This document shows positions 1-64,000 of a stretch of DNA of 64,000 bases, piece after piece (the first letter of the stretch is position 1; each line of letters begins with the position of its first letter). Made by a program: the position numbers and the translations under genes. The DNA comes from Algicola sp. (GTDB lineage Bacteria > Bacteroidota > Bacteroidia > Flavobacteriales > Flavobacteriaceae). Under the pieces are notes generated by a model. The model was not told where the DNA came from and ran no database searches. It saw only the letters and a list, made by a program, of their open reading frames with translations. Where the stretch lies: assembly GCA_018222915.1 (NCBI GenBank), contig JAAEZI010000001.1, positions 77,082 to 141,081 of the forward strand, written 5' to 3'.

Positions 1-762
1 AAGTTTTGGTCCCATTTTTACAATCAGACGTCGTTTTTGATTGATCGCAAGAACCGAAGAGAAGGGGCAGAGTTCGATTTAAATCCGTTCTCAACAGATG
101 AGGAGAATCAACTAGGATTGAATAAGAGCATTCGGAATGTGTTGTTTTTTAATAGAGGTAAACAACGCTACACCACATCTTACACGTTTTTAACGAATAC
201 CAATAGATCGACCTTATCTATAGGTTTTCAGGAAAACAGACTGCGAAGTCACCAACTGAATTTTAATCATAAGTTTGCAGAAAGCTGGTTACTGAATTTA
301 CAAAGCAGTTTTGAAGCCAATGAAAGTTTGAACGAAAATTTCATATCGCGGAACTATCAACTGGATGAGTGGCGCTTTCAGCCTAAATTGTCATACATAT
401 TCAACGAAAATGCGCGCTTTGATGTGTTTTATCAGTACACATCTAAAGATAATACGACGGGTGCTATGGAGCAATTACTCCAAAATAACTACGGCTTATC
501 ATTTACCTATAACAAGGCGAATAAATTGGCATTGACTGGAGAGGTCAACTTTTTTAAGAATGAATTTGTAGGTAATGCAAATACGCCAGTTTCCTATCAA
601 ATATTGGAAGGTCTGCAACCAGGGAATAATTTTACATGGAGTTTATTAGCACAAAAGAAATTGACCAAGTTCTTAGATTTAAACTTGAATTATTTTGGAA
701 GAAAGACCGAAACGAGCAAAACTATTCACACTGGAACGATACAATTAAAGGCTTATTTTTAA
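1..762 (+). CDS. C-terminal part of a large outer-membrane beta-barrel-like protein (5' end outside window)
   Basis: The frame is open from base 1, so the gene starts upstream of the window; the first in-frame TTG at 37 is not a real start. About 253 residues are visible. They consist of alternating polar/aromatic stretches such as RFDVFYQYTSKDN and LDLNLNYFGRKTE, typical of transmembrane beta-strands with long loops, and the protein ends in an aromatic residue (AYF), as outer-membrane barrels do. No enzymatic motif is present. Its stop overlaps the stop of the convergent FG-GAP gene by 4 bp. The barrel assignment is inference from pattern only; I do not recognise the family by name. Confidence 0.6.
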   Translation, partial: KFWSHFYNQTSFLIDRKNRREGAEFDLNPFSTDEENQLGLNKSIRNVLFFNRGKQRYTTSYTFLTNTNRSTLSIGFQENRLRSHQLNFNHKFAESWLLNLQSSFEANESLNENFISRNYQLDEWRFQPKLSYIFNENARFDVFYQYTSKDNTTGAMEQLLQNNYGLSFTYNKANKLALTGEVNFFKNEFVGNANTPVSYQILEGLQPGNNFTWSLLAQKKLTKFLDLNLNYFGRKTETSKTIHTGTIQLKAYF

Positions 763-2504
763 TTTTTGATGAATTTGAAAACTGTGGAACTTGACTGATG
801 CGTAACAATGCTAATGAGATACATTCCAGATTCTAATTGAGAAACGTCTAGGGACTCTATGTTTGAGCCGTTCTGTACTTCAAAGATGTGTTTTCCTTTA
901 AGATCAGATATTGAGATTGATTTAATGTCTGAATGTGATCTACTTGAAATAAATAATTGGTTGCCTACCGGATTTGGGTAGATCGACAATGATGGAGCGT
1001 TTAATTCTTGAACAGACAACAATGAGTCGCCTTCCGTGATGTTGAGTGTTTGGTTAGCATTGACATTATAGAATATATCTTGGGCACCACTAGGCCAAAG
1101 TATTTTTACATAATCGGCTTGCGCATGAGTCCCTAAACCAAAAAACTCTGAGCCTGAATTTTGAGACATATAGCCTTCACCACAATGTGTAAACCGAAAT
1201 TGTTTTTCGCCATTAATAGAAATTTCAATTTTAGACCCAATCGCGTCCCTATTGCTGAGTGTTCCTTCTAAGTTAATTTTTAACCAGTTATTTGATGATG
1301 TGGTTTCGTTACTCCAGATGCAAATATTTTGATCGCTACTATTGGTAACTACAAAATCAGGAAAACCGTCATTATTGATATCTCCTATGGCATTACAATA
1401 ACTATTAAATTCATCATTATAAAAACCTGCTGAAGAAGGAATGCTGAAATTGCCATTAGATTGCTCATAAAATGCGGCCGAGTTTAAAACAGGGTTTAAA
1501 TAGAGAGAGCCACTAACGTACAAATCTAAATCGGTATCGTTGTCTACATCTAAAAAAATGGCGCCCCAACCAGTACTTCCAAATTCACATCCTGTAGCTA
1601 CAGCCATATCTGTGAAGGTTTCATTGCCATTGTTCAATAATAAAGCACTGTTACCTGTATTTGTTACATAGATATCAATCCAACCATCATTATTGTAATC
1701 CCCTACAGTGGTGGTCATGGCATTAAATGCTAAGTCGGTATTTGAGAAGGCACTAATATCACTAAAAGTACCATCGCCGTTATTTCGGTAAAGTTGATTG
1801 AGAATATAAGCCTTATCGGTTGAGCTATAGATGTCCAACCAACCATCATTATTAATATCTAAAAACACCGAGCAAAATGTTTGGTGTTTAAAAGGATCGA
1901 TTCCGGCACTAATTGACACATTAGTAAACGTCCCATCACCATTATTCTTAAACAGATAATTGGGTGTGGTCGTGGCGGTAGTGATATCTTTATTACTCAA
2001 ATATAGATCTAAGTAGCCATCATTATCATAATCACCCCAAGCGGCTCCATTGGTAAAAATATTTTGTGTGTGGAGTCCCGAACTCGCAGTAATATCATTA
2101 AAACTCAAGTTTCCTGTATTTTCGAATAATTTGTTGCCTTGTGTATTGCTGGTCACGAATAAGTCTTTATCTCCATCATTATCAATATCAACCCAATTAA
2201 TTTGCTTGGTAGGACGATTTAAGGTGGGTAAGTTAAGATCTATCAAATTGAAAACACCATTGTTATTTTTGTAAAACACGATTTCTTGTCCGTCATCTGA
2301 GGCAAATGATAAGTCGTCCCAACCATCATTGTCAAAATCATAAAATGAAACACCACTGCCTAAATAAGGTGTACCGCAAGTATGATTTATTCCTAAAGAA
2401 GTCGCATTATTCGAAAAGGTGATTTGTCCAATAGCGCTAAAACATATCAAGACAAATAGTCCCGTTGTATAAAAAGTTTTCAAAGCATTCTTTTTTAAAA
2501 ACAC
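759..2504 (-). CDS. Secreted FG-GAP/ASPIC-UnbV repeat protein with T9SS sorting domain
   Basis: A signal peptide (about residues 1-27, ending IGQ) is followed by seven Asp-rich Ca-binding FG-GAP/VCBS-type repeats with cores like DIDNDGDKD and DINNDGWLD, near residues 56, 106, 158, 216, 268, 319 and 374. These predict a beta-propeller. Residues about 406-490 match the ASPIC/UnbV domain (NWLKINLEG, ILWPSG, QTLNITEG). The last 70 residues, from LSIYPNP at about 507, form a type A T9SS sorting domain that directs export and cell-surface attachment or release. The start is GTG at 2504. The ligand is unknown; propellers of this type usually act in adhesion or glycan binding. Transcribed alone, convergent with the preceding barrel gene. 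Confidence 0.85.
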   Translation of the reverse strand: MFLKKNALKTFYTTGLFVLICFSAIGQITFSNNATSLGINHTCGTPYLGSGVSFYDFDNDGWDDLSFASDDGQEIVFYKNNNGVFNLIDLNLPTLNRPTKQINWVDIDNDGDKDLFVTSNTQGNKLFENTGNLSFNDITASSGLHTQNIFTNGAAWGDYDNDGYLDLYLSNKDITTATTTPNYLFKNNGDGTFTNVSISAGIDPFKHQTFCSVFLDINNDGWLDIYSSTDKAYILNQLYRNNGDGTFSDISAFSNTDLAFNAMTTTVGDYNNDGWIDIYVTNTGNSALLLNNGNETFTDMAVATGCEFGSTGWGAIFLDVDNDTDLDLYVSGSLYLNPVLNSAAFYEQSNGNFSIPSSAGFYNDEFNSYCNAIGDINNDGFPDFVVTNSSDQNICIWSNETTSSNNWLKINLEGTLSNRDAIGSKIEISINGEKQFRFTHCGEGYMSQNSGSEFFGLGTHAQADYVKILWPSGAQDIFYNVNANQTLNITEGDSLLSVQELNAPSLSIYPNPVGNQLFISSRSHSDIKSISISDLKGKHIFEVQNGSNIESLDVSQLESGMYLISIVTHQSSSTVFKFIKN

Positions 2505-2656
2505 GAAACTATTAAAATTATGTTAATACATCAATAGAAACGTTAAAAAAATGCATTAAAAGTTATTATATGCAAAATAATAAGTAGTAAAAACTCTTTT
2601 AATGTTAAAAAAACAAATAAAGTGTATTTATTGTTAATCATTTAGCATCATAGCTT

Positions 2657-2690
2657 AAAAAAAAATGCTCAAGAAATTTTCCTTGAGCAT
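2657..2690 (-). terminator. Rho-independent terminator of glyS
   Basis: A 9-bp perfect stem (atgctcaag 2665-2673 / cttgagcat 2682-2690) is followed, on the minus strand, by a run of nine T (the A-run at 2657-2665 on plus). It lies about 30 bp past the glyS stop. Confidence 0.85.
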
Positions 2691-2720
2691 TTGCATATGA
2701 TGATTGTAAATCTGTAATAA

Positions 2721-4262
2721 TTAGATCATTTTTTGTAGCCAATATTTGATATCAACTTCTTTTTTAATAATAGCACTCAATTCAGAGATTTTCACACGTT
2801 GCTGGTCCATACTATCGCGATGACGAATTGTGACAGTTTGATCGTCTAAGGTGTCATGATCAACAGTGATGCAAAAAGGAGTTCCTGCGGCATCCTGCCT
2901 TCTATATCGTCTACCTACAGCATCTTTTTCATCATAATCTACATTGAAATCCCATTTCAATTCATCTACAATTTTTTTAGCAACTTCTGGTAAACCGTCT
3001 CTTTTAATGAGTGGTAATATGGCGGCTTTCGTTGGTGCCAAGACTGCAGGAAGTTTTAAAACGGTTCTTACACTGCCATCTTCTAAAGTTTCATCTTCCA
3101 GAGAATTTGAAAAAACGGCTAAGAACATACGATCTAATCCTATGGATGTTTCTAACACATATGGCGTATAGCTAGCATTGTCTTCGTGGTCAAAAAATTG
3201 TAATTTTTTACCAGAGTATTCTTCATGCTGTTTAAGGTCAAAATCTGTTCTTGAATGTATGCCTTCTAATTCTTTAAACCCAAAAGGAAACTTAAATTCG
3301 ATATCGGTAGCAGCGTCTGCGTAATGTGCCAGTTTTTCGTGGTCATGAAAACGATAGTTGTCGTCTCCCAATCCTAAAGACTTGTGCCATTTCATACGTT
3401 TTTCTTTCCAATAGTCAAACCATTCACCTTGAGTTCCAGGCTTTATGAAAAACTGCATTTCCATTTGCTCAAATTCACGCATTCTAAAGATGAATTGTCT
3501 AGCGACGATTTCATTTCTAAAAGCTTTTCCTGTTTGGGCGATCCCAAAAGGAATTTTCATACGACCTGTTTTTTGAACATTCAAAAAATTAACAAAAATC
3601 CCTTGTGCTGTTTCTGGACGTAAATACAAATCCATGGCATGTTCTGCGCTTGCTCCGAGTTTGGTACCAAACATCAAGTTGAATTGTTTGACATCTGTCC
3701 AATTTCTGGATCCCGTTAATGGATCGGCGATTTCCAATTCTTCAATTAAGGCCTTAACATCTGCCAAATCCTCGTTTTCAAGAGATTTACCAAGACGTTT
3801 TAGTATGGTATCAATTTTCTCTTGGTATCCTACAACGCGTCCATTCGTGCTCACGAATTCAGCTTCGTTGAAAGCGTCACCAAAGCGTTTTTCTGCTTTT
3901 TTGATTTCCTTTTCGATTTTGTTCTCAATTTTAGCACAATAATCTTCTACTAAAACATCGGCTCGATACCGTTTTTTGGAATCCTTATTATCGATTAAGG
4001 GATCATTAAAAGCATCAACGTGACCTGAGGCTTTCCAGGTAGTAGGATGCATAAAAATTGCCGAATCTATTCCGACAATATTATCATTCATCTGAACCAT
4101 GGCTTTCCACCAATAATCACGAATGTTTTTTTTGAGTTCAGCACCATTTTGTGCATAGTCATAAACTGCACTTAATCCATCGTAGATTTCACTACTTTGG
4201 AAGACGTAACCATACTCTTTTGCATGAGAGATTACTTTTTTAAATTGATCTTCATTTGCCAT
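2721..4262 (-). CDS. glyS: Glycyl-tRNA synthetase (alpha2, class II)
   Basis: Charges tRNA-Gly with glycine in the cytoplasm. The 513-residue protein has the length of the single-chain, eukaryote/archaea-like alpha2 GlyRS, not the alpha2beta2 enzyme. Class II motifs are visible: motif 2 with FRNEIVARQFIFRMREFEQ near the middle, motif 3 as ETSIGLDRMF, and a C-terminal anticodon-binding domain (KAAILPLIKRDG, ITVDHDTLDD). The N-terminus (MANEDQFKKVISHAKEYGY, then SSEIYDGL) is as expected for the family, so ATG 4262 is secure. A TATTTTTG -7 box lies only 4 nt upstream of this ATG (see findings). A strong terminator follows the gene. Confidence 0.97.
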   Translation of the reverse strand: MANEDQFKKVISHAKEYGYVFQSSEIYDGLSAVYDYAQNGAELKKNIRDYWWKAMVQMNDNIVGIDSAIFMHPTTWKASGHVDAFNDPLIDNKDSKKRYRADVLVEDYCAKIENKIEKEIKKAEKRFGDAFNEAEFVSTNGRVVGYQEKIDTILKRLGKSLENEDLADVKALIEELEIADPLTGSRNWTDVKQFNLMFGTKLGASAEHAMDLYLRPETAQGIFVNFLNVQKTGRMKIPFGIAQTGKAFRNEIVARQFIFRMREFEQMEMQFFIKPGTQGEWFDYWKEKRMKWHKSLGLGDDNYRFHDHEKLAHYADAATDIEFKFPFGFKELEGIHSRTDFDLKQHEEYSGKKLQFFDHEDNASYTPYVLETSIGLDRMFLAVFSNSLEDETLEDGSVRTVLKLPAVLAPTKAAILPLIKRDGLPEVAKKIVDELKWDFNVDYDEKDAVGRRYRRQDAAGTPFCITVDHDTLDDQTVTIRHRDSMDQQRVKISELSAIIKKEVDIKYWLQKMI

Positions 4263-4266
4263 GATG

Positions 4267-4274
4267 CAAAAATA
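4267..4274 (-). promoter_or_regulatory. -7 box (TATTTTTG) 4 nt from the glyS ATG
   Basis: The minus strand reads TATTTTTG, matching the Bacteroidota -7 consensus TAnnTTTG. The final G is separated from the glyS ATG by four bases, so transcription would begin at or within a base or two of the start codon. No TTG -33 element is seen at the usual distance, and the site shares bases with the neighbouring terminator. Confidence 0.45.
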
Positions 4275-4305
4275 AAAAACCGCTTCAATTAATAGAGCGG
4301 TTTTT
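4274..4305 (-). terminator. Terminator of the coiled-coil membrane protein gene
   Basis: A 10-bp stem (aaaaaccgct 4275-4284 / agcggttttt 4296-4305) with T-runs on both sides lies about 20 bp past the stop of the minus-strand gene. The same bases abut the glyS start region. Confidence 0.8.
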
Positions 4306-4326
4306 AAGAAATTATATCTTGATGGG

Positions 4327-5211
4327 TTATTTTAATTGTACTTGTGTACTTCCTAATTTTCTATTCTTATGAAATATCGAAATATAGTAAGTTCCACTCA
4401 CGAGAGGTTGTTCATCAATATCTGCATCGATATCAATACACACCTCTGAAACTTGATTATTATAGTTGATAATTTGTCTCTCACTGTAGATTAAAGACGT
4501 ATTACCAAAATTGATAGCACCTTTATCGGCAACCACATTATTTTTTGGATTGACGACCTGTACGTAAATTTCTTTTTCACCTGCTTTAGTCAATGAATTT
4601 TCAGCTAAAGTGAAACAAACCTCAATACTTTCTACGTGTTTTGCTTTATTGCTAGAACGTTTCGCACCAAAAAATTTCTCATAGCCCTTTGCCTTGAATG
4701 AGTTGGCTGTAAGTTGGGCGCCTTTTTCGATACTTTTTTCTAAATTTTTATTTGCCCTTTGCAAAGAACTATTGGCCAACTTTTGCTTTTTAAGTTCATT
4801 ATAGGCAAGCAGTTTTTCTTCCTCTAAACCTTCATTAACTTCATCTAAGGAATCTATGGTTTTAAATAAAGTCTTATTTTTAAGTTTGATTTGGTAGAGT
4901 TGCTGTTTGAATTTGGATAAGACTGAAAGGTCGCTGCGAAGTAACTTTAGAGAGTCTAAAGCTAATTGCGTGTTTTTTCTAGCATCTTCAAGTTGAGATG
5001 TAATCAGATTATTTGAAATTGAAACGTCATCATAGCGTGTGATCATTTGGGACAATTCACTTTCAACTAGCTTCTTTTCTTGTTCAATAAATTCTTGGTG
5101 CGCTACAATGGATTGGTAACTTGTAAAACTGTAAACTGTTAAAACTGCGACCGCGACTATTAAAGAACCAATTATTAATCTGTAGTTAAATGATTGAGGG
5201 TTAACTATCAT
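4327..5211 (-). CDS. Single-pass membrane protein with long coiled coil and C-terminal beta domain
   Basis: One N-terminal membrane helix (about residues 10-30, IIGSLIVAVAVLTVYSF) is followed by a coiled coil from about 35 to 165 (repeated leucine/lysine heptads, e.g. LKLLRSDLSVLSKFKQQL). A beta-rich C-terminal domain of about 100 residues follows (SIEVCFTLAENSL, YYISIFHKNRKLG). Family members in flavobacteria are often labelled chromosome-partitioning protein ParA, but there is no Walker motif here and I do not support that label. The topology suggests a cytoplasmic-membrane anchor with a periplasmic coiled coil and terminal domain. It sits directly upstream of glyS on the same strand but has its own terminator. 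Function unknown. Confidence 0.8.
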   Translation of the reverse strand: MIVNPQSFNYRLIIGSLIVAVAVLTVYSFTSYQSIVAHQEFIEQEKKLVESELSQMITRYDDVSISNNLITSQLEDARKNTQLALDSLKLLRSDLSVLSKFKQQLYQIKLKNKTLFKTIDSLDEVNEGLEEEKLLAYNELKKQKLANSSLQRANKNLEKSIEKGAQLTANSFKAKGYEKFFGAKRSSNKAKHVESIEVCFTLAENSLTKAGEKEIYVQVVNPKNNVVADKGAINFGNTSLIYSERQIINYNNQVSEVCIDIDADIDEQPLVSGTYYISIFHKNRKLGSTQVQLK

Positions 5212-5280
5212 TATTAATATCGTTATTTTATCTTGCGAAACTAGATAATATGTTATAGATACTTAATTTTAATCGTTGAA

Positions 5281-5961
5281 ATGATAAAAAACTTGTTAAA
5301 CATGTTTTTTCCCGAAGTTTGTCGGGCTTGTGGTAATCATTTGTCAGATAATGAATTACAAATTTGTACGAATTGTCGACATCAATTACCCTTAACTAAT
5401 TTTCATAGCGATAAAGAAAATGCGGTTCATAAAATGCTGTATGGAAGAGTACCGTTGGAACATGCGACAGCTTTGTTACACTTCTCCAAAAAAGGCATCG
5501 TTCAACAGCTGATGCACAATCTAAAATATAGAGGTCATGAGTCTATTGGACAATTTCTAGGAGAGTGGTTAGGTAATGAACTTCAAACAGAAACTGGTTA
5601 TACTGCGGTAGATATAGTGATTCCGGTGCCATTGCATAAATCAAAATTGAGAAAACGAGGATACAATCAAGTGGACCTATTTGGTAGAGCACTGGCAATA
5701 TCTCTGGAGGCTGAATACAATCCTTCCGTGCTTGTCAAATCGGTGAATTCTAAAACGCAAGTCTTTAAAAATCGTCTCAATAGAAACTTTAAAGCAACTA
5801 ACGACTTTGAAATCGTAAATGGGTCAAGTTTAGAACATAAACATATTCTGTTAGTGGATGATATCATTACTACGGGAGCTACAGTGGAAAGCTGCGCGAG
5901 CCAACTCTTAAAGATTGAAGGACTTAAGTTAAGCTTGGCGACTATGGCTATAACGGATTAG
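5281..5961 (+). CDS. comF: ComF family protein (phosphoribosyltransferase-like)
   Basis: ComF-type proteins are cytoplasmic and accompany DNA uptake and recombination functions. An N-terminal four-cysteine zinc site (C14, C17, C29, C32: CRACG and CTNC) is followed by a type I phosphoribosyltransferase fold. Its PRPP loop is near residue 195 (LLVDDIITTGAT), and it has the family motif PVPLHKSKLRKRGYNQ. Length of 226 residues is typical. The ATG at 5281 is divergent from the coiled-coil gene. The downstream Ig-like lipoprotein gene is on the same strand 73 bp away and is a common neighbour of comF in this family. Confidence 0.92.
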   Translation: MIKNLLNMFFPEVCRACGNHLSDNELQICTNCRHQLPLTNFHSDKENAVHKMLYGRVPLEHATALLHFSKKGIVQQLMHNLKYRGHESIGQFLGEWLGNELQTETGYTAVDIVIPVPLHKSKLRKRGYNQVDLFGRALAISLEAEYNPSVLVKSVNSKTQVFKNRLNRNFKATNDFEIVNGSSLEHKHILLVDDIITTGATVESCASQLLKIEGLKLSLATMAITD

Positions 5962-6034
5962 TCTGTCAAAACCACGTTAATTGTTTTGAGTATAGGGCAA
6001 ATAAGTTGTTAATTTGTTGAAATTTGAATTTTGC

Positions 6035-7639
6035 ATGCATAAAAGTATATTACAAGGATTGGTTGTCATGGTCTTGCTGCTATTGATTGTTAGTTGTGCC
6101 AATAGAGGCACACCTGCTGGAGGGCCAAAAGACGTAGAAGCTCCTAAAATTTTAAGAGCGACTCCTGAGAACCAAACCACCAATTTTACTGGCAATGAAA
6201 TAAGGATTTATTTTGATGAATATGTCAAAATAAAAAATTTGCAAAAACAATTGATCATTTCCCCTCCAATGAGTACCGATCCAACAATAACGCCTTTGGG
6301 TACGGCTAGTAAATACATAAAAATTATTATCAACGACACTTTAGAAGACAATACAACTTATGCTTTTAATTTCGGACAAAGTATCGTGGATAACAATGAG
6401 GAAAATCCTTATGACTATTATAAATATGTTTTTTCAACAGGCGATTATATAGATTCACTAACTGTGAAGGGACAAATTTTAGATGCTGAAAACAGAAAGC
6501 CTGATGCCTTTGTATCGGTGATGCTGTATGAGCGCGATTCTACCTATACGGACTCAACGGTTTATAAGCAGAAACCGCGATATATTACAAATACATTAGA
6601 TAGTCTAACCACATTCAGTATTGAAAATATAAAGTCCGGGACCTACAAACTTGTCGCTTTGAAAGATGAAAATGGTAATTTTACCTATCAACCTAGTACT
6701 GATAAAACAGGTTTTTATGAAGGTTTTATTGAAGTGCCTACAGATTCTTTTTACACCATTAAATTATTTAAGGAGGAATTAAACTTTGACGCGAAACGGC
6801 CTAAACAAGTGGCAGGCCAAAAAATTGCTTTTGGCTATGAAGGTGATCACAAGGGTATGACTATTGAAATGATTGGTCAAAAACCAGACGGTTTTCAAAC
6901 TCGGATTACCAAAGACCCTACAACCGATACACTCTACTATTGGTACCAACCTAAAATTGAGCTGGACTCAACTCAGTTTATTGTTAGAAATAAAAGTTAC
7001 ATCGATACGTTGGACTTCCGATTTAGAGATATTGATAAAGATTCAATGGTTGTAAGTATGGCTTCCACTGCCAATTTAAATTTTGCGAATGACTTTCAGA
7101 TAACTGGAACGATTCCATTTACCAAAATAGACCAGAGGCAAATAGCTATTTTAGATAAGGATTCCTTGAATGTAGCATTTGAAACTACCTTCGACTCATT
7201 AGCAAATAGGTATAATTTTCAATTTGAGAAACAAGAGTCTCAGCGTTATAACATCACGATGTTGCCAGGTGCTTTAGAGGATTTTTTTGGTAACGTCAAC
7301 GATACCCTAAGTTTTAGCGCCAGAACAAAATCTTATGCAGATTACTCTAACATTCGAATTACCTTGAGAAATGTCGATTATCCTGCAATCGTTCAATTGA
7401 CAACCGATAAAGGCCAAGTGAAATATGAACAATTTGCAGAAAAAGAACAGTTGTTTGATTTTAGGAATATTGAACCAGGCAATTATTATTTAAGGGTGAT
7501 ATTCGATACTAATGGCAATCAGAAATGGGATTCTGGAAATTATTTACAACAGTATCAACCAGAGCGTATAAGTTATTATCCAGATTTGATAGACGCCCGA
7601 GCTAATTGGGATCCAATTATTGAGTTTATTCTAAAATAA
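6035..7639 (+). CDS. Ig-like domain (Big_5) lipoprotein
   Basis: The ATG at 6035 gives a perfect lipoprotein signal (MHKSILQGLVVMVLLLLIVSC, lipobox cysteine 21); a TTG start 21 bp upstream would only add charged residues ahead of it. Next comes an N-terminal Ig-like domain (about residues 40-140; NRGTPAGGPKD, then APKILRATPENQ, IRIYFDEYV, YAFNFGQSIVDNNE), as in the Bacterial Ig-like (PF13205) family. A carboxypeptidase-regulatory-like segment and a long beta-rich tail follow. Probably anchored in the outer membrane; no enzymatic motif. Its last 14 bases overlap the convergent omega-amidase gene. Confidence 0.85.
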   Translation: MHKSILQGLVVMVLLLLIVSCANRGTPAGGPKDVEAPKILRATPENQTTNFTGNEIRIYFDEYVKIKNLQKQLIISPPMSTDPTITPLGTASKYIKIIINDTLEDNTTYAFNFGQSIVDNNEENPYDYYKYVFSTGDYIDSLTVKGQILDAENRKPDAFVSVMLYERDSTYTDSTVYKQKPRYITNTLDSLTTFSIENIKSGTYKLVALKDENGNFTYQPSTDKTGFYEGFIEVPTDSFYTIKLFKEELNFDAKRPKQVAGQKIAFGYEGDHKGMTIEMIGQKPDGFQTRITKDPTTDTLYYWYQPKIELDSTQFIVRNKSYIDTLDFRFRDIDKDSMVVSMASTANLNFANDFQITGTIPFTKIDQRQIAILDKDSLNVAFETTFDSLANRYNFQFEKQESQRYNITMLPGALEDFFGNVNDTLSFSARTKSYADYSNIRITLRNVDYPAIVQLTTDKGQVKYEQFAEKEQLFDFRNIEPGNYYLRVIFDTNGNQKWDSGNYLQQYQPERISYYPDLIDARANWDPIIEFILK

Positions 7640-8405
7640 AGGTATCGCGATCATCTAAAAAACCTAGCTTTTTCCTGTATTTTGTTAGGTGTTCTTTATA
7701 AAGGGTCACCATCTCTGTAACTTCTTTGTTTTCGGGAATGGTATCTATGCGTTCACCCAAAGCGTCATAGGCTGCAGAATGTCCAGAATATTCATAGTCA
7801 TTGCCATCTAAACCCACACGATTTACACCCAGACAATAACTCATGTTTTCAATAGCTCTTGCTTTTAATAAGGCAGTCCAAGCAGCAACTCTAACTTTGG
7901 GCCAGTTAGCCACATAAATCAAAACATCATAATTAGAGGTGTTTCTTGACCATACCGGAAATCGAAGATCATAACAAACTAATGGATTGATTCGCCAACC
8001 ATGATAGTCTATGACACACAACTGATGACCAGCTTGATACACCTCTTGTTCACCTGCTAATGTGAATGTATGTCGTTTGTCATAGTGCTCAACTTGACCA
8101 TTTGGGTGCACAAATAATAAGCGATTATAGTAATTATCGGCTTCTTTAATGATAACACTTCCTAGGATAGCTGCTTTTTTTTGTTTGGCCATTTGTTGCA
8201 TCCAAGATACCGTATGACCAGACATAGTCTCAGCCATAGGTGCTGCGTTCATAGTAAAACCTGTCGTGAACATTTCAGGAAGCACAATAAGGTCTACAGG
8301 TTCGAGAATAGCTGTGATTTTGTTTGTGAAATTAATCCTGTTTTGTTCAGGGTTTTCCCAAACTAAGTGCGCTTGTAATAATGCTATGTTTAATTGCTCT
8401 TTCAA
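7626..8405 (-). CDS. Omega-amidase, nitrilase family (YafV/Nit2-like)
   Basis: Nitrilase-superfamily hydrolase that deamidates alpha-ketoglutaramate and alpha-ketosuccinamate, the 2-oxo acids left when glutamine or asparagine serves as amino donor. The catalytic triad is visible: E44 (LPEMF), K110 (HYDKRHTF) and C144 (VCYDLRFP). Length of 259 residues is typical. The start is TTG at 8405; no better start is evident. It is the last gene of a minus-strand operon that begins with a methionine-type aminotransferase. That pairing is the glutamine transaminase/omega-amidase route, which pulls transamination of ketomethylthiobutyrate to methionine forward. Exact substrate is inferred from family and context. 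Confidence 0.92.
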   Translation of the reverse strand: MKEQLNIALLQAHLVWENPEQNRINFTNKITAILEPVDLIVLPEMFTTGFTMNAAPMAETMSGHTVSWMQQMAKQKKAAILGSVIIKEADNYYNRLLFVHPNGQVEHYDKRHTFTLAGEQEVYQAGHQLCVIDYHGWRINPLVCYDLRFPVWSRNTSNYDVLIYVANWPKVRVAAWTALLKARAIENMSYCLGVNRVGLDGNDYEYSGHSAAYDALGERIDTIPENKEVTEMVTLYKEHLTKYRKKLGFLDDRDTFILE

Positions 8406-8414
8406 ATATTTTGA

Positions 8415-8906
8415 CTAAAGTTTCTTTTTAGCTCTCTCTGCATCCTCTTTTAAATTCTCCAATTTTTTAAGCCATTTTGCATCATCCTCAGGAGACAGTT
8501 TTCCTTTACGTTTGAGTCTGTCATATTTCTTTTGAGCCTCTTTAAATTTTTTACTGGCTTTTTCAAATTTCTTTTGAGCTTTTTCTTTTCGTTTGAGTTC
8601 TTTTTCAGCCTTTTTTTGAGCTTTTTCTGCTTTTTTAATTGATTTTTCAGCCTTTCGCATCTCTTTTTCGAGGTTTTGAGCTTTTTTTTCAGCTTCTTTT
8701 TGAAGTTTTATTTGTTCTGAAATTTTAGTCGCGCGTTCTAATATGGCTGATTTTTCTTTAGCGTTTAAAGTGGCGGTCACATCTTTTCCATCTAAAAAGA
8801 TTTTTTCTTTTTTAACTTCATAGGTTTTACCGTCTTTTTTTACTTCCTGTGCATTCGCAGAAATACTCACAAATACAATAAAGAGTATGGCAATGAATTT
8901 ATTCAT
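8415..8906 (-). CDS. Secreted K/E-rich coiled-coil protein, paired with the next gene
   Basis: A cleavable signal peptide (residues 1-19, ending ANA) is followed by a short beta motif (KKDGKTYEVKKEKIFLDGKD, then VTATL) and a charged helix of about 120 residues that is nearly all Lys, Glu and Ala (AEKKAQNLEKEMRKAEKSI). The helix ends with a KLSPEDDAKWLKKLENL motif. The adjacent upstream gene encodes the same architecture with a lipobox, so the two are paralogues. Start and stop overlap the neighbour as ATGA. Expected to be periplasmic. No known family name or activity. Confidence 0.8.
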   Translation of the reverse strand: MNKFIAILFIVFVSISANAQEVKKDGKTYEVKKEKIFLDGKDVTATLNAKEKSAILERATKISEQIKLQKEAEKKAQNLEKEMRKAEKSIKKAEKAQKKAEKELKRKEKAQKKFEKASKKFKEAQKKYDRLKRKGKLSPEDDAKWLKKLENLKEDAERAKKKL

Positions 8907-9433
8907 ATGTCTTTTAATTTATTTAAGTTTTGTTTTGCTTTTTCTACCTTTCGCTCTAGATCTTCCAATCTTTTTTGCCATTTCTCTTCGTCTCTAGGTG
9001 ATAATTTTCCATCCGCTAATAATCGTTGGTATTTTTCTTGTTTATCCTGTAATTTTCTCTTAGCCTTCGTGAAATCATCTCTCGCATCCTTTAGTTTTTC
9101 ACGTTGCTTCTCTAAGGCTTTTTGCTTTTTTTCTAAGGCTTTTTCTTTCCGTTTTGCTTCCTCCTGAATTTTTTCTAATTCCTCTTGTTTTTTCTCTAAA
9201 GCCTCTTGACGTTCTTCAGTAGCCTTTCGCGCTGCCATTTTTTCTTCAAGGGTTTTATTGATGATTTCCTTTTCATTCTTGGTCAGTTGGTCTGTGACGT
9301 CTTCACCATTACGCATAAATGTATCGCCTTTGACTTCATAAATTTTACCATCGTTGGTAATAACCTGTTCTGAACTACCACAAGATACTAAAATGCTTAT
9401 AAAAATAAGCGTCAAGAGTTTTTCAAATTTCAT
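8903..9433 (-). CDS. K/E-rich coiled-coil lipoprotein, paralogue of the next gene downstream
   Basis: Starting at the ATG at 9433 gives MKFEKLLTLIFISILVSCGS, a lipoprotein signal with cysteine 18; a longer GTG start would bury the lipobox. The mature protein repeats the plan of its neighbour: DGKIYEVKGDTFMRNGEDVT, then a Lys/Glu/Arg/Ala coiled coil, then KLSPRDEEKWQKRLEDLE. It overlaps the next gene by 4 bp (ATGA), so the two are probably translationally coupled. One partner is lipid-anchored and the other soluble, which suggests a periplasmic heteromeric coiled coil. Function unknown. Confidence 0.82.
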   Translation of the reverse strand: MKFEKLLTLIFISILVSCGSSEQVITNDGKIYEVKGDTFMRNGEDVTDQLTKNEKEIINKTLEEKMAARKATEERQEALEKKQEELEKIQEEAKRKEKALEKKQKALEKQREKLKDARDDFTKAKRKLQDKQEKYQRLLADGKLSPRDEEKWQKRLEDLERKVEKAKQNLNKLKDI

Positions 9434-9511
9434 AGATATATATATGTTGGTTCCTATTATAATAAACACAATGTTCTTAGATAAGTCACCGATTTAAAAA
9501 AGATTTAACAT

Positions 9512-10657
9512 TTAAATGGCGTTCAGAATTTCTGCTGCTTTTTGTAAAGTTTCCTCAGTTTTAGCGAAGCAAAAACGCAAGACTTTGTCATCACGATTTT
9601 GATCGTTAAATACAGAAAGCGGAATGGAAGCAATGCCTTCTTCAATCGTTAAGTGTTTTGCAAAGGCTATATCTGATTTTTCAGTGATTTCTGAAAAATC
9701 CAAGACCTGAAAATAGGTGCCTTTTGAAGGGGTGAATTTAAATCGAGAATGACGAATAAGCTTTAAAAAATAATCTCTTTTCTCTTGATAAAATTCAGAT
9801 AAGCCTGTGTAATGATCGGGTGTTTTTAAATACTCGGCCAAAGCAACCTGCGTAGGGTGGTTTACTGAAAACACATTAAACTGATGGACATTTCGAAATG
9901 CTTCCATTAAAGGTTTCGGCGCACAGCAATACCCAATTTTCCAACCCGTATTATGAAATGTTTTCCCAAAAGAGGCTGTAATAAAACTGCGTTCTTTTAG
10001 CTTTGGGAACCGACAAACACTTTGGTGGATTTCACCATCAAAAATTATATGCTCGTACACTTCATCACTTAGTATGATAATATCTGTATTGTCGGTTAGT
10101 GCTTGTAGTTTCAGCATATCTTTCTCGCTCATAACAGTACCACTTGGATTATGAGGTGTATTGATTATAATCAATTTGGTTTGGCTTGTGATGTTTTTCG
10201 CAACTGCTTGCCAATCTATAAGATAATCTGGCGCCTTAAGGGGAATCGAAATTGTTTTTCCACCATTGAGTTCTATGGCAGGTTGGTAACAATCATAAGC
10301 CGGTTTAAAAATAATGACTTCATCACCAGGCTTGACAAATGTGGAAATGATTGTAAAAATAGCTTGAGTGGCTCCAGCGGTCACCGTAATTTCTGTTTCA
10401 GGATGGTAACTTGTATTATAAAGGCCTTCAAATTTTTTGGAAATTGACTCGCGTAACGCAAACACACCTGGCATTGGCGCATATTGATTTTTACCCGAAT
10501 TCATAGCTTTTGTTACGGCCTGGATAAGTACTGGGTCACTTTTGAAGTTTGGAAAACCTTGTGATAAGTTAATAGCATTGTGCTTCTGAGCTAAGGCGCT
10601 CATAATTGAAAAAATAGAGGTTTCGACTGACGTTAGTTTCGGTTGTATCTGCATCAT
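9512..10657 (-). CDS. Methionine-type aminotransferase (PLP fold type I, YbdL-like)
   Basis: PLP-dependent aminotransferase of the kynurenine/glutamine transaminase subgroup. It is expected to convert 4-methylthio-2-oxobutyrate to methionine, with glutamine as likely donor. Visible are the substrate-binding INLSQGFPNF near 29-38, NPSG at 170-173, D198 and Y201 of the cofactor pocket, and the Schiff-base lysine K232 in ASFGKTFHNTGWKIGY. Two adjacent ATG codons (10657 and 10654) are possible starts; a TATCTTTA -7 box lies 1 nt before the first and 4 nt before the second. It heads the operon ending in omega-amidase, which supports the assignment. Full length at 381 residues. Confidence 0.92.
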   Translation of the reverse strand: MMQIQPKLTSVETSIFSIMSALAQKHNAINLSQGFPNFKSDPVLIQAVTKAMNSGKNQYAPMPGVFALRESISKKFEGLYNTSYHPETEITVTAGATQAIFTIISTFVKPGDEVIIFKPAYDCYQPAIELNGGKTISIPLKAPDYLIDWQAVAKNITSQTKLIIINTPHNPSGTVMSEKDMLKLQALTDNTDIIILSDEVYEHIIFDGEIHQSVCRFPKLKERSFITASFGKTFHNTGWKIGYCCAPKPLMEAFRNVHQFNVFSVNHPTQVALAEYLKTPDHYTGLSEFYQEKRDYFLKLIRHSRFKFTPSKGTYFQVLDFSEITEKSDIAFAKHLTIEEGIASIPLSVFNDQNRDDKVLRFCFAKTEETLQKAAEILNAI

Positions 10658-10658
10658 G

Positions 10659-10666
10659 TAAAGATA
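10659..10666 (-). promoter_or_regulatory. -7-like box (TATCTTTA) abutting the aminotransferase start
   Basis: The minus strand reads TATCTTTA, one base from TAnnTTTG. It ends 4 nt before the second of two in-frame ATGs. No -33 TTG is seen at the usual spacing. Confidence 0.35.
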
Positions 10667-10715
10667 CTAATATTGATTGGTCATAATAATTTGAGTCAAA
10701 AAGAGTTCTTATTTT

Positions 10716-11513
10716 ATGAAACCAGCCTGTTATAAAGTCCTGTTAATCGTATTATTAGTTAGCTTGATAAATTGTCAATCTTCCTCGGAAAAGCCAGTGG
10801 TTATGGAACTCACTGAACAGACTGTCATATCAGAAAAGCCAGATCTCATAAAAACACCTTCCATGGATTCCGTTAAACTCGGTCTTAATTTTAAGCCGAT
10901 GGGACGTTATCAAGACATTTTGGAAGCTATCGAAACCGATAGAAGATTTTTTAAACAATTTTACGCTACACAAAAAACTAAAGCCATTGATAGTGTTTCC
11001 AATTATCTTTATACAACCTTGTTGAATGAGCTTGTGCCGCATTGGTATGGCACCGAATGGGATTTTAACGGTTATACCAATGTTCCAAATAAAGGGGAAA
11101 TTGCCTGTGGTTATTTTGTGTCTACAACACTCAAGCATTTAGGTTTTGACTTAAATCGCTACAAAATGGCACAACAAGCAGGTTTGCTAGAAGCTCAAGT
11201 TTTACAACCCAAATCGGAACTTAGATCCTTTTCCAATAAATCATTTGAGGTTTTAAAACAACAACTCAATGCTGTTTATAGCAATGGTATTTATTTTGTG
11301 GGACTCGATAATCATGTAGGTTATGTCCTGATAAAAAACAAGGAATTATATTTTTTACATTCTAGTTATTGTGATGATAAGGTCGTGATTGAATTGGCCG
11401 AGACATCACCTTGTTTCTCTTCAAATTATTATGTATTTGCAGAAATATCAACAAATAGAGCACTCTTGAAGAAGTGGCTATTTAAAGAGCACTTACCAGT
11501 ACCGCTCCAATAA
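10716..11513 (+). CDS. Lipoprotein with possible NlpC/P60-like cysteine peptidase fold
   Basis: The lipoprotein signal is MKPACYKVLLIVLLVSLINC with lipobox cysteine 20. The mature part contains PNKGEIACGYFVSTTLKHLGF, where C131 at the start of a helix is followed about 70 residues later by H200 in a strand (GLDNHVGYVLI), then FLHSSYCDD. A Cys at a helix start followed by His-Val-Gly in a strand is the layout of papain-like NlpC/P60 or CHAP amidases, so a cell-wall or peptide hydrolase is possible. This is inference; I do not recognise a named family. Divergent from the aminotransferase operon; convergent with ahcY. Confidence 0.7.
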   Translation: MKPACYKVLLIVLLVSLINCQSSSEKPVVMELTEQTVISEKPDLIKTPSMDSVKLGLNFKPMGRYQDILEAIETDRRFFKQFYATQKTKAIDSVSNYLYTTLLNELVPHWYGTEWDFNGYTNVPNKGEIACGYFVSTTLKHLGFDLNRYKMAQQAGLLEAQVLQPKSELRSFSNKSFEVLKQQLNAVYSNGIYFVGLDNHVGYVLIKNKELYFLHSSYCDDKVVIELAETSPCFSSNYYVFAEISTNRALLKKWLFKEHLPVPLQ

Positions 11514-11524
11514 GCGATTATAAA

Positions 11525-11551
11525 AAAGCCCTTACTAATGGTAAGGGCTTT
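11525..11551. terminator. Terminator between convergent lipoprotein gene and ahcY
   Basis: An 11-bp perfect stem (aaagcccttac 11525-11535 / gtaagggcttt 11541-11551) with loop taatg. The T-run is better on the minus strand, so it chiefly ends ahcY, though it may act in both directions. Confidence 0.85.
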
Positions 11552-11581
11552 AATGGGATACGTTTATTTAAAAACAATTAA

Positions 11582-12895
11582 TTAGTATCTGTAATGTTCC
11601 GGTTTGTAAGGACCTTCAACAGTAACACCAATGTATTCTGCTTGATAGTCTTTTAACTCTGTAAGTTCGACACCAATTTTTTCTAAGTGTAACTTTGCTA
11701 CTTTTTCATCGAGATGTTTTGGTAACATGTACACATCGTTTTCATACTTATCACTGTGATTCCAAAGTTCAATCTGTGCTAATGTTTGGTTTGTAAACGA
11801 GTTACTCATTACAAAACTAGGGTGACCTGTAGCACAACCAAGGTTGACTAATCGTCCTTCAGCCAATACGATGATATCCTTTCCATCGATGGTGTATTTG
11901 TCAACTTGCGGCTTGATGGTGTTTTTAGTATTTCCGTAGTGCTCATTTAACCATGCCATTTGGATTTCATTGTCGAAATGTCCTATATTACAAACAATAG
12001 TCTTGTCTTTCATTCCCTTGAAGTGTTCAGCGCGCACAATATCTTTGTTTCCTGTCGTGGTAATCACGATATCAGCGTTAGCCAAAACAGTTTCCAGTTT
12101 TTTCACTTCAAAACCATCCATGGCAGCTTGAAGCGCACAAATTGGATCAATTTCAGTAACAGTAACGATACTACCAGCTCCTTTAAAAGACGCTGCCGTT
12201 CCTTTTCCAACATCGCCATATCCGCAAACAACCACGCGTTTTCCTGCAAGCATAACATCAGTTGCACGACGAATAGCGTCTACAGCACTCTCTCTACATC
12301 CGTATTTATTATCAAATTTTGACTTCGTTACAGAATCATTAACATTGATAGCTGGCATAGGAAGCGTTCCTTTTTTTACACGCTCATAGAGCCTGTGAAC
12401 ACCTGTAGTGGTTTCTTCAGAAAGTCCTTTGATACCAGATGCTAATTCAGGGTATTTATCTAAAACCATATTGGTTAAATCTCCACCATCATCAAGAATC
12501 ATATTTAATGGTTTACGATCTTCACCGAAGAATAAGGTTTGCTCAATACACCAATCAAATTCTTCTTCAGTCATATCTTTCCAAGCATAAACTGCTGTTC
12601 CGGCATCAGCAATGGCCGCTGCAGCTTGATCTTGTGTTGAGAAAATGTTGCAAGAACTCCAAGTTACTTCTGCACCTAAGGCTTGTAAAGTCTCAATAAG
12701 CACCGCAGTTTGAATAGTCATATGCAAACACCCAGCAATTCGAGCACCTTTAAGGGGCTGTTCATTCTTGTATTCTTCACGAAGACTCATTAGTCCAGGC
12801 ATTTCTGCTTCTGCCAATTCAATTTCTTTTCTTCCCCAAGCGGCAAGAGACATGTCTTTTACTTTGTAAGGAACGTAAGTCATAGTTTTATCCAT
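11582..12895 (-). CDS. ahcY: Adenosylhomocysteinase
   Basis: Hydrolyses S-adenosylhomocysteine to adenosine and homocysteine in the cytoplasm, relieving product inhibition of methyltransferases and feeding the methionine cycle. The protein is full length (437 residues). It has the substrate domain with [20 protein letters not shown], the catalytic lysine/aspartate region [19 protein letters not shown], the NAD-binding CGYGDVGKG loop, and the C-terminal [11 protein letters not shown] ending whose Lys and Tyr reach the neighbouring subunit's NAD. Preceded by a good -7 box (12997-13004) and a leader of about 95 nt. Functionally linked to the aminotransferase/omega-amidase operon nearby. Confidence 0.98.
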
Positions 12896-12996
12896 TTGTC
12901 TTTTTTCTAAAATTTTATATCAATATTGCTTTGGTTTTAGAGCTTAAAATTGGTTAAATTCGCTCTTCTAAACACGTAATTTCGCTAAATGCTGTG

Positions 12997-13004
12997 CAAA
13001 GATA
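12997..13004 (-). promoter_or_regulatory. ahcY promoter -7 box (TATCTTTG)
   Basis: The minus strand reads TATCTTTG followed by CA, an exact TAnnTTTG match. The implied transcript has a leader of roughly 95 nt. Within the leader a weak bulged hairpin (agagc...ttaa / ttaa-gctct) is possible. I do not see a recognised SAH or SAM riboswitch. Confidence 0.6.
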
Positions 13005-13027
13005 ACTATTAAGTTTCAGATAATTAA

Positions 13028-13654
13028 ATGCCACTTTATAAAACTATTCATCAAAATCCTCAGACCACAATCAAAATTTGGAAGATTACCGAATCTTATG
13101 ATGTTTTGATGGAGCCATTAGACCTCAAACCAAATAGTCTGGAACGTGTTCTTGGGATGAAAAGTGAACTGCATCAACGAGGGTTTTTGAGTGTGCGTCA
13201 TTTATTAAGAGATTTTGGTTATACAGATCAGGATTTGTATTATGATGCTAATGGCAAACCACATCTAAAAGATGGCAAGCATATTTCAATTACGCATTCG
13301 TTTACGTTTTCAGGTGTTATCATAAGTGATTCGGAAGTGGGTATTGATATTGAAATGCAAAGAGACAAGATTGCTATTATCGCCAAGAAGTTTGTGGATT
13401 ATGAGTTTAACTACTTATCAAAAAACGATGAAGATTACGTTAAAAAACTTACCGTGATTTGGGGAATCAAAGAATCGCTTTACAAGTTATTCGCCACGCC
13501 TGGAATGCTATTTAGAGAGCATTTTTTAGTCATTCCTTTTATGTTGAACGATGGCGAAACCATTGCTTGGATTGATTACAAAAATAAAAAATACAGATAC
13601 CAAACGTTTTTCCTAGAGTTTGAAGGGTTTACTTGTGCTTATGTAACAACTTAA
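13028..13654 (+). CDS. 4'-phosphopantetheinyl transferase superfamily protein (Sfp-like)
   Basis: Transfers phosphopantetheine from CoA to a carrier-protein serine. The metal-binding pair D107/E109 lies in GIDIEMQRDK, and the second signature W145..K148-E149-S150-L-Y-K153 (IWGIKESLYKLF) is intact. At 208 residues it is of the Sfp/EntD size class rather than the short AcpS class. First gene of a tight plus-strand operon; its stop shares a base with the next start (TAATG). The target carrier protein is not in the window. Confidence 0.88.
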   Translation: MPLYKTIHQNPQTTIKIWKITESYDVLMEPLDLKPNSLERVLGMKSELHQRGFLSVRHLLRDFGYTDQDLYYDANGKPHLKDGKHISITHSFTFSGVIISDSEVGIDIEMQRDKIAIIAKKFVDYEFNYLSKNDEDYVKKLTVIWGIKESLYKLFATPGMLFREHFLVIPFMLNDGETIAWIDYKNKKYRYQTFFLEFEGFTCAYVTT

Positions 13655-14385
13655 TGGGACTGGTCTATAACAACATATTGGCGTCAATCGCACAAAGAGA
13701 AAAAGGGTTAGCTGTCTTAATTGATCCAGACAAAGCCATTTTGAAAGACCTTCCTGAATTTTTAAAAAAGTTACATCATTCTATTGCCACACATATTTTT
13801 GTAGGAGGGAGTACAGTTGATGATGCAGCCACTCAGATTTTAGTGAATGAATTAAAAAATCTTACGAAGTTGCCAGTGGTGTTGTTTCCTGGTGACATCA
13901 CTCAAATTACCAATCAAGCTGATGCCTTGTTATTTTTATCATTGCTCTCTGGTGATAATCCAGAGTATCTTATTGGTCAACATGTAAAAGCAGCCTCTAA
14001 ATTAAGAGTGTCGCCATTGGAAGTGATACCTACAGGATATATTTTAATTGAAAATGGCAAACCAACATCGGTACAGCGTGTGACGCAAACACATCCCATT
14101 CCAAGAGAGGATCAACAACGCATAAGAGATACAGCTAAGGCTGGTGAACTATTAGGGATGAAGCTCATTTATTTAGAGGCAGGAAGTGGTGCCTTGCATC
14201 CTGTGCCGCATGAAATCATTAGCTTTGTAAAAAAGGACCTAAATATTCCTTTAATTGTTGGTGGAGGTATCAGGTCAATTCAACAATTAGACGAAGCTTA
14301 TGATGCTGGTGCTGATTTGGTAGTCATTGGGACTGCTTTTGAGGAGGACACCTCTTTTTTTGAACACTTAAAAACAAGCAAATGA
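13654..14385 (+). CDS. Geranylgeranylglyceryl/heptaprenylglyceryl phosphate synthase (PcrB family)
   Basis: TIM-barrel prenyltransferase joining a polyprenyl diphosphate to sn-glycerol 1-phosphate, as in archaeal lipid synthesis; Bacteroidota carry a well-known bacterial version. Motifs: AVLIDPDKA near 20-28 (Mg and phosphate site), HIFVGGSTVDD, IPTGYILIENGKPTSV, YLEAGSGA, and LIVGGGIRS for phosphate binding. ATG 13654 overlaps the preceding stop by one base and gives the expected N-terminus (MGLVYNNILASI); an upstream in-frame TTG lies deep in the previous gene. Product chain length and use in this organism are unknown. Confidence 0.92.
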   Translation: MGLVYNNILASIAQREKGLAVLIDPDKAILKDLPEFLKKLHHSIATHIFVGGSTVDDAATQILVNELKNLTKLPVVLFPGDITQITNQADALLFLSLLSGDNPEYLIGQHVKAASKLRVSPLEVIPTGYILIENGKPTSVQRVTQTHPIPREDQQRIRDTAKAGELLGMKLIYLEAGSGALHPVPHEIISFVKKDLNIPLIVGGGIRSIQQLDEAYDAGADLVVIGTAFEEDTSFFEHLKTSK

Positions 14386-14642
14386 ACATATCTGTAGAAT
14401 TAACTTTAACACCTTTACACGATACTTATGAACCTGCCATCATTCATTTTATCAAGCAGTTAAGGGTTTCTAATTTGAAGGTTTTGGAAAACCCCTTAAG
14501 TACTCAAGTATACGGTGATTACGATGAGGTCATGCGTGTTTTGACTACGGAAGTCAAAGCAGCATTTGAACTGATTGAGAGAGGCTTATTACATATGAAA
14601 ATCGTAAAATCTGATCGCTACGATTATGAACCCCATTTTTGA
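14382..14642 (+). CDS. Thiamine-binding protein (MTH1187/YkoF-like, UPF0045 family)
   Basis: A small 86-residue ferredoxin-like-fold protein of the MTH1187 family (MNISVELTLTPL, then STQVYGDYDEVMRVL). Members have been linked to binding thiamine or its precursors. It overlaps the preceding gene by 4 bp and the following PnuC-type transporter by 17 bp. With a TPP riboswitch and an outer-membrane receptor a few genes downstream, a role in thiamine handling at the inner membrane is likely. No signal peptide is seen, so the protein is probably cytoplasmic. Confidence 0.8.
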   Translation: MNISVELTLTPLHDTYEPAIIHFIKQLRVSNLKVLENPLSTQVYGDYDEVMRVLTTEVKAAFELIERGLLHMKIVKSDRYDYEPHF

Positions 14643-15267
14643 GTTTTTTTTAAACCCTTATAGAGAAAGGGATACTCATTTAATTGTGCTAGAAGCGATC
14701 GCTTTTGTCTTTGGGATTGCTAGTGTTGTTTATGCCAAAAAGGAAAATATATGGGTATATCCAACAGGACTCGTAGCCACTGTCATTACCGTATATATTT
14801 TTCTACAAGATGAATTGATGGGAGATATGATGATGAATTTTTACTATTCGATTATGAGTATTTATGGTTGGTGGAACTGGTCTCGAAAAAAGGAAGATGT
14901 TTATATAGTGCCTATTTCTAGTACGAATACCAAAGAAAAGCTTATTGGTTTCCTTATGTTTTTGGTCACTATGATTGTTACTTATTTGGTATATACCGCC
15001 TATGGTACAGAGATTAACACCTCAAATTATATCGATATTTTCACATCTGGTATATTTTTTACGGCGATGTGGTTTATGGCCAACAAAAAACTTGAAAATT
15101 GGACCTTATGGATTTTTGCTGATATTATTACCGTACCATTGTATGCCTATCGTGGTTGGGGTATGTTATCGCTACAATATTTAATTTTTACCGTCTTGGC
15201 AATCCAAGGCTATTTCGCATGGAAGAAGCGCTTAAACAATTCAAAAACGGAAATTCAGAGATCATAA
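14626..15267 (+). CDS. PnuC-family vitamin transporter, probably thiamine (PnuT)
   Basis: An inner-membrane facilitator with about seven helices. The PnuC signature is visible as YYSIMSIYGWWNW, IFTSGIFFTAMWFMANKKLENW and PLYAYRGWGMLSLQYLIFTVL. PnuC proteins import nicotinamide riboside, PnuT imports thiamine, and both rely on a downstream kinase to trap the substrate. The preceding thiamine-binding gene and the nearby TPP riboswitch argue for thiamine, while the following NadR-like kinase would fit nicotinamide riboside. I favour thiamine, at moderate confidence. It overlaps both neighbours. Confidence 0.85.
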   Translation: MNPIFEFFLNPYRERDTHLIVLEAIAFVFGIASVVYAKKENIWVYPTGLVATVITVYIFLQDELMGDMMMNFYYSIMSIYGWWNWSRKKEDVYIVPISSTNTKEKLIGFLMFLVTMIVTYLVYTAYGTEINTSNYIDIFTSGIFFTAMWFMANKKLENWTLWIFADIITVPLYAYRGWGMLSLQYLIFTVLAIQGYFAWKKRLNNSKTEIQRS

Positions 15268-15794
15268 AGGTCGTGCTGTTTGGTCCTGAATCTACTGGAA
15301 AGTCATCAATAGCTAAAGCATTAGCTCATCATTTTGACACGTCTTATGTTGAAGAATTCTCTCGTATCTATGCTGAAAAAAAAGCCAATCAAAACCAAGA
15401 ATTGACCAAAGTTGATGTCATGCCAATCGCCATTGGTCAAATGCAATTGGAGAACGAACAGGTCAAAAAAGTTAATGAATTATTGATTTGTGATACCGAT
15501 TTGTTAGAAACACAAGTATATTCGCAATATTATTATGATGGATTTTGTCCAGAGCTCATTGAAAAATATGCAAAGACAAATTCCTATGATTTGTATTTTT
15601 TGACTTACATTGATACGGTTTGGGAAGCCGATGGCATTCGTGATAGACCGCATAATAGATTAGAGCTTTTTAAACGATTTGAACAGGCACTGATAGCCAC
15701 AGGTAAACCTTATGTGATAGTAAAGGGGAATTTTGAGCAACGGCTAGAAACCTGTATCTTACATGTAGCAAAACTTTTAAAACAGAACCATTGA
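15219..15794 (+). CDS. NadR-like ATP-binding kinase partnered with the PnuC-family transporter
   Basis: P-loop kinase with Walker A FGPESTGKSSIAKALA, the NadR hallmark YVEEFSRIYAEK, LLICDTDLLETQVYSQYYYDG and the lid DGIRDRPHNRLELF. These are typical of the ribosylnicotinamide kinase domain of NadR without its adenylyltransferase domain. The ATG at 15219 lies 49 bp inside pnuC and gives a normal 191-residue protein. It probably phosphorylates the vitamin brought in by the adjacent transporter (nicotinamide riboside in the classical case). Here the vitamin may be thiamine, which would be a changed specificity. Confidence 0.85.
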   Translation: MEEALKQFKNGNSEIIKVVLFGPESTGKSSIAKALAHHFDTSYVEEFSRIYAEKKANQNQELTKVDVMPIAIGQMQLENEQVKKVNELLICDTDLLETQVYSQYYYDGFCPELIEKYAKTNSYDLYFLTYIDTVWEADGIRDRPHNRLELFKRFEQALIATGKPYVIVKGNFEQRLETCILHVAKLLKQNH

Positions 15795-17347
15795 AATTTT
15801 CAAATAAAGATATAGCACAAATAGAAGCTAAGGGGCTCACGGTAAAAAAGATTGAACAACAAATCGAACTTTTTGAAAATGGCTTACCTTTTTCAAATTT
15901 GGTATCCGAAGCTACAATAGGTAATGGCATTATACGACTATCAAATGATAAAATTTCAAAATACGTTGCTAGTTTTGAATCCAAGAAAGACGATATATCT
16001 ATTCTGAAATTTGTGCCAGCTTCTGGAGCGGCAACGCGCATGTTTAAATTCTTATTTAAGTTTCTTGAGGAATACGATATCAGCAAAGAGAGTATCAATT
16101 CTTATATCAATAGGAATAAAAATCAGGACTTGTCATTGTTTTTTATCGGACTTGAAAAGTTTCCTTTCTACCATATTGTTCAAGAAAAATTACAAGATAC
16201 CTATCCGGATTTTCAGACATTATCAATTAATGAACAGCGTTTAAAGTTCGTTAAAATGATGCTGGACGAGGATAAACTCGATTATGGTAATTATCCAAAA
16301 GGCTTATTGCCATTTCATGAGTATAAAAACCAAATAATTTCAACAGCTTTTGAAGAACACCTTTTTGAATCGGCATTGTATTCTTCTGAAGGTGAACCGA
16401 CCAAATTGCATTTTACGATTTCAGAAAAACACGAAGATAAGTTTGATTGCGAATTTAAGCGTATTGAAGAAAAGGTCGAAAAGAAAACGGGTTCAAAATT
16501 TGATATTTCATTCTCTTATCAAAAGCAAGCTACAGATACTATTGCCGTCACACCAAAAAACAAACCTTTTAGGAATGAGGATGGTTCCTTACTTTTTAGA
16601 CCTTCTGGTCACGGTGCCCTTATTGAAAATTTGAATGATCTAAAATCAGACATTATTTTTATTAAGAATATTGATAATGTGGTTGTCTATAAGTACAAAG
16701 ATGAGGTGGCTAAATACAAAAAGGTGTTGGCAGGTATTCTCTTAGATATACAGGAACAAGCGTTTAACTATTTAGAAATTCTAGAGGCTGATACCTTATC
16801 GGAAGATCAGTTGATAGAAATTGCAGAATTCTTAGCTAATAAAATGAATGTTCGAATTAGTTCAGAATTTGAAAAATATTCCTTGAAATACCAAATCGAA
16901 TATTTGGTTGAAAAACTCAATCGTCCTATTCGTGTCTGTGGTATGGTTAAAAATGAAGGAGAACCTGGAGGTGGTCCGTTTTGGGTGAAAGATGAAAGTG
17001 CGAATATCTCTTTACAAATTGTTGAGTCTGCTCAGATTAATAAAAAGAATAAGAATCAGAAAGCAATTTTAAAAAATGCGACACACTTTAATCCGGTGGA
17101 TATTGTTTGTGGGACTAAAAACTATCGAGGTGAAAAATTTGATCTGAGATCGTTTGTTGATTCCAAAGCCGCTTTTATCACAATGAAAACGAAAACTGGA
17201 AAAGATCTAAAGGCGCTGGAATTACCAGGTCTTTGGAATGGAAGCATGGCCAATTGGAATACCATTTTTGTTGAGGTGCCACTTATAACTTTTAATCCAG
17301 TTAAGACGGTTAATGATTTACTCAAAGCGCCACATCAAATTGAGTAA
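15791..17347 (+). CDS. DUF4301 family protein
   Basis: A cytoplasmic protein of 518 residues recognised as DUF4301. The N-terminal region has FVPASGAATRMFKFL, resembling the sugar-nucleotide-binding loop of nucleotidyltransferases (G-x-G-x-R). Later come HLFESALYSSEGEPTKLHFT, LFRPSGHGALIENLN, and a C-terminal block GGGPFWVKDESANISLQI. The conserved glycine/arginine loop suggests a nucleotidyltransferase-like fold, but no function has been established to my knowledge. TTG start overlapping the previous stop by 4 bp (TTGA). Embedded in the vitamin operon; it may be a passenger. Confidence 0.82.
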   Translation: MKFSNKDIAQIEAKGLTVKKIEQQIELFENGLPFSNLVSEATIGNGIIRLSNDKISKYVASFESKKDDISILKFVPASGAATRMFKFLFKFLEEYDISKESINSYINRNKNQDLSLFFIGLEKFPFYHIVQEKLQDTYPDFQTLSINEQRLKFVKMMLDEDKLDYGNYPKGLLPFHEYKNQIISTAFEEHLFESALYSSEGEPTKLHFTISEKHEDKFDCEFKRIEEKVEKKTGSKFDISFSYQKQATDTIAVTPKNKPFRNEDGSLLFRPSGHGALIENLNDLKSDIIFIKNIDNVVVYKYKDEVAKYKKVLAGILLDIQEQAFNYLEILEADTLSEDQLIEIAEFLANKMNVRISSEFEKYSLKYQIEYLVEKLNRPIRVCGMVKNEGEPGGGPFWVKDESANISLQIVESAQINKKNKNQKAILKNATHFNPVDIVCGTKNYRGEKFDLRSFVDSKAAFITMKTKTGKDLKALELPGLWNGSMANWNTIFVEVPLITFNPVKTVNDLLKAPHQIE

Positions 17348-17754
17348 TGATTGATGAACAAGCCATATTAAATGAATTGAGTTTCAAAGCTGTTAGAAGT
17401 TCTGGTGCAGGCGGTCAACATGTGAATAAGACGGCTTCTAAAGTGGAATTATCCTTCGATTTAGAAGCTTCCGAAGTCCTATCAGAAGCACAGAAAATAC
17501 GACTCAAATCCAATCTTCAAACGCGATTAACAAAAGCCCATGTGTTGATTCTGCAATGTGGTGAAAGTCGGAGTCAGCATAAAAATAAAGCAACTGTCAT
17601 TGAACGATTTCTGAATATCATTAAGGAAAATTTAGAAGAGGAAAAAGAACGCATTCCAACGAAAGTACCTAAGGCAGTTGTCAAGAAACGACTTAAAAGT
17701 AAACGGAAAATTTCTGAGAAAAAGGCCAACAGGAAACCACCAGAAATAGATTAA
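17347..17754 (+). CDS. arfB: Alternative ribosome-rescue factor, peptidyl-tRNA hydrolase ArfB
   Basis: Releases peptides from stalled ribosomes. The catalytic GGQ lies in RSSGAGGQHVNKTASKVELS near residues 16-34, followed by a basic C-terminal tail (VPKAVVKKRLKSKRKISEKK) that enters the mRNA channel. At 135 residues it has the stand-alone YaeJ/ArfB size, without the codon-recognition domains of release factors. The start ATG shares one base with the DUF4301 stop. Last gene of the overlapping operon. Confidence 0.95.
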   Translation: MIDEQAILNELSFKAVRSSGAGGQHVNKTASKVELSFDLEASEVLSEAQKIRLKSNLQTRLTKAHVLILQCGESRSQHKNKATVIERFLNIIKENLEEEKERIPTKVPKAVVKKRLKSKRKISEKKANRKPPEID

Positions 17755-17808
17755 TTTTCGAACTGATAAAAAAAGTAACAATCTTCTTCATCAATTAGAA
17801 AACTCCCT

Positions 17809-17816
17809 TATCTTTG
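17809..17816 (+). promoter_or_regulatory. Promoter -7 box of the TPP-riboswitch transcript
   Basis: TATCTTTG is an exact TAnnTTTG match and ends four bases before the first base of the riboswitch P1 stem. Transcription therefore probably starts at the 5' edge of the aptamer. A -33 TTG is not evident. Confidence 0.65.
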
Positions 17817-17819
17817 CAT

Positions 17820-17903
17820 CGTTCTCAAAAAAGGGGTGCCAATTTACGGCTGAGATCATACCCATTGAACCTAGAACAGGTAATGCTGTTTAGGAATAGA
17901 ACG
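17820..17903 (+). promoter_or_regulatory. TPP (thiamine pyrophosphate) riboswitch, THI element
   Basis: Conserved blocks appear in the right order: ggggtgcc (17833-17840), the ctgaga core (17850-17855) followed by taccc, then ttgaacctagaacaggtaat and ttaggaa. The P1 stem closes with cgttct (17820-17825) pairing to agaacg (17898-17903). About 135 nt separate the aptamer from the receptor start. That platform has only weak alternative hairpins and no long T-run, so control by sequestering the translation start is as likely as termination. TPP binding is expected to switch off the thiamine receptor. Confidence 0.95.
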
Positions 17904-18038
17904 TTCGGAAAAGTTTGAAATAATTTATGAACACTACACAAGTATTAAGGTGTTTTTCAAAGGCTTTCTAATCGTTCATTTGTATCAATTTTAATAAAGA
18001 ATAATGACCTCTTTTTATTCGATTATATGGTAATCGTA

Positions 18039-20222
18039 ATGAAAAATGTATGTGCTTTTTTATGTCTTTTTACACTCTCAATGAGTGTGTTTTCACAAGA
18101 AAAACAACAAGACTCCACAAAAACGGAGAAGTTAGATGAAGTTTTGGTAAAGGCTGTAAGGGTAGAGGCGACATCACCCATCACCCATACAAACGTGACC
18201 AAAAAGCAATTGGCAAAACGTAATCTCGGACAGGATATTCCGGTGCTGTTAAATTATTTGCCTTCTGTAGTAACGACTACTGATGCTGGTGCAGGTGTCG
18301 GTTATACTGGTATTCGAGTTCGAGGGATTAATGCTCAATCAACAAATGTGACGATCAATGGAATTCCTTACAACGATGCCGAATCTTTAGGGACGTTTTG
18401 GGTAAATTTAGGTGATTTTGCGTCATCTGTTGAAAGTTTACAACTGCAGCGAGGTGTTGGGACATCCACCAATGGATCTGGAGCGTTTGGTGCCAGTTTC
18501 AACGTGCTAACTGATGCTGTTGCAAAAGACGCTAGTGGTGAAATATCAAATTCTTTCGGAAGTTTTAATACGCGGAAACATACGGTGAAATTTAGTACCG
18601 GATTATTAAACGAACACTTTGAAATAGCAGGTCGCTTGTCCAATATTGCTTCCGACGGTTATATCGACAGGGCAGAAACGGATTTAAAATCTTATTTCCT
18701 GCAAGGGTCTTATGTTGACGATAATACGTTAATTAAGGCTATTGCCTTTGGTGGTAAGGAGGTGACGTATCAAGCCTGGAATGGTATCGATGCTCAAACA
18801 CTCATTGATGATCGAACATTTAATCCTTCAGGTATCTATACGGATGCCAATGGAAACACGCAGTTTTACGACAATGAAGTTGATAATTATAATCAAGACC
18901 ACTACCAATTACATTGGAATCAGCGCTATAATAATCAATGGTCTACAAATGTAGGCTTAAACTACACTTATGGTCGTGGTTATTTCGAGCAGTATCGTGA
19001 GGATGAAGCTTTTGAAGATTATGATCTGACACCCTTGGAAATCGGAACTGAAACTATTAATACGACAGATCTCATAAGACGTCGTTGGTTGGATAACGAC
19101 TACTTCGTGGTCAATACGAATGCGAATTATAAAAACGACAAGATAAATATGATTTTTGGTACATCTTACAGTTTTTATGATGGGGATCATTTTGGTGAAA
19201 TTATATGGGCGGAATTTGCGAGTGACAGTCAGATTAGAGATCGTTATTATGAAGGCAATGGCAAAAAGTCTGATTTGAGCTTTTTTACAAAGGCAACTTA
19301 TAGAGTTAGTGATAAGGTTAGTTTGTATGGGGATTTACAAATGCGATTAGTTGGTTACAAGACTTCGGGATTAACGTCAGATAGAATTCCTTTTAATGTA
19401 GATGAAAACTACAGTTTCTTTAATCCGAAAGCAGGAATCACCTACAAATTGAACTCACAAAATAGTTTGTATTTTTCTTATGCACGTGCTAACAGAGAAC
19501 CGAATCGGGATGATTTTCAAAACAACGCCACAGTAAAACCTGAACAGCTGAACGATTTTGAATTGGGTTGGAGGCACGATGCTGAAACGTTTAGATTGTA
19601 TGTGAATGGCTATTATATGCTTTACAATGAACAATTGGTTCTCACAGGTCAAATAGATAATGTTGGAAATCCTATTAGAACCAATAGTGGTGATAGTTAT
19701 CGTTTAGGACTTGAGATAGATGCGGCTGTGGCTGTTTCCAAAAGTTTTTCTGTGCAGCCTAACCTTACTGTAAGTTCTAATAAAAATAAGCAAACGTTTA
19801 ATTCAGTTAATGGAGAATTGGAGAACTTGGGTAAAACAGATATTTCCTTTTCACCAGAATTGATTGCTGCCAATGCTTTCGTTTATCAACCTAAAGAAGG
19901 CTTTCAACTATCGCTTTTAAGCAAATTTGTAGGTGAGCAATTTATGGGTAATACAGAAAACCCTGATTCAAAACTGGAAAGCTATTTTGTCAATGATTTT
20001 AATGTCACGTATGAATGGAAAACCAACGCTGTTTTTGAGTCTGTTGTTTTTACCGGATTAGTGAATAATATTTTCAACGAAAAATATGTCTCTAATGGTT
20101 ATTTTGGGTCCTTTGATTTTGAGGATTCAGAGAGCCCTACAGGAATTACAACCGGCTATTTTACCGGCTATTACCCTCAAGCAACAACTAACTTTTTGTT
20201 AGGTGTGACCCTAAAGTTTTAG
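18039..20222 (+). CDS. TonB-dependent receptor, probably for thiamine or its precursors
   Basis: Outer-membrane active transporter. A signal peptide (MKNVCAFLCLFTLSMSVFSQ) is followed by a plug domain (LPSVVTTTDAGAGVGYTGIRVRG near residues 70-95; NGIPYNDAESLGTFWVNLGD) and a 22-strand-type barrel ending in an aromatic residue (GVTLKF). The C-terminal RANREPNRDDF and LVNNIFNEKYVSNGYFG motifs are typical. ATG 18039 is chosen because the signal peptide begins there; ATG 18027 would add four residues. The TPP riboswitch immediately upstream defines the substrate class by regulation. Energised by TonB encoded elsewhere. Confidence 0.93.
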   Translation: MKNVCAFLCLFTLSMSVFSQEKQQDSTKTEKLDEVLVKAVRVEATSPITHTNVTKKQLAKRNLGQDIPVLLNYLPSVVTTTDAGAGVGYTGIRVRGINAQSTNVTINGIPYNDAESLGTFWVNLGDFASSVESLQLQRGVGTSTNGSGAFGASFNVLTDAVAKDASGEISNSFGSFNTRKHTVKFSTGLLNEHFEIAGRLSNIASDGYIDRAETDLKSYFLQGSYVDDNTLIKAIAFGGKEVTYQAWNGIDAQTLIDDRTFNPSGIYTDANGNTQFYDNEVDNYNQDHYQLHWNQRYNNQWSTNVGLNYTYGRGYFEQYREDEAFEDYDLTPLEIGTETINTTDLIRRRWLDNDYFVVNTNANYKNDKINMIFGTSYSFYDGDHFGEIIWAEFASDSQIRDRYYEGNGKKSDLSFFTKATYRVSDKVSLYGDLQMRLVGYKTSGLTSDRIPFNVDENYSFFNPKAGITYKLNSQNSLYFSYARANREPNRDDFQNNATVKPEQLNDFELGWRHDAETFRLYVNGYYMLYNEQLVLTGQIDNVGNPIRTNSGDSYRLGLEIDAAVAVSKSFSVQPNLTVSSNKNKQTFNSVNGELENLGKTDISFSPELIAANAFVYQPKEGFQLSLLSKFVGEQFMGNTENPDSKLESYFVNDFNVTYEWKTNAVFESVVFTGLVNNIFNEKYVSNGYFGSFDFEDSESPTGITTGYFTGYYPQATTNFLLGVTLKF

Positions 20223-20246
20223 GAAGTTAATTTTAAGGTGATACAA

Positions 20247-20277
20247 GGGCATTCTATTAATTTAGGATGCTCTTTTT
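20247..20277 (+). terminator. Terminator of the thiamine receptor gene
   Basis: An 8-bp stem with two G-U pairs (gggcattc 20247-20254 / ggatgctc 20265-20272) followed by ttttt lies 25 bp past the stop. Confidence 0.7.
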
Positions 20278-20289
20278 GATGTCATCTGC

Positions 20290-20715
20290 TTAATTGCTAA
20301 TGGTTAAATTGTTTCCAGAGACCGTCACGCGGTATTCCTTGAGTCCACAAGGGAGTGGGTCGTTTAAGGCTTGTCCTGTATAAAGATTGTATTCATTCTC
20401 GTCTGCACAACCACAGGTGACATTTATACCGTCAATCTCTAAAAAAGAACAACTTGAAGGTGCGTGATTAGGGTCGCTGGCATCCCAAGCTCTGAAATTA
20501 CCATTACCTACATTGGTGACGTAAACGCCTTGGTTGCCTTGGTTAGGAACATAAACCGTATTGCTCGTGAACATTAATTGACTGTATTGTGGCAAATTGA
20601 GATTTAGGGTGAAATTGACACCTATATTTAATAAGAAATTACAGTTGTTGATGTTGTCATTGCCACCGCAATTTGTTAATAATAAGAGGTATAAGACACA
20701 AGTAAGTCTTTTCAT
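20290..20715 (-). CDS. Rieske-fold-like lipoprotein lacking histidine ligands
   Basis: Starting at 20715 gives the lipoprotein signal MKRLTCVLYLLLLTNCGG (lipobox cysteine 16); the open frame extends 48 codons upstream through a region containing the greA promoter, so the longer start is unlikely. The C-terminal half (SCSFLEIDGINVTCGCADE, then NEYNLYTGQALNDPLPCGL and KEYRVTVSGNNLTIS) follows the Rieske C-terminal layout. However, the second ligand motif C-P-x-H-G reads C-G-C-A-D here, so the histidine is missing. No [2Fe-2S] cluster of the normal kind can form; the four cysteines may pair as disulfides. Function unknown. 141 residues. Confidence 0.75.
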   Translation of the reverse strand: MKRLTCVLYLLLLTNCGGNDNINNCNFLLNIGVNFTLNLNLPQYSQLMFTSNTVYVPNQGNQGVYVTNVGNGNFRAWDASDPNHAPSSCSFLEIDGINVTCGCADENEYNLYTGQALNDPLPCGLKEYRVTVSGNNLTISN

Positions 20716-20774
20716 AGCATTGTTAAAATTTTGACGCAATTTACAATAATTTAAAGGTTGAATTAAATATTTTG

Positions 20775-20782
20775 TATCTTTG
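20775..20782 (+). promoter_or_regulatory. greA promoter -7 box (TATCTTTG)
   Basis: Exact TAnnTTTG match about 100 nt upstream of greA. A short dyad with a T-run (ctcgtgatagcgggatttttttt) and a second AT-rich stretch occupy the leader. Confidence 0.55.
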
Positions 20783-20883
20783 TATTCGAATCTCGTGATA
20801 GCGGGATTTTTTTTATGCTGAACCCTGGTATTGAATATGAAACAAATAGAATTCAGCAATTTTTATTATTAAACGAATGAATT

Positions 20884-21357
20884 ATGAGTAAAGTATCTTA
20901 TTATACTCCTGAAGGATTAAAAAAATTAAGAGACGAGTTGCGACAACTCAAAGATATTGAACGCCCAAAGGCATCGCAAGCAATTGCCGAAGCAAGAGAC
21001 AAAGGTGATTTAAGTGAAAATGCTGAATACGATGCAGCGAAGGAAGCTCAAGGCTTATTAGAAATGAAAATTTCTAAATTAGAAGAAACTTTATCTGGCG
21101 CGCGTGTGATTGACGAGTCTCAAATGGATACATCCAAAGTACTCGTGTTATCTAAAGTGAAAATTAAGAATCAAACCAATGGCATGGAGGTGACCTACAC
21201 ATTGGTCGCTGATGGCGAAGCTGACTTGGCATCAGGAAAAATTTCTGTTAACTCGCCAATAGGAAAAGGGCTTTTAGGAAAATCGGTAGGTGAAGTAGCC
21301 GAGGTTCAAGTGCCTAATGGTGTCATGAAATTTGATATTTTGGAAATAAGTAGGTAG
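20884..21357 (+). CDS. greA: Transcription elongation factor GreA
   Basis: Stimulates transcript cleavage in backtracked RNA polymerase. The N-terminal coiled coil carries the catalytic acidic tip (ARDKGDLSENAEYDAAKEAQG near residues 38-58, with the D and E that coordinate Mg). The C-terminal FKBP-like domain ends with SPIGKGLLGKSVGEVAEVQVPNG. 157 residues, full length, ATG start. Followed by a terminator. Confidence 0.97.
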   Translation: MSKVSYYTPEGLKKLRDELRQLKDIERPKASQAIAEARDKGDLSENAEYDAAKEAQGLLEMKISKLEETLSGARVIDESQMDTSKVLVLSKVKIKNQTNGMEVTYTLVADGEADLASGKISVNSPIGKGLLGKSVGEVAEVQVPNGVMKFDILEISR

Positions 21358-21386
21358 ACTTAGAGACGGCTACTGAAAAGATTAGA

Positions 21387-21416
21387 AAAGATTCCTATTC
21401 CATGGGAATCTTTTTA
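21387..21416 (+). terminator. Terminator of greA
   Basis: A 9-bp stem (aaagattcc 21387-21395 / ggaatcttt 21404-21412) followed by tttata. Confidence 0.75.
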
Positions 21417-21445
21417 TATTTACATTGGTTCTAAAACTCTTAACT

Positions 21446-21835
21446 ATGGCATCTATTTTTACCAAAATTATCAATGGCGACATTCCGTGTTATAAGGTAG
21501 CAGAAACGGATGATTATTTGGCCTTTTTGGATATCAATCCTAATACCGAAGGTCATACACTGTGTATTCCGAAAAAAGAGGTTGATAAGCTGTTCGATTT
21601 GGATGAGGCTACTTACCATGGACTTATGGAATTCTCTCGCCAGATAGCCATTGCATTAGAGAAAGCTGTGCCATGCGAACGCATTGGAATGACTGTCATC
21701 GGATTAGAAGTGCCTCATGCTCATGTTCATTTAATTCCTCTAAAAGGGATGGACGATGCCAGATTTATAAATAAAGTGACAATCGATCAAGACAGATTTG
21801 AGGCTTTAGCTAATCGAATCGCATCTTTTTTATAG
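21446..21835 (+). CDS. HIT family protein
   Basis: Histidine-triad nucleotide hydrolase, probably acting on AMP-lysine or AMP-NH2-like substrates. It has the N-terminal ASIFTKIINGDIPCYKVAE, the ITPNTEGHTL-like core (DINPNTEGHTLCIPKKE) and the catalytic triad HAHVHLIP near residues 98-105. ATG 21446 gives the family-typical MASIFTKI start; an in-frame start 21 bp upstream adds unrelated residues. 129 residues. Abuts the convergent zinc-ribbon gene with no gap. Confidence 0.93.
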   Translation: MASIFTKIINGDIPCYKVAETDDYLAFLDINPNTEGHTLCIPKKEVDKLFDLDEATYHGLMEFSRQIAIALEKAVPCERIGMTVIGLEVPHAHVHLIPLKGMDDARFINKVTIDQDRFEALANRIASFL

Positions 21836-22189
21836 TTATAGCTTTATAACACCACTAACAAAAAGTAACACGACAACTATGAGAATAGCATCGGCTATGA
21901 TGATGAACCAAGCTAGTTGCTTTAATTTAAATGATTGTGGCTTGTGTTGCACTGCACGTTGTTGATAGGCTACCACTTGCTCAATGTCATCCGTCCAACG
22001 TACAGGAAAAATGTCAGTATGACAAGTGTTGCAATGCATTTCGTTGATAACATTATTGGTAATGGCTTTGTATAAAGCATTCTCCTTAAATCCTTGCCTA
22101 AAGGTCAATTGCAGCCCGTCATTCGAATAGCACTCCGGACAATTATTGTTGAGTTGTACCTCCTTTAATGTAAAATACTGTTGCTCCAT
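21836..22189 (-). CDS. Small zinc-ribbon protein with C-terminal membrane helix
   Basis: 117 residues. Two CxxC pairs, CPEC near 18-21 and CNTC near 53-56, form a probable zinc ribbon. The C-terminal segment (LAWFIIIADAILIVVVLLFVSGV, split around 90-114) is a single membrane helix, so this is a tail-anchored cytoplasmic protein. It lies 9 bp downstream of a histidine kinase on the same strand and is probably co-transcribed, which makes a regulatory or sensory link conceivable. Family not recognised. Confidence 0.75.
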   Translation of the reverse strand: MEQQYFTLKEVQLNNNCPECYSNDGLQLTFRQGFKENALYKAITNNVINEMHCNTCHTDIFPVRWTDDIEQVVAYQQRAVQHKPQSFKLKQLAWFIIIADAILIVVVLLFVSGVIKL

Positions 22190-22198
22190 GATAGGTAA

Positions 22199-23383
22199 CT
22201 AAGATAATAATTTCAATGATATTTGCATGGTTGTTCCGATACCGATTTCAGAATGAAGTACTTTAATTTTACCATTATGATAGTCTTCAATAATACGTTT
22301 TGCTAAGGACAAGCCTAATCCCCAACCACGTTTTTTTGTGGTATAGCCTGGTTGGAATACAGCATTAAAGTTTTGTTTTGAAATGCCTTTCCCAGTATCG
22401 GACACGGTCACTTTTACATATTTATCATCATAACTTAAGACCAATTTTAAAGCGCCTTTGCCTTTCATAGCGTCAATCGCATTTTTGACTAAATTTTCGA
22501 TGGTCCAACTGTACAATTGCGGATTGAGATTTACGAACAAAGCTTTATCAGGAAGAGCAATATCAAAATCAATTAATTTAGAAGATCGGCTCTTGAGGTA
22601 TTCATACGAGTCTTTCGTTTCTTTAACAATATCTACCCTATCCAACGTTGGAACAGATCCAATTTTGCTAAAACGATCAGTAATAGTTTGTAATCGCGTT
22701 ATGTCTTTTTCAATTTCTTTGAGATATTCTGGCTTGACATTTTCTGTTCTTAAAATTTCAGTCCAACCCACTAATGATGACAATGGCGTACCAATTTGAT
22801 GGGCTGTTTCTTTGGCCATTCCTGTCCATAACTTATTTTGATCGGCCGTTTTCGAACTTTTATAAAAGAAATAAGCGACTGCAGCAAAAAGTAATATGAT
22901 GAGAAGTAAGGCTAAAGGGTAGTATTTTAATTTGTTTAATAAAGGAGAGTTTCCATAGTACAGTACTTTATCATATCCTTCAATTTTTATAGGTGCATTT
23001 TCTTTACTGAATTGCGTAATTAAAGCTTTTACATTTTTATAAACATAGGCGGAATCATTTTCTTCTTTACCAGTAATATTTCTATAATTGACGATGCTGG
23101 AATCAATTTCAGTTAATATCATTGGTGTGCTGTTGTTATTGTCCAGAATCTCTAATGCTAAATCTAAGTCACCAAAAACATCATCACTATTGTTGGTAAA
23201 TGACGCAGCAATAGCTTGCTGATAATCACGCTGTGCAGAGGACCAGATTTCCATTTTACTGCGCTCTTCAGCCTTGAAATTTTGAAAGAATGCATAGGTG
23301 TTCCAAAGGATAAGGGAGATGATAATGAAGGAAGCCACAATGATGATCCATCGTGTCATATTTCGGTTTATGCTAATTGCCAT
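22199..23383 (-). CDS. Sensor histidine kinase (two membrane helices, no cognate regulator adjacent)
   Basis: Topology: helix about 10-33, periplasmic sensor of about 120 residues, helix about 155-175. The HisKA domain follows with phosphoacceptor H195 in KETAHQIGTPLSSLVGW, a form with HxxGTPLS that is common in Bacteroidota. The HATPase domain has the N-box NLVKNAIDAMKGKG, G1 DTGKGIS and G2 RGWGLGLSLAKRI. No HAMP domain and no receiver domain are present, and no response regulator lies nearby, so its partner is encoded elsewhere. Co-directional with the zinc-ribbon gene 9 bp downstream. Confidence 0.92.
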   Translation of the reverse strand: MAISINRNMTRWIIIVASFIIISLILWNTYAFFQNFKAEERSKMEIWSSAQRDYQQAIAASFTNNSDDVFGDLDLALEILDNNNSTPMILTEIDSSIVNYRNITGKEENDSAYVYKNVKALITQFSKENAPIKIEGYDKVLYYGNSPLLNKLKYYPLALLLIILLFAAVAYFFYKSSKTADQNKLWTGMAKETAHQIGTPLSSLVGWTEILRTENVKPEYLKEIEKDITRLQTITDRFSKIGSVPTLDRVDIVKETKDSYEYLKSRSSKLIDFDIALPDKALFVNLNPQLYSWTIENLVKNAIDAMKGKGALKLVLSYDDKYVKVTVSDTGKGISKQNFNAVFQPGYTTKKRGWGLGLSLAKRIIEDYHNGKIKVLHSEIGIGTTMQISLKLLS

Positions 23384-23478
23384 CCACTAATTTTTTGAAT
23401 TTTAAATATAAAGTATTTATGTTAATAATATTGTATGGATAAGCCCTCAATTCATTTTCATAACATAGGCAATATGGT

Positions 23479-23486
23479 TACATTTG
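23479..23486 (+). promoter_or_regulatory. Promoter -7 box (TACATTTG) of the flavin-reductase-like gene
   Basis: An exact TAnnTTTG match followed by CA, about 48 nt upstream of the ATG at 23535. Confidence 0.6.
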
Positions 23487-23534
23487 CATTTCAATAACTT
23501 GAAGCGCTAGCATTTAAGGGGAAATCAACAACAA

Positions 23535-24404
23535 ATGGCATCTTATAATCCAAAAGATTTATCAACAGGACGACTACACGCTTATTTATTAAGTGCTGTG
23601 GCACCGAGGCCGATTGCATTTGCTAGTACTGTAGATGTTGATGGTAACCCGAATTTGTCGCCCTATAGTTTTTTTAATGTCTTTAGTGCGAATCCGCCCA
23701 TAATGATTTTTTCACCTGCAAGACGCGTTCGAGATAATACAACCAAGCATACCTTGGAAAATGTTGAAGCCACAAAGGAAGTTGTTATTAATGTTGTCAA
23801 TTATGATATTGTGCAACAAATGTCATTAAGTAGCACGGAATATGCCAAAGGGGTGAATGAATTTGAAAAGGCTGGATTGACCATGTTGGAGTCTGATATC
23901 GTAAAGCCTTTTAGAGTGGCGGAGTCTCCAGTGCAATTTGAATGTAAGGTGAATGAAATTGTGCATTTAGGAACTGAAGGTGGTGCTGGGAATCTCGTGA
24001 TTTGCGAGGTTGTAAAGTTGCATATTTCTGATGATGTTCTAGATGATAAGGATGTGATTATTCAAGAGCGTTTGGATTTGGTGGCTAGAGCGGGAGGAAG
24101 TTATTACAATCGTGCAAAAAAAGGGTTTTTTGAAATTCCAAAGCCATTAACTACTTTAGGAATTGGCGTTGATGCCATGCCTTTGCAAGTAAAAAACAGT
24201 ATGGTTTTAACTGGAAACGACTTAGGTATGTTGGGAAATGTACCGTCCTTACCAACGCAAAATGACATTGATAGTTTTATCGATACTGTAAGTGAACGCT
24301 ATCCCAATATTAGGGATATGTCACATCATGAGAAACATAAAATTGCCAGAAACTATTTAAGTTATGGTGATGTAGACAGCGCATGGAAATTGCTGCTGTC
24401 ATAA
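23535..24404 (+). CDS. Flavin reductase-like (FMN-binding split-barrel) family protein
   Basis: The N-terminal two-thirds is a flavin-reductase-like domain: AVAPRPIAFASTVDVDGNPN and LSPYSFFNVFSANPPIMIFSP (FMN phosphate and ring contacts), with GGAGNLVICEVVKLHI later. A C-terminal extension of about 80 residues (RAGGSYYNRAKKGFFEIPKP; NIRDMSHHEKHKIARNYL) is typical of the Bacteroidota members. Usually an NAD(P)H:FMN oxidoreductase or flavoprotein oxygenase partner; the actual substrate cannot be read from the sequence. The following DUF3127 gene is probably in the same transcript. Confidence 0.88.
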   Translation: MASYNPKDLSTGRLHAYLLSAVAPRPIAFASTVDVDGNPNLSPYSFFNVFSANPPIMIFSPARRVRDNTTKHTLENVEATKEVVINVVNYDIVQQMSLSSTEYAKGVNEFEKAGLTMLESDIVKPFRVAESPVQFECKVNEIVHLGTEGGAGNLVICEVVKLHISDDVLDDKDVIIQERLDLVARAGGSYYNRAKKGFFEIPKPLTTLGIGVDAMPLQVKNSMVLTGNDLGMLGNVPSLPTQNDIDSFIDTVSERYPNIRDMSHHEKHKIARNYLSYGDVDSAWKLLLS

Positions 24405-24448
24405 ATTATAATGAGACACAAAATTTAATAAACATAAGTAATACAAAA

Positions 24449-24820
24449 ATGGAAGTACAAGGAAAAATCAAAATGATTGGTGAAACTCAAACCTTCGGAA
24501 GTAATGGGTTTAGAAAGAGAGAATTGGTAGTAACGACAGAAGAACAATATCCACAGCATATTTTGGTTGAATTTGTTCAAGATAAGACGGATTTGCTCAA
24601 TAACTATCAAGTTGGACAATCTGTAAAAGTAAATATTAACCTTAGAGGTAGAGAATGGGTCAATCCTCAAGGTGAAACGAAATATTTCAATTCGGTTCAA
24701 GGATGGCGAATTGAAGCTTTACAAGCGGAAGGTGATAACATGCCACCTGTGGCACCAACAGAAGCTTTTGAACCGGCAACGAATTTAAATGAAGACGATC
24801 ATGATGATCTGCCATTTTAA
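24449..24820 (+). CDS. DUF3127 family protein
   Basis: ATG 24449 gives MEVQGKIKMIGETQTFGSNG, the standard N-terminus; upstream in-frame codons overlap the previous gene. The core is an OB-like beta-barrel (REWVNPQGETKYFNSVQGW) with an acidic C-terminal tail ending DDHDDLPF. The fold and the acidic DDLPF tip recall single-stranded-DNA-binding proteins, in which an acidic C-terminal tip recruits partners. This resemblance is my inference; the family has no established role known to me. 124 residues, followed by a strong terminator. Confidence 0.85.
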   Translation: MEVQGKIKMIGETQTFGSNGFRKRELVVTTEEQYPQHILVEFVQDKTDLLNNYQVGQSVKVNINLRGREWVNPQGETKYFNSVQGWRIEALQAEGDNMPPVAPTEAFEPATNLNEDDHDDLPF

Positions 24821-24848
24821 GGTAGCGTAGCAAATTAACATTAGAAAG

Positions 24849-24875
24849 CCCTCATTAAAGAATGAGGGTTTTTTT
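24849..24875 (+). terminator. Terminator of the DUF3127 gene
   Basis: A perfect 8-bp stem (ccctcatt 24849-24856 / aatgaggg 24861-24868) with a 4-nt loop and a run of seven T. Confidence 0.9.
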
Positions 24876-24880
24876 ATGTA

Positions 24881-24905
24881 AAAAAAGTCCCGAAAACTCG
24901 GGACT
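24881..24905 (-). terminator. Orphan terminator facing the minus strand
   Basis: A perfect 8-bp stem (agtcccga 24886-24893 / tcgggact 24898-24905) with loop aaac. On the minus strand it is followed by six or seven T. No annotated minus-strand gene leads into it, because the next gene to the right (aat) is on the plus strand. It may end a small RNA (see findings) or block antisense transcription. Confidence 0.65.
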
Positions 24906-25017
24906 TAGTAAGTGGTTTTAGGTTTGACCTTTATAAACAAACTCAAAAAAAAGCAATGATGAACAAAAATTTAATTCACAAAGATCAAATCAAATATGGT
25001 GAATTTTCAAAAAATTT

Positions 25018-25025
25018 CAAAGTTA
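25018..25025 (-). promoter_or_regulatory. Possible minus-strand -7 box (TAACTTTG) feeding the orphan terminator
   Basis: The minus strand reads TAACTTTG, an exact TAnnTTTG match about 120 nt upstream of the orphan terminator. No -33 element is apparent. Such matches also occur by chance in AT-rich sequence. Confidence 0.3.
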
Positions 25026-25075
25026 ATACTTAGTTTTAACATTGCTTAATCGCTTCATTTTTAGAGAAGAAACTT

Positions 25076-25705
25076 ATGTATGTACTGAATAATGATATGG
25101 TGTTTCCCGATGTGTCTCTGGCTTCTCAAGAGGGTATTTTAGCAATAGGAGGTGATCTATCTGCTGAACGACTTATATTGGCCTACCGAAGTGGTATTTT
25201 TCCTTGGTTTGAACAAGAAGAGCCACTTTTATGGTGGTCGCCAGATCCGAGATTTGTCTTATTCCCAGAGGATTTAAAGGTGTCTAAAAGCATGAAACAA
25301 GTCCTTCGAAATAGAGATTTTGAAGTGACCGTAAATACAGATTTTAAGTCGGTCATCGAACACTGCGCTGCCATAAAACGCTCCGGACAACAAGGTACTT
25401 GGATTACAAATACGATGATAAATGCTTACATAGAATTATTTGATTTGGGTTTTGCCAAATCTGTTGAAGTGTGGTTAGAAGATCGTTTAGTAGGAGGCTT
25501 ATATGGCGTTGACGTTGGGAATGGGGTTTTTTGTGGCGAAAGTATGTTTAGTCTCGTGAACAATGCCAGTAAAGTGGGATTTATTACGTTGATACAAAAC
25601 ACAAACTATAAGTTAATCGATTGTCAAGTTTTCACCAAGCATCTTGCCTCATTGGGAGCCAAGGAAATTCCTAGGTCAGACTTTTTGACTTTTTTAAAGA
25701 GCTAG
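25076..25705 (+). CDS. aat: Leucyl/phenylalanyl-tRNA--protein transferase
   Basis: Adds Leu or Phe to N-terminal Lys/Arg of proteins, tagging them for ClpAP through the N-degron pathway. Hallmarks: FPDVSLASQEGILAIGGDLS, YRSGIFPWFEQEEPLLWWSPDPRFVL (about residues 35-62), GTWITNTMINAYIELF and VGGLYGVDVGNGVFCGESMFS. 209 residues, full length, ATG at 25076. Confidence 0.97.
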   Translation: MYVLNNDMVFPDVSLASQEGILAIGGDLSAERLILAYRSGIFPWFEQEEPLLWWSPDPRFVLFPEDLKVSKSMKQVLRNRDFEVTVNTDFKSVIEHCAAIKRSGQQGTWITNTMINAYIELFDLGFAKSVEVWLEDRLVGGLYGVDVGNGVFCGESMFSLVNNASKVGFITLIQNTNYKLIDCQVFTKHLASLGAKEIPRSDFLTFLKS

Positions 25706-25727
25706 TGTCTCAACTGAAGGCATCGTC

Positions 25728-26303
25728 TCATTTTGATACCTCGTGATATCTAAAACAATTAATTTCGTGATCGTTCACCATCCCAGTGGCTTGCATATGT
25801 GCATAAACAACCGTTGAACCCACAAATTTGAATCCTCGTTTTTTCAAATCTTTACTGATGGCATCACTCAACGGAGTATTTGCGGGAGCCTTTTTATAAT
25901 CTGTTATTTGGTTTTTAATCGGTTTACCATTGACGAAGCCCCAAATATACTTTGAAAAGGAACCAAATTCTTTTTGGACTTCCATAAATGCTTTGGCATT
26001 GGTGATTGTAGCCTGTATCTTGAGTTTGTTTCTAATGATACCTTCATTACTTAATAGCTCATCGATGTTCTTCTGATTGTATCGAGCAATTTTTTTATAA
26101 TCGAAGTGGTCAAACGCCTTTCTGAAATTTTCACGTTTTCTTAGAACAGTAATCCAACTCAAACCCGCTTGAAAGGTTTCTAGTATTAAAAATTCAAATA
26201 AGGTGTCATCATCTGTAACTGGTACACCCCATTCTTCATCGTGGTAAGCTTCATATAGCGGATCTCCAAGGCACCAACCGCATTTGTGTTTTTCCATAAA
26301 CAT
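25728..26303 (-). CDS. tag: DNA-3-methyladenine glycosylase I
   Basis: Excises 3-methyladenine from alkylated DNA. The zinc-binding N-terminus KCGWCLGDPLYEAYHDEEWG is intact, with the family's paired Cys and the C-terminal His/Cys (HMQATGMVNDHEINCFRY) completing the zinc snap. The base-pocket region is TFQAGLSWITVLRKRENFRKAF. 191 residues, with a choice between ATG 26303 and ATG 26297. Convergent with aat. Confidence 0.96.
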   Translation of the reverse strand: MFMEKHKCGWCLGDPLYEAYHDEEWGVPVTDDDTLFEFLILETFQAGLSWITVLRKRENFRKAFDHFDYKKIARYNQKNIDELLSNEGIIRNKLKIQATITNAKAFMEVQKEFGSFSKYIWGFVNGKPIKNQITDYKKAPANTPLSDAISKDLKKRGFKFVGSTVVYAHMQATGMVNDHEINCFRYHEVSK

Positions 26304-26378
26304 TGTTTGAATATTAAAAGTAGTAAGTTTTAAGTAAATATTTCGTCTTAATTTGCAAAACTAAATCTTAAGACCATT

Positions 26379-26990
26379 TTGAAGGATCTGTCAATTACTC
26401 AAATCATAAATGAAAGCTTAGAAAAGGCAATTTCGTATCCAGAATACCGCCAATTAGTTCGTGAATTAGTCGCTCAAAATACGACGACAAGTTTCCAAAA
26501 AACGGAAGCCTATATTGGCTACACGAAACTCAATGATCGACGTATGAAGCGTTGGGATAAAACCGTAAAGATTCCTGATAATTTTAAAGAGAGATTGTCT
26601 CATTTCAAAAGAAACATGACCTGGTTAGTAATTACGGAGAGTTGGTGTGGTGATGCGGCTCATTTGATTCCAGTGCTGCATAAAATAACAGAACTTACCG
26701 ATAACATTGACTTAAAATTGGTATTTAGGGATGAGAACGAGAGGTTGATGGATCAATTTTTGACCAATGGTGCAAAAGCAATTGCCAAGGTGATTATGAT
26801 TGATGATGCAACAGGAGAAGTGGTCAATACCTACGGACCACGACCAAGTAAAGCCACGCATTTAGTCGATCGCTACAAAGCGGAACATGGTACATTGACA
26901 CCAGAGTTTAAAGAAACGCTACAAGTGTGGTATAACAAAGACAAAGGTCAAAATGTTTTAAGCGATATGATGGACCTGCTAGAACTTTAA
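26379..26990 (+). CDS. Thioredoxin-like protein with single active-site cysteine
   Basis: A thioredoxin-fold protein of 203 residues in which the CxxC site reads WCGDA (within LVITESWCGDAAHLIPVL); only the first cysteine is present. The surroundings (IDLKLVFRDENERLMDQFL; GAKAIAKVIMIDD, the cis-Pro region replaced) match the Bacteroidota thioredoxin-family group. Without the second Cys it cannot act as a normal dithiol reductase; a monothiol or binding role is more likely. TTG start at 26379, preceded by TAATTTGCA about 20 nt before the predicted 5' end. The stop overlaps the convergent TonB-like gene by 4 bp. Confidence 0.82.
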   Translation: MKDLSITQIINESLEKAISYPEYRQLVRELVAQNTTTSFQKTEAYIGYTKLNDRRMKRWDKTVKIPDNFKERLSHFKRNMTWLVITESWCGDAAHLIPVLHKITELTDNIDLKLVFRDENERLMDQFLTNGAKAIAKVIMIDDATGEVVNTYGPRPSKATHLVDRYKAEHGTLTPEFKETLQVWYNKDKGQNVLSDMMDLLEL

Positions 26991-27745
26991 TTTTTGCCTT
27001 GAAAGTAATAGGTGATGGAACCAATCTGACTTTGACGTTGCGCTTTTGAGAAACGTGCGTTTTGTGCATACTCTAGAGCATGATCAATTAAACATTGATT
27101 CTTTGAGGATGAAGACGAGTTGATATAAGTATCAGTGACCACGCCATTTTCATTAACCGTGATATTCACAACTATTTTACCATTTTCCTCACATAAATAT
27201 ACAGGTGGTGGTAAACTTACTTTATTCCGATTTGACAATGAAAAAGAAACACTGCTGCTAGCATTCCCCTCTATATTTTTATCATCTTTCTTGCTGGAAT
27301 GCATCGCTAAAATATCGTTGGTTTTATTGAAGGTTTTACGCTCTTCTTCATTCAAAGCATAGCGTTTTGAGGAGTTTAAAGGACCATTTGAAGTGAGCAC
27401 GTCATCAGGGTTCTCAGACGATTCTTCTTCAGGTGTTTGACGGTCTTCAGAATACTCTCTAGTATCGTTTGCATTCACCGTCTTAAAATTACGCATCATT
27501 TCCTTGAACTCTTTATCTTCATTAAAGGCCTGATTTGTTTTAGGCGATGCGTTTTCTAATTCTTCCAACGCTTTTATACGCTCCAACTCTTTTAGTTCTT
27601 CCTCTGTTTGAGGCTCAACTTCATAGTAACTTTCAGCGATAAATTCTGTTTTTTTCTTAATATGAAGACTGAATAATCCAAGAACAATGGTGCCCGCAAT
27701 TAAGGAAGTAAGTAATAATGCTTTATGTTTTTCAACAAAATTCAA
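26987..27745 (-). CDS. TonB-like energy-transducer family protein
   Basis: An N-terminal membrane helix (LLLTSLIAGTIVLGLFSLHI, about 10-29) is followed by a Glu-rich linker (EVEPQTEEELKELERIKAL) and a Ser/Asp-rich region. A C-terminal domain (GKIVVNITVNENGVVTDTYI; LEYAQNARFSKAQRQSQIGS; ITYYFQGKN) follows the TonB C-terminal fold. The linker is acidic rather than Pro/Lys-rich, so this is a variant. Likely spans the periplasm to an outer-membrane partner, but no receptor is adjacent. TTG start at 27745. 252 residues. Confidence 0.8.
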   Translation of the reverse strand: MNFVEKHKALLLTSLIAGTIVLGLFSLHIKKKTEFIAESYYEVEPQTEEELKELERIKALEELENASPKTNQAFNEDKEFKEMMRNFKTVNANDTREYSEDRQTPEEESSENPDDVLTSNGPLNSSKRYALNEEERKTFNKTNDILAMHSSKKDDKNIEGNASSSVSFSLSNRNKVSLPPPVYLCEENGKIVVNITVNENGVVTDTYINSSSSSKNQCLIDHALEYAQNARFSKAQRQSQIGSITYYFQGKN

Positions 27746-27832
27746 GTAGGTAAAATTTTAAAATAGTTGTTAGTATATATACGTCAAGATACACAAAATG
27801 GATTAAATGCACACCGAAAATGGGCTTTCCAC

Positions 27833-28528
27833 CTAATTTTGACGACTTAAAGAAGCAATAAATTCTATCGGTGAAACAGCGTCTTTTACATCGTAATCAC
27901 CAATTTTTGTACGCCTTAAGACCGACAAATGAGCACCAGATTGCAGTGCTTTTCCAAAATCATGAGCTAATGACCTTATATAAGTTCCTTTGCTACAAAC
28001 AACTTTGAAATCTAGTTGATGGCCATCAATTTTAGTGATTTTAAATTCAGATATTTCAACCATTCTTGGCTTAACTTCAACGTCTTCTCCGGCTCTCGCA
28101 TATTCATAAAGTCTTTTTCCATCCTTTTTTAAGGCAGAGAAAACGGGAGGCAATTGCGATAGGGTTCCTAAAAATTTCTTGGCGGTCTCATGAATTAAGG
28201 TTTCAGAAATGTGATTGGTAGGATAGGTTTGATCAATCTCACTTTCAAGATCATATGAGGGTGTGGTGCTTCCCAGAACAAACGTACCAGTATAAGTTTT
28301 ATCCTGTCCTTGAAATGTATTGATTTGCTTTGTCATTTTACCTGTGCAAATTATCAAAAGCCCTGTAGCTAAAGGGTCGAGAGTGCCAGCATGTCCTACT
28401 TTTATTTTTTTAATGTTGAAGGCTTGTCTGATTTCCCAGCGCAGTTTATTAACGGCTTGAAAGGATGTCCATGTCAAAGGTTTATCAATGAGTATAATCT
28501 GTCCCGATTTAAAGTCTTCACCCGTCAT
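27833..28528 (-). CDS. truB: tRNA pseudouridine(55) synthase
   Basis: Makes pseudouridine 55 in the T-loop of tRNAs. The catalytic aspartate is D51 in VGHAGTLDPLATGLL; other motifs are IILIDKPLTWTSFQAVNKL, LPPVFSALKKDGKRLYEYAR and CSKGTYIRSLAHDFG. ATG 28528 gives the expected start just before ILIDKP and leaves a 5-bp gap to uppP; the longer frame would overlap uppP by 49 bp with unrelated residues. Fourth in the ftsX-lipoprotein-DUF3098-uppP-truB series. Confidence 0.95.
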   Translation of the reverse strand: MTGEDFKSGQIILIDKPLTWTSFQAVNKLRWEIRQAFNIKKIKVGHAGTLDPLATGLLIICTGKMTKQINTFQGQDKTYTGTFVLGSTTPSYDLESEIDQTYPTNHISETLIHETAKKFLGTLSQLPPVFSALKKDGKRLYEYARAGEDVEVKPRMVEISEFKITKIDGHQLDFKVVCSKGTYIRSLAHDFGKALQSGAHLSVLRRTKIGDYDVKDAVSPIEFIASLSRQN

Positions 28529-28533
28529 TATGG

Positions 28534-29340
28534 CTAGTTTAATATTGAAAAGATGATAGCGATGATGCCGACCACGATACAATAGAATGCAAAATAGGAT
28601 AACTTACTTTTTTTAACCAATGAAATCATCCATGTACAAGCAAAAAGCCCTGAGACAAAGGCAGCTATAAATCCAACACCTAAAACGGTAAAATCAACAC
28701 CCTCATTGGAAAGGTCTCCACTCAAAACATCTTTAGCAATTTTCCCGAAGATTAGTGGTACAACCATTAAAAACGAGAAACGTGCCGCTTTGGTTTTGTC
28801 ATTCCCCAAAAGTACAGAGGTAGATATGGTAGCACCAGATCTTGAAATTCCAGGTAGCATAGCAATGGCTTGTGATACACCAATTACAAAAGCATTTGAA
28901 AAGCTCACTTTCTTGTTAGTATCTTTAGCTCTATCGGCCAAAAATAAAAGGGCTGCCGTTACAATGAGCATGCAACCTACAAGAAGGATATTTCCGCTAA
29001 AAAGTTGCTCGAGTTCTTCCTCAAAAAAAAGACCAACAATCACAGCTGGAATCATTGAAATTATAATTTTTGAAAGGAATTGAAGGTCCTCATTCCATTC
29101 AAATTTTAAGATACCCTTGATAATATCAAGAATGTCTTTTCTGAAAACAACAATGGTACTTAACGCCGTTGCAAAATGCAATACAACGGTAAACAGCAGA
29201 CCGTTTTGATCATCTTTTGGCACAAGATGATCATTTTGCAAAATAACTTTGCCCAATTCAATATGTCCACTAGAAGACACTGGTAAGAACTCTGTGAGTC
29301 CTTGAATAATTCCTAAAACAATTGAATCGATGATATCCAT
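28534..29340 (-). CDS. uppP: Undecaprenyl-diphosphatase
   Basis: Integral membrane phosphatase that recycles undecaprenyl pyrophosphate, the carrier for peptidoglycan and other glycans. The two conserved motifs are GLTEFLPVSSSGHIELG (residues 15-31) and MLPGISRSGATISTS (about 160-174); about eight helices are predicted. 268 residues. The ATG 29340 start is family-typical, and a -7 box lies only 4 nt ahead. Followed closely by truB. Confidence 0.97.
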   Translation of the reverse strand: MDIIDSIVLGIIQGLTEFLPVSSSGHIELGKVILQNDHLVPKDDQNGLLFTVVLHFATALSTIVVFRKDILDIIKGILKFEWNEDLQFLSKIIISMIPAVIVGLFFEEELEQLFSGNILLVGCMLIVTAALLFLADRAKDTNKKVSFSNAFVIGVSQAIAMLPGISRSGATISTSVLLGNDKTKAARFSFLMVVPLIFGKIAKDVLSGDLSNEGVDFTVLGVGFIAAFVSGLFACTWMISLVKKSKLSYFAFYCIVVGIIAIIFSILN

Positions 29341-29344
29341 GCGG

Positions 29345-29352
29345 CAAAAATA
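29345..29352 (-). promoter_or_regulatory. uppP promoter -7 box (TATTTTTG), 4 nt from the ATG
   Basis: The minus strand reads TATTTTTG, an exact TAnnTTTG match. A TTTG -33 candidate (plus-strand caaa at 29375-29378) lies 22 bp further upstream, within the spacing reported for flavobacteria. The start codon begins 4 nt after the box, so the mRNA would be leaderless or nearly so. Confidence 0.55.
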
Positions 29353-29403
29353 TCAAAATAGAATTTGTGACCTACAAAAAGCTTGAATTTTGTTACTGCC
29401 AAC

Positions 29404-29673
29404 TTATTTTTTTGGCTTCGTATTTTTATTAGGATTTAAAAGAATGGCATATACTTGAATGCCGAATCCTATAAGAATTAAAGTCGGTGCCAATCTGATG
29501 CGTCTCCAACTAAAGATAGATGGATCAAAGACATTAGGATCGTCACTTCCACCACCAGACATTAAAATAAAACCAAGGGCAATACATCCTAAGCCTATTA
29601 ACATGAACTTGTAGTTTTTCTTTCCGAAGATAAATTCACCTTTAGTCGTTTCTTTTCGTTTTTGTTCTCCCAT
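29404..29673 (-). CDS. DUF3098 family membrane protein
   Basis: A small membrane protein with two helices: KFMLIGLGCIALGFILMSGGG and APTLILIGFGIQVYAILL. The intervening DDPNVFDPSIFSWRRIRLAP is the family signature. ATG 29673 gives MGEQKRKE; the longer frame adds seven residues. In many flavobacteria it sits between ftsX and uppP, as here, suggesting an envelope or division role. Function unknown. Confidence 0.88.
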   Translation of the reverse strand: MGEQKRKETTKGEFIFGKKNYKFMLIGLGCIALGFILMSGGGSDDPNVFDPSIFSWRRIRLAPTLILIGFGIQVYAILLNPNKNTKPKK

Positions 29674-29975
29674 AATGCATTTAAAACTCTGCAAAAAATC
29701 TCATCGTCAATCGCTACTACTGCTATAAGCGTTGAGAATCTTTAAACAGACTGTGGTAGGTGCAAAGTAACAGTTTTATTTAAAACTTTTACGTTAAGAG
29801 AATGTAAATTTAGTCTAAGGTTACATCCTCGATTCAATCAAAACGGCGCCTATCGTTTATTTTCAAGTAAAAGATAGCGAGACTATTTTTAAAAATCGGT
29901 ACGTATTAATATCGAAATAATCGCACCTGATAGGTAATATGACCCTTGATGTTTTAAGATGTATAGGTTAATATG
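29674..29975. other. Non-coding gap of about 300 bp between the DUF3098 gene and the lipoprotein gene
   Basis: I find no credible gene, tRNA or known riboswitch. A minus-strand TACTTTGCA (29761-29769) resembles a -7 box one base short and could start the DUF3098 transcript with a leader of about 80 nt. An imperfect hairpin at about 29848-29880 (cgcctatcgttta / taaaagatagcg) may end the upstream minus-strand lipoprotein transcript, though no clear T-run follows. Confidence 0.5.
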
Positions 29976-30632
29976 TTAGAGTTTTTTCTTGGATTTACCA
30001 TCCGTAAAAACCAAGGTGCCTAAAATGGATTCTAGTTCTGCCAATTGTGCCTCTGTTTTGTAGGACAAAACAACTAAAAGACAAAAATCTTTTGTGATGG
30101 TTGCCATAAATTGTTGTTGATATTTATTGTCTAAATAATTTCCAGTGGCATTTAACACGTCGAATGTGTGCGGCCCTATTTGCTTCCGCTCCATGTCAAA
30201 GTCGAAATCATAATTAACTTGTGTTTGCTTCATGATTTTTTGTGCTTCAATAAGGTAATCTTTACCAGAGGTAACCATGGGCGCATTTTTGACATTTTCT
30301 GCAATAAGGCTAAAAGATGGATTGTAATCAATGAATGTACCTTCAGGATATTTATAAGCCATGAACAAACTAGCATTATTAATTTCCGACGCTTTCAATG
30401 CTTTTTTTAGATTGTCATCATTCACTAATTCACGTCCCAACTCTGAAATTTCATCCATCTGTTGCTTTGACTGCACATTCCAAGACGGATCGTATTCTAG
30501 GCGAAGATTAAAGTAATCATTCGTGTAGACACCATTATTAGCAGTGCCATAATCGAAATTCTCCGGAACTTTTGGTTCATCTTTGCAAGAAAGTGCCGTT
30601 AATACAATAAAAAGTAAGACAAATTGTTTCAA
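29976..30632 (-). CDS. Uncharacterised lipoprotein inserted in the ftsX-uppP group
   Basis: The signal peptide MKQFVLLFIVLTALSCKDEP has lipobox cysteine 16. The mature domain (YFNLRLEYDPSWNVQSKQQM; ASLFMAYKYPEGTF; FDVLNATGNYLDNKYQQQF; FCLLVVLSYKTEAQLAELE) has the strand/helix pattern of PsbP/LpqN-like small lipoproteins (a sandwich with a final helix TEAQLAELESIL). That likeness is inference. TTG start at 30632, 13 bp from the ftsX stop, so co-transcribed with ftsX. Confidence 0.78.
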   Translation of the reverse strand: MKQFVLLFIVLTALSCKDEPKVPENFDYGTANNGVYTNDYFNLRLEYDPSWNVQSKQQMDEISELGRELVNDDNLKKALKASEINNASLFMAYKYPEGTFIDYNPSFSLIAENVKNAPMVTSGKDYLIEAQKIMKQTQVNYDFDFDMERKQIGPHTFDVLNATGNYLDNKYQQQFMATITKDFCLLVVLSYKTEAQLAELESILGTLVFTDGKSKKKL

Positions 30633-30645
30633 AATATTTGGGGTT

Positions 30646-31524
30646 TTAATAATATAACTGATCGGTTTTTAAGTTGAGAAAACGCTGTGTTGCGATGAAC
30701 GTACTAATCCACGTAATGATGATGCCTAATAGAAATACACCAACAAACAGTACAGCAATCCATATTTGATTTTGCATCAGTTCTAATTCAGGGAACGTAC
30801 GATTCAGATAATACAATAAAAAGCCCATACCAATAAGGGCCACAATAGCACCAATAACACCCAGCTGAATACTTTTTAAGACAAAAGGTTTTCTAATAAA
30901 GCGCTTCGTGGCACCCACCATTTGCATGGTTTTGATAATAAAGCGTTTGGAATACACTGCGAGTCGAATAGAACTATTAATTAATAAAACAGCTATAAGC
31001 GTAAAAATAGCACTGAGCACAAGTACCCAAAATGTGATTTTTTTGACATTATTATTCATGATCTCAACCAGATCATTGTCATAGGTGATATCTTCGATAA
31101 ATTGTTTATTTGCCAATTCTGCAGTAATATTATCGAGTGTTTCGTTGGTAACATAATCTGCTTTTAAATGCACATCAATGGAGTTTTGTAAGGGATTGGC
31201 TCCTAAAAACTCCATAAAGTCCTCTCCGATATCAGACTTAACGATTTGAGCGGCTTCTTCCTTGGATACGTATTTAGCATCCTTAGTGTATTCCGCCATG
31301 GCTAAACTTTTTTGCAGTTGACTCACTTCTACCTCTTTGGCAGAATCATTCAGGTAAATGGTCACTACCACTTGCTCTCTAAAATGATCGGCTACTTTTT
31401 TCGCATTGAGTACTAAAAGGCCTAAACAGCCAAGTAATAGTAGTACCAATGCAATACTAATCACTACGGAAAAGTATGAGGATATTAATTTGCGTTTTTG
31501 GTATCTTTCAAAAGATGTACTCAT
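30646..31524 (-). CDS. ftsX: Cell-division protein FtsX (permease of FtsEX)
   Basis: Inner-membrane subunit of FtsEX, which activates cell-wall hydrolases at the septum. Four helices are visible: about 17-40, 170-192, 220-245 and 262-285. A large periplasmic loop follows helix 1 (VVTIYLNDSAKEVEVSQLQ; LGANPLQNSIDVHLKADYV), and the cytoplasmic MVGATKRFIRKPFVLKSIQLG lies between helices 2 and 3. 292 residues. The ATPase FtsE is not adjacent, as is usual in Bacteroidota. First gene of the envelope group. Confidence 0.95.
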   Translation of the reverse strand: MSTSFERYQKRKLISSYFSVVISIALVLLLLGCLGLLVLNAKKVADHFREQVVVTIYLNDSAKEVEVSQLQKSLAMAEYTKDAKYVSKEEAAQIVKSDIGEDFMEFLGANPLQNSIDVHLKADYVTNETLDNITAELANKQFIEDITYDNDLVEIMNNNVKKITFWVLVLSAIFTLIAVLLINSSIRLAVYSKRFIIKTMQMVGATKRFIRKPFVLKSIQLGVIGAIVALIGMGFLLYYLNRTFPELELMQNQIWIAVLFVGVFLLGIIITWISTFIATQRFLNLKTDQLYY

Positions 31525-31568
31525 AAATAAGGCATTGATGGTGTAAAAATAGCAAAAGAAAATGCAAC

Positions 31569-32261
31569 TTAAGCAATTGCAGCAATCAATCTAATCAAAG
31601 CGATAATGGCAATAACTACTGTGATGGCAATATACTTATTTGATGACGATTTCGACTTCGACAAACAGGCATCATAACGCTGCTGTTGTTCCTCATTAAA
31701 ATGGATGGATTTCATCTTATCCAAGAGTCCGTTAAAAAAAGTAAACTCCACAGAACTCGAAGCTTTGTATTGCTTTAATTCTTCACATATAGACAACGCA
31801 TGATCAATGATATTATTTTTCTTTGAAATGATATTCGGATGTTCCACTTCAAATATCGCTTTATTAGGATAATTGAGTACGGAATTGGCCAAACTTCCAC
31901 TCACTTGTATGATGACTTCCAAATCCTTGTTACCATCAATAGATTGCTGGAGTTCTTTTGAAAGTTGCTCTGCAGCTTCTAATCGCGGTATGAGCATAGC
32001 CACAAGTCGCTCTTTAGTCTCCGTATTACAAATCCATGGTGAATTAATAACTTTCACTACTTTGGATTCACTTTTCTGACCCAGATGCGTGTTATAAATA
32101 CTCACAAAGGCATCGTAATATTTCGGACTTATCCAATCGATAAATGCTTCGCTAAAAGTGTCTTTAGATGGCAGTTTAGCAAAGGTGTTGATGTCATGTT
32201 CCTTAATGAGTTTGTGTAAGGATTCATGTTCTAAAAGTTGGGTTTCGAAATCTGATGTCAT
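31569..32261 (-). CDS. Uncharacterised tail-anchored protein
   Basis: 230 residues, mostly alpha-helical and cytoplasmic, with a C-terminal membrane helix (YIAITVVIAIIALIRLIAAIA). Recognisable stretches include DTFSEAFIDWISPKYYDAFV, SPWICNTETKERLVAMLIPR and FFNGLLDKMKSIHFNEEQQQR, but no family or catalytic motif that I know. Transcribed alone, or upstream of ftsX 44 bp away. Divergent from leuS. Confidence 0.7.
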   Translation of the reverse strand: MTSDFETQLLEHESLHKLIKEHDINTFAKLPSKDTFSEAFIDWISPKYYDAFVSIYNTHLGQKSESKVVKVINSPWICNTETKERLVAMLIPRLEAAEQLSKELQQSIDGNKDLEVIIQVSGSLANSVLNYPNKAIFEVEHPNIISKKNNIIDHALSICEELKQYKASSSVEFTFFNGLLDKMKSIHFNEEQQQRYDACLSKSKSSSNKYIAITVVIAIIALIRLIAAIA

Positions 32262-32359
32262 ATGCTTAATTTGTTTCGCGGACGAAGATAATTAAAATAA
32301 GATAGTGTGCGTGATAACTTTCTTGTTCACATAAACTTTTAAATGTCTAGTATTACCGT

Positions 32360-32380
32360 TAAATTTGCCCTTTAAATTTG
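32360..32380 (+). promoter_or_regulatory. Two tandem -7 boxes (both TAAATTTG) before leuS
   Basis: TAAATTTG occurs at 32360-32367 and again at 32373-32380, 13 bp apart. Both match TAnnTTTG exactly. The downstream box would leave a leader of about 6 nt, the upstream one about 19 nt. Confidence 0.55.
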
Positions 32381-32390
32381 CAGAGCAATC

Positions 32391-35210
32391 ATGAGTTACC
32401 ATTTTAATGAGATTGAAGCCAAATGGCAAGACTATTGGGCAAAAGAACAGACTTTTAAGGCTGAAAATCATAGTGACAAACCAAAGTACTATGTGCTAGA
32501 TATGTTCCCTTACCCTAGTGGTGCAGGCTTGCACGTTGGTCATCCATTAGGCTATATAGCGAGCGATATCTATGCACGTTATAAGCGTCATAAAGGATTT
32601 AATGTCTTGCATCCACAAGGCTATGATAGTTTTGGGTTGCCTGCAGAGCAGTATGCGATTCAAACAGGACAGCATCCAGCTATTACGACTGAAACGAATA
32701 TTAAGACCTATCGTCGTCAATTGGATCAAATTGGATTTTCATTTGATTGGAGTCGTGAGGTACGAACAAGTAATCCTGAATATTACAAATGGACTCAGTG
32801 GATTTTCATGCAGTTGTATGAATCCTACTTCTGCAATGATTCCCAAATGGCGAGACCTATTGATGAACTGGTGACTGTTTTTGAAGCCGAAGGGAATCAT
32901 CGCATAAATGCAGCATGTGATGATGGGATTGACCTATTCTCTGCGGAGGATTGGAAGGGTTTTACTTCGGAAGAACAACAAGAAATTTTACTGAAATATC
33001 GACTCACTTATTTGGCTGAAACGGAAGTGAATTGGTGTCCTGCGTTAGGAACAGTCCTGGCTAATGACGAAATCGTCAATGGCGTGTCTGAACGTGGAGG
33101 TCATCCTGTGGTTCGTAAAAAAATGACCCAATGGAGCATGCGTATTTCCGCTTATGCAGAACGTTTGCTGCAAGGGTTAGAGACGATCGACTGGACAGAT
33201 TCATTAAAGGAAAGTCAGCGTAATTGGATCGGAAAATCTGTTGGTGCTAGTGTGATTTTTAATGTCAAAGATCACAACGAAACCATCGAAGTGTTTACAA
33301 CACGACCAGATACGATTTTTGGGGTGTCTTTCATGACATTGGCTCCAGAACACGAGTTGGTTTCAACAATCACAACAGACGATCAAAAAGCGACTGTTGA
33401 AGCCTATATAGCAGCTACAGCAAAACGTAGTGAACGTGATCGTATGGCCGATGTTAAAACCATTTCAGGTGCGTTTACAGGTGCATATGCTGAACATCCT
33501 TTTACCAAAGAATCCATTCCTATTTGGATTGGCGACTATGTGTTGGCAGGCTATGGAACAGGGGCAGTGATGTCAGTACCATGTGGTGATCAACGTGATT
33601 ATGATTTTGCCAAGCATTTCGATATTCCTATTCCGAACATTTTTGAAGGCGTAGATATTTCCGAAGAAGCCTTTTCAGATAAGGAAAAAACAATCATAGC
33701 GAATAGTGATTTCCTAAATGGCATGAGTTATAAGAAAGCCACCAAACGTGCTATTTATGAATTGGAACAAATAGGGCAAGGGGAAGGAAAAACAAATTAT
33801 AGGTTACGAGATGCCGTATTTTCACGCCAGCGCTATTGGGGCGAACCCTTTCCAGTCTATTATGTGAATGGCATGCCGCAGATGATTGATAAACAATATT
33901 TACCTGTTGTATTACCAGAGGTTGAAAAATATTTACCTACGGAAGAAGGAGAGCCACCTTTAGGACGTGCCGATGTTTGGGCTTGGGATACCCAAAAAAA
34001 TGAAGTCGTAGCTAATGCGTTCATTGATGACAAAACGGTATTTCCTTTAGAATTGAATACGATGCCAGGTTGGGCAGGAAGTTCTTGGTATTTCTTTAGA
34101 TACATGGAAGAAACTGCAAAGCGAGGTGATGTTTTTGCGAGTGAAGACGCTTTGAAGTATTGGGAAAATGTCGATTTGTATATTGGTGGTAGTGAACATG
34201 CTACTGGTCATTTGCTCTACGCGCGATTTTGGACGAAGTTTTTAAAAGATCGCGGCTTTGTGACTGTTGACGAACCTTTTAAGAAGTTGATCAACCAAGG
34301 AATGATTTTGGGGACGAGTGCCATTGTTTATAGAGTGTCAGGTACAAATAAATATGTTTCCAAAGGACTGAAAAATGACTATAACACAGAAGAAATTAGA
34401 GTTGATGTCAATTTAGTAGATGCTTCTGATGAGATAAATGTAGACGCTTTAAAAGAGTGGCAACCACAATTTAAGGATGCCGATTTTATTCTGGAAGATG
34501 GAAGGTATGAAGTTGGTCGTGAGGTTGAAAAAATGTCTAAACGTTGGTTCAACGTCGTTAATCCAGACCAAATTTGCGAGCAATATGGTGCTGATAGTCT
34601 ACGTCTCTATGAAATGTTTCTAGGACCACTAGAGCAAGCGAAACCTTGGAATACGGCTGGTATTACTGGTGTGCATGGCTTTCTAAAAAAACTTTGGAAA
34701 TTGTATGTGGATGACAGCGGTTTGAAAGTCACTGATGCCGAGCCTACCAAAGACCAATTGAAAACCTTACATAAAACCATCAAAAAAGTAGAAGAGGATA
34801 TCGAGAATTTCTCTTTTAATACTTCTGTCTCAACCTTTATGATTGCGGTGAATGAACTCACTGCTCAAAAGTGTACAAGTCAGGATATTCTAGAACCTTT
34901 ATTGATTTTAATTTCGCCATATGCGCCTCATATTGCTGAAGAACTTTGGAGCCGTTTGGGTCATTCAGAATCTATAGCAACCGCTACTTTTCCTACATTT
35001 GAAGAAAAGCATTTGGTGGAAAGCACGAAAAACTATCCGATCTCTTTTAATGGTAAAATGCGTTTTACCTTAGAGTTACCAATGGATATGTCTAAGGATG
35101 ATATCGAGAAAACGGTAATGGCGCACGAGAAGACCATGGCACAATTGCAAGGTCGTGCACCTAAAAAAGTGATTGTAGTGCCTGGAAAAATTGTCAATAT
35201 TGTCGGGTAA
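32391..35210 (+). CDS. leuS: Leucyl-tRNA synthetase
   Basis: Charges tRNA-Leu. Class I motifs are HIGH as HVGH (residues 48-51, in PYPSGAGLHVGHPLGY) and KMSKR near residue 714 (EVEKMSKRWFNVVNPDQ). The CP1 editing domain (VFTTRPDTIFGVSFMTLAPEH; GTGAVMSVPCGDQRDYDFA) contains the TRPDT and GD..D residues that hydrolyse mischarged tRNA. The tRNA-binding C-terminal domain ends with GRAPKKVIVVPGKIVNIVG. 939 residues, normal length. A lipoprotein gene follows with a 1-bp gap. Confidence 0.98.
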   Translation: MSYHFNEIEAKWQDYWAKEQTFKAENHSDKPKYYVLDMFPYPSGAGLHVGHPLGYIASDIYARYKRHKGFNVLHPQGYDSFGLPAEQYAIQTGQHPAITTETNIKTYRRQLDQIGFSFDWSREVRTSNPEYYKWTQWIFMQLYESYFCNDSQMARPIDELVTVFEAEGNHRINAACDDGIDLFSAEDWKGFTSEEQQEILLKYRLTYLAETEVNWCPALGTVLANDEIVNGVSERGGHPVVRKKMTQWSMRISAYAERLLQGLETIDWTDSLKESQRNWIGKSVGASVIFNVKDHNETIEVFTTRPDTIFGVSFMTLAPEHELVSTITTDDQKATVEAYIAATAKRSERDRMADVKTISGAFTGAYAEHPFTKESIPIWIGDYVLAGYGTGAVMSVPCGDQRDYDFAKHFDIPIPNIFEGVDISEEAFSDKEKTIIANSDFLNGMSYKKATKRAIYELEQIGQGEGKTNYRLRDAVFSRQRYWGEPFPVYYVNGMPQMIDKQYLPVVLPEVEKYLPTEEGEPPLGRADVWAWDTQKNEVVANAFIDDKTVFPLELNTMPGWAGSSWYFFRYMEETAKRGDVFASEDALKYWENVDLYIGGSEHATGHLLYARFWTKFLKDRGFVTVDEPFKKLINQGMILGTSAIVYRVSGTNKYVSKGLKNDYNTEEIRVDVNLVDASDEINVDALKEWQPQFKDADFILEDGRYEVGREVEKMSKRWFNVVNPDQICEQYGADSLRLYEMFLGPLEQAKPWNTAGITGVHGFLKKLWKLYVDDSGLKVTDAEPTKDQLKTLHKTIKKVEEDIENFSFNTSVSTFMIAVNELTAQKCTSQDILEPLLILISPYAPHIAEELWSRLGHSESIATATFPTFEEKHLVESTKNYPISFNGKMRFTLELPMDMSKDDIEKTVMAHEKTMAQLQGRAPKKVIVVPGKIVNIVG

Positions 35211-35211
35211 T

Positions 35212-35694
35212 ATGAAATTGAAGTACCTTTTACTATTAGCTTTGTTCGCGCTCTTGAGTTGTTCTAAAGATGACGACAACTCAAAACAGGCGCCTGATCC
35301 TTATATCCTAGAAGCCATTATTGGTTCCTGGGCCTATGACACGGTAGCAGTCAATGGCACATTGTTTCTATATGAACACACTGATGGTTGTAATAAAGAC
35401 TTATTTCAGTTTTATAATGAAGAAGGAAAAGAATTTGACTTTGAAGAGGATTATGTGCTGAACTGTGATAATTGTGCTGATTGTGCGATAGCTTCAACAA
35501 ATTTGAAATGGGATTTATACGGAGATACGATCGACTTATATTTTGGAGAACAACTGGTAACTACTTTGGAAATACTAGAAGTAGACGAGACTATTATTAG
35601 ATATAAACGTTTTTATGATTTTGACCAAGATGGTATCGAAGACGTATTGGAAGTTACGGGAATTCCTTATGATCCAAATGATGAATTTAACTAA
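35212..35694 (+). CDS. Lipoprotein, lipocalin-like
   Basis: The signal MKLKYLLLLALFALLSCSKDDD has lipobox cysteine 17. The mature part begins ILEAIIGSWAYDTVAVNG and contains CNKDLFQFYNEEGKEF and FDFEEDYVLNC, a pattern of Bacteroidota lipocalin-like lipoproteins (GxW motif, small beta-barrel), with three or four Cys (CDNCADC) that could form disulfides. ATG 35212 follows the leuS stop by one base, so translation may be coupled. The lipocalin assignment is inference. Confidence 0.75.
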   Translation: MKLKYLLLLALFALLSCSKDDDNSKQAPDPYILEAIIGSWAYDTVAVNGTLFLYEHTDGCNKDLFQFYNEEGKEFDFEEDYVLNCDNCADCAIASTNLKWDLYGDTIDLYFGEQLVTTLEILEVDETIIRYKRFYDFDQDGIEDVLEVTGIPYDPNDEFN

Positions 35695-35706
35695 AACATA
35701 CGCATT

Positions 35707-36012
35707 TTGAAATTCAGCCTCATTGTTATTTTCGTTTTTTTAGTAACCGCTTGTCATAGCTCCAAGCATGAAATACAAGCAGTAGAAGTTTCCTGTGGTC
35801 AATGTCAGTTTGGCTTAACAAGTCAGAAGGGTTGTGATCTTGCAATACGAATAGGCGAGAACGCTTATTTTGTAGATGGCGCACATATCGATGATTTTGG
35901 TGATGCCCATGACAAGGATTCTGGGTTTTGTGAAGTCATTAGAAAGGCGGAGGTTTCAGGATCCTTGCAAGGTGATCGGTTTAAAATAGAAACTATAGCA
36001 CTAACAGAGTAG
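35707..36012 (+). CDS. DUF6370 family small lipoprotein
   Basis: 101 residues. The signal MKFSLIVIFVFLVTACHSS has lipobox cysteine 16 and a TTG start. The core VEVSCGQCQFGLTSQKGCDL and FVDGAHIDDFGDAHDKDSGF (then CEVIRKAEVSG) match DUF6370. Conserved Cys, His and Asp residues suggest a metal- or disulfide-stabilised periplasmic domain. 12 bp after the lipocalin-like gene; likely the same operon as leuS. Confidence 0.8.
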   Translation: MKFSLIVIFVFLVTACHSSKHEIQAVEVSCGQCQFGLTSQKGCDLAIRIGENAYFVDGAHIDDFGDAHDKDSGFCEVIRKAEVSGSLQGDRFKIETIALTE

Positions 36013-36014
36013 AC

Positions 36015-36371
36015 ATGTTACGAATCAAGAAATATGATAAATTGCTGTTGTTCTTTTTTGCAGCTATAGTCATTGGTTCTTTTCTAACATGGGCTTTTGA
36101 AGAGCGTTTCGACCCAGAACTTTGGCGTTCAAATCCGACATTGCGCTATAAAATGGCAGACGATATTATTGAAAACCGATTACTTATTGGCAAAACGAAA
36201 GAGGAAATCAAGCGTCTTTTGGGATTTCCGAGTAAATCGGCATTTGAAGGCAAGGATAATGTTGTGTATAGGATGGGAAGAGCACCAAGTTTTTTTGAGT
36301 CACAAACACAACTTTTAGTGATTGTCTTTGAAAACAATGAAGTCAAGGAAGTCTTTCAGACAGAGGAATAG
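36015..36371 (+). CDS. BamE/SmpA-like small membrane-anchored protein
   Basis: 118 residues with an N-terminal membrane helix (LLLFFFAAIVIGSFLTWAF) and a C-terminal domain beginning ENRLLIGKTKEEIKRLLGFP and ending LLVIVFENNEVKEVFQTEE. The G-K-(S/T)-x-x-E-(V/I)-x-x-L-L-G-x-P motif is the hallmark of the BamE/SmpA fold. No lipobox is seen, so it would be inner-membrane anchored. Assignment is by motif only. 2 bp after the DUF6370 gene. Confidence 0.7.
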   Translation: MLRIKKYDKLLLFFFAAIVIGSFLTWAFEERFDPELWRSNPTLRYKMADDIIENRLLIGKTKEEIKRLLGFPSKSAFEGKDNVVYRMGRAPSFFESQTQLLVIVFENNEVKEVFQTEE

Positions 36372-36525
36372 TTCACATCAAAATAGGTCATGAAAATCAA
36401 AATTTCAGAAAATCGGCCTATGAAAAATGCGAATTCCGTAAAAATTATCAAGTAGTTTAGAAGCCGAAAGTTTTCTTTAAAATTTCATTGTATTTTTCTT
36501 AGGGTAAACCATTAATAATAGCATT

Positions 36526-37623
36526 ATGATTATCGGTGTTCCCAAAGAAATTAAAAATAATGAGAGCCGTGTCGGTATGACACCATCTGGCGTTTTTGAA
36601 CTTACCCGAAATAACCATCAAGTTTACATACAATCATCCGCAGGCGAAGGCAGCGGATTTTTTGATTCTGATTATGAAGCGGTTGGTGCGCAAATTGTCA
36701 AGACCATCGAGGATGTTTATAGCTTAAGCGATATGATTGTAAAAGTCAAGGAACCCATTGCCGAAGAATATCCGCTCATTAAAAAAAATCAAATTGTCTT
36801 TACTTATTTTCATTTTGCCTCTAGTGAAGCTCTAACCCGCGCAATGATGCAAAGCCATGCTATTTGTATTGCCTACGAAACTGTAGAAGATCCAGATGGC
36901 AGTTTGCCGTTATTGACACCAATGTCTGAAGTAGCAGGAAGGATGGCCATTCAACAAGGGGCTAAATACTTGGAAAAACCAATTAAAGGACGTGGTGTAC
37001 TTCTAGGTGGAGTACCTGGAGTGCCACCTGGGAAAGTATTGGTTCTTGGTGCTGGTGTCGTCGGTATTCAAGCTGCAAAAATGGCGGCTGGACTTGGGGC
37101 ACATGTCACGATTATGGATATAAATATGAAGCGCTTAAGACATGTTAATGATATTATGCCAAGCCATGTTATTACCGAGTTCTCTAGTGAATTTAATATA
37201 CGAAAACGCATACAGACTCATGATTTAATTATTGGAGGTGTCCTAATTAAAGGAGGAAAAGCACCAAAGCTCATTACGGCAGATATGTTAAAACTTATGC
37301 GCCCAGGAACTGTAGTCGTGGATGTTGCTGTGGATCAAGGAGGTTGTTTCGAGACGACTAAGGCTACGACCCATCAAGATCCTACCTATATCATTGATGA
37401 TATTGTACATTATTGCGTGGCTAATATGCCAGGAGCAGTGCCCTATACATCCACAATGGCTTTAACGAATGTTACATTGCCATATGTTTTGAAATTAGCG
37501 AACAAAGGTTGGGAGATGGCCTGTCAGGAGGATCCAGTTTTGGACAAAGGCCTTAATATTGTTCATGGAGAGATTGTTTATAAGGGCATTGCTGAAGCTT
37601 TTGGTTGGGAATTAAGTTCTTAG
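36526..37623 (+). CDS. ald: Alanine dehydrogenase
   Basis: NAD-dependent reversible oxidative deamination of L-alanine to pyruvate and ammonia. It begins with the classical MIIGVPKEIKNNESRVGMTP. It then has the substrate residues in YFHFASSEALTRAM (catalytic His in FHFA), Rossmann loop VLGAGVVGIQAAKMAAGLG (about 172-190) and VVDVAVDQGGCFETTK (catalytic Asp). 365 residues, full length. Monocistronic with about 150 bp of non-coding leader upstream. Confidence 0.97.
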   Translation: MIIGVPKEIKNNESRVGMTPSGVFELTRNNHQVYIQSSAGEGSGFFDSDYEAVGAQIVKTIEDVYSLSDMIVKVKEPIAEEYPLIKKNQIVFTYFHFASSEALTRAMMQSHAICIAYETVEDPDGSLPLLTPMSEVAGRMAIQQGAKYLEKPIKGRGVLLGGVPGVPPGKVLVLGAGVVGIQAAKMAAGLGAHVTIMDINMKRLRHVNDIMPSHVITEFSSEFNIRKRIQTHDLIIGGVLIKGGKAPKLITADMLKLMRPGTVVVDVAVDQGGCFETTKATTHQDPTYIIDDIVHYCVANMPGAVPYTSTMALTNVTLPYVLKLANKGWEMACQEDPVLDKGLNIVHGEIVYKGIAEAFGWELSS

Positions 37624-37699
37624 TCACTGACATTTTTTCCTGCATCTAAGTTGGCTTACTTTTTGCTATCTTTAGTAGAACAATTTAATTCGAATAATT

Positions 37700-38404
37700 A
37701 TGAATGGAATGATGGGATACTACATATTGATTGGCGCAATAGCTCTAGTTAGCTGGTTAGTGAGTAATCAATTGAAACGAAAATTTGCGAAATATTCCAA
37801 AGTGCAATTACGCAATGGTATGAGTGGTCGTGAGATTGCTGAAAAAATGTTATCTGATAATGGGATTAGTGATGTTGAGGTTATTTCAGTGAGAGGACAG
37901 CTAACAGATCATTATAATCCAAAAAATAAAACTGTTAATTTAAGTGAAGCCGTTTACAATCAAAGAAATGCGGCGGCCGCAGCTGTGGCAGCTCATGAGT
38001 GCGGACACGCGGTACAGCATGCACAAGCCTATAGTGCTTTAAAAATGCGCTCAGCCTTGGTGCCAGTCGTTTCTGTGACTTCTGGAATGTCTCAATGGTT
38101 AGTTATTGGAGGTCTTATTTTGGGAGCCGCTGCTAACGTAGGATTTGGATTTTGGATTGCCGTGGCTGGATTAGTTTTTATGGGTGCTGCAACCTTGTTT
38201 AGTTTTATAACCTTGCCGGTGGAATACGACGCTAGTAATAGAGCTTTAGCTTGGTTAAAGAATAAGAATATGGTCACTCCAGAAGAGTATAAAGGTTCTG
38301 AGGATGCCTTAAAATGGGCAGCCCGCACGTATTTAGTTGCCGCTATTGGAGCATTAGCCTCATTGTTATATTGGGCCTTACAAGTTTTTGGAAGTAGAGA
38401 CTAA
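37700..38404 (+). CDS. Membrane zinc metallopeptidase (YugP-like, Zn_peptidase_2)
   Basis: Topology: N-terminal helix (YYILIGAIALVSWLVSN), cytoplasmic protease domain with HEcGH zinc motif (VAAHECGHAVQHA, about 97-109) preceded by DHYNPKNKTVNLSE, then two or three more helices (about 130-180 and 210-230). The third ligand is likely the Glu/Asp in LPVEYDASNRALAWL. Substrates are unknown. 234 residues. A TATCTTTA -7-like element is 25 nt upstream. Confidence 0.9.
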   Translation: MNGMMGYYILIGAIALVSWLVSNQLKRKFAKYSKVQLRNGMSGREIAEKMLSDNGISDVEVISVRGQLTDHYNPKNKTVNLSEAVYNQRNAAAAAVAAHECGHAVQHAQAYSALKMRSALVPVVSVTSGMSQWLVIGGLILGAAANVGFGFWIAVAGLVFMGAATLFSFITLPVEYDASNRALAWLKNKNMVTPEEYKGSEDALKWAARTYLVAAIGALASLLYWALQVFGSRD

Positions 38405-38427
38405 ACGTATAACCATGTAAAATATCG

Positions 38428-38466
38428 AAACCGAATAACATTATGGTGTTAATTCGGTTTTGTTTT
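38428..38466 (+). terminator. Terminator of the zinc peptidase gene
   Basis: Stem aaaccgaat (38428-38436) / attcggttt (38452-38460) extended by aaca/tgtt with one bulged A, then tgtttt. Confidence 0.7.
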
Positions 38467-38501
38467 ATTATTTTCGACTTAACTAAATTAATTTTATACT
38501 T

Positions 38502-39227
38502 ATGGATAACTCAACGGAAAGTCATTTTGATCAATTTGAAGGCAAAGTCTTGATAAATAGTCTCACCACGGAAGAACGAGTGGCATTTTATAAAAAAACC
38601 TATGCACATGTCGCTGGAGGTGTGCTTGTATTTATTGTATTTGAATGGCTGCTATTGCAAAGTGATGCCATTGTTGAATTTTCACTATCCATGTTGCAAG
38701 GTTGGCGATGGCTTATTATGCTCGGCGGATTTATGTTCGTTACCAATTATGCAGAAAGTACAGCTTTACGAACCAAAGACAAGAATAAGCAATATTTGGC
38801 TTATGGATTGTATATTTTGGCAGAAGCATTCATTTTTGTGCCCTTACTTTATATTGCGATTTTTTATATGGATTCAGGGACGGAAATGTTAAATCAGGCT
38901 GCCATAGTGACCTTGGCGTTGTTTACAGGTTTGTCGGCAGTAGTTTTTGTGACTAAAAAGGACTTTTCTTTTATGAAAACTGGACTCACAATAGGTTTCT
39001 TTATCGCACTCGGATTGATAGTCGCAGGCGCCTTATTCGGCTTTAATCTTGGCCTGTGGTTTTCAGTAGGGATGTGTTTATTAGCTGGCGGATCCATTCT
39101 GTATCAAACCTCTAACTTAGTACATAAATACTCTGAAGATGAATATATTCCGGCATCACTAGGATTATTTGCCTCTTTGATGTTACTATTTTGGTATGTA
39201 CTTCAGATATTCATGTCGAGAGACTAG
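38502..39227 (+). CDS. Bax inhibitor-1 (BI-1)/YccA-like membrane protein
   Basis: Seven membrane helices. The N-terminal FYKKTYAHVAGGVLVFI and the C-terminal LYQTSNLVHKYSEDEYIPAS, followed by LGLFASLMLLFWYVLQIFMSR, are typical of bacterial BI-1 (UPF0005). Members form pH-sensitive calcium leak pathways or modulate FtsH. 241 residues. The paired Asp residues near the C-terminus of the BI-1 pore are not obvious, so channel function is uncertain. Convergent with a response-regulator gene across a bidirectional terminator. Confidence 0.85.
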   Translation: MDNSTESHFDQFEGKVLINSLTTEERVAFYKKTYAHVAGGVLVFIVFEWLLLQSDAIVEFSLSMLQGWRWLIMLGGFMFVTNYAESTALRTKDKNKQYLAYGLYILAEAFIFVPLLYIAIFYMDSGTEMLNQAAIVTLALFTGLSAVVFVTKKDFSFMKTGLTIGFFIALGLIVAGALFGFNLGLWFSVGMCLLAGGSILYQTSNLVHKYSEDEYIPASLGLFASLMLLFWYVLQIFMSRD

Positions 39228-39251
39228 AATCTTAATGAAAAAAATATGATC

Positions 39252-39279
39252 AAAAAGCATTCTGAAAGGAATGCTTTTT
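39252..39279. terminator. Bidirectional terminator
   Basis: An 11-bp stem (aaaaagcattc 39252-39262 / gaatgcttttt 39269-39279) with A- and T-runs on both flanks, between convergent genes. Confidence 0.88.
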
Positions 39280-39284
39280 TGATA

Positions 39285-39959
39285 TTAAAACTTTTCTTCG
39301 AGGTTGACTAATTTATTCTGAATGGCATAAACGACCAATCCTGCTAAATTTTTGGATTCGGTTTTGAGTAAAAGGTTATTGCGATGTCCATCGACAGTTC
39401 GCGGACTTATAAACAGTTTTTCGGCAATCTCATTCGTTGTGTATTGCTTGCAAATGAGTTGTAATACCTCTTTTTCCCGTTTGGTGAAATAGGTGGTATC
39501 GAAAGCCGATTTCTTGGGGTCATTATTGTTTAATAAACCCTCATGGATAAACTTCATGACCTGCTCATCATAATAAAATCCTTTTTCAGACACCTCATTA
39601 ATTGTGGTTAACATGAGTTTTGGTGTACTATTTTTTGCCAAATAAGCAACGGCACCAATTGAAATCATATTGATAATGAAGGGTTTACTAAAATAGCTGG
39701 TTAAGGCAATGATTTTGATGTCTGGAAACTCTTTTCGAATAAGTTTGGTGGTTTCCACGCCATTGAGTCCAGGCATTTTTAGGTCGGTAATTACAATTTC
39801 GGGAATAGTGGATGCCGTCCGTAATTGCGCCATGAGATCGTTGCCATCTTCGGCATCGAATAAGATGTTTAAATGTTTCTCTTTATTCAAAATTGAGATG
39901 AGTCCTTGCCGAAATAGCAATTCGTCATCGGCAATGGCTATCGTTATTTTAGTATCCAT
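39285..39959 (-). CDS. LuxR/NarL-type response regulator
   Basis: ATG 39959 gives MDTKITIAIADDELLFRQGL. The receiver domain has the acidic pair D11/D12, phospho-acceptor D59 (IVITDLKMPG), T84-like (IALTSY) and K106-like (AYLAKNSTP). The C-terminal LuxR-type helix-turn-helix is FTKREKEVLQLICKQYTTNE then IAEKLFISPRTVDGHRNN. 224 residues. The start overlaps the histidine kinase stop by 11 bp, so the two are one operon and cognate. Confidence 0.93.
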   Translation of the reverse strand: MDTKITIAIADDELLFRQGLISILNKEKHLNILFDAEDGNDLMAQLRTASTIPEIVITDLKMPGLNGVETTKLIRKEFPDIKIIALTSYFSKPFIINMISIGAVAYLAKNSTPKLMLTTINEVSEKGFYYDEQVMKFIHEGLLNNNDPKKSAFDTTYFTKREKEVLQLICKQYTTNEIAEKLFISPRTVDGHRNNLLLKTESKNLAGLVVYAIQNKLVNLEEKF

Positions 39960-40755
39960 AAGATTGACAATTGATGGTGAATTTACTTCCTGTTTTCTTT
40001 GAGCTCTCAACAAAAAGCTGTCCGTTTAATATAGCAACTCTGCTCTTAATATTTTGTAACCCAATACCAGATTTTTTCTTGTCATCGGTCACGTCAAAGC
40101 CAATACCATTATCTTTGAATTTTAGAATAAAGCCTTGTTGCTCTTTTATGAGTTCCATTTTTAGCATATCGGCTTTCCCATGTCTTAAGGCGTTATTAAT
40201 AAGTTCTTGAGCAATTCTAAAAATATGAAGCTCACTGCTTTTATCCAATTGATCCAAAGTTTCGATGTGATGACTTATACGAATTGAGGTATTCGAAGTA
40301 AACTCATCAAATAATTCTTCCAAGGCCACTTTCAATCCAAATTTATCTAAGATAGGTGGCATAAGTTCATGGGCAATTTTCCTGGAGCTTTCCAAGGTTC
40401 TCGTCGTAATATCCAAAATGTGTTTTAAAGCTTCTTTTTGGTCATCGCCTATAGTTTTATCATCAATCAAAACGTTTGTTGTTAAGCTAACCACATTTAG
40501 TTTGGAGCTTATGGCATCATGTAAATCTTGCGCTATTCTATGGCGTTCTTCCTCTTGCACTTTAATAGTGGTTTGCAATATTTTTTTTTGATGATTGAGT
40601 TTGATGTTAACTTTTTCAACTTCTTTTTGTATAATTTTTTTTCTCGAATAATAAAAAAACAGAATGAGTCCTAGAGTCACTAGTACTAAAAAAATAATCC
40701 CGTATACTAAAGCTCCTATGATTTGCTCTTGGCTGGCAAAATTGATGTCTTCCAT
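39949..40755 (-). CDS. NarL-system sensor histidine kinase (HisKA_3)
   Basis: An N-terminal membrane helix (about 13-36) is followed by a coiled coil. The HisKA_3 phospho-acceptor is H79 in EERHRIAQDLHDAISSKL, and the HATPase domain has HIFRIAQELINNALRHGKA, DNGIGFD and GIGLQNIKSRVAIL. It has no periplasmic or cytoplasmic sensor of its own. Sensing is probably delegated to the multi-pass protein whose gene overlaps it by 40 bp. 268 residues. Confidence 0.92.
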   Translation of the reverse strand: MEDINFASQEQIIGALVYGIIFLVLVTLGLILFFYYSRKKIIQKEVEKVNIKLNHQKKILQTTIKVQEEERHRIAQDLHDAISSKLNVVSLTTNVLIDDKTIGDDQKEALKHILDITTRTLESSRKIAHELMPPILDKFGLKVALEELFDEFTSNTSIRISHHIETLDQLDKSSELHIFRIAQELINNALRHGKADMLKMELIKEQQGFILKFKDNGIGFDVTDDKKKSGIGLQNIKSRVAILNGQLFVESSKKTGSKFTINCQSYGY

Positions 40756-41363
40756 TCCATTAAGATAAGTAACATGTAAATTACGTATAAAACTTTATTT
40801 ATGAACCAAATATTCTTGACAGCTCTGTTGTTTGTGTAAATGGATAAGTAATCTCCTAAAATAAAAATGAGCGTACTCGTAGTAATGTAAATTAAAATCC
40901 CAGCGTTGATATACATAAACCGGTTGGGTTCGTTTAATGAATTGTAAAGATGAATAATTGAGTAAACGACCAATGGCAGCGATGTGATAAAAATTTCTGT
41001 TAAGTTAAACCGATATAAGAGTTCAGGATTGCTTATATATTTGAAAGCTAAAATGGCCATAATGACACCAAGCACAATCATCAAATATTTTTTTTGCTTT
41101 GGCTTAAACAATGATTTGTAGAAAAATGTCAGAAATAAAAACTGACTGATAAAATAGACATGGGATAAAAACAAATTGTTGATTCTTAGCTTATTCAATA
41201 TAAACGCAGTTAAAGATGTGAGTAGTGAAACAACTAAATACCACGAAAAAAACTTATAAGCCATGGTTTTTTTTAAAGTACCATAGCTTATAAGGTATAG
41301 AACTGTATTGATTAAAATTAATACAATTCCAAGGTATTCGAAAAAGGTATTTGTCAATTTCAT
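40716..41363 (-). CDS. Multi-pass membrane protein, probable sensory partner of the kinase
   Basis: About seven membrane helices in 215 residues (e.g. YLGIVLILINTVLYLISYG, FSWYLVVSLLTSLTAFIL, YLMIVLGVIMAILAF, AGILIYITTSTLIFILG). The terminal LYVIYMLLILMEWKTSI leads straight into the kinase gene, with a 40-bp overlap. The layout resembles the 7TM sensory modules (7TMR-DISM-like) that precede histidine kinases in fused form. No ligand motif. Function inferred from context. Confidence 0.8.
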   Translation of the reverse strand: MKLTNTFFEYLGIVLILINTVLYLISYGTLKKTMAYKFFSWYLVVSLLTSLTAFILNKLRINNLFLSHVYFISQFLFLTFFYKSLFKPKQKKYLMIVLGVIMAILAFKYISNPELLYRFNLTEIFITSLPLVVYSIIHLYNSLNEPNRFMYINAGILIYITTSTLIFILGDYLSIYTNNRAVKNIWFINKVLYVIYMLLILMEWKTSILPAKSKS

Positions 41364-41379
41364 CTACACCAATTAATTT

Positions 41380-41781
41380 TTACTTTTTGTGATAGAGTAG
41401 ACTGCTGTCATCACAATCACTAGGGCATGGAGTAGTAAAGTCGTAAATACCGGTACCATTAGCACCATCACCATTTGGATAAATAATGTCTTTGTACTTT
41501 GATCCATCTGTAGTTGTTGTTCCTACAATTAGTAAACATTCGCCACCAGAGTCTTGAGTTCCCAAATAAGCTCTAACCTTCGGTTCAAAACCATCAGCCT
41601 TCACTTGAAGTTTTCCATTCCCATCTGTGGTGACTTTTAATCCCATTTCATTAAAGCAAGCGATTAAGTCATCTGCTGGAATTAAAAAGGCTTTACTCAG
41701 GTTGGGATGATTAGTTTGCCATGTTTTGGTCCAGTCTTCCGCTTCTTTGAGGGTTCGTGTTAGGGGTGTTGTTGCACTCAT
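41380..41781 (-). CDS. Small uncharacterised protein upstream of the two-component operon
   Basis: 133 residues from ATG 41781 (MSATTPLTRTLKEAEDWTKT). No signal peptide or membrane helix. Features: AFLIPADDLIACFNEMGLKV, then beta segments VRAYLGTQDSGGECLLIVGT and a Cys-containing C-terminus (FTTPCPSDCDDSSLLYHKK). No known family. It is on the same strand as, and 16 bp before, the membrane-protein gene, and is divergent from the tail-collar genes, so it may be regulated with either. Confidence 0.72.
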   Translation of the reverse strand: MSATTPLTRTLKEAEDWTKTWQTNHPNLSKAFLIPADDLIACFNEMGLKVTTDGNGKLQVKADGFEPKVRAYLGTQDSGGECLLIVGTTTTDGSKYKDIIYPNGDGANGTGIYDFTTPCPSDCDDSSLLYHKK

Positions 41782-41960
41782 AATTATTGATTTTAGTTGA
41801 TTTATATGCCTAAAGCTAGTCAAATTGAGCTTAAAAATGGTAGGTATTCTAAAAAATAGGTATTTCTACTTGGTTTTAGCTTTAGGTGCTTTTGCTTTTA
41901 AAAAAACAGATTTGTTTTCTGAATTTTGAGAACTATTAACCAACTTAAAATCAGTAAATT

Positions 41961-42509
41961 ATGAATGCATTTTTGGCACAAATTATTATGTTTGCCGGCA
42001 ACTTTGCTCCAAGAGGATGGGCGTTTTGTAATGGACAATTGTTGTCTATTGCTCAGTACTCATCACTTTTTGCGATAATAGGGACAACTTATGGTGGCGA
42101 TGGAAGAACCACATTTGCCTTACCCGATTTGAGGGGGCGATTTCCAAAACATCCTGGTGATGGTCCAGGTTTACAGCCTGTGACTTGGGGAGAAATGGGT
42201 GGAAAAGAGAACGTTGTTTTAACAACATTAAACATGCCTGCTCATAGTCACGATGGAAGTAGTCTAACACTCAAATTATCTTGTAATGAAGACGATGGTG
42301 ACAACAATGAACCCTCTGGAAGAAACTTTGGAATAGCAGGTTCAGGAACACCTTACAATTCTGCAGCCAGTGATGCAACATTTGGTGGCGCTACTGTATC
42401 TGGGAATACAGGACCTCAGGGTAATAACCAATCCTTCGATGTTCAAAACCCATTTATGGGAATCAATTACATTATCGCTCTTCAAGGTGTTTTTCCACCA
42501 AGAAATTAA
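41961..42509 (+). CDS. Phage tail-collar domain protein (MdpB-like), copy 1
   Basis: 182 residues of the microcystin-dependent-protein/tail-collar family. The N-terminal collar motif is AQIIMFAGNFAPRGWAFCNG then QLLSIAQYSSLFAIIGTTYG and GGDGRTTFALPDLRGRF. The middle is Gly/Asn/Asp-rich (NEDDGDNNEPSGRN), and the protein ends with NYIIALQGVFPPRN. No signal peptide. In phages this domain tips the tail fibre; in Bacteroidota, stand-alone copies occur in pairs or triplets without phage genes. Start ATG 41961. Paralogue of the next gene. Confidence 0.9.
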   Translation: MNAFLAQIIMFAGNFAPRGWAFCNGQLLSIAQYSSLFAIIGTTYGGDGRTTFALPDLRGRFPKHPGDGPGLQPVTWGEMGGKENVVLTTLNMPAHSHDGSSLTLKLSCNEDDGDNNEPSGRNFGIAGSGTPYNSAASDATFGGATVSGNTGPQGNNQSFDVQNPFMGINYIIALQGVFPPRN

Positions 42510-42559
42510 AAATCAATAAGGAATAAATCAAAATTTAATCAATTATAAAAACAGAAATT

Positions 42560-43111
42560 ATGGATGATGCATATATAGGAACAATCATGATGTTTGGAGG
42601 CAATTTTGCTCCAAGAAACTGGGCCTTTTGTAATGGCCAAATATTATCAATCGCAGACAATCAGGCGCTATTCTCCATCTTAGGAACCACTTATGGTGGC
42701 GACGGTAGATCAACATTCGCCCTACCGGATTTAAGAGGACGTGTTGCAAAGCACGCCGGAAATGGTCCAGGACTTCAGCCAGTAACTTTAGGTGAAAGAG
42801 CAGGACGTGAGTCGGTTTCCTTAACTACAGGGAATTTACCTTCTCACACACATGACGGAAGCACTTTATCTGCGACCTTATCTTGTAATGAGGACGACGG
42901 TGATAATAATGAGCCTTCAAGACGTAATATCGGTATTGCTGAATCAGGAACACCTTACAATTCGGCTGCTAATGATGCCACATTTGGCGGTGGTACTGTT
43001 ACTGGAAATACTGGACTTACTGGAGGGAATCAACCATTTGATGTACAAAACCCATATTTGGGGACTTACTATGTTATTTGTACCTATGGACTTTATCCGC
43101 CGAGAAGTTAA
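42560..43111 (+). CDS. Phage tail-collar domain protein (MdpB-like), copy 2
   Basis: 183 residues, clearly duplicated from the preceding gene: the same IIMMFGGNFAPRNWAFCNG-type start, TYGGDGRSTFALPDLRGRV, LSCNEDDGDNNEPS and SGTPYNSAANDATFGGG. The C-terminus diverges (TYYVICTYGLYPPRS). The gap is 50 bp. No signal peptide, so any surface location must use a dedicated route. A long hairpin follows. Confidence 0.9.
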   Translation: MDDAYIGTIMMFGGNFAPRNWAFCNGQILSIADNQALFSILGTTYGGDGRSTFALPDLRGRVAKHAGNGPGLQPVTLGERAGRESVSLTTGNLPSHTHDGSTLSATLSCNEDDGDNNEPSRRNIGIAESGTPYNSAANDATFGGGTVTGNTGLTGGNQPFDVQNPYLGTYYVICTYGLYPPRS

Positions 43112-43135
43112 AACAAAGTACAATAAATCAAAACT

Positions 43136-43175
43136 AAATAAAGTACTCTGTTTGGAAAAACAAAGTACTTTATTT
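43136..43175. terminator. Long hairpin after the collar genes
   Basis: A perfect 12-bp stem (aaataaagtact 43136-43147 / agtactttattt 43164-43175) encloses an inner 5-bp stem (tgttt 43149-43153 / aaaca 43158-43162). Bidirectional-terminator shape; the plus-strand tract after it (gctt) is poor in T, so it may instead protect or attenuate the mRNA. Confidence 0.65.
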
Positions 43176-43200
43176 GCTTAAACACTTAAATCTCAATACT

Positions 43201-44184
43201 ATGAAATCAAAACTACTTTTACTACTCCTATTATTACCTGTTACCATGTTGTCTCAAGTAGGCAATGGCTTTGAAAATACGCCAGGTGCCAACTTTAGTG
43301 CTGTTGGTGGCTCATGTCAATATTTTGACTTTGAAACAGCAACGGCTCATACCCTTGCCAATTACAATGCACCATGTGGACTTATTTATGTCACTGAACC
43401 TTCCAATGGTGCTACACTCGGATATGCCATTGAACTTGATCCAACAAGTCCAAATGGACCATCTGGGTTTAGTGATGGTGATTTTTTTGGTGTTGGAACA
43501 AGTGCGTTCTTCACCACGGAAATAGCAGTAGCACCTCCTGAAGGGAGTCAGGCTTTTTTTATGGAAGATCCAGATGGCGATATCACCATGACATTCGATC
43601 TCGTAGATTTAGCTGGAGCCAGCAACCCACAATTTAGTATGCAATATATTTTGGAAGCGACGAGTTGGGAGCTAGAAGATTTTTTTAGAGTTCAAATCGT
43701 CTTTACAGATTGTGCGAGCTCCACATTAACCCTAATCGACACTTTTGGAAGTGACATAGATGATTTGGCCATTGAGGATACATGGAATATGTTAACCGCT
43801 GATTTATCTTCTTATGTAGGATGTAAGGCACAATTGGTGATTGAGTTTTCTTCCAATTCTGCAGCTGAAGAGTTAGGATTGGATGCCATTTCATTTAGTT
43901 CAGGTGTCACACTATCGACACCAACTTCCAACTTAACAGATATGATTCAAGTGTATGCAAACCCAACCAATGGGAGTCTTCATATTAGCAATTCTGGGAT
44001 AGCATTGCATGCAGTATCAATAGTAGATATTAATGGTCGCTTAGTGTTTAATGAAGAATTAAATAATACCACACTTGATGTGCAGTATGAACTAGGTCAT
44101 TTATTGTCTCCAGGAATGTATGTCTTATCTATAGCTACAGAGAGAACAGTTTTGACAAAGAAAATAATCATCGCGTCCCGCTAA
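43201..44184 (+). CDS. Secreted protein with T9SS sorting domain, copy A
   Basis: Signal peptide MKSKLLLLLLLLPVTMLSQ; ATG 43201 chosen because the frame upstream runs through the hairpin. The mature part is an all-beta jelly-roll-like domain (about 60-245: FFGVGTSAFFTTEIAVAPPEG; ITMTFDLVDLAGASNPQFSM; TWNMLTADLSSYVGCKAQLV), resembling carbohydrate-binding MAM/CBM sandwiches. The C-terminal T9SS domain starts at IQVYANPTNGSLHISNSG, with YANP in place of the usual YPNP. 327 residues. Function unknown; follows the collar genes. Confidence 0.82.
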   Translation: MKSKLLLLLLLLPVTMLSQVGNGFENTPGANFSAVGGSCQYFDFETATAHTLANYNAPCGLIYVTEPSNGATLGYAIELDPTSPNGPSGFSDGDFFGVGTSAFFTTEIAVAPPEGSQAFFMEDPDGDITMTFDLVDLAGASNPQFSMQYILEATSWELEDFFRVQIVFTDCASSTLTLIDTFGSDIDDLAIEDTWNMLTADLSSYVGCKAQLVIEFSSNSAAEELGLDAISFSSGVTLSTPTSNLTDMIQVYANPTNGSLHISNSGIALHAVSIVDINGRLVFNEELNNTTLDVQYELGHLLSPGMYVLSIATERTVLTKKIIIASR

Positions 44185-44331
44185 GGGATTTTATAGTTCT
44201 CAAATCCTATAATTGTCTCGTGGTTGGATATTAGTCGCTGAACCTATGTGCTTAAAAGTAGAAACCTTAATAAAGGTTATTACTAGCACTAAATTCAGCA
44301 TATAAAATTAATTAATCCAATATAAGCTATT

Positions 44332-45339
44332 ATGAAAACAAAATTACTTTTATTACCATTTTTGATGAGTTGCGCGCTAGGCATGCAACGAACTCAAGCC
44401 CAAACTACTTTAGTACCTGGCGATATTGCCATATTATGGTATCAGGCGGATACACCTGACTCGTTTGCATTTACGACATTCGTAGACTTAGAAGGTGGCA
44501 CCCAAATTCTTTTTACCGATTGTGGTGCGGTTCCCGCAGGAACTTTTGATCCTGCAGGCTGTGGGGAAGGTGCTAATGTGTATACTGTTCCAGTGTCTGG
44601 TATTGAAGCCGGTGAAATCATAAGTTATAATTTCGCAGTTCCTACTTCAGAATTTAGCAACTATTCGGGAGATAGTGTCATTACAAGCGCTACTGGAATG
44701 TCACTTTCAACAGGCGGAGATTCAATTACTGTTTTGCAAGGCACAGGTGAGTCACCATCATTAATTTTTATTTTGAGTGGATCATCCACTACCTTTTCGG
44801 GCGACGACAGCAATAGTACGACAGAAACTAATTTATTTACAGGCTTAACTGATGTTGGCTTGCCAAGAACAGCAGTGGCCGTTGGTTCAGGGCCATTACC
44901 TTCACAAGAATTTGATAATGCTGTTTACAGTGGAAGTTATACGTTTACAACAATTCAAGATGCCAAGATTGCTCTCACAACCCCGGCGAATTATGTAGGC
45001 GCTAATGATCTGCTTGATTCGCCATATAATGCACTAGTTGCAGCTATTCCAGACAAATTAAATATTTTGGCACTTTCAACAAATGAATTTGATCTTGGAA
45101 CTGTTATTTCTGTGTACCCAAACCCGTCAAAAGGTCAGATTATAATCAAGAATTCTGGTGTAGCCTTAGAAACGCTTACCATTAATGATGTTAATGGACG
45201 TCGTATTAGTTATTATGATTTAAATGGTGCCTCTGGTGATCAATCCCTTGATTTAAGGAATATGTTATCTTCAGGGATGTATCTCATGGAAATTGTATCA
45301 AAAAAGGGATCTACAATTAAGAAGCTATTAATTCAGTAA
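44332..45339 (+). CDS. Secreted protein with T9SS sorting domain, copy B
   Basis: The signal peptide (MKTKLLLLPFLMSCALGMQR, then TQAQ) has a cysteine but no lipobox. The mature part begins PGDIAILWYQADTPDSFAF and contains FVDLEGGTQILFTDCGAVP, a beta-rich domain with repeated short Gly/Ser loops. The C-terminus is a standard T9SS domain (VYPNPSKGQIIIKNSG; TINDVNGRRISYYDL; LSSGMYLMEIVSKKG) very like that of the preceding gene, so the pair share an exported plan. No catalytic motif seen. 335 residues; followed by a strong terminator. Confidence 0.85.
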   Translation: MKTKLLLLPFLMSCALGMQRTQAQTTLVPGDIAILWYQADTPDSFAFTTFVDLEGGTQILFTDCGAVPAGTFDPAGCGEGANVYTVPVSGIEAGEIISYNFAVPTSEFSNYSGDSVITSATGMSLSTGGDSITVLQGTGESPSLIFILSGSSTTFSGDDSNSTTETNLFTGLTDVGLPRTAVAVGSGPLPSQEFDNAVYSGSYTFTTIQDAKIALTTPANYVGANDLLDSPYNALVAAIPDKLNILALSTNEFDLGTVISVYPNPSKGQIIIKNSGVALETLTINDVNGRRISYYDLNGASGDQSLDLRNMLSSGMYLMEIVSKKGSTIKKLLIQ

Positions 45340-45360
45340 TCCTCGCTTTTAAATCTTATA

Positions 45361-45390
45361 AAAAAGGCAATTCTGTTGAATTGCCTTTTT
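45361..45390. terminator. Bidirectional terminator
   Basis: A 13-bp perfect stem (aaaaaggcaattc 45361-45373 / gaattgccttttt 45378-45390) between convergent genes. Confidence 0.9.
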
Positions 45391-45392
45391 AC

Positions 45393-45863
45393 TTATATTT
45401 TGATTTGTCTATCGATTTGCTGATTTAAAGAAATAAATGTTTCGGTTCTAGAGACACCTGTGATTGATTGGATGTCGCGATTGAGAACATGCATGAGATG
45501 CTCATTATCCTTACATAGAATTTTGATAAATATGCTCCAATTTCCTGTAGTATAATGACATTCTAAAACTTCAGGAATTTTTTGTAATTGTTTAACAGCT
45601 TCCGGGTTACTAATCGCCTTATCGAGATAAATGCCAATAAAAGCCATGGTGGTATAACCCAAAACTTTTGGGTTAATAACAAACTTAGATCCTGAGATTA
45701 ATCCAGACTTTTCTAATTTTCTCAGACGTTGATGTATCGCTGCCCCAGAAATACCAACCATTCTTGCGATTTCTAAGATAGGTGTTCTAGCATCAGCCAT
45801 CAAAGCGCGCAATATCTTTTTATCGATACCGTCAATTTGGATATTTTGGTTGACAATTTTCAT
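45393..45863 (-). CDS. Lrp/AsnC family transcriptional regulator
   Basis: 156 residues. The N-terminal helix-turn-helix is ARTPILEIARMVGISGAAIH then QRLRKLEKSGLISGSKFVIN, followed by a RAM/effector-binding domain (YTTMAFIGIYLDKA; VLECHYTTGNWSIFIKILCK). Amino-acid-responsive, DNA-bending regulator. It lies 3 bp after the saccharopine dehydrogenase gene on the same strand, so it probably responds to lysine or a related metabolite and regulates that gene. Confidence 0.93.
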   Translation of the reverse strand: MKIVNQNIQIDGIDKKILRALMADARTPILEIARMVGISGAAIHQRLRKLEKSGLISGSKFVINPKVLGYTTMAFIGIYLDKAISNPEAVKQLQKIPEVLECHYTTGNWSIFIKILCKDNEHLMHVLNRDIQSITGVSRTETFISLNQQIDRQIKI

Positions 45864-45866
45864 GGT

Positions 45867-47231
45867 TTAAACATTCAATGGGTTATAACCTAAATAAGGG
45901 ACTTCCTTTTCAGAAAACTTCATTCCGAAATCTTCTAATTCAGCCAATATAGGATTGTAAACTTCTTTGGAAATCGGAATTTGAACACCAGGTGTTGTAA
46001 TGACTTCATTAAGAATGGCGAGCGTAGCAATGGCTACTGGAAGGCCCACTGTTTTTGCCATTGCGGTATATGTTTGGTCCTCACCAATCGTCACCATGGT
46101 AGAATCTATTTGATGATGTTTTCCGTTGAGTTCATATCCAAATTTGTGATACATCACAATCATGTCTTTATCATCTGCCTCCAATGTCCAGCTATCCATG
46201 AGAATTTTCTGTAGAATTTGAGCAGGTGTCGCTTTTTTAAGTTCAACCATTTTTGTTTTACTGAAAACGTCTAATTCTTCTAGTTTATCCCAAACAATAT
46301 CATCTTGGTCTATTTTGAGTGCATGTCGGAACTTTAATTCTACAGAATCAGTAGGACTGTAAGGTAGAAAGGCATTTACATAATCACGATAGCTCATATT
46401 TTCACTATCATCTATCGTATAGCTGTCATCTGTCATTCCAAGTTGTACAAACATATTCCATGCACGGCTAAATCCAACACGACGCATCGTTCCACGATAC
46501 AGTGTTTTAATGTCATTGAGACCGTAAACATCTTGATATTTTAAGGAATCTCTATTGGCATAGGCTTCAAAACGGCCGTAACCTTCAACATCTAGAAATT
46601 CCGTTCGTCTAAACAATCGGTTGTATGGGATGTATTTATAGGTGCCTTCTTGAAGGAACTTAGCCGCACCACCTTGTCCGGCCACGACCACATTTCTCGG
46701 ATTCCAAGTAAATTTGTAATTCCATAAGTTGTTATCACTTTCCGGAGCCACTAATCCACCAGTAAACGATTCAAACAAAACCATCTTTCCTCCCTTGTCA
46801 CGGATGTTATCAATGACTTTCATAGCGCTCATATGATCAATACCTGGATCGACACCAATTTCATTCATAAATACGAGCCCTTTCTCCGTTACAGCATGGT
46901 TCAGTTTTTGCATTTCATCACTAACATATGAAGCAGTCACCATATTTTTACCTAGAGTGACACAATCTTTAGCTACTTCAATATGAAATCTAGCAGGTAG
47001 CATCGATACTACGATATCGGCATTTTCTATAGCAGCGCGTCTAGATGATTGATCAAAAACGTCTAAGGTAATCGCATTCGCATTTTCGTGATTATTTATT
47101 AATTTCCGAGCATTTTGAATATTAATATCACCAACAATAATATGTAGATGTTCTTCATGAGATTTTTCTAGTAAATATTTTATTAAGTATGAGGTTGATT
47201 TTCCAGAACCTATAACTAAAATCTTTCGCAT
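45867..47231 (-). CDS. Saccharopine dehydrogenase family protein
   Basis: An N-terminal Rossmann domain (KILVIGSGKSTSYLIKYLL) with DVFDQSSRRAAIENADIVVS and SMLPARFHIEVAKDCVTLGK is followed by the catalytic domain (MNEIGVDPGIDHMSAMKVID; FESFTGGLVAPESDNNLWNY). Saccharopine dehydrogenase (glutamate-forming type) cleaves saccharopine to glutamate and aminoadipate semialdehyde in lysine catabolism. Assignment within the family rests on length (454 residues) and the FTGGL motif. Co-transcribed with the Lrp regulator. Divergent from DUF423. Confidence 0.9.
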   Translation of the reverse strand: MRKILVIGSGKSTSYLIKYLLEKSHEEHLHIIVGDINIQNARKLINNHENANAITLDVFDQSSRRAAIENADIVVSMLPARFHIEVAKDCVTLGKNMVTASYVSDEMQKLNHAVTEKGLVFMNEIGVDPGIDHMSAMKVIDNIRDKGGKMVLFESFTGGLVAPESDNNLWNYKFTWNPRNVVVAGQGGAAKFLQEGTYKYIPYNRLFRRTEFLDVEGYGRFEAYANRDSLKYQDVYGLNDIKTLYRGTMRRVGFSRAWNMFVQLGMTDDSYTIDDSENMSYRDYVNAFLPYSPTDSVELKFRHALKIDQDDIVWDKLEELDVFSKTKMVELKKATPAQILQKILMDSWTLEADDKDMIVMYHKFGYELNGKHHQIDSTMVTIGEDQTYTAMAKTVGLPVAIATLAILNEVITTPGVQIPISKEVYNPILAELEDFGMKFSEKEVPYLGYNPLNV

Positions 47232-47379
47232 AATGGGTTTTCTTGAGTAAATTTGTATGTGTTAAACGCTATCACCCTTTATTAATTACCGAGGACGTAT
47301 AGCGTTCAATCTTCTAAATTAAATTGGATACGAATTTAGTAAATACTGAGGGTTCAAAAAATCTTAATGCCACTAATAT

Positions 47380-47775
47380 ATGAACAAAATAATTTTATTG
47401 ACAGCGTGCTTACTGGGTGTTTTAGGAATAATTCTGGGTGCTTTTGGGGCACACGGACTTAAGTCTCTTATTTCAGTAGAATCCCAACAGACTTTTGAAA
47501 CAGGTGTTCGATATCAAATGTATCATGCACTATTCTTATTGTTCATTGGAAGTTTGGATGTTATTCGTGAAAAATCAAAACGTATAATTCTCATTTTAGT
47601 ACTACTTGGAGTGTTGCTTTTTTCAGGTTCAATTTATGGTTTGTCTACCAATCAATTAACCAGTTTTGATTTTAAAACTATAGGGTTTGTGACACCAATT
47701 GGAGGGTTGTTACTTATAGTAGCTTGGGTGGTATTGTTAATAAACATTTTGAAAAACAAGCGTGATAAATCTTAA
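47380..47775 (+). CDS. DUF423 family membrane protein
   Basis: 131 residues, four membrane helices. The conserved N-terminus CLLGVLGIILGAFGAHGLKS and later QTFETGVRYQMYHALFLLFI, SGSIYGLSTNQ and GFVTPIGGLLLIVAW are characteristic. Function unknown; found widely as a stand-alone inner-membrane protein. pckA follows with its own promoter. Confidence 0.93.
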   Translation: MNKIILLTACLLGVLGIILGAFGAHGLKSLISVESQQTFETGVRYQMYHALFLLFIGSLDVIREKSKRIILILVLLGVLLFSGSIYGLSTNQLTSFDFKTIGFVTPIGGLLLIVAWVVLLINILKNKRDKS

Positions 47776-47804
47776 AATAAACAGCCTACTTTTATAATAA
47801 TGTT

Positions 47805-47812
47805 TAATTTTG
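47805..47812 (+). promoter_or_regulatory. pckA promoter -7 box (TAATTTTG)
   Basis: Exact TAnnTTTG match followed by CA. It ends 24 nt before ATG 47837, leaving a leader of about 20 nt, and places the in-frame CAG/CTG codons upstream of the ATG outside the coding part. Confidence 0.6.
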
Positions 47813-47836
47813 CAACTTAAACAACACAAACAAATT

Positions 47837-49453
47837 ATGGTAAACCATACAGATATTACGAAAACGATTTCGCTAGATGCCTATGGCATTAAAAATGCCA
47901 AAGTGAGATATCAATTGTCTCCTGATGAATTACAGGAGATTACAGTATCTAAGGGTCAAGGCGTTGAGACATCGAATAAAACACTAGCCGTTAACACTGG
48001 AGAATTTACGGGTCGCTCTCCGAAAGATAGATTCATTGTAAAGGATGATATCACAAAAGACCGCGTTTGGTGGGGAAATATCAATATTCCTTTTGATACA
48101 GATAAATTTCAAAAGCTATATGATAAGGTCACAGCATATCTATCAGAAAAGGAAGTTTTTGTGAGAGACAGTTATGCTTGTGCAGATGACAATTATAAAT
48201 TGAATATTCGTGTCATAAATGAATATCCTTGGAGTAATATGTTTGCTTACAATATGTTTTTACGTCCTAGTAAAGAAGAATTAACTAATTTCAATCCAGA
48301 ATGGACGATTGTCAATGCTCCCGGATTTATGGCAGATCCAGAAGTGGATGGCACGAGACAACACAATTTTGCGATACTTGATTTTACAAGAAAAATAGCA
48401 TTGATTGGTGGGACAGGTTATACTGGAGAGATTAAAAAAGGTATTTTTTCAGCACTTAACTTTATTTTGCCTGTCTTTAAGAATACATTACCTATGCACT
48501 GCAGTGCAAATGTTGGTAAAGATGGCGACACTGCAATCTTCTTTGGTTTGTCTGGAACAGGAAAGACCACCTTATCAACCGATCCTGAACGCAGTTTGAT
48601 TGGTGATGATGAACACGGATGGACCAATGAGAATACAGTCTTTAATTTTGAAGGCGGTTGCTATGCAAAAGTCATTAATTTGTCACAAGAGCAAGAGCCT
48701 GAGATTTTTGAGGCTATTAAGAAAGGGGCAATTCTCGAAAATGTGATTCTTGACAGTCAAGGGCAAGTAGATTTTTCAGATACGTCCATAACACAGAATA
48801 CTAGGGTAAGTTACCCGATACATCATATTGAAAATATTAGAGTTCCATCAATTGGTAAAAACCCTAAAAATATTTTCTTCTTAACAGCAGATGCTTTTGG
48901 AGTGTTACCTCCAATTTCTAAATTAACACCAAGTCAGGCAGCTTACCATTTCATTTCTGGTTATACAGCGAAAGTAGCTGGAACTGAAGCGGGAATAGAT
49001 GAACCAGTCCCAAGTTTTTCAGCATGTTTTGGTGCGCCATTTATGCCTTTACACCCAACGAAGTATGCCGATATGTTGAGCAAAAAAATGAAAGATGCTG
49101 GTGTCAATGTATGGCTTGTTAACACGGGCTGGACAGGTGGTTCTTATGGTGTTGGGACTCGAATGAAGCTCAAATACACACGTGCCATGATTAATGCCGT
49201 GCTCAATGGTGATTTAGGGTTGTATAATTACGACGATTACCATATTCACTCTGTATTTGGTGTCGCGCAACCTAGAACTTGTCCTGGTGTGCCGAGTGAG
49301 GTGCTCAGTCCGAGAACAACTTGGAATGACGATCAGGCGTATTATAAAACGGCCTTTAAATTAGCCAATGCGTTTCGTGAAAACTTTAAGAAATTTGAGG
49401 AATTTGCTAGTGAGGAAATCCGAAGAGGAGGCCCACAACGCTATGGATTCTAA
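47837..49453 (+). CDS. pckA: Phosphoenolpyruvate carboxykinase (ATP)
   Basis: Converts oxaloacetate plus ATP to phosphoenolpyruvate and CO2 for gluconeogenesis. Motifs: VNTGEFTGRSPKDRFIV, PLHCSANV-like LPMHCSANVG, P-loop FFGLSGTGKTTLSTDP (kinase 1a), LIGDDEHGW (kinase 2) and the RTCPGVPSEVLSPRTTW C-terminal adenine pocket. ATG 47837 (MVNHTDITK) is chosen because the promoter -7 box just upstream leaves a short leader. 538 residues, full length. Confidence 0.98.
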   Translation: MVNHTDITKTISLDAYGIKNAKVRYQLSPDELQEITVSKGQGVETSNKTLAVNTGEFTGRSPKDRFIVKDDITKDRVWWGNINIPFDTDKFQKLYDKVTAYLSEKEVFVRDSYACADDNYKLNIRVINEYPWSNMFAYNMFLRPSKEELTNFNPEWTIVNAPGFMADPEVDGTRQHNFAILDFTRKIALIGGTGYTGEIKKGIFSALNFILPVFKNTLPMHCSANVGKDGDTAIFFGLSGTGKTTLSTDPERSLIGDDEHGWTNENTVFNFEGGCYAKVINLSQEQEPEIFEAIKKGAILENVILDSQGQVDFSDTSITQNTRVSYPIHHIENIRVPSIGKNPKNIFFLTADAFGVLPPISKLTPSQAAYHFISGYTAKVAGTEAGIDEPVPSFSACFGAPFMPLHPTKYADMLSKKMKDAGVNVWLVNTGWTGGSYGVGTRMKLKYTRAMINAVLNGDLGLYNYDDYHIHSVFGVAQPRTCPGVPSEVLSPRTTWNDDQAYYKTAFKLANAFRENFKKFEEFASEEIRRGGPQRYGF

Positions 49454-49475
49454 TAAATCATTAGATAAAAAAAAG

Positions 49476-49509
49476 AAAAGCGGTTTCAAGTTAATGGAAC
49501 CGCTTTTTT
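49476..49509. terminator. Terminator between pckA and hemD
   Basis: A 10-bp stem (aaaagcggtt 49476-49485 / aaccgctttt 49498-49507) with A/T runs on both flanks; serves both convergent genes. Confidence 0.85.
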
Positions 49510-49532
49510 ATGCTCAAAAAGGTAACTACTTA

Positions 49533-50285
49533 TTATTTTCCTTTATTTGTCTTTTCAATATATTTCTCTAAAGCCATAGTCATGGATGGCGTTTCAGGTG
49601 TTGGAGCTGAAATATCTACGCGTAAGCCATGAGATTCAACGGCTTTGATAGTCGTATTTCCGAAGACCGCAATACGCGTATCGTTTTGTTTGAATTCCGG
49701 AAAATTATGGAATAGTGATTCGATACCAGACGGACTAAAAAACACCAAAATATCATAATAGACATTTGCTAAATCTGATAAGTCACTAATAACCGTTTTG
49801 TAAAAAACAGCTTGTTTCCACTTTACGTTCAAATTATTTAAAATTTCAGGAACCTCAGGTTTCAATTTATCAGTGGTTGGCAAAAGGAAGCTCTCGTCTT
49901 TATATTTTTTAATCAATGGAGACAAATCAGCAAATGTTCGTTTTCCAACATAAATTTTACGCTTTCTGTATACCACGTATTTCTGAAGATAGTAGGCAAC
50001 CGCTTCAGACTGACAAAAATATTTCATCGTGTCTGGCACTTTGAATCGCATTTCATCAGCGACTCTAAAGAAATGATCCACAGAGTTTCTACTAGTAAGT
50101 ATAATTGCCGTGTAAGAAGCAAGATCGACTTTTTGTTGTCTTATCTCTTTGGCTTCTACACCTTCAACATGAATAAATGGTCTGAAATCAATTTTTACTT
50201 TTTGTTTTTCTTGAAGATCAAAGTAAGGCGAATTTTCTATTTTAGGTTCTGGTTGAGATACTAAAATTGTTTTCACTTTCGTCAT
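49533..50285 (-). CDS. hemD: Uroporphyrinogen-III synthase
   Basis: Cyclises hydroxymethylbilane with ring-D inversion in heme/siroheme synthesis. Two alpha/beta lobes: VKTILVSQPEPKIENSPYFD..., YTAIILTSRNSVDHFFRV, KYFCQSEAVAYYLQ, then DILVFFSPSGIESLFHNF and RIAVFGNTTIKAVESHGLRV. These match the Bacteroidota HemD pattern, which is weakly conserved. 250 residues. The ribosome-binding region is duplicated (see findings). Downstream of the DUF4271 gene, 27 bp apart. Confidence 0.9.
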   Translation of the reverse strand: MTKVKTILVSQPEPKIENSPYFDLQEKQKVKIDFRPFIHVEGVEAKEIRQQKVDLASYTAIILTSRNSVDHFFRVADEMRFKVPDTMKYFCQSEAVAYYLQKYVVYRKRKIYVGKRTFADLSPLIKKYKDESFLLPTTDKLKPEVPEILNNLNVKWKQAVFYKTVISDLSDLANVYYDILVFFSPSGIESLFHNFPEFKQNDTRIAVFGNTTIKAVESHGLRVDISAPTPETPSMTMALEKYIEKTNKGK

Positions 50286-50309
50286 ATTCCTTAAAGTATT
50301 CCTTAAAGT
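50286..50309 (-). repeat. Perfect tandem 12-bp repeat in the hemD ribosome-binding region
   Basis: attccttaaagt occurs twice head to tail (50286-50297, 50298-50309). On the minus strand this places two copies of ACTTTAAGGAAT, each with an AAGGA Shine-Dalgarno-like core, directly before the hemD ATG. Confidence 0.9.
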
Positions 50310-50312
50310 GTT

Positions 50313-50966
50313 TTAAGCGTTGAAATCTTTAATTAACTTATATAAAATCAGATAGGGTCCGATTTCAAGTGCGCAAAGATACAAAATAAAATAGAATATG
50401 TTATTCAAAAGTAATTTTTGATGATTTTTAAAGGACGAAAAAAATCCTATGAGATTGATAAGGACAATCAACCCAATCACTGCATAAATTATTGTCGCAT
50501 TAGGCTCTATCGTGTAGATTAAAATACAATTAATTGGAAAAATGACTAAGCCTGTATAATTTTTGAAAGTGGTTTTCTGAAATAAGTAGTAATCAACTAG
50601 CTCATCAATATCAAATAAACTCGCAATCAATCGTTCTAGAAGTATTTTTATGAGAAACAGAACGCCAATTCCAAAAGCCAATTTGAAGAATTCATAGAGG
50701 TCAAATGCTGTTGGATGAATCACCGTCGCATAACTCATATATGCAAATATGGAGATAGAAATGATGAGATTGATGTACAATAAGGCATCAAACCCATCTA
50801 TGAATTTTTGATCTCTCGCGTAGATTTTTAAATATTTGGAATTACCGATAACAGCTAAAAAATCTTTAAATCGGTGTGCAAATAAGTACTTGCTCAATGT
50901 TAGACAAATCAGTGCTAACACAAGAAATAGGGTAAACCAATCATTGGAAATGACGTTTCTCAGCAT
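50313..50966 (-). CDS. DUF4271 family membrane protein
   Basis: 217 residues, about six helices (LFLVLALICLTLSKYLF, YINLIISISIFAYMSYA, LAFGIGVLFLIKILLERLIA, FPINCILIYTIEPNATIIYA...). It is characteristically found before hemD in this lineage, which is the case here (27-bp gap). Function unknown. The ATG 50966 has a -7 box 4 nt upstream. Confidence 0.85.
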   Translation of the reverse strand: MLRNVISNDWFTLFLVLALICLTLSKYLFAHRFKDFLAVIGNSKYLKIYARDQKFIDGFDALLYINLIISISIFAYMSYATVIHPTAFDLYEFFKLAFGIGVLFLIKILLERLIASLFDIDELVDYYLFQKTTFKNYTGLVIFPINCILIYTIEPNATIIYAVIGLIVLINLIGFFSSFKNHQKLLLNNIFYFILYLCALEIGPYLILYKLIKDFNA

Positions 50967-50970
50967 GTGA

Positions 50971-50978
50971 CAAAATTA
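50971..50978 (-). promoter_or_regulatory. -7 box (TAATTTTG) 4 nt from the DUF4271 gene ATG
   Basis: The minus strand reads TAATTTTG, an exact TAnnTTTG match ending 4 nt before ATG 50966. No -33 element is apparent. Confidence 0.5.
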
Positions 50979-51086
50979 GTAAGAATAATTGATGATTCCA
51001 CGGGTTAAAATACACATCTTAAAATCAATATGACAAGATTAACAATGTTTATGATTTTATCACTTAATTTTAAATGATAAAACGCT

Positions 51087-51094
51087 TACTTTTG
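51087..51094 (+). promoter_or_regulatory. Promoter -7 box (TACTTTTG) of the glycosyltransferase-pyrC operon
   Basis: Exact TAnnTTTG match. Transcription would start near 51099, which excludes an in-frame TTG at 51097 as start and supports ATG 51130. Confidence 0.6.
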
Positions 51095-51129
51095 TTTTGT
51101 CAGACCAATTAAAATCAAGACTGAACTGC

Positions 51130-51852
51130 ATGTCAGATGCTATTGTAATCATACCAACTTATAATGAAATAGAAAATATCGAATCTATCATAAGAGCGGT
51201 TTTTGCCCAAGACATGAGGTTTGATATTTTGGTAGTTGATGATAATTCACCTGACGGCACAGGAGATAAAGTGATAGGGCTTCAAAACGAGTTTAAAGAC
51301 CAACTCCATTTGTTAACTAGGGCTAATAAAACAGGATTGGGAACGGCTTATATCGCAGGTTTTAAATGGGCTCTGGAACGTTCTTATAATTTTATATTTG
51401 AAATGGATGCAGACTTTTCGCATAATCCAGCTGACCTCATATATTTATATAACGCCTGCGCTATTGAAGGTGCAGATATGTCCATTGGTTCGCGTTATAT
51501 AAACAATACGGTGAATGTTGTTGATTGGGATATGAAACGATTATTGTTATCGTATTTTGCCTCCAAATATGTGAAATTCATCACACGTATGAAAATTGCC
51601 GATACAACGGCAGGTTTTGTATGTTACAAACGAAAGGTGCTTGAGACTATCAATTTGGATGATATCAAATTTGTTGGTTATGCATTTCAAATAGAAATGA
51701 AGTTTAAGGCACATTTACACAAGTTTAAAATTGTAGAGATTCCTGTCATCTTTACAGATAGAACCAAAGGAAAATCTAAAATGAGTGGAGGGATTATTTC
51801 TGAAGCTATTTTTGGAGTTATAAAAATGAAGTTTAATAGTGTATTCAATTAA
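51130..51852 (+). CDS. Polyprenol monophosphomannose synthase-like glycosyltransferase (GT2)
   Basis: GT2 enzyme using GDP-mannose (or a related donor) and polyprenol phosphate. GT-A motifs: [35 protein letters not shown] (DDxSxDGT), [13 protein letters not shown] (DxD variant), [10 protein letters not shown]. The C-terminal [16 protein letters not shown] and [15 protein letters not shown] are typical of the DPM1-like group. No membrane helix. ATG 51130 is supported by the promoter position. 241 residues. The next gene follows with 4 bp between. Confidence 0.9.
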
Positions 51853-51856
51853 TCCA

Positions 51857-53203
51857 ATGCAGTATAATACCAAACTTATTAAGAATGCCAAAATAGTTAA
51901 CGAAGGCAAAGTTTTTGAAGGTGATATTTTAATTGAAGGGGAATTAATTAAAGAAGTCTCCGATTCCATAAGTGCGAAATCTGCCGATGTTCAAATCATT
52001 GATGCCGAAGGGAATTATGTATTCCCTGGAGTTATTGATGATCAAGTTCATTTTAGAGAGCCTGGACTAACCCATAAGGCAGATATAGCCTCCGAATCGA
52101 GAGCCGCTTTGGCTGGTGGAATTACCTCATTCATAGAAATGCCTAACACTAATCCGCAAACGACCACGGTTGAAAAACTGGAGGAGAAGTTCGAAATCGC
52201 AGCCAATACCTCTTTTGCCAATTACTCATTTATGTTTGGAGGCACGAATGATAATTTGGAGGAAATTTTAAAAGTCAACCCTAAAACTGTTGCTGGATTA
52301 AAATTGTTTTTGGGATCATCTACCGGAAATATGCTTGTTGATAATCCTGAGGTATTAGAAAAAATATTCAGTAGTACGGATATGGTGATTTCTGTGCATT
52401 GCGAAGATGAAGCAACCATCAGAAAAAATATGGAAGCTCATCTCGCTGAATTCGGAGAAGATATACCTATAGAAAAGCATCCGATTATAAGAAGTGAGGA
52501 AGCCTGTTATTTGTCTTCATCTAAGGCCATTGAATTGGCAAAGAAAACAGGAGCTAGATTGCATGTGTTTCACTTATCTACTGGAAAGGAGACACAGTTA
52601 TTTACAAATAAAATCCCTTTAAAAGACAAGAAAATTACAGCAGAAGTTTGCATCCATCACCTTTGGTTTAGTGATGAAGACTATGCAAAAAAAGGGACTC
52701 ATATTAAATGGAATCCAGCTGTAAAAACTGCCAAAGACCGTGATTTATTGTGGAAGGCATTATTGGATGATAGAATTGATGTGATTGCTACAGACCATGC
52801 ACCACATACCTTGGAAGAGAAAAATAATAAATATACGAAAGCACCTTCAGGAGGACCACTAGTGCAACATGCTTTGGTAGCCATGTTGGAAATGTATCAC
52901 AAAGGTAAAATTGGGCTTCCAAAAATAGTTGAAAAGATGGCTCACAACCCAGCGATCTTATTCCAAGTAGAGAAACGAGGCTATATCAAGGCTGGATATT
53001 TTGCGGATTTAGTGATTGTCGATTTAAATAGTCCATGGTCGGTTAAAAAGGAAAACATCCTTTATAAATGTGGATGGTCTCCTTTTGAAGGCACGACGTT
53101 CAAATCGCGTATTACCCACACGTTTCTCAATGGGTCTTTAGTGTACAATAATTTTAAGGTTTTAGATGTTAAAGTGGCTAAACGTTTAACTTTTAATAGA
53201 TGA
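51857..53203 (+). CDS. pyrC: Dihydroorotase, class I (metal motif altered)
   Basis: Cyclises carbamoyl-aspartate to dihydroorotate for pyrimidine synthesis. The first metal motif, usually D-x-H-x-H-x-R-E-P-G, reads [10 protein letters not shown] with Q63 in place of the first histidine; H65 is kept. The remaining sites are present: GLKLFLGSS (candidate carboxylated Lys), VHCEDE, FHLSTG and ATDHAPH. I recall the same Q in other Bacteroidota copies, so it is probably lineage-typical. ATG 51857 gives a 448-residue protein; start by context. Overlaps the DUF4296 gene by 4 bp. Confidence 0.88.
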
Positions 53204-53646
53204 AAAAGCTCTGTTTATTAATATTAATTACTGCTCTATTTGGTTGTTATTCTTCAGGAAAACCAAAGAAGCCTGACAACCTTATTCCGAGGGATAAAAT
53301 GGTGGATGTGCTTTACGAAGTCTTTATTATAAGTGCAGCCAAAGGGGGAAATAAGTTAAAACTCGAAAACAAGGGGATTTATCCTCAAGATTATATTTTC
53401 GAGAAATATCATATCGATAGTCTACAATTTGCATTGAGCAACGAATATTATGGGTATGACGTGAGCGAATACGAGCTCATGATCAGTGAAATTGAAGAAC
53501 GTATTAAAAGCGATAAAGAAAAGTACGAGAAAGCCATGGCGGAAGAAGCCAAGGAGATAAAGCGAAAAAAGGATTCGATGAAAATGGCTATTGATTCAAC
53601 CCAAAAAATAAAGGCCGATAAGGTATCCATCAAGTCAGATCGTTAG
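53200..53646 (+). CDS. DUF4296 family lipoprotein
   Basis: 148 residues. The signal [20 protein letters not shown] has lipobox cysteine 16. The core [20 protein letters not shown] and [20 protein letters not shown] matches DUF4296, followed by a charged helical tail ([20 protein letters not shown]). Overlaps the dihydroorotase stop by 4 bp (ATGA). Function unknown; membrane-anchored in the periplasm. Confidence 0.88.
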
Positions 53647-53650
53647 GGTA

Positions 53651-54670
53651 TCACCTTTGTAAATCCTTCAGGTAGAAGGCACTGACTTCCGAAATAGTTT
53701 TAGTGATTGGCTTGAAATCAAAATTAAGTTCAGAGGTTATTTTTGAGTGATCATATATAGTTCTGTCTGAAATAGAATGTGCCATTTGTTTTGATAATTG
53801 TCTCCGTTTACCAAAAAGATTATGTCTGAGCCAATCTAATCGCCATAGGATATTTAATAACCCTTTTGAAGCCGCCTTTTTTGGTGGTTTAACCTGTAAG
53901 GCTTCAGCCACTTGATACTGAAAATCTTTAAACGTTACATTCTCAGCAATCACGATATAGCGCTCATTTTTTATCGGTTTTTCCATGAGTTCTGTCATTA
54001 CCGTCACGACGTCCCAAACGTCCACATAAGCAGACGACCCAGTAGGATAATAGCTGAGACCTCTATGTATTTGTTTGAATAGGCTACCACTACCACCACT
54101 TTTCCAATATCCTGGACCTAAGATAATACCTGGATTGACGATAACCGCATCCACACCTTCTTGGGTGCCTCTCCATACTTCTAATTCTGCGCCATATTTA
54201 GTGATAGCATACACGCTGTGATCCAATTCTGGATGCCATTCTGTATCTTCTGTAACAGGAATTTCAGGATGAGGTTCATGTCCTAATGCAGCAATAGAAC
54301 TGACATAACATAATTTTTGTACTTGATTTGAGATACACAGATTGACAATATTAGCAGTGCCTTTGATATTTACTTTGCGAAGTTCAAAATATTTGTCTGG
54401 TTCAAAACTGATAAACGCTGCACAATGATAAACATAACTCACGCCATGGAAAGCTTCTGCTAACGCAGGTATGTCATTGATATTGGCTTCCACCCATTCA
54501 ATCTTATCGTATAGTGTTTCTACATCTTTGGTGTAGTATCCAAAGACATGCTTTACAGTTTCTAGCTTGTGTGCTCTTCTGTAAATTGCTCTAACCTTCT
54601 CATTGCTTTTCAACAATTGGAATAATAAATGTGAGCCTACTAAGCCTGTTCCTCCAGTGACAAGAATCAT
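53651..54670 (-). CDS. NAD-dependent epimerase/dehydratase family protein (extended SDR)
   Basis: 339 residues. NAD-binding ILVTGGTGLVGSHLLFQLL at the N-terminus; catalytic Tyr-Lys in HSVYAITKYGAE (YxxxK, about 153-157); VNPGIILGPGYW is the extended-SDR substrate motif. Substrate unknown; could be a nucleotide sugar or a dihydroflavonol-type ketone. A TAACTTTA -7-like element (54675-54682) ends 4 nt before the ATG. Divergent from tyrS; convergent with the DUF4296 gene, 4 bp apart. Confidence 0.9.
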   Translation of the reverse strand: MILVTGGTGLVGSHLLFQLLKSNEKVRAIYRRAHKLETVKHVFGYYTKDVETLYDKIEWVEANINDIPALAEAFHGVSYVYHCAAFISFEPDKYFELRKVNIKGTANIVNLCISNQVQKLCYVSSIAALGHEPHPEIPVTEDTEWHPELDHSVYAITKYGAELEVWRGTQEGVDAVIVNPGIILGPGYWKSGGSGSLFKQIHRGLSYYPTGSSAYVDVWDVVTVMTELMEKPIKNERYIVIAENVTFKDFQYQVAEALQVKPPKKAASKGLLNILWRLDWLRHNLFGKRRQLSKQMAHSISDRTIYDHSKITSELNFDFKPITKTISEVSAFYLKDLQR

Positions 54671-54674
54671 AAGG

Positions 54675-54682
54675 TAAAGTTA
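54675..54682 (-). promoter_or_regulatory. -7-like box (TAACTTTA) 4 nt from the epimerase ATG
   Basis: One mismatch to TAnnTTTG; same 4-nt spacing to the ATG as glyS, uppP and the DUF4271 gene. Confidence 0.35.
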
Positions 54683-54701
54683 CTCTTTTTTATAATTGTC
54701 T

Positions 54702-54731
54702 TTTGTCTTTTAAGGTATAAATCTATCTTTG
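54702..54731 (+). promoter_or_regulatory. tyrS promoter, complete -33/-7 pair
   Basis: TTTG (54702-54705), 18 bp, then TATCTTTG (54724-54731): the best full match to the flavobacterial promoter consensus in the window. It places the transcription start near 54736. Confidence 0.75.
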
Positions 54732-54755
54732 CGAATGATTACTAATAAAGCTGTT

Positions 54756-56048
54756 ATGATAAAGAATTTTGTTGAAGAATTGCAATGGAGAGGTATGATC
54801 CATGATACAATGCCAGGAGCCGAAGAGCATTTAATGGAGGCAATGCGATCTGCTTATGTAGGTTTTGATCCTACGGCTGATTCTTTACACATCGGTAATT
54901 TGGTGCCAATTATGCTGTTAGCACACTATCAGCGATGCGGTCATAAACCAGTGGCTTTAGTTGGAGGTGCCACAGGAATGATAGGTGATCCTTCGGGAAA
55001 ATCTAGTGAGCGTAACTTATTGGATGAGTCGACGTTACGACACAATCAAAATGCGATTAAAAAGCAGTTATCCCATTTTTTAGATTTTGAAAGTGACGCT
55101 GAAAATGCCGCAGTTTTAGTGAATAACTATGACTGGATGAAAGATTTTTCATTTCTAGAATTTATTCGTGATGTCGGGAAACATATTACTGTCAACTATA
55201 TGATGGCAAAAGATTCTGTTAAAAATAGAATTTCGTCAGAATCTACAGATGGGATGTCTTTTACAGAGTTTACCTATCAATTAGTGCAAGGGTATGATTT
55301 TCTTCATTTATTTAGAGAAAATAACTGTACTATTCAAATGGGAGGTAGCGACCAATGGGGAAATATCACTACTGGAACGGAATTGATTAGACGTATAGCC
55401 CAAGGGAAAGGTTTCGCGATTACCTGTCCGTTAATTACGAAAAGTGATGGCTCGAAATTTGGAAAATCTGAAGGTGGCAATGTTTGGTTGGACGCTAACA
55501 GAACGTCTCCTTACAAATTTTATCAATATTGGTTGAATTCTACAGATGAAGATGCCGAGAAGTATATTAAAATTTTCACATTTTTATCCGAAACGGAGAT
55601 TGCTACCATTGTCAGTAATCATCAAGAGGCACCTCATCAACGTGGTCTCCAAAAGCGTTTAGCTGAAGAAATTACAAGTATGGTACATTCTCGTGCCGAT
55701 TTTGAAAACGCAGAAAAAGCCTCTAATATCCTGTTCAGTAAAACGTTCAAGTCTGATATCAAGACCTTAGATGAAAAAACGTTTTTAGATGTTTTCGAAG
55801 GTGTTCCGCAAGCTGAAATTTCTAGAAATGATTTACAAGAACTTGATATGATTGGTGCGTTAGCAGCTCAAACAAATTTTTTATCTTCTAATAGTGAAGC
55901 GCGTCGTGCCTTAAAGGAAAATGCCGTTGCTGTTAACAAGGAAAAAGTGAAAGAAGACTACCAATTGTCATCAGAAGATTTAATTAATGACAAGTATATT
56001 ATTTTAAACAAAGGCAAGAAAAACACCTACATTATCAAAGTTATTTAA
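54756..56048 (+). CDS. tyrS: Tyrosyl-tRNA synthetase
   Basis: Charges tRNA-Tyr. Class I motifs: HIGN in [12 protein letters not shown] and KFGKS in [12 protein letters not shown] (KMSKS variant). Tyrosine pocket in [14 protein letters not shown] and [15 protein letters not shown]-terminal S4-like RNA-binding segment closes the protein. The ATG at 54756 ([14 protein letters not shown]) is favoured: it is the family-typical start and gives a leader of about 20 nt after the promoter. An in-frame ATG at 54735 would be leaderless. 430 residues from 54756. Confidence 0.96.
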
Positions 56049-56050
56049 AG

Positions 56051-56077
56051 AAAAACGCCTGATGTAAATCAGGCGTT
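56051..56077 (-). terminator. Terminator facing the minus strand (YHS gene)
   Basis: A 10-bp stem (aacgcctgat 56054-56063 / atcaggcgtt 56068-56077); on the minus strand it is followed by a T-run. The plus side lacks one, so tyrS may depend on the stem alone. Confidence 0.8.
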
Positions 56078-56138
56078 CAACATTAACCAATCAACTATTA
56101 TTAGAAGCTAATTCTTCTTTTTCATAGAACTCTTTAAA

Positions 56139-56588
56139 CTATTCTAGAATCATAGCTTCCCAGTTTTGGTCGGCTTTATGCTGTAAACCTTTCACATTAT
56201 TTTTTTGCCATAATTTTAAGGTGTTCGTTCCCCAAGCATTGTAAAAAAGATAAAGCTTACCATCCCTAATTTCAAAGGCTTTGGGATTGATATCTACTTT
56301 TTCAGATTTTAAAGCAACGGCATAAGCGCAATAACCACCATATTGAGGGAGAAATCTTTCTGGCTGACTTTTAAAACGCATAAGATGTTCTTGAGAGGAA
56401 AATTTATAGACGACCTCCTTGTAGGTTGTACTGTATTGCTCATGTCCTTTTACAGCCTCATTATCGAAATAAGCTACAACGTCATAACCTTTAGCGCCAA
56501 AGCCTTTGTAGGTGTTGTAATTAGATGATTGTGAGTGGCCAAGAAAAAGGCTAAAGAAAATAAATATTGTAAATAGAAGTTTTTTCAT
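56139..56588 (-). CDS. YHS domain-containing exported protein
   Basis: 149 residues. The signal peptide MKKLLFTIFIFFSLFLGHSQ is followed by a YHS domain (GYDVVAYFDNEAVKGHEQYS; TTYKEVVYKFSSQEHLMRFK; PERFLPQYGGYCAYAVA), a small metal-associated fold. Here it is periplasmic or secreted. 30 bp downstream of the LuxE-like gene on the same strand, so possibly one operon. No redox partner adjacent. Confidence 0.9.
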   Translation of the reverse strand: MKKLLFTIFIFFSLFLGHSQSSNYNTYKGFGAKGYDVVAYFDNEAVKGHEQYSTTYKEVVYKFSSQEHLMRFKSQPERFLPQYGGYCAYAVALKSEKVDINPKAFEIRDGKLYLFYNAWGTNTLKLWQKNNVKGLQHKADQNWEAMILE

Positions 56589-56618
56589 AGACCTTTGGTC
56601 GACATACCTAAAGGAAGA

Positions 56619-57599
56619 TTACAAAACCATTAAATTGCAACCGCGAATGTCACTGGCATCAAAACGGCCAATAACTTCAAAACTCCCATCGCGATATACA
56701 CGTCCTAAATCTTGAGTTGCTATAAACGAGCAAGAATTGATATTCGCTAAATCGACAATATTTAAACCACCAGATTTCTCTGATTTTAAGAGCGTTAATG
56801 CGTCTTCAGGATCACGTGTTAAAACACGCATCCAATTGGGACATTGAAAACGTCCGTTGCCATGAGAGTAAGCCTGACTTAGAAGTTCGGTCATACCATA
56901 TTCACTATGGATTTCAGAGACGCCGAAACCAGTTTTTAAAATGGCATGGAGTTCTTCGCGAACCAATTCTTTTCGTCTCCCTTTCATACCACCAGTTTCC
57001 ATAATAATGGTATGTCGCAAATCGAATTGATGGTGTTCTATAAGATCCAACAGCGCAAAAGATACACCAATAAGAATCACAGATTGACCTTGTTCATCTA
57101 GGGTAATAAGTTGATCTTTGAGCGCGTTCATATCGTTGAGATAGAAACCACTTTTAGGATGTCTGGATTTAGCAATCATATCATTTACCATGTAAATTAA
57201 TGACGAACCTTCGCGTTCTAAATAACTAGGTAAAAGTGCGAGTACAACGTAATCTTCAATGTCACCGTAAAAGTGTCTGAAGGCTTTTCGGAAACTTGCC
57301 TGGTAAATAGATATGTCTATCACTTGATGTTTACTCGTTACAGATCCTGTGGTGCCGCTGCTTGAAAAACAAGCTTGAACAGGTGCTTTAGAACTTAATA
57401 CTTGATGGCTTTTAAAAAACTGAATGGGCATAAAAGGAATTTCCTGCCATTCCTTAATATCACTCGGATGTTTGTAAAGTAAATCACAAAAAGAACGATA
57501 CACAGGATTGTGTTCAAATTGAAATTTGAAAACCTCCAATGCTGTCTTTTTAAATTCAGATTCAGAAGTGATTGCAAAGATATCCTGTGGTAAAGTCAT
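56619..57599 (-). CDS. LuxE/PaaK-like acyl-activating (AMP-forming) enzyme
   Basis: 326 residues of the LuxE acyl-protein synthetase/PaaK group. The AMP-binding P-loop is ACFSSSGTTGSVTSKHQV (near 87-104); other motifs are VVLALLPSYLEREGSSLIYM, METGGMKGRRKELVREELH, SEIHSEYGMTELLSQAYSHG and the C-terminal LGRVYRDGSFEVIGRFDASD. Such enzymes activate a carboxylic acid as acyl-AMP; flavobacterial copies are uncharacterised and are often simply called acyltransferases. Near-leaderless start at 57599. Confidence 0.85.
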   Translation of the reverse strand: MTLPQDIFAITSESEFKKTALEVFKFQFEHNPVYRSFCDLLYKHPSDIKEWQEIPFMPIQFFKSHQVLSSKAPVQACFSSSGTTGSVTSKHQVIDISIYQASFRKAFRHFYGDIEDYVVLALLPSYLEREGSSLIYMVNDMIAKSRHPKSGFYLNDMNALKDQLITLDEQGQSVILIGVSFALLDLIEHHQFDLRHTIIMETGGMKGRRKELVREELHAILKTGFGVSEIHSEYGMTELLSQAYSHGNGRFQCPNWMRVLTRDPEDALTLLKSEKSGGLNIVDLANINSCSFIATQDLGRVYRDGSFEVIGRFDASDIRGCNLMVL

Positions 57600-57604
57600 G
57601 AATG

Positions 57605-57612
57605 CAAAAGTA
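57605..57612 (-). promoter_or_regulatory. -7 box (TACTTTTG) 5 nt from the LuxE-like gene ATG
   Basis: The minus strand reads TACTTTTG, an exact TAnnTTTG match ending 5 nt before ATG 57599. No -33 element seen. Confidence 0.5.
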
Positions 57613-57640
57613 ATTAATACAAATGAAAATTTAAGACATA

Positions 57641-57675
57641 AAAAAAGCGCTGTCTAACGACAACGCTCTTTTTTG
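57641..57675 (-). terminator. Terminator of the lamin-tail T9SS gene
   Basis: Imperfect stem agcgctgtc / gacaacgct (one mismatch) with loop taac and A/T runs on both flanks; about 20 bp after the stop of the minus-strand gene. Confidence 0.75.
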
Positions 57676-57692
57676 ATATGGATGTCAAACGC

Positions 57693-59474
57693 TTACTTGA
57701 TCACTAATTTTTTAGTGACAGAAGCATTATTTTGAGTGATTTTTAGAACATAAACACCGGCATTCAAAGACGCGACATTCAAACGTTCATTAGTTAATCC
57801 TTCATTGATAACTTGCTTTCCTAAAACATCATAAACAGCAACAGATATTTGATCGTTTTGTGCACCTACAATGTTGACGTATCCAGTAGCTGAAGGGTTT
57901 GGATATACCTTGAAGCTATCTGCGGTAAACTCATTTGTTGATAAGGTGTTTGGTGTGACGTCATTCCATGATGTCCCGATACGCAATTCATCAAATGTGA
58001 TAGCAGGTGTTTCTCCTGTAGAATCTTGTCTTAAGGAGAATAAGTTGACAGATGGGTTTGGAGAACCGTCAGTATCTGTCAACAAGGCTGCTGGTGCAGA
58101 ACCTCCTAAATCAGCTCCTGCAGGATTGATCCAACCATTAATGGCTCCAGTATCTACATTGTAGCTCATCACTACAAATACGTTGTCTCCAACATTATAT
58201 TTTGTAGTTGTAAAGTTTGAGCCACTACTTCCATTAGTCAAAGCAATATCATAAGTTGTTCCAACAGGATCCGTATCAGGATGTACCCATAATCTAGCAT
58301 CAAAGTTTCCTAAAATAGCAAAGTATCCACCATCTGTTAAATCCGTAATATTTGATAAATCACTCACATTAATGATAAAAGACGCATAAACTTCACCTGC
58401 AGTTACAGGTGTGAATTCAATTTGCGAATCAATAAAACCACCTTCAAGGAAAACAGCATTTCCAGTAGATGCTAGCAACCCAGGATATGATAAACTTCCA
58501 GAAACAACATCAATTGGATTGTCAGAACCACTATAGTTTGTCCAATTCGTTGTATTTCCTAAATCTTCACCAATAGTGTAATCAAAACCTTCATAAAGAG
58601 GAAGGGTATTTGATGGGATACATTCTGGTGTAAAAATGGTTGCAGACAAATCACATAAAGCACCATCTTGTACGGTAATAATAACGTCGGTTCCTTCCGC
58701 AACACCCGTTACAGTGATTGTTCCGGTAGCATCAATAGATGGATCTCCAGCGCTTAAATCAACGACACCAGAATCGGCAGAAACCGTGTAAATAGTTGTA
58801 CCACCTCCAGCAAAATCTACGGTCGCTGTGTAAGTGTCAGTACCTGCTGTAGAAGCATCACAAACAGCACCTGTCGTTGTCAAACTAAGTTCGCAAACCG
58901 CAGCATCATTTGAGTCTCTAAAGGTTGGAACTTTAGTTTCATAAGCCGTTCCGGCCATATTTAATTGTAAAGATTCAGAGTCACTAGCGCTATTTAAGCT
59001 CTCATCATACTGAACTGTTTCACCAAGTCCATTAAGTAATTCCATATCATCAGCATCACCTGTTCCATAAACGATAGCGTCTACCAAATTCACAGAAGTG
59101 ACTGGTGTATTACTTGGAAAATCCGTATCATTCGCTGTATAAAGAGCGACTGCATCAGCACCGTTTTGTAAGGAATTACTAGCTCCCAAATCGATATCTG
59201 TTCCAGAAATAATAGAGGTGTTACCTAAGATAAAGAAACCATTAGCATCAAGGGTTTTTCCGTCTAAATCAAAGGCTGCATAACTTTGATCATTGGAACC
59301 ATTGTAAAGCACAACAACCAAACCATCCAAAGACGCATTCGGCGTTCCTTTAAGTTCAATAAACTCAGCCATATCAGTACCAGGTGTGTCTGCGTCAATT
59401 TCATTAATGACAACTTGACCAAACGACAAGGATGTTACTAAGACAGTTAAACATAAAAAGTAAAGTTTTTTCAT
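57693..59474 (-). CDS. Secreted lamin-tail-domain protein with T9SS sorting domain
   Basis: Signal peptide MKKLYFLCLTVLVTSLSFGQ. An N-terminal lamin-tail domain (VVINEIDADTPGTDMAEFIE; LKGTPNASLDGLVVVLYNGS), about residues 20-190, is followed by an Ig-like beta region (about 195-285) and a jelly-roll-like region (about 290-500). The T9SS sorting domain starts near residue 520 (FKVYPNPSATGYVNIVGAQN) and ends ASVTKKLVIK. Lamin-tail domains in bacteria occur in surface nucleases and adhesins; no nuclease domain is visible here. 593 residues. A TATATTTG box at 59513-59520 gives a leader of about 30 nt. Confidence 0.88.
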   Translation of the reverse strand: MKKLYFLCLTVLVTSLSFGQVVINEIDADTPGTDMAEFIELKGTPNASLDGLVVVLYNGSNDQSYAAFDLDGKTLDANGFFILGNTSIISGTDIDLGASNSLQNGADAVALYTANDTDFPSNTPVTSVNLVDAIVYGTGDADDMELLNGLGETVQYDESLNSASDSESLQLNMAGTAYETKVPTFRDSNDAAVCELSLTTTGAVCDASTAGTDTYTATVDFAGGGTTIYTVSADSGVVDLSAGDPSIDATGTITVTGVAEGTDVIITVQDGALCDLSATIFTPECIPSNTLPLYEGFDYTIGEDLGNTTNWTNYSGSDNPIDVVSGSLSYPGLLASTGNAVFLEGGFIDSQIEFTPVTAGEVYASFIINVSDLSNITDLTDGGYFAILGNFDARLWVHPDTDPVGTTYDIALTNGSSGSNFTTTKYNVGDNVFVVMSYNVDTGAINGWINPAGADLGGSAPAALLTDTDGSPNPSVNLFSLRQDSTGETPAITFDELRIGTSWNDVTPNTLSTNEFTADSFKVYPNPSATGYVNIVGAQNDQISVAVYDVLGKQVINEGLTNERLNVASLNAGVYVLKITQNNASVTKKLVIK

Positions 59475-59512
59475 AATTATTTGTTTAAAATGAATATTAA
59501 AAATTAAGCATA

Positions 59513-59520
59513 CAAATATA
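59513..59520 (-). promoter_or_regulatory. Promoter -7 box (TATATTTG) of the lamin-tail gene
   Basis: Exact TAnnTTTG match on the minus strand, about 39 nt before the ATG at 59474. Confidence 0.55.
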
Positions 59521-59655
59521 CTTAGTTTTTGTAGTTATACCGAATGTTTGCGTTACTAAATCGTTATTTAATGATTAAAGTCTTACCATTTTTAGAGTTT
59601 ACTGAATGCCGTGTGTGAGCGTTTTAAGTTAACTTAATGTTATCAATTACTCGGA

Positions 59656-59688
59656 TTGAATAACATTTTGTTATAAATCCTATCTTTA
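59656..59688 (+). promoter_or_regulatory. Promoter of the PhoBR-like operon
   Basis: TTG (59656-59658), 22 bp, TATCTTTA (59681-59688). It places the transcription start near 59694 and supports ATG 59715 rather than ATG 59697 as start. Confidence 0.5.
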
Positions 59689-59714
59689 CAACACAAATGT
59701 TTTCCAATAAATCA

Positions 59715-60398
59715 ATGAAAAAAAGAGACATTAAGATTTTACTCGTAGATGATGAACCTGATATCTTGGAAATTGTAGGCTATAACTTGTCTGCTCAAGG
59801 GTATCAAATTATCACAGCAGAGAACGGCATTGAAGCCGTTAAAAAAGCTAAAAAAGAAAAACCACAGTTGATTATTTTGGATGTGATGATGCCAGAAATG
59901 GATGGTATCGAAGCTTGTGAACAAATTAGAAAATTACCTGATTTAAGCGATACCATCATTACATTCTTAACCGCTCGAGGGGAAGATTATTCTCAAATGG
60001 CTGGTTTTGATGCAGGTGCCGATGATTATATCACTAAGCCTATCAAACCTAAAGTTCTCGTGAGTAAGGTTAAAGCATTGTTGCGTCGCTTGAAAGAAGA
60101 AGAAAAGACCGACGAGGTTTTAAAAATAGGAAACCTTACTATTAATAGAGAGGAATACAAAATTACTATAAAGGGTCAAGAGTTAGTCTTGCCAAGAAAA
60201 GAGTTTGAATTGTTATCTTTGTTAGCAACAAAGCCAAACAAAGTTTTTAAACGTGAAGAGATACTCGATAAGGTCTGGGGAAATGAAGTAGTGGTAGGTG
60301 GTCGTACTATCGATGTGCATATCAGAAAGCTCAGAGAAAAAATCGGTGATAAAAAGTTTAAAACAATTAAAGGTGTTGGTTATAAGTTCGTAGACTAA
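59715..60398 (+). CDS. OmpR/PhoB-type response regulator
   Basis: 227 residues from ATG 59715 (MKKRDIKILLVDDEPDILEI). The receiver has D12/D13, phospho-acceptor D56 (IILDVMMPEMDG), T82-like (FLTARGEDY) and K104-like (YITKPIKPKVL). The C-terminal winged helix is LVLPRKEFELLSLLATKPNK then RTIDVHIRKLREKI and KTIKGVGYKFVD. Cognate kinase follows with a 1-bp overlap (TAATG). A PhoB-like role in phosphate sensing is plausible; no pst genes are in the window. Confidence 0.94.
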   Translation: MKKRDIKILLVDDEPDILEIVGYNLSAQGYQIITAENGIEAVKKAKKEKPQLIILDVMMPEMDGIEACEQIRKLPDLSDTIITFLTARGEDYSQMAGFDAGADDYITKPIKPKVLVSKVKALLRRLKEEEKTDEVLKIGNLTINREEYKITIKGQELVLPRKEFELLSLLATKPNKVFKREEILDKVWGNEVVVGGRTIDVHIRKLREKIGDKKFKTIKGVGYKFVD

Positions 60399-61441
60399 TG
60401 CAAAATAAATTAAAAAAAACGTACAAGTTTGCCTTTAAAACATCCTTGTATATCACTTTGTTTTTAACGCTCATTTTGAGTGTTTTTTTGTACCTATTAC
60501 TTTCCATAAATGTTTGGTATCTGTTATTATTTGCCGTAACAACCTACATCGTTTCATTTATCATCATTCAATATAGGGTAGAACGTTTTATCTACCGACG
60601 AGTAAAAAAAATCTATGATGATCTTACCTTATTAGAATCGACAACGCTGCGTAAACAGCCAATCACTACAGATATGGCAACCTTAACTCAAGAAATTGAT
60701 AAATACGCGAAAGACAAAAAATTAGAAATTGAAACTTTAAAAGTCAGGGAAGAGTATAGAAAGGAATTTTTGGGAAATATTTCACACGAACTAAAAACGC
60801 CATTGTTTACAGTCCAAGGATATTTGTTAACCTTGTTGGATGGTGCTATTGAAGATATGAAAGTGAGAGAAAAGTATCTTAATAGAGCCAATAAGGGATT
60901 GGAACGATTGATTTATATTGTGAAAGATTTGGATATGATTACCAAATTGGAGGTCGGCGATTTAAGACTTAACATAGAAACTTTCGATATCGTAGAATTG
61001 GTACAAAGTGTTTTCGATTTATTGGAGATGAAAGCTTCTAAAAAGAAAATATCACTCATTTTTGATATCGATTACAAGGAACCCATTATGGTGTCTGCTG
61101 ATAAAGAACGCATCCAACAGGTACTCACCAACCTCATTGTGAATTCAATAAAGTATGGTGAAGAAAAAGGCACCACAGAGGTGAGTATAGAAAATTTAAT
61201 TAAAAACAAAGTCATAGTGAGAGTTACTGATAACGGCGAAGGAATTTCAGAAAGTAATTTGACGAGACTGTTTGAGAGATTCTTCAGAGTGGATAAAAGT
61301 GGTTCAAGAAAAGAAGGTGGTTCTGGTCTTGGACTCTCCATCGTTAAACACATTATTGAAGCGCATGATGAGAAAATTTATGTCGAAAGTGAATTAAATG
61401 TCGGAAGTGAATTTTCATTTACCCTTGAAAAGGCGAAATAA
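60398..61441 (+). CDS. Sensor histidine kinase, PhoR-like
   Basis: 347 residues. Two close membrane helices (about 16-37 and 39-57) leave almost no periplasmic sensor, as in the PhoR type. HisKA phospho-acceptor H130 in FLGNISHELKTPLFTVQGYL; HATPase NLIVNSIKYGEE, DNGEGISESN, FRVDKSGSRKEGGSGLGLSI. Pairs with the upstream regulator. Its last 27 bases overlap the convergent glycosyltransferase gene, which constrains the two C-termini. Confidence 0.93.
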   Translation: MQNKLKKTYKFAFKTSLYITLFLTLILSVFLYLLLSINVWYLLLFAVTTYIVSFIIIQYRVERFIYRRVKKIYDDLTLLESTTLRKQPITTDMATLTQEIDKYAKDKKLEIETLKVREEYRKEFLGNISHELKTPLFTVQGYLLTLLDGAIEDMKVREKYLNRANKGLERLIYIVKDLDMITKLEVGDLRLNIETFDIVELVQSVFDLLEMKASKKKISLIFDIDYKEPIMVSADKERIQQVLTNLIVNSIKYGEEKGTTEVSIENLIKNKVIVRVTDNGEGISESNLTRLFERFFRVDKSGSRKEGGSGLGLSIVKHIIEAHDEKIYVESELNVGSEFSFTLEKAK

Positions 61442-62491
61442 TCTTTTATAGTTGACCTTGTAGTCTAGGGTATTCAACCCTTTGTAATGATCGATATCAT
61501 TTAATTTGTCCAAACTAAATTGATCTTGTGAGCAACTTGGAGCGATGCCGAGATGACTTAAGCGTTCGGCTAGATATTCTTGTTCAAATTGACCAGGCGT
61601 TGGAATAAAAAAAGCTTTTTTATTCAGTTTCGCCAAATCCATAATTGTTGTGTAACCAGATCGCGAAATAATCAGATGGCTTTCATTGATAGCTTTTCCC
61701 AACTCTTCACTAGTCATAAAGTTATAGATTGTGAGGTGACCTTCTTTCGAACACTGAACTTTTTCTTCTACAACTCCTCGTATAAAAAGAACCTTACCCT
61801 GAAACAATTTAAAAGTTTCAAGAAGTTTTGACTCCAACAAAGATCGCTGTGGTTCAGGTCCAGACAATAAGATTAAAATATCATACTTTGAAGGAAGTTC
61901 CTCTTTCTTAAATCGACTCAACGGACCAATATATTTTACCGGTAAATCATAAAAAGCAGTATGCCCTAAAATACCACTTAAATTATCCTCTCCAAGGTGA
62001 TCTGGTACCCAGCACTCTTGAAAGCGTTTGATAACTTTTTGATGTAATTTCGTGCTTAACCACGTTGTGTTGCCACTTAATACCTGTAATTGATGCGTCA
62101 TAAAGACACAAGGAACTTTTTTGCTGTGAACACCTAAGCGGTTGTCAGAAATAATGCCATCAATTTTATGAGACGTAACGATATGAGCAATGGCTTTTCG
62201 TTCTGATTTAATAGCCTTCAACATTTTAGGAGAACTTTGGAGCAATTTTAATTTAAAATGTTGTCCTTTTTTTGGATACATGATGCGATAAGAAGGAAGT
62301 TCAATGGCCTCGAGATGAGGAAATTCTTTTTTTAATAATGAAAGTGCTTTTCCATCACTAGCAATGACAGGCTCGAAATCATGTGCTATGAGTTCTTGAA
62401 TCAGTGGGATGCAACGAGTGGCATGACCTAATCCCCAATTAAGAGGTGCTACTAAAAGCCTTTTTTTAATCAGAACATCAGTTTTGGTCAT
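61415..62491 (-). CDS. Glycosyltransferase (GT28/MurG-like GT-B fold)
   Basis: 358 residues. N-terminal LVAPLNWGLGHATRCIPLIQ, the glycine-loop of GT-B enzymes; then SDNRLGVHSKKVPCVFMTHQ and WVPDHLGEDNLSG. The C-terminal nucleotide-sugar site has SRSGYTTIMDLAKLNKKAFF and IPTPGQFEQEYLAERL. Donor and acceptor unknown; probably glycan or lipid glycosylation. Convergent overlap of 27 bp with the kinase gene; divergent from trmB. Confidence 0.88.
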   Translation of the reverse strand: MTKTDVLIKKRLLVAPLNWGLGHATRCIPLIQELIAHDFEPVIASDGKALSLLKKEFPHLEAIELPSYRIMYPKKGQHFKLKLLQSSPKMLKAIKSERKAIAHIVTSHKIDGIISDNRLGVHSKKVPCVFMTHQLQVLSGNTTWLSTKLHQKVIKRFQECWVPDHLGEDNLSGILGHTAFYDLPVKYIGPLSRFKKEELPSKYDILILLSGPEPQRSLLESKLLETFKLFQGKVLFIRGVVEEKVQCSKEGHLTIYNFMTSEELGKAINESHLIISRSGYTTIMDLAKLNKKAFFIPTPGQFEQEYLAERLSHLGIAPSCSQDQFSLDKLNDIDHYKGLNTLDYKVNYKRLFRLFKGK

Positions 62492-62593
62492 ATAATTTTG
62501 TTGAGTCTTTTCAGAATTCGAATATAAAGCTTAAAATGTTTCCTTAATTTTACCGCGTCAACTGTAAAAATAAGAAATTGTTAATTTTTTCAA

Positions 62594-63268
62594 GTGGGAA
62601 GTAAAAATAAACTGAAACGATTTAAGGAAAACGAAACTTTTGCCAACGTTTTTCAGCCAAAACGACATGAATTGGTGGATGCCAATTATAAGCTGAAAGG
62701 GAATTGGAACTCAGAAGTGTTTAAAAATGACAACCCTTTAATCTTAGAATTAGGTTGCGGACGAGGTGAATACACCATAGCGTTAGCAAGAAAATATCCA
62801 AACAAGAATTTTATTGGGATTGATATCAAAGGAGCACGTTTTTGGAGAGGCGCAAAAACTGCCATTGAAGAGCAGCTTACTAATGCTGCATTTTTAAGGA
62901 CACAAATCGAACTGATAGATTTTGCTTTTGGGGAAAATGAAGTGGATGAAATATGGATTACCTTCCCAGACCCTCAAATTAAATATAAGCGAACAAAGCA
63001 TAGAATGACCAATTCTGATTTCTTAAAACGCTATAAGACTATTTTAAAATCGGACGGTATCGTTAATTTAAAAACCGATAGCGAATTCATGCATGGCTAT
63101 ACTTTAGGACTGCTTCACGGCGAAGGTCATGAAGTACTTTATGCCAACCATAATGTGTATAAACAAGAAGGAAGCCCTGACGAAGTTACGAGTATCCAAA
63201 CTTACTATGAGTCCCAATATCTAGAACATAATAAACCAATTACGTATATTAGGTTTAAAATTAAGTAG
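62594..63268 (+). CDS. trmB: tRNA (guanosine(46)-N7)-methyltransferase
   Basis: SAM-dependent methylation of G46. SAM site LILELGCGRGEYTIALARK (near 49-66), FIGIDIKGARFWRGAKTA, and the TrmB signature DEIWITFPDPQIKYKRTKHR; HRMTNSDFLKRYK follows. The start is GTG at 62594 (GSKNKLKRF). 224 residues, full length. Followed by a LysE transporter 2 bp later. Confidence 0.97.
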   Translation: MGSKNKLKRFKENETFANVFQPKRHELVDANYKLKGNWNSEVFKNDNPLILELGCGRGEYTIALARKYPNKNFIGIDIKGARFWRGAKTAIEEQLTNAAFLRTQIELIDFAFGENEVDEIWITFPDPQIKYKRTKHRMTNSDFLKRYKTILKSDGIVNLKTDSEFMHGYTLGLLHGEGHEVLYANHNVYKQEGSPDEVTSIQTYYESQYLEHNKPITYIRFKIK

Positions 63269-63270
63269 AT

Positions 63271-63900
63271 TTGAACATCACAGTCATTTTTTTTCTAGGT
63301 CTGATCATAGCATTAATTGGTGTTGTTCCTCCTGGTTTATTGAATATGACTGCTGCCAAGATTAGTTTAAAAGAAGGATATGCTCGCGGTATTATTTTTT
63401 CCGTCGGTGTTTGTTTCATCGTGTTTTTGCAAACCTATATTGCTGCCATGTTTGCAAGGTATTTAAGTAATCATCAAAGTGTTGTGGAGATTTTGCAACG
63501 TGTGGCATTTGTTATTTTTGTGCTTATCACTATCTATTTCTTGTTGTTAGCCAAGTCATTCCAAAAACCAGATGTTGAACCACTTGCTAAAAGTAAGCAA
63601 AGCCGTTTTTTTCAAGGTATTTTTTTATCAGCGATTAATGTCTTTCCAATTCCATATCAAGCTTATATGACCATTACCATCGCTTCATTTGGTTGGTTCG
63701 CGTTTGATGTGACAAGCATCGTGACTTATTGCTCCGGAGCCAGCACTGGAACTTTCGTCATGCTGTACGTCTATATTTTCTTTTTTGATAAAGTCAAGGA
63801 CAAGAAATTTACCTCACAGAAAAATATGAATTACATTATCGGAACCATCACTGGCCTTGTAGCAGGTGTAACCTTTATCAATATTTTAATGGAGCTGTAA
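63271..63900 (+). CDS. LysE family transporter
   Basis: 209 residues, six helices. The N-terminal FFLGLIIALIGVVPPGLLNM and TAAKISLKEGYARGIIFSVG are LysE/RhtB hallmarks (G-x-x-P-G-P variant GVVPPG). Probably an amino-acid or metabolite exporter of the inner membrane; substrate unknown. TTG start at 63271, 2 bp after the trmB stop, so translationally coupled; the MGMT-family gene follows 1 bp after its stop. Confidence 0.9.
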   Translation: MNITVIFFLGLIIALIGVVPPGLLNMTAAKISLKEGYARGIIFSVGVCFIVFLQTYIAAMFARYLSNHQSVVEILQRVAFVIFVLITIYFLLLAKSFQKPDVEPLAKSKQSRFFQGIFLSAINVFPIPYQAYMTITIASFGWFAFDVTSIVTYCSGASTGTFVMLYVYIFFFDKVKDKKFTSQKNMNYIIGTITGLVAGVTFINILMEL

Positions 63901-63901
63901 T

Positions 63902-64000
63902 ATGACCCCTGAGACACACAATTTTTTTGATAGGGTATATGATGTCGTAAGGCAGATTCCTTTCGGAAAAGTCACCAGCTATGGCGCTATTGCAAATTAC
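63902..64000 (+). CDS. MGMT-family (alkyltransferase-like) protein, N-terminal part
   Basis: Runs off the window end after 33 codons. Visible: MTPETHNFFDRVYDVVRQIP then FGKVTSYGAIANY, the DNA-binding helix-turn-helix entry of O6-alkylguanine transferases and alkyltransferase-like proteins. The catalytic PCHR motif lies beyond the window, so I cannot tell an active methyltransferase from an ATL protein. Starts 1 bp after the LysE stop. Confidence 0.85.
   Translation, partial: MTPETHNFFDRVYDVVRQIPFGKVTSYGAIANY

Follow-up and report, generated by a model that had tools for sequence, protein, structure and literature searches.

A flavobacterial lipoprotein family with a predicted Rieske fold and altered cluster-ligand positions

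What becomes of a Rieske scaffold when most of the residues that would hold its [2Fe-2S] cluster have been replaced? The question is raised by a small lipoprotein gene in a 64,000-nucleotide stretch of Algicola sp. DNA (the window, meaning the whole stretch analysed here). Its product scores under every Pfam and NCBIfam cut-off, and it belongs to a protein family that is near-universal in Flavobacteriaceae. A literature search, short on subscription journals, found no paper on this family.

The lipoprotein gene and its predicted fold

The coding sequence (141 amino acids plus stop) occupies positions 20290-20715 of the minus strand, with the stop codon at 20290-20292, and is backed by its translation (MKRLTCVLYLLLLTNC, GGND...ISN) and by relatives. 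A program-made list of open reading frames starts it at a TTG 48 codons upstream, giving a 189-residue version that is mechanical; the ATG at 20715 is preferred because it yields a lipoprotein signal and agrees with the relatives. From this ATG, a signal peptide and lipobox (L-T-N-C16) span residues 1-16 (20668-20715, minus strand), as expected of the lipoprotein that a preliminary description had called. By a simple home-made rule, 246 of the 249 distinct family members have a lipobox-like Cys; the 249 are what remains of 256 members (some from genomes sampled by two tools) once identical proteins are removed and near-duplicates kept. Two adjacent acidic residues shortly after the lipobox Cys are described as the feature of the Bacteroidota export signal in the accessible portion of PMC5080379. 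At +2 to +6, 192 of the 246 lipobox members have any acidic residue and 79 have two adjacent ones; a consistent surface-export signal is not seen across the family.

A contig search returns 26 related loci, mostly from Psychroserpens, Gelidibacter and other Flavobacteriaceae, and the family gene is present in 195 of 199 Flavobacteriaceae genomes, as a single match in all but two. These counts, and the fact that the best structure matches are Rieske proteins, argue that the gene is not a chance reading frame. A profile search of the order, scoring the best 20 or fewer candidates per genome, finds the gene in at least 125 of 196 genomes; this count is too low, since all 20 checked genomes that first scored negative and have the ~1,240-residue protein gene described below carry a family member beside it. 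A draw across the phylum, scoring the best 13 or fewer candidates per genome, gives at least 44 of 296 genomes (30 Flavobacteriaceae, 6 from another family of the order and 8 from other orders).

The window protein alone matches 0 Pfam families at E ≤ 10, and so neither PF00355 nor PF13806. Against NCBIfam its best match, to a Rieske ferredoxin subunit model at 0.023, lies far under that model's cut-off, and against solved structures phmmer gives chance-level matches (a cilia protein at 0.1, the NirD-like 3c0d at 0.16). Among relatives, the PF00355 cut-off is passed by one of the eight scanned (L177), PF00355 appears at E ≤ 0.1 in 7 of 33, and PF13806 (NirD / Rieske_2) is matched by 3 of the 33, at best at 0.043. 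Profiles built from many members reach further: one of 76 (the window protein and 75 representatives) finds CarAc among solved structures at 0.001, and a profile made from 33 hand-picked, aligned relatives picks up CarAc (2.8e-4) and PetC3 (6.9e-4).

The AlphaFold model of the window protein, made from 25 aligned sequences (its own and those of 24 of the 26 related loci), has a pLDDT of 86.9 and a pTM of 0.77, and its Rieske-like fold covers residues 31-141. Foldseek against the PDB returns 26 matches at E ≤ 0.001, all of them Rieske ferredoxins or complexes containing one, or a Rieske protein or NirD. VIA-align places kuste4569 first (9rk4; Z 10.3, 2.5 A over 95 residues) and also matches PetC3 (5cxm; Z 10.2, 2.7 A over 96 residues); the titles of the 50 matches listed are all those of Rieske-fold proteins or complexes including one. 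Together, model and profiles support a predicted Rieske fold. The preliminary description had named structure prediction against Rieske domains as its own test, and the fold came out Rieske; the YNLYTG and LKEYRVTV motifs from which it read a Rieske-like layout are present, and its repurposed Rieske scaffold gains support from the model, the Foldseek and VIA-align matches and the profile. A PF00355 search of the window's own genome gives nothing at 1e-3, so an ordinary Rieske protein is not seen there.

Ligand positions and cysteine pairs

The window protein shares its fold and two-loop layout with the Rieske [2Fe-2S] proteins (PF00355; CarAc, T4moC, PetC3, kuste4569), but differs from them in being a lipoprotein, in leaving PF00355 unmatched and in having three of the four ligand positions changed. 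In the profile alignment, the Rieske ligands Cys-x-His...Cys-x-x-His fall on Asp81-Pro-Asn83-His84 in loop 1 (20464-20475, minus strand) and on Cys101-Gly-Cys103-Ala104 in loop 2, which with Asp105 takes up 20401-20415 (minus strand). Cys101 is the sole Rieske ligand still in place. The C-G-C-A-D that had been reported in place of C-P-x-H-G is thus Cys101-Asp105, and the reported loss of the ligand His is right for the second loop, where it is Ala104, and too narrow for the site, where Asp81 replaces the first Cys and Asn83 the C+2 His.

The register above is that of the alignments to CarAc and T4moC, in which His84 directly follows the place of the usual His. A gap-free alignment to PetC3 instead puts the ligand Cys at position 84 and the His at 86. 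Because these alignments differ over loop 1, its register is less certain than the register of loop 2; in either case loop 1 has neither a ligand Cys nor the usual His. The disulfide Cys lies eight residues on from the first ligand position in loop 1 of the window protein, and five in the C-T-H-N-G-C of PetC3.

How widely is this change shared? Position 81 is Asp in 124 of the 249 distinct members, Cys in 109, Ala in 11 and Ser in 5; distant members may be misplaced in these counts, as the columns were read after adding sequences to the 76-sequence alignment (the window protein and 75 of 102 representatives). L159 was scored as Asp81 though an outlier, and L168 was left out, being no longer matched by the second profile. 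The alignment of homologues at the ligand positions, also proposed earlier as a check, finds the canonical C-x-H...C-x-x-H in 0 of the 249. Four members (L144, L147, L148, L152) have C-x-x-H...C-x-x-H, and His104 is confined to them. Cys101 is nearly invariant, at 90% or more in the 76-sequence alignment. The distance from C-x-C to the next aromatic residue is 5-6 residues in 108 of the 112 Asp81 members scored (of 124) and 4 residues in 90 of the 92 Cys81 members scored (of 109).

A separate class (L085, L126, L128-L130, L141, L142, L183, L184) has A-P-H in loop 1 and C-P-[KEQ]-D in loop 2. It lacks the first Cys as well as both inter-loop Cys, and has a His in the C+2 place and, two places after that His, an extra Cys.

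The remaining cysteines come in pairs. Besides Cys6 of the signal peptide and Cys16 of the lipobox, the window protein has five (25, 89, 101, 103, 123), the higher of the "four or five" given earlier. Cys89 (20449-20451, minus strand) and Cys103 are both present in 237 of the 249 members, both absent in 11 and present singly in 1. In the 33-relative profile they align with the two extra Cys of the PetC3 motifs C-T-H-N-G-C and C-P-C-H, which makes them presumed mates and, at the level of sequence, the counterpart of the inter-loop Cys pair of bc1/b6f-type Rieske proteins. Cys25 (20641-20643, minus strand) and Cys123 (20347-20349, minus strand), likewise presumed mates from their co-conservation, are both present in 79 members, both absent in 167 and present singly in 3; all 79 belong to the Asp81 class (79 of 124), with 0 of 109 in the Cys81 class. 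The idea of a scaffold held by disulfides thereby gains indirect backing, in that, across the 249 sequences, the two members of a presumed Cys pair are retained or disappear together.

A different linkage ties His84 to Cys101. Within the Asp81 class (n = 124), 113 members have both, 10 have neither, 1 has His84 alone and none has Cys101 alone; in the Cys81 class, Cys101 is present in 108 of 109 and His84 in 57 of 109. Among all 120 pairs of 16 well but incompletely conserved columns of the Asp81 class, His84-Cys101 ranks first with a phi of 0.95, followed by Cys101-Asp105 (0.58) and His84-Asp105 (0.53), with the remaining pairs at 0.32 or less. An Asp81-class tree made without the tested columns has 9 changes of His84 and 10 of Cys101, with agreement in all six of its supported independent pairs (median p 0.031 in a sign test); run in the other direction, six of seven pairs agree and one is without difference. 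On a tree of all classes, four of four supported pairs agree (p 0.125). For Asp105 against Cys101, about 5 of 7-8 supported pairs on the Asp81-class tree agree (median p 0.06), and Asp105 appears to covary with His84 and Cys101 more weakly than those two do with each other.

The plain reading of these alignments is that Cys101 accompanies Cys81 or His84 and that, with both gone, Cys101 is usually gone too. The exceptions are eleven Ala81 members that keep Cys101 and one Ser81 member, most of which have other Cys arrangements. We infer that Cys81-Cys101 may be a disulfide, and His84-Cys101 a metal site or a hydrogen bond. As read from the sequences, the loss and replacement of Rieske site residues is ordered.

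Neighbouring genes

In the window, the gene lies between a TonB-dependent receptor gene and the gene for the transcription elongation factor GreA. The receptor (18027-20222, plus strand; PF00593 at 1.4e-22, PF07715 at 8.9e-11) has a Plug and a barrel domain, is convergent with the lipoprotein gene and is a candidate partner only. GreA (20884-21357, plus strand, identified by Pfam) is divergent, and its synteny is conserved in Flavobacteriaceae: a homologue is found in 127 of 185 loci and a HIT protein behind it in 125 of the 185, a set that includes some genomes sampled by two tools. Among the 124 loci with GreA directly upstream and any downstream gene, 89 have a homologue of the window receptor directly downstream, in every case on the opposite strand. 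This convergent arrangement is weak evidence of shared function, as the receptor sits in a conserved block with GreA and HIT. There are 29 Plug matches in total in the window's genome.

A 117-residue protein also lies nearby (21836-22189, minus strand). It carries two CxxC motifs and is hydrophobic in a segment near its C-terminus; it matches nothing in Pfam at 0.001 or in NCBIfam at 1e-5, and has a homologue in 60 of the 185 loci.

In seven other Flavobacteriales families, the family gene is divergent from the gene for a ~1,240-residue Plug-domain protein. Where both genes were located, 62 of 64 genomes have them divergent and 91-296 bases apart; the two exceptions are one divergent pair at 2.2 kb and one with the genes on different contigs. 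A further 24 genomes have the ~1,240-residue gene and no family match, and of these 20 were checked and four left out. All 20 carry an opposite-strand family member upstream of the ~1,240-residue gene, one of them, in L270, broken off early. The ~1,240-residue protein of L147 (4661-8347) has CarboxypepD_reg and Plug domains and no recognised barrel model. At 33 of 33 such loci the two genes lie on opposite strands, and identity to the L147 protein is 35-80% across the remaining 32. On the other flank of the pair the genes vary more, with some conservation there too: the largest cluster at +1 is found in 14 of 33 loci, and one cluster, of adenosylhomocysteinase type, at +1 or +2 in 19 of 33. 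The gene next to the ~1,240-residue gene is adenosylhomocysteinase in L132 and encodes ATP synthase subunits in L147. That the neighbour might be PorU with GldJ next to it, as in type IX secretion, was rejected for the loci scanned, given the CarboxypepD_reg and Plug domains in L147 and the next genes just named. That the lipoprotein might be a known subunit of the Bacteroidota BAM complex was also set aside, on a comparison by text: the word "Rieske" occurs 0 times in the accessible portion of each of the two 2025 structure papers.

Does the lipoprotein need this neighbour? Scoring the best three candidates per genome, at least 88 genomes of the order have the ~1,240-residue protein at E ≤ 1e-60, and of the 125 genomes in which the family gene was found, 61 fall outside those 88, including 30 of 30 Flavobacteriaceae. 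The window's own genome, with all 33 candidates scored for a full-length homologue, gives N-terminal matches only. That particular partner therefore looks dispensable to the lipoprotein.

What the scaffold might do

Evolution seems to have put an electron-transfer scaffold to new use at the cell envelope, as most of the cluster residues are lost and many relatives adjoin an outer-membrane receptor gene. The best explanation, with a probability of about one half, is that a Rieske scaffold has lost its cluster, is cross-linked by disulfides and serves an outer-membrane receptor. The window protein would then carry no Rieske [2Fe-2S] cluster. A Cys89-Cys103 disulfide would hold the two former cluster loops together, Cys25-Cys123 would tie the N-terminal segment to the body of the protein, and Cys101, its Cys81 partner gone, would be shielded by His84 or bonded through it. 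In Rieske proteins the cluster tip is the docking end; here it may have become the surface that docks onto, or covers, an outer-membrane receptor of the Plug-domain or TonB-dependent kind. Outside Flavobacteriaceae, relatives show a strong pairing of lipoprotein and receptor genes. For the window protein a different receptor would have to be the partner, perhaps the one encoded convergently at 18027-20222.

Lipoproteins that serve receptors have precedents: the SusD, BtuG and HmuY types are receptor-associated outer-membrane lipoproteins. There too, a lipoprotein gene lies beside a gene for an outer-membrane Plug-domain protein. The window protein differs from them in its Rieske fold, in a gene that is divergent or convergent and not in one operon with the receptor gene, and in being known here from its gene neighbourhood. 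NirD (Rieske_2, PF13806) offers another comparison, as a cytoplasmic subunit of nitrite reductase and one of the Rieske-fold subunits known without ligands. The window protein likewise has a predicted Rieske fold with ligands lost, and the NirD structures 3c0d and 4aiv are among its Foldseek matches. Unlike NirD, it has a signal peptide and paired Cys, and no nitrite reductase is found among the identified window neighbours (GreA, HIT and the receptor). In the accessible portion of PMC3475470, one Bacillus NirD has two substituted ligand residues; given the NirD precedent, a clusterless Rieske fold is not new as such.

Could the old cluster site hold something else? It may, though this is somewhat unlikely, have turned into a mononuclear metal site whose putative ligands are Asp81, His84, Cys101 and Asp105; a different metal was one of the options in the preliminary description. 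The joint loss of His84 and Cys101, the place of Asp105 next in the covariation list and the longer loop 2 of the Asp81 class (5-6 against 4 residues) would fit such a site. That the loops can hold a single metal after ligand change is indicated by the accessible portion of PMC2946596, in which a designed three-residue change in an archaeal Rieske protein (ARF) gives a mononuclear Fe(Cys)4 site. The ARF triple mutant is, however, designed and has four Cys ligands, whereas the Asp, His, Cys and Asp of the window protein are proposed only. Against the site, the gene is retained in the ten Asp81 members without both His84 and Cys101, Asp105 is missing in seven other members that have both, and the tree agreement of Asp105 with Cys101 is partial. 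An extended form, in which the lipoprotein would hand over or guard a metal or metal complex for the Plug-domain receptor and these loops would contain a disulfide or some other metal in the Cys81 class, is unlikely. Alternatively, Cys101 with His84, and perhaps Asp81, could be a thiol redox or catalytic site, as Cys101 of the Asp81 class has no obvious Cys partner (the other four Cys of the window protein forming two co-conserved pairs) and goes along with His84. This is improbable: the tree shows about nine losses of His84 and Cys101 in lineages that keep the protein, and Cys101 of the Cys81 class would instead have Cys81 or a metal as its partner. A [2Fe-2S] or similar cluster still bound through unusual ligands is the least probable by far, with one of four usual ligands left in the window protein and His104 in four members only, even if Cys101 is nearly invariant, His84 is one place off the usual His and the four relatives with C-x-x-H...C-x-x-H come close.

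The receptor partner raises a doubt of its own. Near-universality in Flavobacteriaceae, where the ~1,240-residue partner does not turn up in the genomes scored, together with GreA and HIT, which are general housekeeping neighbours, would suit an envelope housekeeping lipoprotein with incidental neighbours and no receptor partner. This is rather unlikely, as divergent pairs over seven families (62 of 64 and 20 of 20 genomes) and the more changeable gene on the other side are hard to square with it. Service to a receptor stays the preferred reading, and the pairing with an outer-membrane Plug-domain protein offers a direct experimental route to the role.

What is new is a lipoprotein family, outside Pfam and NCBIfam cut-offs, that combines ordered site replacement with a receptor-type neighbour. 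The family forms a natural series of iron-sulfur site dismantling and replacement, with many states side by side: Cys or Asp at one ligand, joint loss of His and Cys, and an added Cys pair in one class.

Some smaller features of the family are worth recording. The two genomes with a second family match elsewhere are G208 (L166) and G278 (L167), the latter copy lying inside a longer reading frame. L020, from a metagenome bin labelled Chlorobiota, has a copy 61% identical in the Flavobacteriaceae gene order (GreA, HIT, receptor) and is perhaps a mislabelled contig. The last residue of the window protein is Asn141 (20293-20295, minus strand), and a terminal Asn without a tail is found in 233 of the 249 distinct members.
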